A DNA stretch of 35,550 nucleotides from Anaerolineae bacterium (GTDB lineage Bacteria > Chloroflexota > Anaerolineae > Anaerolineales > DRMV01): the NCBI GenBank assembly GCA_011176535.1, contig DUEP01000058.1, positions 1 to 35,550 on the forward strand, written 5' to 3'. This document shows, piece after piece, positions 1-35,550 of the stretch; the stretch's first letter is position 1; each line of letters opens with the position of its first letter. The translations under genes and the position numbers were made by a program. Below the pieces are notes generated by a model that saw only the letters and a list, made by a program, of their open reading frames with translations, did not search any database and was not told the DNA's origin.

Positions 1-1
1 G

Positions 2-352
2 GTGGTAGGGCGCTTTCGTCGCCGCATGACGCGACTCCGATCCCCTTCGACTCAGGATGTGATCGGGGTGTTACGCAACCTGCCGCTGCCCCCTGAGGAG
101 AAGCGAGCCTGGATCAAACGCCTGCGTCGTGAGGGGCTGACCCCTCACCTGGCCCGCGAATTGCAGCGGGTGTTGAAACGTCACATGGAGGCGCTCCAGA
201 GCCAGCCTCCCGAACCGCCAGGCGGCTATGGGGCGCGGTTGAAGCATCATGTGAAGGTGCTCAAGAAAAGCCGGCCTTTGGTCTTGGGGCATTACGCCGC
301 GTTGTATGAAACATTGAGCCAGTGGCTGGAACTGCAGGAGGACGAGGAGTAA
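2..352 (+). CDS. Small charged protein of unknown function (possibly 5'-truncated)
   Basis: The frame is open from the window edge. The first possible start is a GTG at position 2 and the first ATG is at 26, so the true start may lie outside the window. The product (up to 116 aa) is strongly basic at the N-terminus and acidic at its end (LQEDEE). Its middle is predicted helical with many Lys/Arg (PPEEKRAWIKRLRREG). There is no signal peptide, membrane segment or motif that I recognise. It ends 66 bases before the phosphohexomutase gene, and an inverted repeat lies between them. It could be a small regulatory or nucleic-acid-binding protein on charge alone, but no function can be assigned. Confidence 0.55.
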   Translation: MVGRFRRRMTRLRSPSTQDVIGVLRNLPLPPEEKRAWIKRLRREGLTPHLARELQRVLKRHMEALQSQPPEPPGGYGARLKHHVKVLKKSRPLVLGHYAALYETLSQWLELQEDEE

Positions 353-353
353 C

Positions 354-396
354 CCCCTGGTGTCTCAGGCCCCAGATCCGCCCAGGACACCAGGGG
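354..396 (+). repeat. Inverted repeat (11-bp perfect stem), possible weak terminator
   Basis: The arms are 354-364 (CCCCTGGTGTC) and 386-396 (GACACCAGGGG), with a 21-base spacer. The repeat sits between the first gene and the phosphohexomutase gene. Only a short T-rich stretch (agtctttc) follows, so it is not a typical intrinsic terminator. It may attenuate transcription or stabilise the downstream mRNA. Confidence 0.4.
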
Positions 397-418
397 AGTC
401 TTTCGAGGAGGGAATCCA

Positions 419-1858
419 ATGCCCGTCCATTTCGGCACCGACGGCTGGCGGGCCGTCATTTCCGACACCTTTACCTTTCACAACCTGCGTCTGGTGGCTC
501 AGGCCATCGCCGACGCGCTGAGCGCCGATTATCCCCAGGCCAACGGCCCGCATACGGTGGTTGTGGGGTTTGATACGCGCTTTCTCTCCGACCGTTACGC
601 CATCGAGGTGGCGCGGGTGCTGGCAGCCAACGGGTATCGCGTGTTGCTGGCCCAGGCCGACGCGCCCACCCCGGCCATCTCCTACGCCGTGAAGCACCAG
701 GGCGCCCTGGGCGGAGTGATGATCACCGCCTCCCACAACGCGCCGCGTTACAACGGCGTGAAACTCAAGGCCGCCTACGGCGGTTCGGCCCCGCCGGAGC
801 AGGCGCGGCGGGTGGAGGTGTACCTCAACGACAACGAGGAGCGCGGTCGGGGCCCGAACCTGATGGATTACGACCGGGCGCGGGAGATGGGCCTGATCCA
901 GCGTTTTAACCCTCTGCCCGCCTATTTCGAGCATCTGCGCACCCTGATCAACGCCGACCGCATCGCCGAAGGCAAACTGCGGGTGGTGATGGATTCGATG
1001 TACGGTTCGGGGCGCGGGGCGATCAAGGCCTTCTTGCAGGGCACCGGCGTGGAGGTGCATGAGATCCGCGCCGAGATGAACCCCGGCTTCGGCGGCGTGC
1101 ACCCCGAACCCATCGCCCGATACTTAGGCGCGTTGACTACGGCCATCGCCACGGGGCTGGGCGATGTGGGGCTGGCCACCGATGGCGACGCCGACCGTAT
1201 CGGCGCTATGGACGAGCGCGGGCAGTTTGTGGACCCGCACAAAATCATGGCCCTGGCGTTGCGCTACCTGGCCGAGGAGCGCGGCTGGCGGGGCGCGGCC
1301 GTGCGCACCGTGTCCACCACCCGGATGATCGACCGTCTGGCGCAAAAGTACGGCCTGGCCGTGTACGAAACGCCGGTGGGCTTTAACCACATCGCCGATT
1401 ACATGTTGCGCGAGCCGGTGCTCATCGGCGGCGAGGAATCAGGCGGCATCAGCATCCGGGGCCATATCCCCGAAGGCGACGGCGTGCTCATGGGGCTGCT
1501 CATCCTGGAGATGCTGGCGCACTACCGTCAGCCCCTTTCGGTCCTGGTGGCCGACTTGCTGGCCGAGGTGGGTCCGGCTTACTATGAGCGCCGCGATTTG
1601 CGCTTGGCCCATCCGGTGGAAAAACGGGCCATGACTCGCCGCCTGGCCGAAAACGCGCCGGAGCGCATCGGCGGCGAGGCCGTGGTGGAAGTCAGCACGC
1701 GCGATGGGTGCAAGTACATCCTGGCCGATGATTCGTGGTTGCTCATCCGCCCCTCGGGCACCGAGCCGGTGCTGCGGGTGTACGCCGAAGGCCGCAGTCC
1801 CGAGATGGTGCAGGCGTTGCTGGCCTTCGGGGAAGAAGTGGCTCAGGCGGTCACTTGA
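419..1858 (+). CDS. Phosphomannomutase/phosphoglucomutase (alpha-D-phosphohexomutase)
   Basis: A cytoplasmic enzyme interconverting hexose 1-phosphates and 6-phosphates, feeding nucleotide-sugar and polysaccharide synthesis. The protein is 479 aa, usual for the family. It has all four family signatures in order: the phosphoserine loop TASHNAP at residues 103-109 (Ser105 carries the phosphate), the Mg-binding loop DGDADR at 255-260, the sugar-binding GGEESGG near 340, and the phosphate-binding RPSGTEP at 444-450 in the C-terminal domain. The ATG at 419 is preceded by a good ribosome site (gaggaggg). The family is known to be poorly separable by sequence into phosphomannomutase, phosphoglucomutase and phosphoglucosamine mutase. 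The N-terminal motif FGTDGWR is shared with all of them, so the substrate is left open. Confidence 0.93.
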   Translation: MPVHFGTDGWRAVISDTFTFHNLRLVAQAIADALSADYPQANGPHTVVVGFDTRFLSDRYAIEVARVLAANGYRVLLAQADAPTPAISYAVKHQGALGGVMITASHNAPRYNGVKLKAAYGGSAPPEQARRVEVYLNDNEERGRGPNLMDYDRAREMGLIQRFNPLPAYFEHLRTLINADRIAEGKLRVVMDSMYGSGRGAIKAFLQGTGVEVHEIRAEMNPGFGGVHPEPIARYLGALTTAIATGLGDVGLATDGDADRIGAMDERGQFVDPHKIMALALRYLAEERGWRGAAVRTVSTTRMIDRLAQKYGLAVYETPVGFNHIADYMLREPVLIGGEESGGISIRGHIPEGDGVLMGLLILEMLAHYRQPLSVLVADLLAEVGPAYYERRDLRLAHPVEKRAMTRRLAENAPERIGGEAVVEVSTRDGCKYILADDSWLLIRPSGTEPVLRVYAEGRSPEMVQALLAFGEEVAQAVT

Positions 1859-1906
1859 GGAGGCGGCTGAGCCCATCCCGGTGAGAAAGAAGCAGGAGGA
1901 TGACCC

Positions 1907-2515
1907 ATGGCCTCCCATGAAGGCTTGTCTCAGCCGGCGGCAGGGCGTCTGTATGACCGCATCACCTGGTTGTACGCAAGGCTGAGCGACGTGGGAGGCC
2001 AGACCAAAACGCAGGCGTTGACCTGGCGGGCGGTGCGCCCCGGCGAGCGGGTGTTGGAGGTGGGCTGCGGCGCGGGCCATGACCTGCGCCGTTGGGCCGC
2101 CGCCGTTGGCCCGCGAGGGTTGGCCGTCGGCGTGGACCTGGCTTACGCCCTGTTGCGCCTGGCGCGACAACGGGCCGCTGCTTCCCTGGTGCAGGCCAAA
2201 GCCACAAGGCTTCCCTGGCCTGCCGAGGTCTTCGACGCGGTGTATGGCGCTTATGTGCTCGACCTGCTTCCCCACGAAGCCCTGGTGCCTGCGCTGCGCG
2301 AATGGCGGCGGGTGGTGCGCCCTGCAGGAAGAGCCGTGATGGTCACCATGACCTGGGGCACGGAGTCTTTCAGTCGGGTGGTGATGGGCCTGTGGTCGGC
2401 GGTCTATCGCTTGAGTCCTCCGGCCATATGTGCCGGTTGTCGGCCTTTGAGCGTGGCGCCCGCGGCGCGTGAAGCGGGCTGGCACATCCGGCAGCGAAAA
2501 GTGCTCATCGAGTGA
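1907..2515 (+). CDS. Class I SAM-dependent methyltransferase (UbiE/Methyltransf_11-like)
   Basis: A 202-aa protein with the Rossmann-type SAM-binding fold. Motif I (VLEVGCGAG) lies at about residues 47-55, the acidic residue after strand 2 (VGVDLAY) binds the ribose, and a DAVYGAYVLDLL segment forms motif II/post-II. The substrate cannot be told: the C-terminal substrate lid is short and generic. A strong ribosome site (aggagga, 1894-1900) precedes the ATG at 1907. It follows the phosphohexomutase by 48 bases on the same strand, so co-transcription is likely, but the pairing does not reveal the acceptor. The C-terminus (REAGWHIRQRKVLIE) is a normal terminal strand for this fold, so the gene looks complete. 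Confidence 0.85.
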   Translation: MASHEGLSQPAAGRLYDRITWLYARLSDVGGQTKTQALTWRAVRPGERVLEVGCGAGHDLRRWAAAVGPRGLAVGVDLAYALLRLARQRAAASLVQAKATRLPWPAEVFDAVYGAYVLDLLPHEALVPALREWRRVVRPAGRAVMVTMTWGTESFSRVVMGLWSAVYRLSPPAICAGCRPLSVAPAAREAGWHIRQRKVLIE

Positions 2516-2577
2516 GGTTTCCCCAGTGAGGCACTTGGTTGACCCTGGGTTCGAGGGATTGAGGAAAGGAGGACGGG

Positions 2578-2835
2578 ATGCCCGAAGGCACGCCGATTGA
2601 CCGTCAGTGGGTGCTGGTGTTGGAGAATGGGGCGGTGATTGTGGATTGGGGGAACGGCCTGGCGCAGGACCTTGCGACGGGCGATTTCCTGCGTTTCGAG
2701 GAGCGCCAGGTGAGTCATGTGGCCTATGATGAGGAGTTGGCGCTCTTGGTGCGTCAGGGGCGCATCTTGGCCTATGACCGCCGGCTGGTGTATTTGGGCA
2801 GTTTGCCCGACCTGCCCCGGAGAAGCATGGAGTGA
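2578..2835 (+). CDS. Small hypothetical protein, 85 aa
   Basis: A strong ribosome site (aaaggagg, 2565-2572) sits five bases before the ATG, which supports translation. The protein is short, acidic to neutral and apparently all-beta, with alternating hydrophobic stretches such as WVLVLENGAVIVDWG and LALLVRQGRILAY. There is no signal peptide or membrane segment. I do not recognise the family. It is 62 bases downstream of the methyltransferase and is the last intact gene before about 770 bases without one. Confidence 0.6.
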   Translation: MPEGTPIDRQWVLVLENGAVIVDWGNGLAQDLATGDFLRFEERQVSHVAYDEELALLVRQGRILAYDRRLVYLGSLPDLPRRSME

Positions 2836-3185
2836 CACCCGACACCCTCGAAGGTTGGGGAAAAGGCTTCGTGCGCGGTAACTGCGCGCTGCGCCGATGG
2901 CGATCATTCAACCATATCGCTTGACCGAAGCCCTGCCTTGTCGCACGGAAATGCTTCCTGTTTCTGGCTTGGCGAGTACCGCTGGCTCTTGGGTGGGCCA
3001 GATGCGGTGATCCAGGCGTTATACAAGCCCAGATACGCCTGGGAGGCCTTGGTACCCCCAGGGCAGGAGACCGGCTGCCGGCGACTTGACATCGTACGCT
3101 GGGACTGGATGGCCTTCCCCTGGGTGTGGAGCGTGAGCCTTTCCTCGACCACACGGGGCTACACACCATCTGGCGGCAAGGCCGC

Positions 3186-3536
3186 CTTTGACTATACGGG
3201 GGAATATCGCTCACTGTTGGAGTACATTGCTCTGCATGGATGGGAGGGCGAAGTAAGGTGGTGGATGAGGCGTTACGCCCTGCCGCGTTGGTGGACCTGG
3301 GGATATCTCTGGCGCATCCCCTTGGGATCGCGGTTTTCAGGGTAGGGGCGGATGGCGGAGTACCGCCGCGCTTTGGGGGAGAGTGTGCCCTCGCTGTTGG
3401 CCTTTGGGAGGCGGAACGTGCCGATTGGCTTATCATGGGCGGCTATCGGCGCGGCCCGTTGGTCGAGCGACTCATCGGCAGCACGGTGAACGGCGTCCTG
3501 AACCAGGCGCGCCGACCGGTGTTGTTGGTTCGCTGA
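3186..3536 (+). pseudogene. Remnant of a universal stress protein (UspA family)
   Basis: The end of the frame 3240-3536 reads ADWLIMGGYRRGPL followed by GSTVNGVLNQARRPVLLV. This is the classic UspA nucleotide-binding C-terminus (G-x2-G-x9-G-S/T, then a final strand). Just upstream, in a different frame (about 3205-3255), is LLEYIALHGWEGEVR, which resembles the helix and strand that precede this region in UspA proteins. The part between (about residues 15-60 of the 3240 frame) does not fit the fold, and no N-terminal half or start is found. I read this as a gene decayed by indels, possibly from a tandem-domain Usp. A short surviving reading frame cannot be excluded but would lack most of the domain. 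Confidence 0.55.
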
Positions 3537-3572
3537 AGGAGGGTGTTGAACATGTGCCCCCGGATGGGGTGC

Positions 3573-3581
3573 TGGTACAAT
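3573..3581 (+). promoter_or_regulatory. Extended -10 promoter upstream of gatB
   Basis: TGGTACAAT gives TG-n plus a TACAAT -10 hexamer at 3576-3581, about 65 bases before the gatB start. No good -35 lies at 16-18 bases, as expected for an extended -10 promoter. Confidence 0.45.
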
Positions 3582-3645
3582 AGATTGGAGGGAGTGCCGC
3601 TCTCTCGGAGTGGTTCGCAATCTGTTAGTGCGTAGGAGACTTTCC

Positions 3646-5079
3646 ATGGAATATGAAGCCATTATTGGATTGGAAATCCACATTCAACTGAACACCGAGA
3701 CCAAAATCTTTTGTGGCTGCAAGGCCGATTCCTGGGGCGATCCGCCCAACACGAACATTTGCCCGGTGTGCACCGGTCAGCCGGGGGTGTTGCCGGTGCT
3801 GAACCGGGCGGTGGTGGAAAAGGCGGCCCTCCTGGCCGCGGCGATGCATGCTGAGGTGCAGGAGGTCTCGTTCTTTGACCGGAAAAATTACTTTTACCCG
3901 GACCTCCCCAAGGGGTACCAGATTTCCCAGTTTGATCAGCCCCTGGCGAAGGGCGGGTATCTGGACCTCCCCATGCCTGAAGGGTACACCCGCAGGGTGT
4001 CCATCATCAAGATGCACATCGAGGAAGACGCCGGGAAGACGAAGTACGAGAACGGCCGGCGGCTGATCGACTTCAACCGCTGCGGGGTGCCTTTGGTGGA
4101 GATGGTCACCGGGCCGGATTTGCGCTCCCCCGATGAGGCGGCGCATTTCCTCATCCGTTTGCGCCAGTTGGTGCGCTGGCTGGATGTTTCCGAGGGCAAC
4201 ATGGAAAAGGCGCACATCCGTTGCGATGCCAATGTGTCCATTCGCCCGACAGGCGCCGATTACCTCAACCCGAAGACGGAAATCAAAAATGTGAACTCCA
4301 TCGAATCGGTCCGCGAGGCCATCGCGACGGAGATCAAGCGCCAGATTCGCGAGGTGGAAGCCGGGCGAGAAATTCAGGCCTGGACCCTGGAATGGGACGA
4401 GGATGCGGGCGTGCTACACAAGATGCGCTCCAAGGAGACTGAGGCCGATTATCGCTACTTTCGCGAGCCGGATTTGTTGCCCTTGGTTCTCGACCCGGCC
4501 TGGAAGGAACGCATTCTCAGCCGCCTGCCCGAACTGCCCCTGGAGCGCCGCGCCCGCTTTATGGAGGCTTATGGTTTGCCCGAATATGATGCGGATATCC
4601 TCACCGCAGAGCGCAGCCTTTCGGAGTACTACGAGGCAGCGCTCAAGGCTTACGGCGGTGACCCCAAGCGGGTGTCCAACTGGGTGATCAATGAGGTGCT
4701 GCGCTTGCTCAACGAGCGGGGCTTGACGGCGGCGGCGTTGCGCGTCAAACCGGAGCATCTGGCCCGCATCATTCAGTTGGTGGACGCCGGGACGGTCAAC
4801 ACCTCCACCGGCAAGGCCTTGGTGGAAAAGGTGCAGGATACGGGAAAGGCCCCGGACCGCATCGTGGAAGAGGAGGGGTTGGCTCAGGTGAGCGACGAGG
4901 GCGCGCTCCGGGCCATTTGTGAGCAAATTGTGGCGAACAACCCCGATGAGGTGGCGAAGTACCGGGACGGCAAGACGGGGCTCATCGGCTGGTTTGTCGG
5001 CCAGGTCATGCGCGAGACGCGCGGCAAGGCCAACCCCAAAGAGGTACAGCGCATCTTACGCGAGTTGTTGGAGGGATAG
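3646..5079 (+). CDS. gatB: Asp-tRNA(Asn)/Glu-tRNA(Gln) amidotransferase subunit B
   Basis: The tRNA-binding and kinase subunit of the GatCAB amidotransferase. It activates misacylated Glu-tRNA(Gln) or Asp-tRNA(Asn) so that ammonia from GatA can convert it to Gln- or Asn-tRNA. The product is 477 aa. It begins with the family hallmark YEAIIGLEIHIQL, followed by a zinc site of four cysteines (Cys23, Cys25, Cys39, Cys42). The conserved FDRKNYFYPDLPKGYQISQ region follows. The C-terminal tail domain (GatB/YqeY type) ends in NPKEVQRILRELL. I chose the ATG at 3646 because it has a ribosome site (taggag) seven bases upstream and matches the family N-terminus; the frame is open further upstream without support. 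GatA and GatC are not in the window. Confidence 0.96.
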   Translation: MEYEAIIGLEIHIQLNTETKIFCGCKADSWGDPPNTNICPVCTGQPGVLPVLNRAVVEKAALLAAAMHAEVQEVSFFDRKNYFYPDLPKGYQISQFDQPLAKGGYLDLPMPEGYTRRVSIIKMHIEEDAGKTKYENGRRLIDFNRCGVPLVEMVTGPDLRSPDEAAHFLIRLRQLVRWLDVSEGNMEKAHIRCDANVSIRPTGADYLNPKTEIKNVNSIESVREAIATEIKRQIREVEAGREIQAWTLEWDEDAGVLHKMRSKETEADYRYFREPDLLPLVLDPAWKERILSRLPELPLERRARFMEAYGLPEYDADILTAERSLSEYYEAALKAYGGDPKRVSNWVINEVLRLLNERGLTAAALRVKPEHLARIIQLVDAGTVNTSTGKALVEKVQDTGKAPDRIVEEEGLAQVSDEGALRAICEQIVANNPDEVAKYRDGKTGLIGWFVGQVMRETRGKANPKEVQRILRELLEG

Positions 5080-5099
5080 CCTGGCCCTTAGTCGAAATG

Positions 5100-5128
5100 T
5101 TGACCTGCGTGGCAAGTTGTGGCATAAT
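5100..5128 (+). promoter_or_regulatory. Promoter of the ileS T-box leader
   Basis: TTGACC (5100-5105), a 17-base spacer, then CATAAT (5123-5128). Both boxes are close to the sigma-70-type consensus, and the predicted start near 5135 falls just before the T-box stem I. Confidence 0.75.
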
Positions 5129-5134
5129 CGGCGC

Positions 5135-5476
5135 ACCAGCGAAAGCCCGAAAAGGCGACGATGGAGACGAGTAGGCCCGAAACGGCCCCCAGCGAGCCCG
5201 GGGATGGTGTGAGCCGGGCGGGTACGGCGGGCTGAAAATCCCTCCGGAGCCGCAAACCGAACGGTCGTCCGAGGCGACTTAGTAGGGGCGCCGGTCTCGC
5301 CCACCGTTATCCGGGCGCGGGTATATCCTTGAGCGGAGATGCTCTGAGGGCACGGCAGGTGCCCTCAAATCCGGCTCGAGGCCGTACTCGGTGGAGCGCC
5401 CACCTTTATGGGGTGGGAAGCAGGGTGGTACCGCGGGAGGTCCCCTCTCGTCCCTGAGTGGACGAGAGGTTTTTTT
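5135..5476 (+). promoter_or_regulatory. T-box riboswitch leader (Ile specifier) controlling ileS
   Basis: A long untranslated leader with the layout of a class I (transcriptional) T-box. It begins with a stem I start containing gatggagacgagtag. The apical part of stem I (cagcgagcc ... ggtgtgagccgg) follows. Then comes a specifier region gctgaaaATCcctccggagc in which ATC (5238-5240) is an Ile codon, matching the downstream gene. Next are stems II/III, the conserved T-box AGGGTGGTACCGCG at 5422-5435, and an intrinsic terminator at 5444-5476. The UGG inside the T-box pairs with the free CCA end of uncharged tRNA-Ile. This stabilises an antiterminator (agggtggtaccgcgggagg with tcccct) that competes with the terminator. 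Inference: low Ile-tRNA charging switches ileS on. Confidence 0.9.
5444..5476 (+). terminator. T-box intrinsic terminator
   Basis: A 10-bp perfect stem (CCTCTCGTCC at 5444-5453 with GGACGAGAGG at 5460-5469), a six-base loop and seven T residues (5470-5476). Its left arm starts just after the T-box bulge sequence, so antiterminator and terminator are mutually exclusive. Confidence 0.9.
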
Positions 5477-5506
5477 GTTCTGATCCTGGTTGATGGAGGT
5501 GTCCTC

Positions 5507-8500
5507 ATGGCGTTTCGTCCGGTTTCGCCCAAGGTCAAGTTCCCGCAAGTCGAAGAGCAGGTGCTCAAGTTCTGGCGCGAACATGAAGTGTTCCGCAAAA
5601 CCGAGGAGACGCGTCGCGGAGGGCCGGAGTTTGTGTTCTACGAGGGCCCGCCTACGGCCAACGGCAGGCCTGGGGTGCACCATGTGCTCTCGCGGTCGTT
5701 CAAGGACATCTTCCCCCGCTACAAGGTCATGCGGGGCTACCATGTGATCCGCCGCGGAGGATGGGATACCCACGGCTTGCCCGTGGAGTTGGAGGTGGAG
5801 AAGAAACTGGGCTTCACCAGCAAGCGCCAGATCGAGGAGTACGGCGTCGCCAAGTTCAACAAGTTGTGCCGCCAGTCGGTGTTCGAATACATTCAGGACT
5901 GGGAGAAACTCACCGAGCGCATCGCCTTTTGGGTGGACCTGGACAACGCCTATGTCACTTACCGCAACGAGTACATCGAATCCATCTGGTGGATTTTGAA
6001 GAATTTCTGGGACCGGGGGCTGCTGTACAAGGACTACAAGGTGGTGCCCTATTGCCCGCGCTGCGGTACGCCCCTGGCCGACCACGAGGTGGCGCTGGGC
6101 TACAAGGAGACGGAAGACCCCTCGGTCTATGTGCGGATGCCGCTGGTGGACGAGGAGGGCACTTCGCTCCTGGTGTGGACGACCACGCCCTGGACGTTGC
6201 CGGCCAATGTGGCCGTGGCGGCGCACCCCGAGGTGACCTATGTCAAGATCCGGCGCCCGTTGCCTGATGGAGGTGAGGAGTGCCTCATCTTGGCCGAGCC
6301 GCTGCTTCAGGCGGTGTTCGGAGAGGAGCCGGTGGAGGTGGTCGAGCGCTTCCCCGGCAAGGCGCTGCAGGGCAGGCGCTATCGCCCGCTGTTCACCTTC
6401 GTGCCGCTGGACAAACCGGCTCACTTCGTAGTGCTGCAGGATTTCGTGACCACCGAAGACGGCACCGGGCTGGTGCACATGGCCCCGGCTTTCGGCGCCG
6501 AGGACATGCAGACGGCCAAAGAGCACGACCTGCCCGTGGTGCTCACCGTGAATCCCGACGGCACCTTCATCCAGGCAGTGCGCCCCTGGGCTGGGATGTT
6601 CGTCAAGGACGCCGACCCGCTGATCATCGAAGACCTGGAACGCCGTGGCCTGCTCTTCCGCGCTGGAACCTACGAGCACACCTACCCCTTCTGCTGGCGT
6701 TGCAGTACCCCCTTGCTGTACTACGCCCGTTCCACCTGGTACATCCGCACCACGGATTTCAAGGACCGCCTGGTGGCCCTCAACGAGGAGATCAACTGGG
6801 TGCCCGCCCACATCAAGCACGGGCGCTTCGGCAACTGGTTGGAGAACAACATCGACTGGGCCCTGGGCCGTGAACGCTATTGGGGTACGCCGTTGCCCAT
6901 CTGGGAATGCCAGCATTGCGGCCATAGGGAGGCCGTCGGCTCTGTGGCCGAACTTTCCGAAAAGGTGGGCCGCGACCTAAGCGGCATGGATCTGCACCGC
7001 CCTTATGTGGATGAGGTAACTTACACCTGCTCCGAGTGCGGGGGCGTGATGAAGCGCGTGCCCGAACTCATCGATGTCTGGTTCGATTCCGGGTCCATGC
7101 CTGTGGCCCAGTGGCACTATCCCTTCGAGAACCAGGAGACCTTCCAGAAGCAGTTCCCTGCCGACTTTATCTGTGAGGCCGTGGATCAGACCCGGGGCTG
7201 GTTCTACTCCCTGCACGCCATCAGCACCCTGCTTTTCGACAGCGTGGCCTTCAAGAATGTGGTGTGTTTGGGGTTGATTCTGGATGAGAAAGGCCAGAAG
7301 ATGTCCAAATCCCGGGGGAATGTGGTGAACCCTTGGGATGTGCTCAACGTCCACGGGGCGGATGCGCTGCGATGGTATTTGTACACCGCTGGTCCGCCGG
7401 GAGACAACCGCCGGTTTTCGGTCAACCTGGTGGGGGAGGTGGTGCAGAATTTCCTGCTCACCCTGTGGAATGTGTACGCCTTCTTCGTCACTTACGCCAA
7501 TCTGGACGGCTGGCAGCCTGACCCCAACCGGCAGCCTGCCTACAGCGATCTGGACCGCTGGCTGCGATCCTACCTTCACACCCTGGTGCGCGATGTGACC
7601 CAGGCGCTGGAGTCCTACGACGCCCTGGGCGCGACGCGGCCCATCGAGACCTTTGTGGAGCGGTTGTCCAACTGGTACCTGCGGCGCTCGCGCCGGCGCT
7701 TTTGGCGCGGGGCCAGCGGCGACGACGAGGACAAGTATGCGGCCTACGCCACCCTGTATGAAGCCCTGGTGACGCTGAGCCACCTGATCGCGCCCTCCAT
7801 GCCTTTCCTGGCCGAGGAACTTTACCAGAACCTGGTGCGCTCGGTGAATCCGGAAGCGGCCGAGTCGGTGCATCTGGCCACCTGGCCGGAGGTGGACGAA
7901 GAGGCCATTGATGAGGCGCTGAACCGTGAGATGGAACTGGTGATGAGGTTGGCCTCTCTGGGCCACGCGGCCCGCGCCCAGGCGGGGATCAAAGTGCGCC
8001 AGCCCCTGCCGGCCGTGGCCTTTGCCGTGGGGCGGGCCGGCGAGGGTGAGGTGGTACGGAAATACGCCGACCTGCTGGCCGACGAACTCAATGTGAAGGA
8101 AGTGCGCCTGCTGGGCTCCGCTGGCGAAGCCCTTACCTACAGCCTGAAGCCGTTGCCCAAGCAGTTAGGGCAGAAGTACAAGTCCCTGTTCCCTAAGATT
8201 CGGCAGGCCATTCTGGCGCTGGAGGCCTCCGAGGCGTCGCAGCGGCTGCTGGCTGGTCAATCCATCCAGGTGACGGTGGACGGCACCACGTACGATATCC
8301 TGCCCGAAGAGGTCGAGGTGATCATGGAGGCCAGGACCGGCATGGCCGTGGCCTCGGAGGGGGCCTATCTGGCGGCGCTGGACACCACCATCACGCCGGA
8401 ACTGCGGCGCGAGGGCCTGGCCCGCGAGTTCGTGCGCCGGGTGCAGAACCTGCGCAAGGAGGCCGGGCTGGAAGTGGCCGACCGCATCCGGCTGACCTAT

Positions 8501-8665
8501 CAGGCCACGCCTGACCTGGCCGAGGCGGTCGAAGCCTTCCGGGAGTACATCATGGGCGAGGTTCTGGCCGTGGAGATGCAGGCCGCTGAGCCGCCTACGG
8601 AAGTCGCCCGCGCCGAGGCCGCCTTTGACGGCGAAAAGGTGACGCTGGGCATCGTGAAAGCGTAG
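5507..8665 (+). CDS. ileS: Isoleucyl-tRNA synthetase, type 2 (GxHH variant of the HIGH motif)
   Basis: Attaches isoleucine to tRNA-Ile and edits mischarged valine. The product is 1052 aa, the length of the eukaryote-like type 2 (IleRS2) group. Order of parts: the N-terminal catalytic half with the signature ANGRPGVHH (Gly56-Val57-His58-His59 where the canonical motif is HIGH), the inserted editing domain (about 190-400, with TTTPWTLPAN at its start), KMSKS at 598-602, an anticodon-binding helical domain, and a type-2 C-terminal extension. The Gly/His swap in this motif is known from some IleRS2 enzymes. The ATG at 5507 follows a ribosome site (ggaggt, 5495-5500); the frame is open upstream only through the T-box terminator region, so earlier starts are excluded. 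Regulated by the T-box leader. Confidence 0.97.
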   Translation: MAFRPVSPKVKFPQVEEQVLKFWREHEVFRKTEETRRGGPEFVFYEGPPTANGRPGVHHVLSRSFKDIFPRYKVMRGYHVIRRGGWDTHGLPVELEVEKKLGFTSKRQIEEYGVAKFNKLCRQSVFEYIQDWEKLTERIAFWVDLDNAYVTYRNEYIESIWWILKNFWDRGLLYKDYKVVPYCPRCGTPLADHEVALGYKETEDPSVYVRMPLVDEEGTSLLVWTTTPWTLPANVAVAAHPEVTYVKIRRPLPDGGEECLILAEPLLQAVFGEEPVEVVERFPGKALQGRRYRPLFTFVPLDKPAHFVVLQDFVTTEDGTGLVHMAPAFGAEDMQTAKEHDLPVVLTVNPDGTFIQAVRPWAGMFVKDADPLIIEDLERRGLLFRAGTYEHTYPFCWRCSTPLLYYARSTWYIRTTDFKDRLVALNEEINWVPAHIKHGRFGNWLENNIDWALGRERYWGTPLPIWECQHCGHREAVGSVAELSEKVGRDLSGMDLHRPYVDEVTYTCSECGGVMKRVPELIDVWFDSGSMPVAQWHYPFENQETFQKQFPADFICEAVDQTRGWFYSLHAISTLLFDSVAFKNVVCLGLILDEKGQKMSKSRGNVVNPWDVLNVHGADALRWYLYTAGPPGDNRRFSVNLVGEVVQNFLLTLWNVYAFFVTYANLDGWQPDPNRQPAYSDLDRWLRSYLHTLVRDVTQALESYDALGATRPIETFVERLSNWYLRRSRRRFWRGASGDDEDKYAAYATLYEALVTLSHLIAPSMPFLAEELYQNLVRSVNPEAAESVHLATWPEVDEEAIDEALNREMELVMRLASLGHAARAQAGIKVRQPLPAVAFAVGRAGEGEVVRKYADLLADELNVKEVRLLGSAGEALTYSLKPLPKQLGQKYKSLFPKIRQAILALEASEASQRLLAGQSIQVTVDGTTYDILPEEVEVIMEARTGMAVASEGAYLAALDTTITPELRREGLAREFVRRVQNLRKEAGLEVADRIRLTYQATPDLAEAVEAFREYIMGEVLAVEMQAAEPPTEVARAEAAFDGEKVTLGIVKA

Positions 8666-8686
8666 CGGCGTGGCAAGCGTGAGCCG

Positions 8687-8722
8687 AAAAAAGGCCTGAC
8701 AGGTTACCTGTCAGGCCTTTTT
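8687..8722. terminator. Bidirectional intrinsic terminator between ileS and the xdhC-like gene
   Basis: A long perfect hairpin (AAGGCCTGACAGG / CCTGTCAGGCCTT, 8691-8719, 3-base loop), with A residues before it (8687-8690) and T residues after it (to 8722). It lies between convergent genes and should stop transcription from both sides. Confidence 0.9.
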
Positions 8723-8820
8723 GGTTGGGTTGGGGCCGCCGTGTGGGGCGGTGTGATGGAAATGGGCCAACGCTGTGCATCCAGGGGGGCTTTTCCACCG
8801 GAGAAGGAGGGCGGGGGGCG

Positions 8821-9822
8821 TCAGGCCTTGGGCCGACCCGACTTGCCGTTGTGCGTCGCCACAATCTCAGCCAGAATGCCCAGGGTGATTTCCTCCGGCG
8901 CAGCGCCCAGGTCGAAGCCCACCGGCCCGTGAATGCGGGCCAGGTCCTCCTCGCTGAGCCCTTCCTCGCGCAGCGCTTTGCGCCGCGCCGCCTGGGTGCG
9001 GCGGGAGCCCAGCAGGCCCACATAACCCACCGGGCTGCGTAGCGCCGTGGCCAGGGCCGGCACATCGATTTTCGGGTCGTGGGCCAGGGCGACCACCGCG
9101 TCGCTGGGCCGCAGGGCATCGGCGGGGAGGGCGTCCTGGGGCCAGGCCACGACGACCTCGTCGGCCATGGGGAAGCGTTCCGCGGTGGTGAAGGCGCGGC
9201 GGGGGTCCACCACGCGCACGCGGTAGCCCACCGTCTTGGCTCAGCGGGCCAGGATTTGCCCTAAGTGCACCGCGCCGACGATGGTCAGCGTGGGGGGCGG
9301 GGCGCAAACCTGCACGAAGCACTCGCCCACCGGCGTGGAGCGACGCTCGGCCAGCGGGCCGGGGAAGGCGCCTTCCAACGCCGGGGCCAGGTCTGCGCGG
9401 CCCTTCTGACGGCCATCCGGCCAGGCCAGCAGGTGGCCTTCACCGCTCAGGTGGGCCACCCAGGCCACGGTCTCGCCGCGGGCGAGGGCGTCCAGCAAGG
9501 CGCGGTGCATGGCGGTGAGAGGTTCGATGTACACGCTCATCTCCCCGTCGCAGGCCAGGCCCACCTCCCAGCCCTCCTCGTCCACCACGCGAAAGGTGAC
9601 CTGCTTGGGCGCGTTGGTTTGCAGCACCTCCTGGGCTTCCTGGAAGACCACACCTTCCACGCATCCCCCGCTGACCGAGCCGGCCATCTTGCCCGAAGCG
9701 GTCACGGCCATCCAGGCGCCGACGGGGCGCGGGGTGGGGCGCTGGGCGTGCACCACCACCGCCACGGCGATGGGCTCTTCTTGTTCCAGCCAGGTTTGGA
9801 CCTCGGAAAGGATTTCTTTCAT
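8821..9822 (-). pseudogene. XdhC/CoxI-family protein interrupted by an in-frame TGA
   Basis: XdhC-family proteins bind molybdenum cofactor and help insert the sulfurated cofactor into xanthine dehydrogenase-type enzymes. The N-terminal part has the family features GSVSGGCVEG and ACDGEMSVYIEP. The C-terminal part is the XdhC Rossmann domain, starting TIVGAVHLGQILAR and continuing VGYRVRVVDPRRAF and GYVGLLGSRRT. The two halves are in the same frame but separated by a TGA codon at 9243-9241 (codon 194 of 334), inside the first helix of the Rossmann domain where relatives have an ordinary residue, usually hydrophobic. The start ATG (9822-9820) has a ribosome site AAGGAG about ten bases upstream. 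No molybdenum hydroxylase genes lie nearby. Either a real nonsense mutation or a base error; the rest of the gene shows no other lesion. Confidence 0.8.
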
Positions 9823-9853
9823 ACACAGGTAACTCCTTGGTGGAGGTAGGGAA

Positions 9854-9859
9854 AGTATA
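9854..9859 (-). promoter_or_regulatory. Possible -10 box for the xdhC-like gene
   Basis: TATACT on the minus strand, about 32 bases before the ATG at 9822. No convincing -35 was found at the usual distance, so support is limited to the hexamer and its position. Confidence 0.35.
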
Positions 9860-9945
9860 CCGCAGGGAAGGCTTTTACGGCTTTGGCTCTGTCTCCCGGC
9901 GCCTCTCCAGAAGCGGGAGCCAGGGTTGGCCCTGCGCACCGTCAC

Positions 9946-9974
9946 TTCACCAGCCTGGGACGATGGGGTAAAAT
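9946..9974 (+). promoter_or_regulatory. Promoter of alr, probably giving a leaderless mRNA
   Basis: TTCACC (9946-9951), a 17-base spacer and TAAAAT (9969-9974). The alr ATG at 9982 starts only seven bases after the -10 box, so the expected transcription start is at or next to the start codon. No ribosome site is present before this ATG, which fits leaderless initiation. Confidence 0.65.
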
Positions 9975-9981
9975 AAGCCCC

Positions 9982-11184
9982 ATGAGCGCCCTTGCTGAGG
10001 AGTTTCCCTACTATCCGGTGAGTGCAGCCAGTGATGAGGACGAGGGGGTAGTGCGCCCCACACGGGTGATGATCGACCTGAATGCCCTGGCGGACAACTT
10101 CCAGGCCATCCGTCAACGAGTGGCTCCGTCTAAGGTGATGCCCATCCTCAAGGCCAACGCTTACGGCCACGGCCTGGTGCCTGTGGCCCGCCTGATGGAG
10201 CGTCTGGGAGCGGATTACTTAGGGGTGGCCGTGCTGGAAGAGGGAATTCTATTGCGGAAAATGGGGATCCGGACCCCGATCCTGGTGCTGGGCGGCATTT
10301 GGGGCAGTCAGGTTCCCCTTTTTCTCAAATACGACCTAACGCTCGCGGCGTCCTCGATCGAGAAATTACAGCAGATTGATCAGGCGGCTGAGGCCCTAGG
10401 CACGGTGGCGCGTGTCCACTTGAAAATTGATACCGGTATGGAGCGCATCGGCGTGCATTTCTACAGTGCTGAGGCCTTTCTCGAAGCCTCGCTGAAATGC
10501 CGCCATGTCCAGGTGGAGGGCATCTTTTCCCACTTTGCTAATGCGGATGCTGCGGATTTGACCTCGTCCCGGCTGCAATTGGAGCGGTTTCAAGAGGTGT
10601 TGCGCTTCTATGAGAAGCGCAGCCTGCCTTTGCCCATGTGTCACATGGCCAATTCGGCGGCCATTCTACGGTTGCCGGAGGCCTATTTTGATTTGGTGCG
10701 CCCTGGCATATTGCTTTACGGAGTGTATCCCTCCCCCGAAGTGCCGCGCACCGTGGCCGTCCGCCCGGCATTGACCTGGGTCTCTCGGGTGGTGTATTTC
10801 AAAGTGACCAAGCCGGGCCATCCGGTGAGTTACGGCTGGACCTGGAAGCCGCAGCGGATGACCCGCATCGTCACCGTCCCGGTCGGATATGGTGATGGCT
10901 ACTTCCGTGCCATGTCCAACAAGGCTCAGGTGCTTATCCGCGGGAAGCGTTACCCCCAGGTGGGACGGATCTGCATGGATCAAATGATGGTGGATATCGG
11001 TTGGGAGAGCGCCTACAACGGCGATGAAGTAGTGCTGATCGGCTGTCAGGGCGAGGAGTGCATCACCGTGGAGGACCTGGCTGCCTGGGCTGACACGATT
11101 CCGTATGAAATCCTGACCAACATCAACACCCGGGTGCCGCGCATTTATATCGGCGATGGTGTGGGCGAGGCTGAGGGCCGATGA
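9982..11184 (+). CDS. alr: Alanine racemase
   Basis: A PLP enzyme that makes D-alanine for peptidoglycan. The product is 400 aa from the ATG at 9982. The PLP lysine is Lys57 in KANAYGHG, the racemase signature. The second catalytic base is the Tyr in VSYGWTW. The PVGYGDGY and GRICMDQMMVDI segments of the C-terminal beta domain are intact. The first 25 residues (rich in Glu/Asp/Ser) extend beyond the usual family start. An in-frame GTG at codon 23 and an ATG at codon 30 are alternatives, but 9982 fits the promoter. The frame stays open upstream to 9883, inside the promoter region, and is not used. The stop overlaps the next gene's start as ATGA. Confidence 0.95.
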   Translation: MSALAEEFPYYPVSAASDEDEGVVRPTRVMIDLNALADNFQAIRQRVAPSKVMPILKANAYGHGLVPVARLMERLGADYLGVAVLEEGILLRKMGIRTPILVLGGIWGSQVPLFLKYDLTLAASSIEKLQQIDQAAEALGTVARVHLKIDTGMERIGVHFYSAEAFLEASLKCRHVQVEGIFSHFANADAADLTSSRLQLERFQEVLRFYEKRSLPLPMCHMANSAAILRLPEAYFDLVRPGILLYGVYPSPEVPRTVAVRPALTWVSRVVYFKVTKPGHPVSYGWTWKPQRMTRIVTVPVGYGDGYFRAMSNKAQVLIRGKRYPQVGRICMDQMMVDIGWESAYNGDEVVLIGCQGEECITVEDLAAWADTIPYEILTNINTRVPRIYIGDGVGEAEGR

Positions 11185-12149
11185 AACACTGGATGTCCTG
11201 GGTGGTATGGGGCGTGGGGCTTTTGCTGACCGCTTGTGGGTGGACTATGCCCGCTGCCCCTGCTCTCGAAGGGACGGCCACCTGGACCCCCCTGGCCCCT
11301 GCTGCGCCTACGGCCACGGTGCTGTCCTCGACCACCGCACCTCAGCACACGCGCCTGCCCTCGCCGACAGCCCGGCCTGATGGGAGGGACTTGGCGTCCC
11401 CTTCGCCTGCCGCGAGCCCTTTGGCCCCCACGGTCACTGCTTTTGTGCCCCCGACGGGGACGGCGACGGCCCCGCCCTCGCCCACATTCACCCCCACATC
11501 TGCCGGGCTGCCAGGCGCCACGCCGTGGCCTTCCCCCCAGGCGACGGCCACTGCCCCGCCTCCCACGCGAGAGATGCTCCCCTCGCCCACGCTGGAACCG
11601 CCCTCGGCCACGCCTGTTCCTCCGACGGTGGCGGTTTCTCCGACCGTGACGGCTACGCCTGCGCCGCCCAGCGCGACGCCCACTGCCACGATGGCCCTGC
11701 CCACACCTTCGGCGACCGCCCCGTTGGCCTCGTGTGCAGTCGACGGCAACGCGACTTACGAAGCCCAACTGTTGGCGTTGATCAACCAGGAGCGACAGGC
11801 TCAAGGTTTGTCTCCCCTGGCCATGGAGCCTCACCTTCAAGAGGCCGCGCGTGCTCATAGCGAAGACATGGCCTGCAACGGTTTCTTTGCCCACACCGGC
11901 TCGGACGGTTCCACGTTCGCCGATCGGGTGTTGCATTTTGGTTATGCCTTTTCCTATGTTGGCGAGAACATTTACGCGGGAAGTGGGCCGTACAACAGCC
12001 CGGAAGCGGTGTTCAACGCCTGGCTGAACAGCCCGCCCCATCGGGAGAACATGCTCAACCCCAACTTTATCCATGTGGGTATTGGTTATTGCTACGCCCC
12101 GGAAAGCCCCTACGGCAGTTACTGGACGGCCGATTTTGGCCGACCGTAG
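11181..12149 (+). CDS. CAP/SCP-domain lipoprotein with a long Pro/Thr/Ser-rich linker
   Basis: A 322-aa predicted secreted lipoprotein. A signal peptide ends in the lipobox LLTAC (Cys19), so Lgt and LspA (both encoded in this window) should process it. Residues of about 22-185 are a low-complexity linker of Pro, Thr, Ala and Ser. The C-terminal domain (about 195-322) is a CAP (CRISP/antigen 5/PR-1; SCP) domain: LLALINQERQAQGL, then SEDMACNGFFAHTGSDGS, then VGENIYAG and PPHRENMLNPNFIHVGIGY. These include the conserved His and Glu residues of the bacterial YkwD-like group. Function in bacteria is mostly unknown (wall-associated or extracellular). It overlaps the alr stop by four bases, so translation is likely coupled to alr, and it lies 32 bases before lspA. 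Confidence 0.88.
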   Translation: MKHWMSWVVWGVGLLLTACGWTMPAAPALEGTATWTPLAPAAPTATVLSSTTAPQHTRLPSPTARPDGRDLASPSPAASPLAPTVTAFVPPTGTATAPPSPTFTPTSAGLPGATPWPSPQATATAPPPTREMLPSPTLEPPSATPVPPTVAVSPTVTATPAPPSATPTATMALPTPSATAPLASCAVDGNATYEAQLLALINQERQAQGLSPLAMEPHLQEAARAHSEDMACNGFFAHTGSDGSTFADRVLHFGYAFSYVGENIYAGSGPYNSPEAVFNAWLNSPPHRENMLNPNFIHVGIGYCYAPESPYGSYWTADFGRP

Positions 12150-12181
12150 CGCGGTCGTATTCCCGATTATGGAGCCCCCTC

Positions 12182-12709
12182 ATGCGTCAATGGTGGAAAA
12201 CAGGGAGTGTGTTGCTGCTCGCCGCTTTGGTCGTGGCTGTGGACCAGTACGCCAAAGCGTGGATTCGCCAGGCCTTGCCTTATGGTGCGGTGTGGTCGGC
12301 GCCCTGGGCCGAAACCCTGCCCTGGCTGCGCATCGTGCACTGGAGCAACCCCGGCGCGGCCTTTGGTTTGTTTCAGCAAGCCGGGCCGCTGTTCACGGCG
12401 CTGGCTGTGGTGGTGGTGCTGGCCATGCTGTTCCATCTTCCCCAGATGCAACGCGAACCCTGGCTGATGCGTCTTGGCCTGGGGTTGGTGTTGGGCGGCG
12501 CCCTGGGCAATCTGGTGGATCGGCTGACCCAGGGTGTGGTCACGGATTTCATCGCGGTGGGCGCTTTTCCGGTGTTCAACCTGGCCGACGCTTCCATCAC
12601 CGTAGGGGCTGTGGCCATCCTGCTGGCGGGCTGGGCCTCCGGTCAAGATGCGGAAGCCGGGCAGGAGACCCTGACGGAAGAACCGGAGGAAAAGGTGCCC
12701 CATGAGTGA
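12182..12709 (+). CDS. lspA: Lipoprotein signal peptidase (signal peptidase II)
   Basis: A membrane aspartic protease that cleaves the signal peptide of lipoproteins after Lgt has lipidated the cysteine. The product is 175 aa with four predicted transmembrane helices. Conserved boxes: VVAVDQYAKAWI near the N-terminus, NPGAAFGLF, GNLVDRLTQGVVTDFI (first catalytic Asp) and FNLADASI (second catalytic Asp). The acidic tail after the last helix is longer than usual. The ATG at 12182 follows a GGAG about eight bases upstream. The gene sits directly after the CAP lipoprotein and overlaps the pseudouridine synthase by eight bases. Confidence 0.95.
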   Translation: MRQWWKTGSVLLLAALVVAVDQYAKAWIRQALPYGAVWSAPWAETLPWLRIVHWSNPGAAFGLFQQAGPLFTALAVVVVLAMLFHLPQMQREPWLMRLGLGLVLGGALGNLVDRLTQGVVTDFIAVGAFPVFNLADASITVGAVAILLAGWASGQDAEAGQETLTEEPEEKVPHE

Positions 12710-13628
12710 GCAGGAAGTGAAGCGGTTTCGGTTCACCGGAGACACGCCTCAGCGACTGGATAAGTTTTTGGTGACCTGCTTTCCCAACCAGTCGCGCTCT
12801 CGCCTCCAGATGTGGATCAAGGAAGGGCTGGTGTTGGTCAATGGGCGCCCGGCAGGCAAAGCCGGGCAGATGCTGGAGGGAGGCGAGGAGGTTGAGGTGC
12901 ACGTCCCGCCGGTGCGGCCTACCGAGGTGGTGCCCGAGCCCATCCCGCTGGACATCCTCTTCGAGAACCGCGATGTCCTAGTGGTGAACAAGCCCGCTGG
13001 GATGGTCGTCCACCCGGGACCGGGCAACGAGCGCGGCACGTTGGTCAACGCCGTGCTGGCCTATGTGCCGGATTTGCAGGGGGTGGGCGGAATGCTCCGC
13101 CCTGGCATCGTCCATCGGTTGGACAAGGACACTTCCGGGGTGATCATTGTGGCCAAAAACGACCGGGCCCACCGCTTTTTGCAGCAGCAGTTCAAGGAGC
13201 GCGCCACAGAGAAAGTGTACCTAGCTCTGGTGGACGGCGCACCGCCCACGCCGAAGGGCCGTATCGAGGCCCCCATCGGCCGCGACACCACCCACCGCCA
13301 GCGGATGAAAGTGGTGCCGCCGGGCAAAGGCCGCGAAGCGGTCACGATTTACCACACGGTGGAGCGCCTGCCGGCGCACACCTTGTTGGAAGTGCATCCG
13401 CTCACCGGGCGAACCCATCAGATCCGGGTGCATCTGGCCTTTTTGGGGTGTCCGGTGGTGGGCGATACGGTGTATGGACGCCGCAAGCCCACGCTGAGCC
13501 TGGGGCGTCACTTTTTGCACGCCTATCGCCTGACCATCACCCTGCCTGGGGAACAAGTATCGCGTACCTTCGAGGCCCCCTTGCCGCCCGAGTTGGAGGC
13601 GGCCCTGGAAGAGGCGCGCCAGAAGTAA
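12702..13628 (+). CDS. RluA/RluD-family 23S rRNA pseudouridine synthase
   Basis: Converts specific uridines in rRNA to pseudouridine. The 308-aa protein has an N-terminal S4 RNA-binding domain (RLDKFLVTCFPNQSRSRLQ at about 18-36, then VNGRPAGK). The catalytic domain carries the HRLDKDTSG signature at 138-146 (Asp141 is the nucleophile), plus the late motif HPLTGRTHQIRVHLAFLG. The length and S4 domain fit RluD rather than RluA or RluC, but the site specificity is inferred. The start overlaps the end of lspA; lspA-rluD order is common in bacteria. Confidence 0.93.
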   Translation: MSEQEVKRFRFTGDTPQRLDKFLVTCFPNQSRSRLQMWIKEGLVLVNGRPAGKAGQMLEGGEEVEVHVPPVRPTEVVPEPIPLDILFENRDVLVVNKPAGMVVHPGPGNERGTLVNAVLAYVPDLQGVGGMLRPGIVHRLDKDTSGVIIVAKNDRAHRFLQQQFKERATEKVYLALVDGAPPTPKGRIEAPIGRDTTHRQRMKVVPPGKGREAVTIYHTVERLPAHTLLEVHPLTGRTHQIRVHLAFLGCPVVGDTVYGRRKPTLSLGRHFLHAYRLTITLPGEQVSRTFEAPLPPELEAALEEARQK

Positions 13629-13721
13629 CAGGATGGCTGTCAAGCGCGGTCGCTCAAACGCTCACCGCTCAGGGCGTGGTGCCCCAGGCGAGGTCGGATC
13701 AGGAAAGCCGAAGGAGGAACG

Positions 13722-14771
13722 ATGGACTGGATCGATTTGCGCTCGGATACCGTAACCTGGCCCACTCCGGCCATGCGTGAGGCCATGGCGCGCGCGGCCG
13801 TAGGAGACGATGTGTACGGCGAGGACCCGACGATCCATCGCCTGGAAGCGCGGGCCGCTGAGTTGACGGGTAAAGAGGCCTGCCTGTTTGTGGCTTCGGG
13901 CACCATGGGCAACCTGGTCGCGGTGTTCACCCATTGTCAGCGGGGAGATGAGGTGATTTTGGGCGACAAGGCCCACATGTTTGTCAACGAAGGTGGCGGT
14001 ATGGCGGCGCTGGGGGGCGTGCATCCCCATCCGGTGCCTAACCGCGCCGACGGCGGCCTGGATATGGACGCGGTGCAGGCCGCCTTGCGCGATCCGCACA
14101 ACCCTCATCACCCCCGCTCGCGTCTGGTGACCCTGGAGAACACCCACAATATTTGCGGCGGTGTGGCCGTGCCCCTGGAACACATGCGTGAGGTGGCCGA
14201 CTGGGCGTACGCCCACGGCCTGTCCGTCCATCTGGACGGCGCGCGGCTGTTCAACGCGGCCCTGGCTTTGGGCGTCCCAGCGCGCGAGGTGTGCGCTCCT
14301 GTGGATTCGGTGATGTTTTGCCTGAGCAAAGGGCTGAGCGCACCGGTGGGGTCGCTGCTCTGCGGTTCGGCGGCCTTCATCGCCGAGGCCCGCCGCTGGC
14401 GCAAGATGGTGGGCGGCGGGATGCGCCAGGTTGGCGTGCTGGCGGCAGCGGGTTTGGTGGCCCTGGAGGAAATCCTCCCCCGGTTGGCCGAGGACCATCG
14501 CCGGGCGCGACAACTGGCTCAGGGGTTGCAGCAAATCCCGGGCGTGTCTCTGGATTTTGGGCTGCCCCAGACCAACATGGTCTATTTCTCCCTCACCGAG
14601 GAGGTGCCCTGGGATGCCGCTGAGGTGGCGCGCCGTTTGGAGGCCCGGCGGATCAAAGTCGATGTGGAAGGCCCCCGCCGGTTTCGCCTGGTGACCCACT
14701 ACTGGATTGACGATCAGGCGGTCGAAACCGTGATGCAGGCCTTCCAAGAGGTGTTGGGAACCCGGCCCTGA
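13722..14771 (+). CDS. ltaE: Low-specificity L-threonine aldolase
   Basis: A PLP-dependent fold-type I enzyme splitting L-threonine or L-allo-threonine into glycine and acetaldehyde. The product is 349 aa. It opens with the family start [16 protein letters not shown]. It has the cofactor-stacking His (GDKAHMF, His85), [12 protein letters not shown] with the PLP-pyridine Asp, and the Schiff-base lysine in [12 protein letters not shown] (Lys203). The C-terminal domain is complete. A strong ribosome site (aaggagga) precedes the ATG. It is separated from the pseudouridine synthase by 93 bases without a clear terminator. A related beta-eliminating enzyme is possible, but the motif set is that of threonine aldolase. 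Confidence 0.93.
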
Positions 14772-14806
14772 GCGCCCGCTCTAACGGAAATCTTATACCC
14801 CTCCGG

Positions 14807-14812
14807 TAAAAT
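14807..14812 (+). promoter_or_regulatory. Possible -10 box for the thioredoxin-TPR gene
   Basis: TAAAAT about 63 bases before the ATG at 14875. The -35 region at 17-18 bases is weak, so the call rests on the -10 match and the intergenic position. Confidence 0.4.
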
Positions 14813-14874
14813 CAAGGCGCTGGTGTGTGTCGCCTTGCGAGTGTTGGTGTGTTCAGGTGCACAGGGAGGGGACG

Positions 14875-15714
14875 ATGCAAGAGTATATTTTTGAGGTCAA
14901 CGAAGCCGATTTTGACACGCATGTGCTGGAACGCTCCACGCGACTTCCGGTGATCGTGATTTTCACCGCGCCCTGGTGTACCCCCTGCGAGGTCTTGAAC
15001 CCCATGCTGGAGCGCCTGGTGCAGGATGCGGAGGGGGCGCTGGCGCTGGCCAGGGTCAATGTGGACGAAAATCCGCGCCTCGCGGCGCGCTTTGAGGTGA
15101 AGACATTGCCCCTGGTGCGGGTGTTCGTCAACCGTCAGGTGGTGGCCGGCTTTGCGGGGACGCCCACGGAGGCGCAATTACGGCAGTTTGTGCGCCGTTT
15201 GGCCCCCAATCAGGGTAACCTGCAACGCGAGCGCGGCTTGTCCCTGGTGCGAAGGGGGCAATGGGCCGAGGCGGAAGCCGCCCTGCGTGCCGTCCTGGCC
15301 GAGCGGGCAGACGACCCCGCGGCCCGGCTGGGCCTGGTGAAGGCCTTGCTGGCCCAGGGGCGTGCCGAGGAGGCGCTGGACTGGCTGACCAACTTTCCCC
15401 CCAGCAAGGAGTACAGCGAGGCCCAGATGCTCCGCCCGCTGGCCGAGGCGCTGGCCGAGGCGTTTCGGGACGCCGATTTGAGCCCCAAGGAGAGTGATGA
15501 CCTTTTGGAGGCCATCTACCGGCGGGCCTTGCGCCTGGTGGCGGCGGGGAATTTGCCTGCGGCCATGGACGGTTTGCTGGAAGTGCTGCGCCGGGACAAG
15601 CGCTACCGCCGGGGCGAAGCCCATCAGGTGGCGTTGGCCGTGTTGGCGCTCATGGACCCCGACGCTCCGGAGACGCGTCAGTATCGTCAGGAATTGGCGA
15701 TGGTCTTGTTCTAA
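14875..15714 (+). CDS. Thioredoxin-domain protein with TPR-like C-terminus (CnoX/YbbN type)
   Basis: A 279-aa cytoplasmic protein. Residues 1-105 are a thioredoxin fold with the redox-active site WCTPC and the cis-proline segment VKTLPLVRVF. From about 115 onward it is helical, with TPR-like repeats (GLSLVRRGQWAEAEAALRAV; LVKALLAQGRAEEALDWL), ending in the MDPDAPETRQYRQELAMVL segment typical of YbbN/CnoX proteins. In known members this is a holdase chaperone that also protects clients from over-oxidation and hands them to chaperonin. Unlike E. coli CnoX it keeps both cysteines of CxxC, so thiol-disulfide activity is plausible. The ATG at 14875 has a ribosome site (agggaggg); the open frame upstream overlaps the putative promoter and is not used. 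Confidence 0.9.
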   Translation: MQEYIFEVNEADFDTHVLERSTRLPVIVIFTAPWCTPCEVLNPMLERLVQDAEGALALARVNVDENPRLAARFEVKTLPLVRVFVNRQVVAGFAGTPTEAQLRQFVRRLAPNQGNLQRERGLSLVRRGQWAEAEAALRAVLAERADDPAARLGLVKALLAQGRAEEALDWLTNFPPSKEYSEAQMLRPLAEALAEAFRDADLSPKESDDLLEAIYRRALRLVAAGNLPAAMDGLLEVLRRDKRYRRGEAHQVALAVLALMDPDAPETRQYRQELAMVLF

Positions 15715-15739
15715 GCGGTTCTGGCCCCTCTGCCCGCGC

Positions 15740-15768
15740 TTGACGCCATGCCGTAAAGAGTATACAAT
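15740..15768 (+). promoter_or_regulatory. Strong promoter upstream of the B12 mutase cluster
   Basis: TTGACG (15740-15745), a 17-base spacer, TACAAT (15763-15768). This is one of the best matches to consensus in the window. The predicted start near 15775 leaves a leader of about 155 bases before the mutase gene. Confidence 0.75.
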
Positions 15769-15933
15769 CCATTTCGCGCGGCCTTTGCCTGATATCACCG
15801 CGGTGTTCCCTGAGTAAAGCGAGCAGCCGAAGAGCCTTCACCCCTTGCTGCGGGGCCAAGATGCCGCTGCGGGCCGCCGTTAAGGGTAGTCTGCGCCTCG
15901 GTTTCTTGACATATTTTTCTGGAGGGTATGGTG

Positions 15934-17586
15934 ATGGAGCGCAAAGAGCGGAAAACCGTGATTGGTGCGGCGTTGGGGGAGTGCGTGCATGTGGCCGGTG
16001 TAATGCGCTTTCTGCGCTTGGCTGAGCAGGCCGGCTGGCGCACCGTGTTCCTCGGCCCGGCTACCCCCATCGAAAAAGTGCTCGAAGCCGCCCGCCGGGA
16101 AAAAGCCGACCTGGTAGGCGTTTCTTACCGCCTCACCCCTGAAACCGGCGAGCGCCTGCTCGCCGAGTTCGCCGAGGCCGCCGACGACCTGCGCGTCCAG
16201 GGCGTGCGCTTCGTCTTCGGCGGCACGCCCCCCGTGGCCGAACGCGCCCGGAAGCTGGGTTTCTTCGATATGGTCTTCGACGGCACCGAGTCCCCCGACC
16301 AAGTGCTGGCCTACCTCAAGGGTGCCGACCCCACCCACTTCACCGAGCAGGACTTCCCCCAAGCCACGGTGGAGCGCATTCGCTGGAAGGCGCCCTATCC
16401 CCTCATCCGTCACCACTTCGGCCTGCCCAGCCTGGAGGCCACCGAGGCGGGCATCGCCCGCATCGCTGAAGCGGGTGTGCTCGATGTGATTTCCCTGGGC
16501 ACCGACCAGGACGCCCAGGAGAACTTCTTCCACCCCGAACGGCAGGACCCGCGCCGACGCGGCGCCGGGGGCGTGCCTGTGCGCTCGCCGGAGGACTTCC
16601 GCCGCCTCTACCGGGCCAGCCGACGGGGGAACTTCCCCCTCATGCGCACTTACACCGGCACCGACGACTTCATCAAACTGGCCGAGATGTATGTTGAAAC
16701 CATCCACATCGCCTGGGCGGCCATCCCCCTCTTTTGGTTCAATCGCATGGATGGCCGCGGCCCCTGGGACCTGGAAGGCTCCATCCGCGAGCATCAGAAA
16801 CTCATGGCCTGGTACGGCGAGCGCGACATCCCTGTGGAGGTCAACGAACCCCACCACTGGGGGATGCGCGATGCGCCCGATGTGATCTTCGTGGTGGCTG
16901 CCTACCTCTCCGCCTACAACGTGAAGGCCATGGGCGTGCAGGACTACATCGCCCAACTCATGTTCAACAGCCCCGCTGACCTCTCGGACAAAATGGACCT
17001 GGCCAAGATGCTGGCCGTGCTGGAGGTGATCGCGCCCCTGGCCGACGCGGACTTCCGCATCTACCGCCAGACGCGCACCGGTTTGCTCAGTTACCCGGTG
17101 GACGCGGATTACGCCCGCGCCCACCTGGCGGCCAGCGTGTACCTGCAGCTGGCCCTCAAGCCGCACATCGTCCATGTGGTGGGCTACACCGAGGCCGAAC
17201 ACGCCGCCACGGCCGAGGAGGTCATCGAATCCTGCAAGCTGGCCCGCCGGGCCATCGAGAACGCCTTGCGCGGCCAGCCGGATATGACACGCGACCCCGA
17301 AGTGCAGGCCCGCAAGGAAGAACTCATCGCCGAGGCCCAGGTCACCCTGGAGGCCATCCGCAACCTGGCCGCGCCGGGGGTGGACGACCCGCTCACCGAC
17401 CCGACCACCCTGACCAAGGCGGTGACCACCGGCATGCTCGACGCACCACAGTTGCAGAACAACCCTTACGGACGCGGGCAAATCGTCACCCGCATCGATG
17501 AGCGGGGCGCCTGCGTGACAGTGGACCCTGAGACGGGGAAACCGCTGAATGAACGGGAGCGGCTGACCCGCCTGGGGGTGCTCTGA
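15934..17586 (+). CDS. Fused B12-binding / glutamate-mutase-E-like carbon-skeleton mutase
   Basis: A 550-aa protein. Residues about 8-130 look like a cobalamin-binding Rossmann domain: the loop CVHVAG at 17-22 matches D-x-H-x-x-G with the axial-ligand His19 present but Cys17 in the Asp place; SYRL at 64-67 and FGG at 95-97 match the later nucleotide-loop sites. The rest resembles the catalytic TIM barrel of glutamate mutase subunit E. Its end (TGMLDAPQLQNNPYGRG, then ERGACVTVD) parallels the GlmE C-terminus. Known glutamate mutase has these parts as separate S and E subunits. Expected role: adenosylcobalamin-dependent rearrangement of an amino acid or similar acid; the substrate is not predictable. 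The ATG at 15934 is favoured because the ribosome site (ggaggg) is eight bases away, against two for the ATG at 15928. It heads an operon-like cluster with ATP-grasp and opine-dehydrogenase genes. Confidence 0.75.
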   Translation: MERKERKTVIGAALGECVHVAGVMRFLRLAEQAGWRTVFLGPATPIEKVLEAARREKADLVGVSYRLTPETGERLLAEFAEAADDLRVQGVRFVFGGTPPVAERARKLGFFDMVFDGTESPDQVLAYLKGADPTHFTEQDFPQATVERIRWKAPYPLIRHHFGLPSLEATEAGIARIAEAGVLDVISLGTDQDAQENFFHPERQDPRRRGAGGVPVRSPEDFRRLYRASRRGNFPLMRTYTGTDDFIKLAEMYVETIHIAWAAIPLFWFNRMDGRGPWDLEGSIREHQKLMAWYGERDIPVEVNEPHHWGMRDAPDVIFVVAAYLSAYNVKAMGVQDYIAQLMFNSPADLSDKMDLAKMLAVLEVIAPLADADFRIYRQTRTGLLSYPVDADYARAHLAASVYLQLALKPHIVHVVGYTEAEHAATAEEVIESCKLARRAIENALRGQPDMTRDPEVQARKEELIAEAQVTLEAIRNLAAPGVDDPLTDPTTLTKAVTTGMLDAPQLQNNPYGRGQIVTRIDERGACVTVDPETGKPLNERERLTRLGVL

Positions 17587-17708
17587 ACCCAGGGGGAGGG
17601 CGTGCCCCCGGTGTCCGGCCCGACCTGGACCCGAGGGAGGTCCGGCCCTTAGTAGCCCGGTGCCATCCCGGTAGGATATCCTCTATCCTGCATACAAGGA
17701 GGTCTGCG

Positions 17709-18335
17709 ATAACCCGACAACCCGCGGCAACCATCCCGGAATAGGGCTATCTCTTGCAGGAGCCGCCTTATCCTCAGGCGCCCGGCGGCACCCGGCTGGA
17801 TATTGCCCTGTTGGGCCAGCCTTCCGGGCGCCACTTCGACCCCTACAAAGCCGAATTTCCGGTGGTGATGACCTATCCCTGGGAGGGTCGTCCCCGGCAT
17901 CAGGTGGTGGCGGGGGCGTGCGCGTATGGAACCACAGGGACGAGGAGGTGAGTTGGTTTACCTTCGACGGCACGTGGAACTGGAGCATCACCCGGCTACA
18001 CCCTGGTCCGGTTGACCTCGCCGGCGCCCATCCTGGAGGTGGGCCCGGAGGATGAGAGGGTGCTCCTGCTGGCTCAGGAGGCCGAGGAATTGCTGGCCCA
18101 ACGCAAGGCGGCTCATTTGGAGGACCACCTGGAGTGGCTGGCCCAACGACTGGCCCAGGCCGACCTGTGGGTGCTGTACTGCGCCGTGTTGCAGGCGCTG
18201 GCGGCCAAATTCGCCCGCCTGCCCAAAGAGCCGGTGGAGGAGTGCTTCCTGGCCTTCCGGCATCGGCAGATGCAACACCTGCGGGAGGCGGAGCGCTGCC
18301 CGCATCCCCTCCCCCCGCTGGAAGACCTGCTGTAA
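17709..18335 (+). pseudogene. Broken gene of unknown function in the mutase cluster
   Basis: A protein of about 208 aa can be reconstructed. A perfect ribosome site (aaggaggt, 17697-17703) is followed five bases later by ATA, not ATG (17709), in frame with what follows. A TAG stop sits at 17742. The frame then runs to a G run at 17912-17916 where one G seems lost, continues as GVRVWNHRDEEVSW, and returns at about 17990-17993 where one C seems gained (ITR versus IT-GYTLVRL). It ends at 18335. The first half has YPWEGRPRHQ and FTFDGTWNW; the second is a helical region rich in Leu/Ala/Glu. I do not recognise it. A shorter product from TTG 18012 (107 aa) could still be made. Two lesions are in homopolymers, so sequencing error is possible for those, but not easily for the lost start and the TAG. 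Confidence 0.65.
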
Positions 18336-18395
18336 CTTGCCTCCCCCTGCGCCATCCGCACGCCAATCGCACATCACTCCCTGCGGAGGTGCCTC

Positions 18396-19424
18396 ATGAA
18401 CGCTTTGCGCATCGCCATCGTGTACACCATCACCGAGCCCAAGGTGAATGGGGCGGCGGTTGAAGCAGGTGGCCCCCGAAGCCGATGCCACCCTGCACGC
18501 CATCGGTCAGGCGCTGCGGGAGGGCGGTCACGAGGTGCTCTTCATGCCCTCCGGGTTGGACCTCCCCCAACGCCTGGCCGTGGAGTTCGTGGACCTGGTC
18601 TTCAACCTGTCCACCGGCGTCGGAGGCGGCAGCCGTCAGACCCTGGTTCCGGCCATGCTGGAAGCCATGGGAGTTGCCTTTACTGGCTCCATAGTGTGGC
18701 GCGCGCCCTGACGCTGGACAAGGCCCGCACCAAGGCCGTGATGGCCTACCATGGTGTTCCCACATTACCCTTCCAGGTGATGGTCACCGGTGAGGAGCCG
18801 CTCGACCCGGCTATGGGCTTCCTGGCCCTCGTCAAGCCCTTGCGTGAAGGCTCGAGCATTGGCATTGACGCCGGGCCATCGTGTGGGACGATGGCGGCGC
18901 TGCAGGACCGCGTGTGCTGGGTGCGGGCGACTTTGAACGAACCGGCGCTGGTGGAGCGCTACATCACCGGCCGTGAGTTCACCGTGGGTGTGGTGGGCAA
19001 CGGAGCGCGCCTCGAGGTGCTGCCCATCCTGGAGCGGGTCTTCGTCGGCGAGGGGCCGGCCTTCGAGCCCGTGCCGGAGCACGCCGACTGGATCGGCTCG
19101 GAGTGCCCTGCCCGCCTGGACGAGGCCACCGCAGCGCGTCTGGCTGACCTTTCGCGGCGGGCCTTTCAGGCCCTGGGGTGCGCCGATTACGCCCGCCTGG
19201 ACTGGATGCTGGACGGCGAGACCGGCGAAGTGGTTCTGTTGGAGGAGAGCAGCCTGCCAAGGCTCAAGCCGGGTTACAGCAACCCGCTGGTCATGGCCCA
19301 GGCGGCGGGATGGGGCTACGAAGGCCTGTTCTGGCGCATCGTGGCCGAAGCCGCGGCGCGGCACAGCCTTGCCCCCGCATCCGAGGTCAACCTGTCCCCT
19401 GGAGAAGAAAGGAGGCGTGCATGA
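18396..19424 (+). pseudogene. D-Ala-D-Ala-ligase-like ATP-grasp protein with two compensating frameshifts
   Basis: ATP-grasp ligases join a carboxylate to an amine through an acyl-phosphate. The start (ATG 18396, ribosome site ggaggt) reads MNALRIAIVYTI, like Ddl enzymes. The reading then jumps frame at the G4 run 18450-18453 (one extra G) and stays in the +1 frame for about 80 codons (LKQVAPEADATLHAIGQAL to GVAFTGS). It returns after 18690, where restoring one base gives FTGSDSVARALTLDK, the canonical Ddl pattern. The rest is intact in the original frame: KPLREGSSIGI, LVERYITGREFTVGV and LLEESSLPRLKPGYSNP. In the last motif the usual Mg-ligand Asn is Ser. Because the shifts cancel, a 342-aa product is possible, but with a scrambled N-terminal domain. 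Its stop overlaps the next start as ATGA. Confidence 0.75.
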
Positions 19425-20539
19425 GCACGGTGAGTCGCTACACTGTGGTAGGCGCTGGGCATGGCGGCAAAGCCATGGCCGCCCACCTGGCGCTGATGGG
19501 GTTTGAGGTCATGCTGTACAACCGCACCCCGGCCAACATTGCCGGCATTCAGGCCCGGGGGGGCATTGAACTGCTCTCGCCGGAGGGAGGGGGCTCCGGC
19601 TTTGGGCGTCTGGTCAAGGCCACCAGCGACATCGGCGAGGCCGTGCGCTTTGGCCAGGTCATCATGGTCGTGGTGCCCTCCAACGCCCATCGGCCGCTGG
19701 CGGCCCAAATGGCTCCCCATCTGCAGGCCGGGCAAATCGTGGTGCTGCATCCTGGGCGCACCTTTGGGGCGTTGGAGTTTCGCCACATCTTGCGTCAACA
19801 GGGCGTGGGGGGAGGGGTGCTGGTAGCCGAAGCGCAGACCTTTATCTACGCCTCGCGCTCCGAGGGTCCGGCCCAGGCGCGGATTTTCCGTGTCAAAGAG
19901 GCGGTGCCTCTGGCGGCTTTGCCCGCCACCGACACGCCGCGCGTGTTGGAGGCGCTGCGCCCGGCTTACCCCCAATTCATCGACGGTGTGGATGTGCTTC
20001 ACACCGGGCTGAACAACATTGGCGCCATCTTTCATCCTACCATCACCCTGCTCAACGTCGGCTGGATCGAGGCCACCGGCGGCGAGTTTCAGTTTTATCT
20101 GGACGGCGTGACGCCTACGGTGGCCCGCATCATGGAGGTCATCGACCGCGAGCGAGTGACCGTGGCAGCGGCGTTGGGCGTGCGGGCCATCACCGCCCGC
20201 GCGTGGTTGCAGATGGCCTACGACGCGCGGGGGAACAACCTCCACGAGGCCATTCACAACCAGCCGGGATACCGCGGCATCAAAGCGCCTTCCACCTTGC
20301 AGCACCGCTATTTGCTGGAAGATGTGCCCATGAGCCTAGTACCCATTGCCAACCTGGGGCAACGCTACGGCGTCTCGGTGCGCGGCATGGAGAGTTTCAT
20401 CCGCCTGGCCAGCATCGCCCACGGCACGGATTACTGGCGACGGGGTCGCACCCTGGAGCGACTGGGCATCGAGCACCTCAGCGTGAGCGAGTTGCAGCGC
20501 TATGTGCGCGAAGGGGTGTGGGACGCGAATTTGTGGTAA
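19421..20539 (+). CDS. NAD(P)-dependent octopine/nopaline-type dehydrogenase
   Basis: A 372-aa protein. The N-terminus has the dinucleotide loop VVGAGHGGKAMA (Gly11-x-Gly13-x-x-Gly16). The second half is the all-helical octopine dehydrogenase C-terminal domain with the conserved segment NNIGAIFHPTITLLN (His205 is the likely catalytic His). Known relatives reductively join an amino acid to a 2-oxo acid or run the reverse oxidation; other relatives act on hydroxy or keto acids. The substrate is unknown here. Its start overlaps the ATP-grasp stop by four bases, indicating coupled translation, and no internal lesion is seen. It is intact while the two upstream genes are broken. No clear terminator follows. 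Confidence 0.85.
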   Translation: MSTVSRYTVVGAGHGGKAMAAHLALMGFEVMLYNRTPANIAGIQARGGIELLSPEGGGSGFGRLVKATSDIGEAVRFGQVIMVVVPSNAHRPLAAQMAPHLQAGQIVVLHPGRTFGALEFRHILRQQGVGGGVLVAEAQTFIYASRSEGPAQARIFRVKEAVPLAALPATDTPRVLEALRPAYPQFIDGVDVLHTGLNNIGAIFHPTITLLNVGWIEATGGEFQFYLDGVTPTVARIMEVIDRERVTVAAALGVRAITARAWLQMAYDARGNNLHEAIHNQPGYRGIKAPSTLQHRYLLEDVPMSLVPIANLGQRYGVSVRGMESFIRLASIAHGTDYWRRGRTLERLGIEHLSVSELQRYVREGVWDANLW

Positions 20540-20578
20540 GGGCAGGGGGCGAGGGTCTTTGCCTTTCCTCTAAGCCCT

Positions 20579-20612
20579 GCAGGGGCGCGGAGAGGTGACG
20601 GATCGCCCCTGC
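20579..20612. repeat. Inverted repeat after the opine-dehydrogenase gene
   Basis: GCAGGGGCG (20579-20587) and CGCCCCTGC (20604-20612), 16-base spacer, 9-bp perfect stem. No T tract follows, so it is not a standard intrinsic terminator. Confidence 0.5.
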
Positions 20613-20644
20613 GTAACCATGCGACTTCCTTCCATACGGTTCGC

Positions 20645-20680
20645 CACGGCCGGCGTGACGACCACGGCCGGCGTGACGAC
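20645..20680. repeat. Exact tandem duplication of an 18-base unit
   Basis: CACGGCCGGCGTGACGAC occurs twice back to back (20645-20662 and 20663-20680) in the gap before the recombinase-like gene. It could be two copies of a binding site or a simple slippage duplication. Confidence 0.7.
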
Positions 20681-20726
20681 GAGCCGCCTGAAGGTGCCTC
20701 CTATTTTCGCCCCTGGGGATGAGAGG

Positions 20727-20755
20727 CTGTCAAAAAGGCAAATTTGCGATATAAT
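20727..20755 (+). promoter_or_regulatory. Promoter of the recombinase-like gene
   Basis: CTGTCA (20727-20732), a 17-base spacer and a perfect TATAAT (20750-20755). The predicted start is near 20762, about 40 bases before the ATG at 20803. Confidence 0.7.
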
Positions 20756-20802
20756 TTGGACGCATTGGGCCGCGATGAGACAGGCTGTTTGGAGGTTGAC
20801 AA

Positions 20803-21729
20803 ATGGAAGAGCAGATTCGGGCGTTCATTCAATCGTTGGCAGACTCAGGGGCCTATAGTGAGGGTACCTTGGCCTCATATCGGGGCGACCTGCGGAAGGG
20901 TTGGCAGATGATGTCCCGGGCGAAGGGTCAAACCGTTGGGCTGGACGATCTTTCGCCGGAACTCATCCTGTCCATGATCCAGGCGGAAATCGAGGCAGGG
21001 CGCAAGCGGAGCACCATCCAGCGCCGGGTGGCCTCCTGGCGGGCCTTTGACCGTTTTTTGTTGCAATATGGCCTGCGCACGACCTCGTTCATGCCCCCTC
21101 GCGAGGCCTTAATCGCCTTATGGCAAAAGGCGGCGGAGCCCGCTCATGCGGCCTGCCTGAGCAGCGAGCAACTGCAGCAACTTTGGACGACCTTATTGCA
21201 GTCCACCCAGCGACGGGCCATCCGCGATTTGGCGCTGATTGCCTTGTTTGTCGAATGGGGCTTTCCCAGCCAAATGGTGATTCAACTGCGGGTGGAGCAT
21301 GTGGATCTGGAGCGCCGGGTGGTCTATGTGCCCCAGCCGGTGATGCGTCTGGAGGAGTTCCCGCTGGAAGAGTCCTACGAACCGTTGCGGCGCTATTTGG
21401 AGCGGGGGCGGCCGGAATTCGACCCCAAGCCTGGGGAAAACGCCCTGTTCGTCAGTCAGTTGGGCCGGGGCCTGAGCCGTCAGGGCGTCTGGCAATTGAT
21501 TCAGGGATGGGGCGCGGCGGCTGGCCTGTCCATCAATATGACGCCCCGCGTGCTGCGCAACACCGCCGTGTTGCGCATGATCCGCCGGGGCGAACCTCTG
21601 GAGCGCATCCAGACGGCCCTGGGGCACGCCAACCCCATTTCCACCTCCGTGCTGTTGCGCCGGGTAGAGCGCCTTTGCCGCGCTTTGCCCATGCCCATCA
21701 TCCCCCGCCTGCCTGAAGAGGCACGCTAA
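20803..21729 (+). CDS. Tyrosine-recombinase-fold protein lacking catalytic residues
   Basis: A 308-aa protein with the two-part layout of XerC/XerD. Residues 1-110 are a SAM-like core-binding domain (TLASYRGDLRKGW; STIQRRVASWRAFDRFL) and about 120-300 match the catalytic domain. The active-site pattern is mostly lost. The first Arg of G-x-R-x-S-E is Pro155 (GFPSQ). The H-x-x-R-H box reads RVLRN (Arg249, Arg252, Asn253), keeping only Arg252. LGH is kept at 273-275, but the nucleophilic Tyr position holds Leu285. The frame is intact with a good promoter and ribosome site (ggagg, seven bases before ATG), so this is a maintained gene rather than a wreck. It is likely a DNA-binding or structural protein, not an active integrase. 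It lies 19 bases before the purine phosphorylase gene. Confidence 0.75.
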   Translation: MEEQIRAFIQSLADSGAYSEGTLASYRGDLRKGWQMMSRAKGQTVGLDDLSPELILSMIQAEIEAGRKRSTIQRRVASWRAFDRFLLQYGLRTTSFMPPREALIALWQKAAEPAHAACLSSEQLQQLWTTLLQSTQRRAIRDLALIALFVEWGFPSQMVIQLRVEHVDLERRVVYVPQPVMRLEEFPLEESYEPLRRYLERGRPEFDPKPGENALFVSQLGRGLSRQGVWQLIQGWGAAAGLSINMTPRVLRNTAVLRMIRRGEPLERIQTALGHANPISTSVLLRRVERLCRALPMPIIPRLPEEAR

Positions 21730-21748
21730 CCTTTTTTCAGGAGAACGC

Positions 21749-22621
21749 ATGACCATGTCTTTGTCCAAACCCGAGTATTTCACCCTGGCCGACATCGATG
21801 AGGTGGTCTCGGCCATCCGTGAGCGTACGGCCTTTCAGCCGCGGATTGGCATGATCTTGGGGTCCGGGCTGGGCGCCCTGGCCGACGCTGTGGAAGCCGA
21901 GGCCGTCATTCCCTATCAGGACCTCCCTTACTGGCCGGTCTCCACGGTGGCCGGACATGCCGGACGGCTGATTTTTGGCCGTGTGGAGGGGCAGCCGGTG
22001 ATGGTGATGCAGGGGCGGGCCCACTACTACGAAGGCTACCCCATGGCTCAGGTGACCCTCCCCGTGCGGGTGATGCAGCGGCTGGGCGTGGAGATGCTCA
22101 TCGTGACCAACGCAGCCGGTGCGGTCAACCCCAAGTTTCACCCCGGCGACCTGATGCTCATCGTGGACCATCTGAACCTGATCGGCATGGCCGGCCCCAA
22201 CCCCTTGCGTGGGCCAAATCTGGACGCTTTTGGCCCCCGTTTTCCCGATATGAGCCAGGCCTACGATCGGGCGCTCATGGCCCTGGCCCGAGAGGTGGCC
22301 CGCGAAGAAGGTTTGCCCTTGCGGGAAGGGGTGTATGTGAGTCTGGCCGGGCCTTCCTTTGAGACCCCTGCGGACCTGCGTTTCCTGCGGGCCATAGGCG
22401 TGGATGCCGTGGGGATGTCCACCGTGCCCGAAGTCATCGTGGCCCGACATGGTGGCACGCGGGTGCTGGGGATCTCCGGCATCAGCAACAAGGCCAACCT
22501 GGATGGCAACACGGTGACCACCCACGAAGAGGTGCTGGCTGCCGGAAGGTTGATCGCCCCGCGATTGACCACCCTGGTGCGGGGTGTGTTGCGTCGCCTG
22601 GAGGCCTCCGGGGCCGCCTGA
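21749..22621 (+). CDS. Purine nucleoside phosphorylase (trimeric, 6-oxopurine type)
   Basis: Cleaves inosine and guanosine with phosphate to the free base and ribose 1-phosphate, in purine salvage. The product is 290 aa. Family motifs in order: the phosphate-binding GSGLG near 39, VAGHAGRL, RAHYYEGYP, VTNAAGAVNP, then GMSTVPEVIVARH and the base-binding GISNKAN. The Asn in SNKA favours 6-oxopurines over adenosine or methylthioadenosine, where an Asp usually stands. The ATG at 21749 has a ribosome site (aggag) five bases upstream; a second ATG two codons later is possible. It may be co-transcribed with the recombinase-like gene. Confidence 0.94.
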   Translation: MTMSLSKPEYFTLADIDEVVSAIRERTAFQPRIGMILGSGLGALADAVEAEAVIPYQDLPYWPVSTVAGHAGRLIFGRVEGQPVMVMQGRAHYYEGYPMAQVTLPVRVMQRLGVEMLIVTNAAGAVNPKFHPGDLMLIVDHLNLIGMAGPNPLRGPNLDAFGPRFPDMSQAYDRALMALAREVAREEGLPLREGVYVSLAGPSFETPADLRFLRAIGVDAVGMSTVPEVIVARHGGTRVLGISGISNKANLDGNTVTTHEEVLAAGRLIAPRLTTLVRGVLRRLEASGAA

Positions 22622-22710
22622 AGATCGGGTGCTTCAACCGCTCCCCCCTGCAAACCCTGCCGTTGGCCTGCGCCCCCGCGCCAACGGAGCCCCCTTCTGT
22701 TGAGGATGTG

Positions 22711-23400
22711 ATGCAAGCCCTGTTGCGTTTTCTGAAAACCTATGAGTTGGGCATTTACCTGCTTTTGGGGGTGGCGTTTTTGCTCTATTTTCGCCGGCTG
22801 CTTTTGGCCTGGCGGGTGTGGCAGGGGGCCTTGTTTGGTTTGGAGCGTGAAGAAGCCGAACGCCGTTTGCGCGGCGCTTTTCTGGGCGTGGTGCTGAGCG
22901 TGGGCTTGATGTTGACCACCTTTGCCCTGGTGACCTTTGCCACGCCGGTGCAGACCGGCCCGGTGGTCCTGCCCACGGCCACGCTGGATCTGCTGGCCAC
23001 GACGCCGCCTGAGGAGGCGTCTCCCACCCCTGAGGGCACGCCTACCCCTTTGCCCACCCCAGTGCTGGACACCGGAGGGTGTGTGCCGGATCAGGTGTTC
23101 ATCGCCTCCCCCCAGACCGGGGACACCATTTCCGGGGAGGTGACCATTGAGGGCACGGCGAACATCCCCAATTTCGGCTTTTACAAGGTGGAGTTCGCCC
23201 TGGCCAGCGAAGCCCTTTTCCTGACCATTGGCGTCGGACGAGTCCCGCGGGTCCAGGAACCCCTCATTGAGGGCTGGGACACCTCCCGAATCCCCCCCGG
23301 CGATTATGTCATCCAGTTGGTGGTCACCGACAATCAGGGGCAGGCCCTGCCGCCCTGTCGGGTGCGCGTGCACATTGCGGCTCCGCCCGCTCAACCGTAA
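22711..23400 (+). CDS. Membrane protein with Pro/Thr linker and extracytoplasmic Ig-like domain
   Basis: A protein of about 229 aa from the ATG at 22711 (an in-frame TTG at 22663 would add 16 residues). It has two predicted transmembrane helices near the N-terminus (YELGIYLLLGVAFLLYF; GAFLGVVLSVGLMLTTFALV) separated by a short charged loop. A Pro/Thr/Glu-rich linker (PTPEGTPTPLPTP) follows. The C-terminal part of about 100 residues looks all-beta and Ig-like (VFIASPQTGDTISGEVTIEG ... GDYVIQLVVTDNQG). The N-terminus must be inside for the linker and domain to be outside. The fold resembles domains that bind surface polymers. The specific role is unknown. It lies 89 bases after the purine phosphorylase and three bases before the acetyltransferase gene. 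Confidence 0.75.
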   Translation: MQALLRFLKTYELGIYLLLGVAFLLYFRRLLLAWRVWQGALFGLEREEAERRLRGAFLGVVLSVGLMLTTFALVTFATPVQTGPVVLPTATLDLLATTPPEEASPTPEGTPTPLPTPVLDTGGCVPDQVFIASPQTGDTISGEVTIEGTANIPNFGFYKVEFALASEALFLTIGVGRVPRVQEPLIEGWDTSRIPPGDYVIQLVVTDNQGQALPPCRVRVHIAAPPAQP

Positions 23401-23403
23401 ACC

Positions 23404-23940
23404 ATGATGAGCCCTCTGGAGATTCGCCCGGCTTTGGCCGCCGATATCCCTTATCTGGTGCGGCTGGATCACACCGTGGAAAGCACCCATGTCTGGCGTC
23501 TGGAGTGGAGCCACGGCGAAACGCTGGGCGCCAGGTTTCGTCCCGCGCCGCTCCCCCGGCCGGTGATCCTGCCGTATCCCTATGCGCCTGAGGCCTTTCT
23601 CGAGGACTGGCGGCGGTTGCCCGCGTTGTGGGTGGCCTTGCAAGATGGCCGCCCGGTGGGCTATGCGACCTTGCGCTGGTCGCCGGCGCCAGATGTGGCC
23701 TGGCTTTCGGACCTGGTGGTGGACTCTCCTTATCGCCGTCAGGGGATTGGACGGGCCTTGCTCCTGCATGTGCTCCACTGGGCGGCTCAACAGGGATACC
23801 GCCGTTTGGTGTGGGCGGCCTCCTTTCGCAATCACCCGGCCGTTTCCCTGGCCTTCCGGGTCCATTTGCACTTCGTGGGTTTTCAGCAGGCCTTCTTCCC
23901 CAATGGGGATACGGCGTTGTTTTTGGGTCGAGATGTGTAA
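23404..23940 (+). CDS. GNAT-family N-acetyltransferase
   Basis: A 178-aa protein with the GNAT fold. The acetyl-CoA pyrophosphate loop is RRQGIGRALL (about 115-124), preceded by the strand VAWLSDLVVDSPY. The N-terminus (LEIRPALAADIPYLVRLD) is the usual first strand and helix. Helix 4 and the last strands (HPAVSLAFRVHLHFVGFQQ) are complete. The acetyl acceptor is unknown. It is preceded by only three bases after the previous stop and followed by three before the next start, so it belongs to the same transcription unit. A second ATG one codon later is also possible. Confidence 0.85.
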   Translation: MMSPLEIRPALAADIPYLVRLDHTVESTHVWRLEWSHGETLGARFRPAPLPRPVILPYPYAPEAFLEDWRRLPALWVALQDGRPVGYATLRWSPAPDVAWLSDLVVDSPYRRQGIGRALLLHVLHWAAQQGYRRLVWAASFRNHPAVSLAFRVHLHFVGFQQAFFPNGDTALFLGRDV

Positions 23941-23943
23941 GCC

Positions 23944-25863
23944 ATGGTCTCCTGGCTTCTTTCCACTTTCCAGGCGCTGACGCCCATCCTCACGGCGGGA
24001 ATCGGGATTCTGGCCCTCTCGCTGTGGTTTTACACCCTGGCCTTCAACCTGCGCGATCGGGTGGCGCTGTCCTTTTCCCTGATTTTGGCCGCCTTGGTGC
24101 TGGTTTACGGCGGTGAGTCGCTGGGCGCGGTCGCTCCGCCTCAGGAGGCCGTCCCGGCGTTGCTGCTCAGTCTGTTGGGGGTGACTTTCCTGCCGCCGGC
24201 CTACCTGCATTTTTCGGATGCGTTGCTGGCCACCACAGGGCGTCCCTCGCGGGGGCGAAGACGCCTGTTGGTGCGTTTGTACTATGGTCTGGCGCTGGTG
24301 GGGGTGGCCGCCCTGGCCGCGGGTAAGGTGGTGCGTCTGGAATGGTCCCCCGACCCAGTGCCTCACCTGCCCGGCGCGGAGGGGGCCTGGGCGTTCGGGC
24401 TGTTCTACACCGTGGGCGTAGGTTGGGCCCTGGTGAACATCTGGCGGGCCTATCGCCGCACGGTGATGCTCACCAGCCGTCGGAGGTTGTTGTTCATCTT
24501 CTTCGGGGCGCTGGCGCCCGCCGTGGGCTCCTTCCCCCTGCTTACCCTGGGGGTGGATTGGGCGGCGCACCATCCGTTGTTCTTTTGGTGGCTGGCCACT
24601 GGTACGAACATCCTCATCAGCGCGTTGCTGGTTCTTTGGGCTTATGAAGTCGCCTTCTTCGGCACTTCCTGGCCCGACCGGGTGGTGAGGCTGCGTCTGT
24701 TGCGCTGGTTGCTCCGGGGGCCGGTCACCGTGGCCACCGTGTTGACCCTGACGACTTTGGTGCGCCGTTGGGGCGCCCGCCACGGGCAGGCGTATTCGGC
24801 CTTAGTGCCGGCGACCATGGTGCTTTCGTTCCTCTTTTTGGAGCATTTCATCGGCGTGCTGTTGCCCTACCTGGAAGACGCCATCCTCGCTTTAGAGGGC
24901 GGGGAGACGCTGCGCTTGTTGCGCGGGGTGGAAAACCGTATCTTCACCCGGAACGATTTGCGCCAGTTCCTGGAGGCCGTGTTGGCGGCCATCTGCGATC
25001 TCTTTCAGGTGGAGCAGGCCTTCATTGCGGCCACCACCGAAGGGGGGCGCCTGGAGTTGTTGAGCGAAGTAGGGGGCATGGTGGTGGCCTTGCCCGAACA
25101 GCCTTTGCAGGCTGAGCGCCTCGAGCAACGCGGTCGGATGGCTTTTTGGCGTTGGGATGGCTTCGTCTTGGTCCCCTTGCGGGCAGAGGATGGCACGGTG
25201 TTGGGGGTGCTGGGTTTCGCCGCCCCGGCGGCGATTCCCTGGGACGAAGAACAACATCAGGCCCTGGAGACCTTGGTGGAAAGGGCGACCATGGCGCTGG
25301 AGGATCAGCGTCTGCATCGCCAGTTGGCGGCGGCGCTGCAGGCTTTTCGGCAGCGCACGGACCTCATCCCCCGGCTGCGGGCGGCGGCCCGCTTTGACCA
25401 GCGCCAGGTGTTCACCCCGGTCGAGGCCTTGCCTCCCTCGGCCGAGTTGGCGCAGTGGGTCAAAGGGGCGTTGGCCCATTACTGGGGCGGCCCCAAACTG
25501 ACCGAGAACCCGTTGCTGCGCTGGGAGGTGGTGCGTCGCGCGGCCGAGGAACATAACGGCAATTTGATTCAGGGCCTGCGGGCCGTGCTTCGTCAGGCGG
25601 TGGATCAGTTGCGTCCGGAGGGAGAACGCAAGTTCACCACCGAGTGGTTGCTGTACAATATCCTTGACCTGCGTTTTCTGCAGGGGCGCAAGGCGCGGGA
25701 GGTGGCCAGCCGGCTGGCCCTCTCAGAGGCGGATTTGTATCGCAAGCAACGGGTAGCCTTGCAGGAGTTGGCCAAGGTGTTGTTGCACATGGAGCGTCGG
25801 GCCCGCGAGGAGTCCCCGTCTGGTTCCCCCCACCCCACGGAGGAAGAGCATCGTGGCGCGTAA
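23944..25863 (+). CDS. Multi-TM protein with GAF domain and C-terminal DNA-binding-like region
   Basis: A 639-aa protein. Residues 1-320 hold about eight hydrophobic segments, resembling the membrane N-terminus of 7TM-type sensor kinases. Residues of about 340-470 look like a GAF sensor domain (RQFLEAVLAAICDLFQVEQAFIA, VLGVLGFAAP, HQALETLVERATMALED). The C-terminal 130 residues are soluble and helical, ending in a possible helix-turn-helix (GRKAREVASRLALSEADLYRKQRVAL). No histidine-kinase H-box, ATPase, GGDEF or PP2C motif is visible, so it is not a classical kinase or cyclase. Inference: a membrane-bound regulator. It overlaps the start of the ftsK-like gene by 11 bases, suggesting coupled expression. 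The family is not recognised beyond the domains. Confidence 0.75.
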   Translation: MVSWLLSTFQALTPILTAGIGILALSLWFYTLAFNLRDRVALSFSLILAALVLVYGGESLGAVAPPQEAVPALLLSLLGVTFLPPAYLHFSDALLATTGRPSRGRRRLLVRLYYGLALVGVAALAAGKVVRLEWSPDPVPHLPGAEGAWAFGLFYTVGVGWALVNIWRAYRRTVMLTSRRRLLFIFFGALAPAVGSFPLLTLGVDWAAHHPLFFWWLATGTNILISALLVLWAYEVAFFGTSWPDRVVRLRLLRWLLRGPVTVATVLTLTTLVRRWGARHGQAYSALVPATMVLSFLFLEHFIGVLLPYLEDAILALEGGETLRLLRGVENRIFTRNDLRQFLEAVLAAICDLFQVEQAFIAATTEGGRLELLSEVGGMVVALPEQPLQAERLEQRGRMAFWRWDGFVLVPLRAEDGTVLGVLGFAAPAAIPWDEEQHQALETLVERATMALEDQRLHRQLAAALQAFRQRTDLIPRLRAAARFDQRQVFTPVEALPPSAELAQWVKGALAHYWGGPKLTENPLLRWEVVRRAAEEHNGNLIQGLRAVLRQAVDQLRPEGERKFTTEWLLYNILDLRFLQGRKAREVASRLALSEADLYRKQRVALQELAKVLLHMERRAREESPSGSPHPTEEEHRGA

Positions 25864-28057
25864 GCCCTCTGTGACCGAACCGACCGCCGAAGCCCCAGAA
25901 GAGGCGCCGGGCGCTGAGCGATGGGTGGACTGGTGGCTCAACGCCCAAACCGTGGCGTGGAATGCGTTGGGGTTGGCCGCCCTGGTGTGGGCGCTGGTGA
26001 CCTTGCTGGGCCTGCTCAACCTCACCCAGGGAAGTCTGGTGGTGCCCTGGGTGGTGGCCTTGCGTCGCCTGTTTGGCTGGGGGGCCTTTTTGGCCGTGCT
26101 GGCCCTGGGCGTGTTGGGGTTGACCTGGCTCTACCGCGCCACTGGGCGATCCCTGATCTGGCGCTGGGGGCGGGTGTTGGCTCTGGAACTGGCCGCCTTG
26201 GCCTTTTGCGGCCTGCTTTCCCTCCTGGGGGGGCACAGCCCCCTCCGGGCCGACCAGGGGCTGGATGGTGGCATGGTGGGCTGGGGTTTGGTGGAAGGGC
26301 TGGATTTGACCCTCACCCGAGGAGGGACCTGGCTGGTGTTGGCGGGGACCTGGCTTTGGGGGGTGTACCACGGGTTGGGACTGGAAAAGATTACCGGGCG
26401 TTTCCTGCGGCGGTGGAGCCTGGAGGAGACTCAGGTGGAGGTGCCCCCGGCTACGCCCATCAGTGTGGAAGGCGAGCCTATCTCGTCGCCCGCACCTACC
26501 CCGCGGTACCGAAAACCCGCCCCGCGACCCTCGGTGCCTTTGCGCGTCCCCGAAGTGAGCGAAGAGCGCGTCGCCCGTCCACGGGACGAACGCCTGCCCC
26601 CGTTGGACCTCCTGCTGGAAGAGCGGGCGCATCGCGTGGACGAGCACTACATCAATCAGGCAGCGGGGATCATCGAGAAAACCCTGGCCGACTTTGGCAT
26701 CCCGGCGCGGGTGGTCAATGTGCGGGTGGGGCCGACCGTCACCCAGTTTGCCGTGGAGCCGGGGTACCTGGAGCGTGAGGGGTCAGACGGCGAGGTGCAG
26801 CGGCAGAAAGTGCGGGTGGCGCAGATTTCGGCCCTGCGGCGCGATCTGGCCCTGGCGTTGGCCGCGGAGCGCTTGCGTATTCAGGCGCCTGTGCCCGGTC
26901 GGCCCTATGTGGGCATGGAAGTGCCCAACCCCAAGGCCGCAGCGGTGCGCCTGCGTCCCCTGTTGGAAAGCGAAGCCTTTCATCGTATCGGCTCCCCCCT
27001 GGCCGTTGCGCTGGGCCGCGATGTCTCCGGCCGACCGGTGGTGGCCGACCTGGCCAAGATGCCCCACCTGTTGATTGCTGGGACGACGGGTTCGGGTAAA
27101 TCCGTCTGTATCTCGGCCATCACCACTTGCCTGGTGATGAACAACACCCCCCAGGATTTGCGCCTGGTGATGATCGACCCCAAGATGGTCGAACTGGTAC
27201 GTTTCAACGGCCTGCCGCACCTGTTGGGCAAGGTGGAAACCGATATGGAACGCATCCTGGGCGCGTTGCGCTGGGTGGGAGCCGAGATGGAACGGCGCTA
27301 CAAACGGCTGGAAAGGGCCCGCGCCCGGGATATCCTGGCCTACAACTTGAAAATGCGTCGCCGCAAACAAGAGCCTTTGCCCTTCCTCGTGGTGCTGATC
27401 GATGAGTTGGCCGATTTGATGATGTCCGCCCCCGATGAAACCGAGCATAGCCTGGTTCGCCTGGCTCAGATGGCCCGCGCCACAGGGATCCATTTGGTGG
27501 TGGCGACGCAACGGCCTTCGACCGATGTGGTCACCGGGTTGATCAAGGCCAATTTTCCGGCCCGGATTTCCTTCGCTGTGGCTTCCAGCGTGGACAGTCG
27601 GGTGATCCTGGACACCCCAGGCGCTGAACATCTGTTGGGCCGCGGCGACATGCTCTTCCAGCCGCCCGATGCGCCGGCGTCCATCCGCGCCCAGGGCGCG
27701 TTGGTGACCGACCGGGAGATCGAGCGGGTGATCGCCTTCTGGCGACAGACCTTCCCTGTGGAAAGCGCCTCCTCTCCCTGGGAGGATTTGCTGGCCCAGG
27801 AGAAAGTCTTGCAAGGGTACGACCCTCTGATTGCCGAGGCAGCGCGCATTGTCATGCGCACCCAGCGGGCCAGCACCACCATGTTGCAGCGTCGGTTGCG
27901 CATTGGCTATCCTCGGGCGGCGCGGCTGATGGAGGAATTGGAGGCGCTGGGCGTGGTGGGCCCCGCCGGAAATGGCCGCGAGCGCGAGGTGCTCCTGGGA
28001 CCCGATGACGATTTCGTGCCGCCCGGCCAGAACCCGGAGGGAGAAGGGGGAGTCTGA
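25853..28057 (+). CDS. ftsK: FtsK/SpoIIIE DNA translocase
   Basis: A membrane-anchored motor that pumps chromosomal DNA through the division septum. The product is 734 aa, starting at GTG 25853, inside the end of the previous gene. Four N-terminal transmembrane helices span about 35-185. A linker of Pro/Glu/Arg (about 195-255) is shorter than that of E. coli FtsK. The alpha/beta motor has Walker A GTTGSGKS at 410-417 and Walker B VVLIDELADL (Asp517-Glu518). The C-terminal gamma winged-helix domain (RASTTMLQRRLRIGYPRAARLME) reads polar chromosome sequences. All parts are present, so function is likely normal. The acidic end is unremarkable. Confidence 0.95.
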   Translation: MARKPSVTEPTAEAPEEAPGAERWVDWWLNAQTVAWNALGLAALVWALVTLLGLLNLTQGSLVVPWVVALRRLFGWGAFLAVLALGVLGLTWLYRATGRSLIWRWGRVLALELAALAFCGLLSLLGGHSPLRADQGLDGGMVGWGLVEGLDLTLTRGGTWLVLAGTWLWGVYHGLGLEKITGRFLRRWSLEETQVEVPPATPISVEGEPISSPAPTPRYRKPAPRPSVPLRVPEVSEERVARPRDERLPPLDLLLEERAHRVDEHYINQAAGIIEKTLADFGIPARVVNVRVGPTVTQFAVEPGYLEREGSDGEVQRQKVRVAQISALRRDLALALAAERLRIQAPVPGRPYVGMEVPNPKAAAVRLRPLLESEAFHRIGSPLAVALGRDVSGRPVVADLAKMPHLLIAGTTGSGKSVCISAITTCLVMNNTPQDLRLVMIDPKMVELVRFNGLPHLLGKVETDMERILGALRWVGAEMERRYKRLERARARDILAYNLKMRRRKQEPLPFLVVLIDELADLMMSAPDETEHSLVRLAQMARATGIHLVVATQRPSTDVVTGLIKANFPARISFAVASSVDSRVILDTPGAEHLLGRGDMLFQPPDAPASIRAQGALVTDREIERVIAFWRQTFPVESASSPWEDLLAQEKVLQGYDPLIAEAARIVMRTQRASTTMLQRRLRIGYPRAARLMEELEALGVVGPAGNGREREVLLGPDDDFVPPGQNPEGEGGV

Positions 28058-28136
28058 TCCAGGGCCGGGTGGCTGCGGAGCGCCGGGCAGGAAAGCATCC
28101 CAACGCCGACTTTGGCCCTTGCCCGCGTCCCGATGC

Positions 28137-28165
28137 TTGACACTCCCCTTTTCCTGGGTTAGCAT
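28137..28165 (+). promoter_or_regulatory. Promoter of the CDP-alcohol phosphatidyltransferase gene
   Basis: A perfect TTGACA (28137-28142), a 17-base spacer and TAGCAT (28160-28165, four of six consensus bases). The coding start is 28196. Confidence 0.65.
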
Positions 28166-28195
28166 ACATTTGATTTTGCCCGAAGGAGGTGCGTT

Positions 28196-28813
28196 GTGGC
28201 GTCGTCGTTGCAGGAGCCGGTCACTTTTACTGATCGGATGCGGGTGCGCTTCAAAGGTGTGTTGGACGCTTTTGGCGGTTTTTTCAATCGTCTGGGCATT
28301 CACCCGAACACGATGACCCTGTTGGGGCTGATCGGCAACACCCTGGCCGCGATTTGGCTGGCCCAGGGCCGGTTGCTGGAAGGCGGGCTGTTGGTGGTCT
28401 TCAGCGGGGCTTTTGACGCTCTGGATGGCACCATGGCGCGCTTGCGAGGGCATCCCACGCCCTGGGGCGCTTTCGTGGATTCGGTCACTGACCGGTACTC
28501 CGAGTTGGTCATCTTTTTCGGCCTGCTAATGTTTTACACTTCCCGGGGAGACCGCATGGGGGTATTCCTGGTTTATCTGGCGGCGGCCGGTTCGGTGCTG
28601 GTCTCTTATGTACGGGCCCGCGCCGCCTCCTTAGGATGGGAGGTCAAAGTGGGCTTGCTCACCCGCTTCGAGCGTTATCTGGTGCTGGCCCCCACATTGG
28701 TGTTGGGCATTCCCCTGGTGGGCGTGGGCATCGTGGCGGTTGGCGCCAACCTGACCGCCCTTCAGCGGATCTGGTGGACGCGCCGTCAGGCTTTGGCGGC
28801 AAAGGAGTGGTAA
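28196..28813 (+). CDS. CDP-alcohol phosphatidyltransferase (phospholipid synthase)
   Basis: An integral membrane enzyme that moves a phosphatidyl group from CDP-diacylglycerol to an alcohol. The product is 205 aa with about six hydrophobic segments. The catalytic signature D-x2-D-G-x2-A-R-x8-G-x3-D-x3-D is complete in DALDGTMARLRGHPTPWG followed by AFVDSVTDR. The acceptor (glycerol phosphate, inositol phosphate or other) cannot be told; related actinobacterial proteins use inositol phosphate. It starts at GTG 28196, five bases after a perfect ribosome site (aaggaggt). Its own promoter lies just upstream, and lgt follows without a gap. Confidence 0.9.
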   Translation: MASSLQEPVTFTDRMRVRFKGVLDAFGGFFNRLGIHPNTMTLLGLIGNTLAAIWLAQGRLLEGGLLVVFSGAFDALDGTMARLRGHPTPWGAFVDSVTDRYSELVIFFGLLMFYTSRGDRMGVFLVYLAAAGSVLVSYVRARAASLGWEVKVGLLTRFERYLVLAPTLVLGIPLVGVGIVAVGANLTALQRIWWTRRQALAAKEW

Positions 28814-29686
28814 ATGACCTTTCAAATTGGCCCTTTGACCATTCATCTTTACGGCGTGATCCTGATGTTGGGCGCGGTAGCAGCGGCTTATCTGGCCAGC
28901 CGCGAAGCCCAGCGGCGCGGGTTGCCCCCCGACTATGTGTGGGATGCGCTCACCTATGTGATCATCGGTGGCGTGATTGGCGCCCGCTTGTGGCATATCC
29001 TTACCCCGCCACCCTCCATGGTGGCCATGGGCATCACCACTCATTACTACCTCACCCACCCCTTAGAGGCCATCGCCGTGTGGAAGGGCGGTTTGGGCAT
29101 CCCCGGCGCCGTGATTGGCGGAGGGCTGGCGCTGTACCTGTATCTCAAAATCAAGCAACGCCATCTGCCGCCTTGGAAGCGCACTTCGTTTGCTCAATGG
29201 GCCGATGTGGCCGCGCCCGGTGTGGCCTTGGGCCAGGCCATCGGGCGCTGGGGCAACTATGTGAACCAGGAACTTTACGGCGCCCCGACCAACCTGCCCT
29301 GGAAACTGTACATTGATCCGCAATACCGACTGCAAGGCTATGAAAACATCGCCTATTACCATCCGCTGTTCCTTTATGAGTCCATCTGGAATGTGCTCAA
29401 CATGGGCCTGCTGTTGTGGGTGGCGCGGCGATACGAGAAGCGCCTGCGCCAGGGGGATGTCTTCTTGCTTTACCTGATGGTGTATGCCGTGGGACGCTTT
29501 TTCCTGGAATACCTGCGCCTGGACGCTTCGCGCATCGGCACCATCAACGCTAACCAGACCCTGATGGCCCTGGTGGGGCTGGGTGCGGCAGCCCTTTTCC
29601 TGGCGCGGCATAGCCGCTGGTGGCCCAGGCCGGCCCAGGAGGCTCCCCAACCGAAAGGGAAACGTCGTCGGCGGAGGAAGAAGTAG
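28814..29686 (+). CDS. lgt: Prolipoprotein diacylglyceryl transferase
   Basis: The first enzyme of lipoprotein maturation, adding diacylglycerol to the lipobox cysteine. The product is 290 aa with seven predicted transmembrane segments. It carries the Lgt signature GRWGNYVNQELYG (G-R-x-G-N-x-x-N-x-E), the N-terminal IHLYGVILMLG with the conserved Tyr-Gly pair, the GGLGIPGAVIGG loop, and HPLFLYES near 190. The C-terminus is a basic tail (KGKRRRRRKK). The ATG begins right after the previous stop codon, so translation may be coupled to the phospholipid synthase gene. Phosphatidylglycerol, the Lgt substrate, is a product of this lipid family, which makes the pairing sensible if the upstream enzyme acts on glycerol phosphate. 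Confidence 0.96.
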   Translation: MTFQIGPLTIHLYGVILMLGAVAAAYLASREAQRRGLPPDYVWDALTYVIIGGVIGARLWHILTPPPSMVAMGITTHYYLTHPLEAIAVWKGGLGIPGAVIGGGLALYLYLKIKQRHLPPWKRTSFAQWADVAAPGVALGQAIGRWGNYVNQELYGAPTNLPWKLYIDPQYRLQGYENIAYYHPLFLYESIWNVLNMGLLLWVARRYEKRLRQGDVFLLYLMVYAVGRFFLEYLRLDASRIGTINANQTLMALVGLGAAALFLARHSRWWPRPAQEAPQPKGKRRRRRKK

Positions 29687-29706
29687 GCCAAAGAGAGGTC
29701 GCTTTG

Positions 29707-30627
29707 ATGCTGGAGGCCCTGACTTTGGGGAAACAGTTTGATGGCTTTTGGGCTGTGCAGGAGGTCACGCTGCAGGTTCGGCCAGGGGAGATTGTGGTGT
29801 TGCTGGGGCCTAACGGGGCCGGGAAGACCACCACCATGCGTATGTTGGCGGCCATCCTGCGGCCGTCCAGGGGGCGCGCCTGGGTGGCCGGCTACGATGT
29901 GGTGGAAACGCCGGAGGCCGTGCGCGCCCGGGTGGGGTTCCTCACCGAGCACCACGGGCTGTATGGCCGCATGACAGGGGAAGAGTACCTGCGCTTCTTC
30001 GGTCGGTTGTACGGCCTGGAGGCGGGCCCGTTGCAGCGTGGAGTGGAATACTGGCTGCGTTACTTTGGATTGTGGGAGGCCCGCCAGCGTCGGATTGCGG
30101 GGTATTCCAAGGGCATGCGCCAGAAACTGGCCCTGGCGCGGGCGTTGTTGCACGAGCCTCAGGTGTTGTTGCTCGATGAACCCACCTCGGCCATGGATCC
30201 GGAAAGCGCCGCGCGGGTGCGAGAGGCCATCTTGCGTTTGCGCTCGGAAAAGCGTACGCTGTTGGTCAGCACGCATCATCTGGCCGAGGCGGAAATGTTG
30301 GCCGACCGGATTGCCATTTTGCGGGCAGGACGCCTGGCCGATGTGGGCACCCTGGACGAATTGCGCGAGCGTTGGCTGGGGCCGCCGGTGTTCGAAGTGG
30401 AGGTGGGCCGACCGTTCCAGGGAGAGGTGCGGCTTCCCCCGGAAGCCGCGTTGGTGCAGGTGAAGGAACGACGCCTTTGGTATCGCACGGCGGCCTGGCA
30501 ACGGGTGAACCCGGCCGTGGTGCAGGCTTTGGTGGCCCAGGGGTATCCTGTGCTGCGCCTGGAGGAAAAGCCGCGCACTTTGGAGCAGGTGTATCTGGCG
30601 GTGATGCAGGCCGCGACCCAAGGATGA
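29707..30627 (+). CDS. ABC transporter ATP-binding protein (exporter type)
   Basis: A 306-aa ATPase. Walker A GPNGAGKTT at 34-42; signature motif YSKGM at 133-137 (a common variant of LSGGQ in ABC-2 exporters); Walker B VLLLDEP at 153-159; the D-loop SAMDP; and the switch His in STHHLAEAE near 190. About 90 residues follow the core, containing a predicted beta-rich accessory region. The ATG at 29707 has a weak ribosome site (gagagg). The frame is open further upstream but there it overlaps lgt. Its stop overlaps the permease start as ATGA, so the two form one transporter. The cargo is unknown; the permease is of the ABC-2/NatB-like type. Confidence 0.92.
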   Translation: MLEALTLGKQFDGFWAVQEVTLQVRPGEIVVLLGPNGAGKTTTMRMLAAILRPSRGRAWVAGYDVVETPEAVRARVGFLTEHHGLYGRMTGEEYLRFFGRLYGLEAGPLQRGVEYWLRYFGLWEARQRRIAGYSKGMRQKLALARALLHEPQVLLLDEPTSAMDPESAARVREAILRLRSEKRTLLVSTHHLAEAEMLADRIAILRAGRLADVGTLDELRERWLGPPVFEVEVGRPFQGEVRLPPEAALVQVKERRLWYRTAAWQRVNPAVVQALVAQGYPVLRLEEKPRTLEQVYLAVMQAATQG

Positions 30628-32120
30628 AGAAGCCTATGTGGTTTGAACGAGCGAGGGATCGGGTGCGCCAGTTGGCCCTCTGGTACCGACCGGTGGGTGT
30701 GCTCTGGCAGCGGGAACTTCAGGATCAGTTGCGTGACTGGCGCATTCTGGCGCCGGTCTTCGTCCTGACTTTGCTCTTCCCGGCCATCGCCAACTTCACC
30801 GCCAAGCGGATGGTGGCCTTTACCGAGCACTATGGCGCTAAAGTGGTGGCTGAGAGCCTGTTCCCGTTTCTGATGTTGGCGGTGGCCTTTTTCCCCATTT
30901 CGATTTCTCTGGTGGTGGCCCTGGAGAGTTTCGCCGGGGAGCGCGAACGGGGCAGCATTGAGCCTCTCCTGGCGGCGCCTATCAGCGACGGGCAACTGTA
31001 TTGGGGAAAACTCCTGGCGGTGCTTACTCTACCCTTGGCGGCGCTCTACACCGGCGTGTTCTTCTATGTACTGGTGATGGGCCTGCGGGTGGGATGGTGG
31101 CCTTCGACCCGCACCTGGGTCAGCGTGCTGGGCCTGAGCACCCTGCGAGCGCTGGCCATGGTGAGCAGCGCGGTGGTGATTTCCAGCCAGGCCACTTCGG
31201 TGCGGGGGGCTAATCTGCTGGCCTCGGCCATTATCATCCCCATGGCCTTCCTGTTGCAGGCCGAGGGGTACTTCATGTTTTGGCGGCACTACGATATGCT
31301 GATCTGGATCGCGCTGGGCCTGGCTGTGGTGACCTTGATCCTCACCCGATTGGGTCTGGCCCACTTCAACCGCGAGGGCCTGTTGGGCCGGGAACTCGAT
31401 GTGTTCAACCTGGGCTGGATGAGGACGGTGCTGTTCGACGCCTTTCGGGGAGAGGCCCGTTCCTGGCATGAATGGGTGGTGGGTGCGTGGCGTCAGGCCT
31501 GGGGAGAACAGAAGGTGGCCCTGGGGCTGGTGGCGGCCCTCATGGCCTCCAGCGTGGCCATGGGCTATCATGTGGGCACTTTGTGGGTGCCGTCCCTGGT
31601 CAGGCAACACAGCGACGAAGTCGCCCAGGGCATTTTGGGTATTCTGGGCCCTTTGACCAACCCGGGCGGCGAGGGCTTTCCATGGCTTAACGGTTGGGCC
31701 ATGCTCTCGCTTTTTGCCTATAACCTGCGGAGTTTGGGCCTGGCTTTTCTTGGCAGTTTGTTCACCCTGGGGGCCGTGGGGCTGTTGCTTCCGGTGTTGA
31801 CCATGGGTGTGGTGGGCTTTGGGATGTATCTGGTACCGGCGGTGGGGCTGGCTTCACCCTGGCAATACTGGTGGCAGATGGTGCTCCCTCACGGCGTGGC
31901 CGAACTCCCGGCCATTCTGATTTTTGGCACCACCATGCTACGCATGGGAGCCCGCTGGATCGCTCCGGCCCAAGGGGCTTCGTTGGGTCAGGCCTGGTTG
32001 ACGGCCCTTGGCGAGGCGGCGCGGGTCCTCGTCGCGGTGGTCATCCCGTTGTTCGCGCTGGCAGCCTTCCTGGAAGCCTTTGTTACCCCTTGGATGGTGG
32101 TGCATCCCTGGATGCCCTGA
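30624..32120 (+). CDS. ABC-2 permease fused to a SpoIIM-like domain
   Basis: A 498-aa membrane protein and partner of the preceding ATPase. Residues 1-240 look like a NatB/ABC-2 permease: an N-terminal cytoplasmic amphipathic part (LWQRELQDQLRDWRIL), a first helix (VFVLTLLFPAIANF), and the cytoplasmic box ERERGSIEPLLAAPIS typical of these permeases. From about 300 to 490 the sequence matches the SpoIIM/DUF95 fold: YNLRSLGLAFLGSLFTLG, GMYLVPAVGLA, and the hallmark LPHGVAELPAILIFG. SpoIIM-like proteins are often encoded beside ABC and integral-membrane genes; here they are one chain. About a dozen transmembrane helices are expected. The stop is followed by 83 bases to the next gene with only a weak hairpin. 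Confidence 0.85.
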   Translation: MKKPMWFERARDRVRQLALWYRPVGVLWQRELQDQLRDWRILAPVFVLTLLFPAIANFTAKRMVAFTEHYGAKVVAESLFPFLMLAVAFFPISISLVVALESFAGERERGSIEPLLAAPISDGQLYWGKLLAVLTLPLAALYTGVFFYVLVMGLRVGWWPSTRTWVSVLGLSTLRALAMVSSAVVISSQATSVRGANLLASAIIIPMAFLLQAEGYFMFWRHYDMLIWIALGLAVVTLILTRLGLAHFNREGLLGRELDVFNLGWMRTVLFDAFRGEARSWHEWVVGAWRQAWGEQKVALGLVAALMASSVAMGYHVGTLWVPSLVRQHSDEVAQGILGILGPLTNPGGEGFPWLNGWAMLSLFAYNLRSLGLAFLGSLFTLGAVGLLLPVLTMGVVGFGMYLVPAVGLASPWQYWWQMVLPHGVAELPAILIFGTTMLRMGARWIAPAQGASLGQAWLTALGEAARVLVAVVIPLFALAAFLEAFVTPWMVVHPWMP

Positions 32121-32203
32121 AGCCGCATAGGTACCGTGGGAGAACTCCCAGGCGAGGCAGCCCATGAACGGGGGCACAGAAAGAAAGGAGGAAGTCGGTA
32201 GTC

Positions 32204-32953
32204 ATGCGTTGGGTTGTCCTGGGAACGGCTTCGGCCGTGCCCAAAGATGGGCTGGCCAATACCCATTTCGCTTTTGAGGATGGGGAGCGTCTTGTGTTGG
32301 TAGACGCCCCTGAAGGGGTGAGTTTGTTTTTGCAACGGGCAGGCTTGTCCCCCCAGGCCATCACGGATATTGTGCTGACGCATTTTCACCCGGACCATGT
32401 GAGCGGACTGGTGCCTTTGTTGATGGGACTGTGGCTGCAGGGCCGCCAGGCACCGCTACATCTTTACGGCCTGGAATACACCCTGAGTCGCGTGGAAACC
32501 CTGATGGATTTGTTCACCTGGAAGAACTGGCCGGATTTTTACCCATTGATCCTACACCGTATTCCCGAAGAAGAATACGCGTCGGTGCTGGAGACGCCCC
32601 ACTCGCGCTGGGTGGCCTCCCCGGGGCGACATGTGATCCCGGTCATGGGCCTGCGGGTGGAGATGCCGTCCACAGGGCAGATTCTGGTGTATTCGGCCGA
32701 TACCGAGCCTTGTGCGGCCATCGAGCGTCTGGCCCAGAACGCCAGCGTGCTGTTTCACGAAGCCACCGGGGATTTTGCCGGCCACACTTCGCCCGAGCAG
32801 GCCGCCGCATTGGCCGTTCGCGCTGGGGTCGAGCGGCTTTGCCTGGTCCATCTGTGCCCGGCCACCGCCCAGCAGGCCCTGGCCGCGGCGAGCAAGGTGT
32901 TCCCCGGTGCCGTGGAAATTCCCCGACCGTTTCAGGCGTTTCATTTTGCCTGA
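32204..32953 (+). CDS. Metallo-beta-lactamase-fold hydrolase (RNase Z-like)
   Basis: A 249-aa protein of the RNase Z/ElaC-like branch. The metal motif THFHPDH is at 59-65 (His60, His62, Asp64, His65). Later ligands are the Asp in VYSADTEP, the His in FHEATGDF and GHTSPEQA, and HLCPAT near the end. The N-terminus (VVLGTASAVP) is the typical start. It lacks the long flexible arm of true RNase Z, so tRNA 3'-end cleavage is uncertain; phosphodiesterase or other hydrolase activity is equally possible. The ATG at 32204 is preceded by a ribosome site (aaaggagg). A bidirectional terminator follows. Confidence 0.88.
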   Translation: MRWVVLGTASAVPKDGLANTHFAFEDGERLVLVDAPEGVSLFLQRAGLSPQAITDIVLTHFHPDHVSGLVPLLMGLWLQGRQAPLHLYGLEYTLSRVETLMDLFTWKNWPDFYPLILHRIPEEEYASVLETPHSRWVASPGRHVIPVMGLRVEMPSTGQILVYSADTEPCAAIERLAQNASVLFHEATGDFAGHTSPEQAAALAVRAGVERLCLVHLCPATAQQALAAASKVFPGAVEIPRPFQAFHFA

Positions 32954-32967
32954 GGCATCCAGGGCGC

Positions 32968-32994
32968 AAAAAGCCGCCATCCGGCGGCTTTTTT
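32968..32994. terminator. Bidirectional intrinsic terminator
   Basis: The hairpin AAGCCGCC (32971-32978) / GGCGGCTT (32983-32990), four-base loop, has A residues on the left (32968-32970) and a six-base T run on the right (32989-32994). It lies between the convergent hydrolase and HNH genes. Confidence 0.9.
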
Positions 32995-33026
32995 GTGTGA
33001 CTTCTCACAGAGTGAATGGAAAGCGG

Positions 33027-33542
33027 CTACCAGCCCTGCAAGAAGGTTTCCCATTCTTTATAGCGTTTGAGATAGTGCTGGAAGCGGTACAGCGCCGTGG
33101 CCGGGGGTGCCTGCGGCGGGCGCAGTAGGGGCATGTGGGCCTCTTCGGGCGTGCGGTTGCCTTTGCGCAGGTTGCACTCCGGGCAGGCGGTGACCAGGTT
33201 TTCCCACGAATAGGTCCCCCCACGTTGGCGGGGAATGACATGGTCCAGCGTGGGGCGGCTCACATGACGTCCGCAGTATTGACAGGTAAAGTTGTCGCGG
33301 CGAAACACTTCATAGCGGGTCAGTTTGATCACCGGACGGGGGCGTTTGACCATGTAATCCAGTCGGATGACCGAAGGAATGGGGATGGTCTGGGAAATGG
33401 AATGGATTTCCCCGCGTCCGTTGAGAATGAGGTGGGCCCGCCCGCTCAGAAGCAGCCCCAACGCCCGGCGCACGCTGCAGACATTGAGCGGTTCATAGTT
33501 GGCATTGAGCACCAGAACCGGGGAATGTAGGCTGTCCTCCAT
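33027..33542 (-). CDS. HNH endonuclease
   Basis: A 171-aa protein of the small stand-alone HNH family common in many bacteria. The N-terminal part ([20 protein letters not shown]) is a conserved family region. The HNH domain follows: zinc cysteines Cys87 and Cys90 (CQYC), catalytic Asp100-His101 ([11 protein letters not shown]), Asn115 (SWENL) and cysteines Cys120 and Cys123 (CPEC). The start at 33542 is favoured because the family usually begins at this point and a GAGG lies about ten bases upstream; a second ATG ten codons further upstream is possible. It is divergent from tnaA and has its own promoter. DNA cleavage is expected from the motif, but the physiological role is not known. Confidence 0.9.
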
Positions 33543-33589
33543 AAAACATTGCCTCGACACCGCCTTCAGCAACGCCGCTACCTGGCGCC

Positions 33590-33598
33590 ATTATAGCA
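33590..33598 (-). promoter_or_regulatory. Extended -10 promoter of the HNH gene
   Basis: Read on the minus strand: TGCTATAAT, a perfect TATAAT (33595-33590) with TG-n before it. No strong -35 at the proper distance. It lies back to back with the tnaA promoter. Confidence 0.6.
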
Positions 33599-33607
33599 TA
33601 ACCCGTT

Positions 33608-33635
33608 TTGTCGCTGGCCCATTTCAAGGTAAAAT
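33608..33635 (+). promoter_or_regulatory. Promoter of tnaA
   Basis: TTGTCG (33608-33613), a 16-base spacer and TAAAAT (33630-33635). The predicted start near 33642 leaves about 38 untranslated bases. No tnaC-like leader peptide fits in this short leader. Confidence 0.55.
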
Positions 33636-33679
33636 GTGGCTCACAGCGCGTCTCATTCCTTGTGCAAAAGGAGACCTGT

Positions 33680-35059
33680 ATGGCTCGTTACATTCCCGAA
33701 CCCTTTCGCATCAAGATGGTGGAGCCCATTCGCCTTCCTCCGCCCGCCGAGCGCGAGGAAGCCCTGAAGCGGGTGGGCTACAATGTGTTCGGTTTGCGTT
33801 CTACCGAAGTGTTCATCGACCTGCTCACCGATTCCGGCACTGGCGCGATGAGCCAGGAGCAGTGGGCCGCCATGATGCGCGGCGACGAGTCTTACGCCGG
33901 TGCCCGTTCCTTTTACCGTTTAGCGGAAGCCATCGAAGAGATTTTCGGCTTCCGTTTTTTTGTGCCCACTCACCAGGGGCGGGCGGCGGAAAATGTGCTT
34001 ATGAGCCTGCTGGTCAAACCCGGGCAGTATGTGCCCTCGAACATGCACTTTGACACCACAGACGCCAACATCCGCGCCCAGGGTGGCCGCCCGGTGAACC
34101 TAGTCATCGACGAAGCCTTTGACCCTACCAGCTCCCACCCGTTCAAAGGCAACCTGGACATCGCCAAACTGCGGGCCTTTATCGAAGAAGCGGGCCCGGA
34201 AAACATCCCCCTGGGGATGCTCACCGTGACGAACAACAGCGGCGGGGGCCAGCCGGTGAGTATGGAGAACATCCGCCAGGTGAGCGAGGTGTACCACGAG
34301 TACGGCATCCCCTTCTTCATCGACGCCTGCCGGTTCGCCGAAAATGCGTATTTCATCAAATTGCGCGAGCCGGGCTATGCCGATAAATCGCCTCTGGAGA
34401 TCGCCCGCGAGATGTTCTCCTACGCCGATGGGGCCACTATGAGCGCCAAGAAAGACGCCATCGTCAACATCGGCGGCTTTCTGGCGATGAACGACGAAGA
34501 CCTCTACCGCCGGGTGTGCAACGAACTGGTGGTGCGTGAGGGCTTCCCTACTTACGGCGGCCTGGCGGGGCGCGACCTGGATGCCATGGCGGTCGGCCTG
34601 CGAGAGGCCCTGCAGGAGGATTACCTGGCCTACCGCTTGGGGCAGGTGCAATACCTGCTCGATCGGCTCAAGGCCGAAGGAGTACCCGTGTTGGAGCCTG
34701 CCGGGGGCCATGCGGTGTATCTGGATGCCAAGCGTCTGCTGCTGCATATCCCGCAAAGCCAGTTCCCCGGCCAGGCATTGGCCGTTGAACTCTATCGCGA
34801 GGGCGCGGTGCGTGGCGTGGAGATCGGCTCGGTGATGTTTGCCTACCCTGACCCCGATACCGGTGAAATGGTGTACCCCAAGATGGAACTGGTGCGCCTG
34901 GCCATCCCGCGGCGAGTGTACACCCAGAGCCACCTGGACTATGTGGCCGAGGCGGCGGGGCGCATTGTGCAGCGGGCGGCCGAGGTGCCGGGCTATCGCT
35001 TCACCTATGCGCCTGACCTCTTGCGGCATTTCACGGCCCGTTTCGAGCCTGTCCGCTGA
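33680..35059 (+). CDS. tnaA: Tryptophanase
   Basis: A PLP beta-eliminating lyase splitting L-tryptophan into indole, pyruvate and ammonia. The product is 459 aa with the family start [12 protein letters not shown]. It has [28 protein letters not shown] and the Schiff-base site MSAKKDA (Lys258). Residues that separate tryptophanase from tyrosine phenol-lyase favour tryptophanase: FDTT at 124-127, Ile in AVRGVEIGS where the lyase has Arg, and His450 in LRHFTARF where the lyase has Phe. It lacks the small insertion after the PTHQGR helix found in E. coli TnaA. The ATG at 33680 has a ribosome site (aaaaggag). Without a TnaC leader, induction by tryptophan through TnaC is not expected. Confidence 0.93.
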
Positions 35060-35092
35060 CTTGAAGAAGTCATCCTGCCCTTGGAGTGGGCC

Positions 35093-35550
35093 GTGTTTCG
35101 CTTTTCCTCCTCCTCTCGTTGGCTTTGGATCCTCGCGTTGCTGGTGCTGACCCTGGCGTTGGCCAGTATCGCGCCCCCGGAGCGCACTTTGGGAACGAAC
35201 ATCCGCACGGTGTATCTCCATGGCGCCTGGGTTTGGTCGGCGTTGCTTTCCTTGGCGGCGGCCGCCGGGCTGGGGCTGGCCGCGCTGGTGTCTCGCCGGC
35301 CGCGCTGGCATGCCTGGTCGCGGGCCTGGGGCCGCACCGGCGTGTTGTTGTGGATCCTCTATCTCCCGCTCTCTCTCTGGGCCATGCAGACGAACTGGAA
35401 CGGTCTCTTTCTGGCCGAACCCCGCTGGCGTTTGGGCATGATGTACGCGGTGGTCGGACTGTTGCTGCAATTGGGCCTGAGCCTGTTGCCGGTCGTCTGG
35501 GCCTCGGTGGGCAATCTGGCCTATTTCCTGGCCCTGGTCTGGAGCCTGAC
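35093..35550 (+). CDS. Membrane protein, incomplete at the window end (CcmC/CcsA-like?)
   Basis: The frame is open from GTG 35093 to the window end, giving at least 152 residues. A ribosome-site-like GGAG (35083-35086) lies six bases before the GTG. The visible part has four hydrophobic segments: WLWILALLVLTLALASIA, VWSALLSLAAAAGLGLAALV, a third near GVLLWILYLPLSLWAM, and a fourth near MYAVVGLLLQLGLSLLP. The phrase IRTVYLHGAWVW after the first helix recalls the YIHVPAAW-type segment of CcmC/CcsA cytochrome c biogenesis proteins, but the match is weak. The gene runs on beyond the window, so function is left open. Confidence 0.6.
   Translation, partial: MFRFSSSSRWLWILALLVLTLALASIAPPERTLGTNIRTVYLHGAWVWSALLSLAAAAGLGLAALVSRRPRWHAWSRAWGRTGVLLWILYLPLSLWAMQTNWNGLFLAEPRWRLGMMYAVVGLLLQLGLSLLPVVWASVGNLAYFLALVWSL

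What the first reader, a model, noticed from the sequence alone, without database searches (positions are those of the whole stretch)
20803..21729. Maintained recombinase-fold protein without the catalytic tyrosine
The XerC/D-like layout is clear, but the first Arg, both His of the H-x-x-R-H box and the Tyr nucleophile are replaced (Pro155, Arg249, Asn253, Leu285). The gene has a perfect -10, a good ribosome site and no frame damage, and sits before a housekeeping gene. This suggests a repurposed DNA-binding role rather than a decaying integrase.
Basis: partly seen in the sequence, partly recalled or inferred. Interest (0 to 1): 0.5.

Follow-up and report, generated by a model that had tools for sequence, protein, structure and literature searches.

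The report
Conserved dead chromosome-resolving recombinase (XerD)
In a group of Chloroflexota bacteria, the gene for a chromosome-resolving DNA recombinase has lost its cutting residues but is kept intact next to the same genes, so it probably now only binds DNA, while a different, still active recombinase is present elsewhere in the genome.

Summary
ORF 20803-21729 is an intact XerC/D-fold protein (AlphaFold mean pLDDT 95) without R-I (Pro155), H-II (Arg249) or the Tyr nucleophile. The Tyr column is Leu284, not Leu285. The catalytic third His (H275) and Arg252 are kept, and Asn253 is not a catalytic position. Closest pairs show dN/dS 0.08-0.27, and 11 of 14 sit directly before the purine nucleoside phosphorylase gene. 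The gene is not a captured integrase. It is the positional orthologue of a class-wide XerD (91 of 118 syntenic copies are R-H-R-H-Y). In Anaerolineales it lies in a block that also carries ftsK with its gamma domain, in this window too (25853-28057). Catalysis was lost once or twice. The genome has another, fully catalytic Xer-like recombinase (group B). Most likely this is a domesticated, cleavage-dead XerD acting as a site-specific DNA-binding factor of the FtsK/chromosome-terminus machinery. The dead, conserved orthologue is well supported; DNA binding and the terminus role are inferred.

The parts
20803..21729 (+). Catalysis-dead XerD orthologue (pseudo-XerD), 308 aa
20727..20755 (+). Sigma-70-like promoter CTGTCA-17-TATAAT
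   Evidence: a TATAAT-like element is also present upstream of many orthologues
20738..20747 (.). 10-bp perfect palindrome GCAAATTTGC in the promoter spacer; possible operator, not found upstream of the orthologues
20791..20795 (+). Ribosome-binding site GGAGG, 7 nt before ATG
   Evidence: sequence
21265..21267 (+). Codon of Pro155 (R-I column; Arg in catalytic orthologues)
21547..21549 (+). Codon of Arg249 (H-II column; His in catalytic orthologues)
21556..21558 (+). Codon of Arg252 (R-II, kept)
21625..21627 (+). Codon of His275 (third catalytic His/Trp column, kept)
21652..21654 (+). Codon of Leu284 (Tyr nucleophile column; Leu in all 14 full-length family orthologues)
21749..22621 (+). Purine nucleoside phosphorylase (punA type), 19 nt downstream
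22663..23400 (+). Conserved neighbour (called NEXT here), hydrophobic N-terminal part and Ig-like C-terminus (weak Big_7)
23404..23940 (+). GNAT acetyltransferase, conserved neighbour
23944..25863 (+). GAF-domain protein, conserved neighbour
25853..28057 (+). FtsK DNA translocase with alpha, motor and gamma domains; gamma domain at 27818-27997
28196..28813 (+). CDP-alcohol phosphatidyltransferase, end of the conserved block
28814..29686 (+). Prolipoprotein diacylglyceryl transferase (lgt), end of the conserved block

Best explanation
SHOWN: the gene is the vertically inherited, syntenic orthologue of the chromosomal XerD-type recombinase of the class (Anaerolineae). In a clade of Anaerolineales it has lost R-I, the catalytic Lys, H-II and the Tyr nucleophile, while keeping an intact predicted fold, a promoter, purifying selection and its place in the xer-PNP-...-ftsK block. 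INFERRED: it cannot cleave or rejoin DNA. It still binds, as a C-clamp, sites related to the old dif/XerD sites and works there as an architectural or signalling subunit of the FtsK/chromosome-terminus machinery, in the manner of the SMC-unloading role of B. subtilis XerD at the terminus. Strand exchange is done by another, still catalytic Xer-like protein of the same genome (group B, G000:C29:2214-3191). Once group B was present, selection on catalysis in the old XerD was relaxed: some lineages lost the gene, others kept it dead.
For: Orthologues: 14 of 14 full-length family copies are P/S155, R/Q249, R252, H275, L284; the partial copy L025 shows only P155. Ancestor catalytic: 91 of 118 syntenic class copies and 29 of 30 phylum copies are RHRHY; catalytic orthologues L019 and L035 score 284.8 and 276.8 bits to the Xer model NF001399 (cut-off 279), the window protein 100. 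Maintenance: dN/dS 0.084-0.268 for the 14 closest pairs; residues fixed in the clade but different in catalytic copies (W128, E151, S218, W236, T254, A255, R258, L284; R286, R287, C292 and P301 also invariant in the clade). Fold: mean pLDDT 95.0; Foldseek aligns it over the whole chain to DNA-bound clamps (TM 0.66-0.74 with lambda Int and Tn1549 Int). Charge: pI 10.04, family median 9.41. FtsK gamma is encoded 5 genes downstream in the window and ftsK is in 9 of 12 Anaerolineales stretches examined. Group B: 31 of 31 examined are RHRHY, present in 13 of 18 family genomes. ScpA, hence probably SMC-ScpAB, in the own genome and 16 of 18 family genomes. SMC unloading by XerD: passages in PMC12322038, PMC8669397, PMC8357415; that it needs no catalysis is recalled.
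Against: No DNA binding, binding site, interaction or phenotype is shown. The role at the terminus rests on linkage to ftsK and on analogy. The linkage is not exclusive to the dead form: catalytic copies in f11 and f4 have the same block, so it could be inherited by inertia. In genus g2 the gene has moved away from PNP (3 of 14), and in L252 no ftsK lies in the 16.5 kb examined. The link between group B and loss of catalysis is loose: f4 and f59 carry B together with a catalytic copy, and G034 (96% complete) has a dead copy with no B found. The gene is absent altogether from many Anaerolineales families, so whatever it does is dispensable there.
Confidence: 0.42

Rival explanations
1. Dead half of a heteromeric recombinase: it pairs with catalytic group B (or another Xer) at an asymmetric dif-like site, holds one arm and activates its partner, which alone cuts; FtsK gamma may act through it.
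For: Group B is catalytic and present in 13 of 18 family genomes, and all three families with a dead copy (f1, f5, f9) contain B; ftsK with gamma domain in the same block; clade-specific invariant residues at the C-terminus (R286, R287, C292, P301), where Xer subunits contact each other (the contact role is recalled).
Against: B occurs in many families that lack this gene altogether, so B does not need it; 5 of 18 family genomes show no B, though these are among the less complete ones (62-82%).
Confidence: 0.25
2. Local transcription regulator: the protein binds its own promoter and tunes the xer-PNP transcript.
For: Directly upstream of PNP, 19 nt, own promoter with a 10-bp palindrome in the spacer.
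Against: The palindrome is not found upstream of the other orthologues; the xer-PNP pair is equally present where the recombinase is catalytic, and the gene survives in genus g2 away from PNP.
Confidence: 0.13
3. Slow decay: relaxed selection after replacement by group B, with no present function.
For: Sister families have no copy; long branches; several catalytic residues lost together.
Against: dN/dS 0.08-0.27, no frame damage in any of the 14, new residues fixed, Leu at the Tyr column in 14 of 14, fold kept.
Confidence: 0.08
4. Altered chemistry: it still cuts DNA with another nucleophile, using the kept Arg252 and His275.
For: R252, H275, S280 and T281 are invariant in the family.
Against: R-I, the Lys and H-II are gone as well; a hydroxyl residue at 280 and T281 are also conserved in the catalytic copies, so they are not a replacement nucleophile.
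Confidence: 0.03

Closest known systems
XerD / XerC-D chromosome dimer resolvases (TIGR02225, NF001399; E. coli XerD 1a0p)
   Same: Domain layout, fold, vertical inheritance, orthology through catalytic class members, linkage to an FtsK with gamma domain.
   Different: R-I, Lys, H-II and Tyr lost; scores 108.5 and 100 bits, far below cut-offs 329.6 and 279.
B. subtilis XerD as SMC unloader at the terminus (cited in PMC12322038, PMC8669397, PMC8357415)
   Same: A Xer-fold protein used as a site-specific DNA-bound factor; ScpA is present here.
   Different: B. subtilis XerD remains a recombinase; no SMC role has been tested here.
Streptococcal XerD-like protein (NF002685 / PRK02436), a non-catalytic Xer relative beside scpAB (recalled)
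   Same: Maintained Xer-fold gene without recombinase activity, with another recombinase (XerS) doing dimer resolution (recalled; XerS itself is described in PMC2731167).
   Different: Profile match only 18.5 bits against a cut-off of 178; different locus (PNP and ftsK).
Group C of this study: second non-catalytic Xer-fold family of Anaerolineae
   Same: Xer fold without the catalytic set, vertically conserved.
   Different: Separate orthologous group, much wider (316 of 396 class genomes), not found in the own genome.

Membership tests
XerC/XerD site-specific tyrosine recombinases | SAM-like N-terminal plus catalytic-domain fold | tested here: met
XerC/XerD site-specific tyrosine recombinases | Curated score cut-off of the family models | tested here: not met
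   TIGR02225 108.5 of 329.6, TIGR02224 102.5 of 335.15, NF001399 100 of 279 bits
XerC/XerD site-specific tyrosine recombinases | Catalytic R, K, H, R, H/W and Tyr nucleophile | tested here: not met
   P155, no Lys in the hairpin, R249, L284; R252 and H275 kept
XerC/XerD site-specific tyrosine recombinases | Orthology by position and descent | tested here: met
   Same xer-PNP order in 105 of 118 class copies, 91 of 118 catalytic; trees
XerC/XerD site-specific tyrosine recombinases | Resolves chromosome dimers at dif with FtsK | not testable with these tools
   ftsK gamma in the block; no dif site was sought, genome in 129 contigs
Mobile integrase (phage, transposon, integron) | Mobile context, patchy descent | tested here: not met
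   Conserved locus in 11 of 14 family copies and across the class
Streptococcal XerD-like (NF002685) | Profile score over cut-off | tested here: not met
   18.5 bits, cut-off 178
SMC-unloading XerD (works like) | Binds terminus sites and unloads SMC without cleavage | not testable with these tools
   Only the presence of ScpA was tested

The most novel reading that the evidence does not exclude
Anaerolineae run a chromosome-terminus machinery with live and dead Xer proteins side by side: a catalytic recombinase (group B), an ancient dead Xer-fold protein (group C, class-wide), and, in f1, f5 and f9, the old FtsK-linked XerD frozen as a cleavage-dead, site-specific roadblock or SMC/FtsK signalling factor. 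This would be a natural separation of XerD's architectural role from its recombinase role.
Probability: 0.2. Interest if true: 0.72.

Novelty: new variant of a known kind. Interest (0 to 1): 0.5.

Why it matters
It is a natural experiment separating the two jobs of XerD. Catalysis disappears while the protein, its operon and its link to FtsK remain, in a clade whose genomes hold another active recombinase. If the dead protein still binds at the terminus, it offers a clean way to study recombination-independent Xer functions such as SMC unloading or FtsK stopping. It also warns that calling such genes tyrosine recombinase XerD/XerC from domain hits alone would be wrong for whole families of Chloroflexota.

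Tried and rejected
Rejected: lone dead copy (14 of 14 full-length family orthologues share the state); captured integrase (class-wide synteny); decay (dN/dS 0.08-0.27); a palindromic operator shared by orthologues (found only upstream of L001). One or two losses of the Tyr is unsettled: a 74-row quick tree needs two changes; a 55-row and a 62-row careful tree (the latter without the long rows L018, L030, L142) need one, clade support 98/88 and 92/97. f5 shares W236, S225 and P278 with f1, which favours one loss. The association of group B with loss of A (the PNP-linked gene) is weak evidence: A (E<=1e-15) in 20 of 70 genomes with B (E<=1e-40) against 236 of 326 without, counted by hand from the two lists; Fisher p 1.3e-11 ignores kinship. 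At family level in the order, B is in 1 of 3 families with catalytic A and in 11 of 12 with dead or no A (read), p 0.08.

Led nowhere: the first ORF extraction with wrong strands for '-' loci (discarded and redone); the genome scan with alignment A1 (no conserved stretch); the SMC-unloading paper itself is not held; paper searches for inactive Xer paralogues gave nothing on point. One structure job, two Foldseek jobs and one paper search were left unused.

Full report
WHAT IS THERE. The ORF 20803-21729 (+) encodes 308 aa with both Xer domains. A promoter CTGTCA-17-TATAAT (20727-20755, the only such site in 20400-22800, 0.4 expected) and GGAGG at 20791-20795 precede it. PNP follows after 19 nt. 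R-I is Pro155, H-II is Arg249, the Tyr column is Leu284; Arg252 and His275 are kept; no Lys is left in the 170-187 hairpin (XerD 1a0p alignment).

WHERE IT IS FROM. The window is contig C58 of G000 (2.27 Mb, 129 contigs, 97.4% complete). Contigs of its family relatives are titled Anaerolineales / Chloroflexota MAGs (contig lengths agree with the genome search contigs, for example 21540 and 14125).

ORTHOLOGUES. Of 18 family (f1) genomes, 15 carry the gene at 39-44% identity to the window copy, 14 of them full-length in the stretches fetched, the window's included; G002, G007 and G009 show none. All 14 are non-catalytic: R-I is P in 12 and S in 2, H-II is R in 10 and Q in 4, R-II and H-III are kept in 14, Tyr is L in 14. 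The column after R-II is N in 9 of 14, so it drifts, and one copy (L005) has His there. None has internal frame damage. dN/dS (Nei-Gojobori) over the 14 closest pairs of the clade is 0.084-0.268, with dS 0.64-2.28, so partly saturated.

THE WIDER PANEL. I collected 118 copies from the relatives and class searches (further stretches). These are the better matches to the window protein, not a random draw. 91 are R-H-R-H-Y; 21 lack the Tyr; 5 keep Tyr but have another residue changed (L020, L120, L130, L142, L145); 1 is partial (L025). The 21 are the 14 of f1, two of f9 (L018, L030) and five of f5, which instead keep R-I and mostly H-II but lose H-III (Leu) and Tyr (H, I, Q, H, T). A sixth f5 copy (L241) reads the same way. 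PNP lies downstream on the same strand in 105 of 118; of the 13 without, six have under 900 nt of sequence left, L009-L011 (genus g2) lack it in 1.4 kb, and L091, L132, L142 and L143 lack it in 2.3-2.5 kb. In 15 of the 105 the gap is 600-980 nt and in one 2174 nt; small negative gaps come from mechanical start-codon choice. At phylum level 29 of 30 best orthologues are R-H-R-H-Y, one R-N-R-H-Y; PNP is adjacent only in the two class members, so the pairing seems to have arisen in the class.

NOT DECAY. Against 91 catalytic copies, the 14 family copies have fixed different residues (W128, E151, S218, W236, T254, A255, R258, L284) and new invariant ones (C118, R286, R287, C292, P301), while the shared core (T22, Y26, D29, R74, R141, D142, Y198, R203, R226, Q227, W230, R252, G274) is retained. 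The predicted fold is intact (mean pLDDT 95.0, pTM 0.79, 36-row alignment). Foldseek finds XerA, XerD and archaeal Xer first by E-value (TM to query 0.42-0.48, high rmsd, so the domain angles differ) and aligns over the whole chain to DNA-bound lambda Int, Tn1549 Int, XerH and Cre (TM to query 0.57-0.70). The protein stays basic (pI 10.04).

FTSK. An FtsK with alpha, motor and gamma domains lies at 25853-28057 in the window. I fetched 20 further stretches: 8 carry ftsK downstream in the same order xer-PNP-NEXT-GNAT-GAF-ftsK, including catalytic f11 and f4 and dead f9, f5 and f1. Within Anaerolineales it is 9 of 12 stretches with the window; L253 is cut by a contig end, L252 lacks it in 16.5 kb, L254 is the g2 form. 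None of 9 stretches from other orders has it. Of 18 family genomes 16 have a gamma-domain FtsK, 11 of them two. FtsK gamma is the known activator of XerD (established knowledge).

OTHER RECOMBINASES. A Pfam scan of the 18 family genomes and typing show group B, catalytic in 31 of 31 examined, in 13 of 18 family genomes including the own one (G000:C29), and in most families of the order but not f2, f3, f11. The dead families f1, f5, f9 all contain B; of the catalytic families f3, f4, f11 only f4 does. Class-wide the association is strong in number but confounded by kinship, and f59 has both.

MECHANISM. Shown: dead, conserved, syntenic XerD orthologue. Inferred: binding without cutting, at or near the terminus, with FtsK and perhaps SMC-ScpAB (ScpA in 16 of 18). 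Support from print is indirect: papers state that XerD unloads SMC at the B. subtilis terminus (passages read: PMC12322038, PMC8669397, PMC8357415, PMC11898615). The original paper is not held; that unloading needs no catalysis, and the streptococcal XerD-like precedent, are recalled. PMC2731167 and PMC3025954 (passages) describe the single-recombinase XerS system and dif predictions in three Chloroflexi. I found no paper on this dead family in the searches; that library is open-access only.

VERDICT. Dead, maintained orthologue of XerD: about 0.93. The specific terminus role: about 0.4. A new variant of a known kind.

Noticed in passing
L163, L180-L192, L197-L216; not found in G000: Group C: a second Xer-fold family, never R-H-R-H-Y in 34 of 34 examined (H-II never His, third His always L, V or I; a Tyr stands in the last column in 8). 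It is found in 316 of 396 class genomes at E<=1e-40 and in 89 of 101 relatives at E<=1e-12, but not in the own genome. In some f1 genomes it stands beside what look like lon protease or ABC transporter genes (read by eye).
   Followed up: partly
L023, L028, L031, L032, L033, L241: Family f5 has its own pattern of loss in the same gene: R-I and mostly H-II kept, Gly-His becomes Gly-Leu and Tyr becomes H, I, Q or T.
   Followed up: partly
L130, L142, L145: Copies in f23 and f52 keep Tyr but have lost other catalytic residues (K-S-R-H-Y, R-Q-R-N-Y, K-K-R-Y-Y): possible further independent losses.
   Followed up: no
window 25853-28057 and G000:C10:38808-38993: Two FtsK proteins with gamma domains in one genome, also in 10 other family genomes.
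   Followed up: partly
window 20644-20679: Perfect tandem pair of an 18-nt unit CCACGGCCGGCGTGACGA in the intergenic region upstream of the gene.
   Followed up: no
window 13722-14771 and 33608-35059: Two beta-eliminating lyase genes (PF01212) in one window.
   Followed up: no
L009, L010, L011 (genus g2): The dead gene is away from the PNP gene in this genus yet remains intact.
   Followed up: partly
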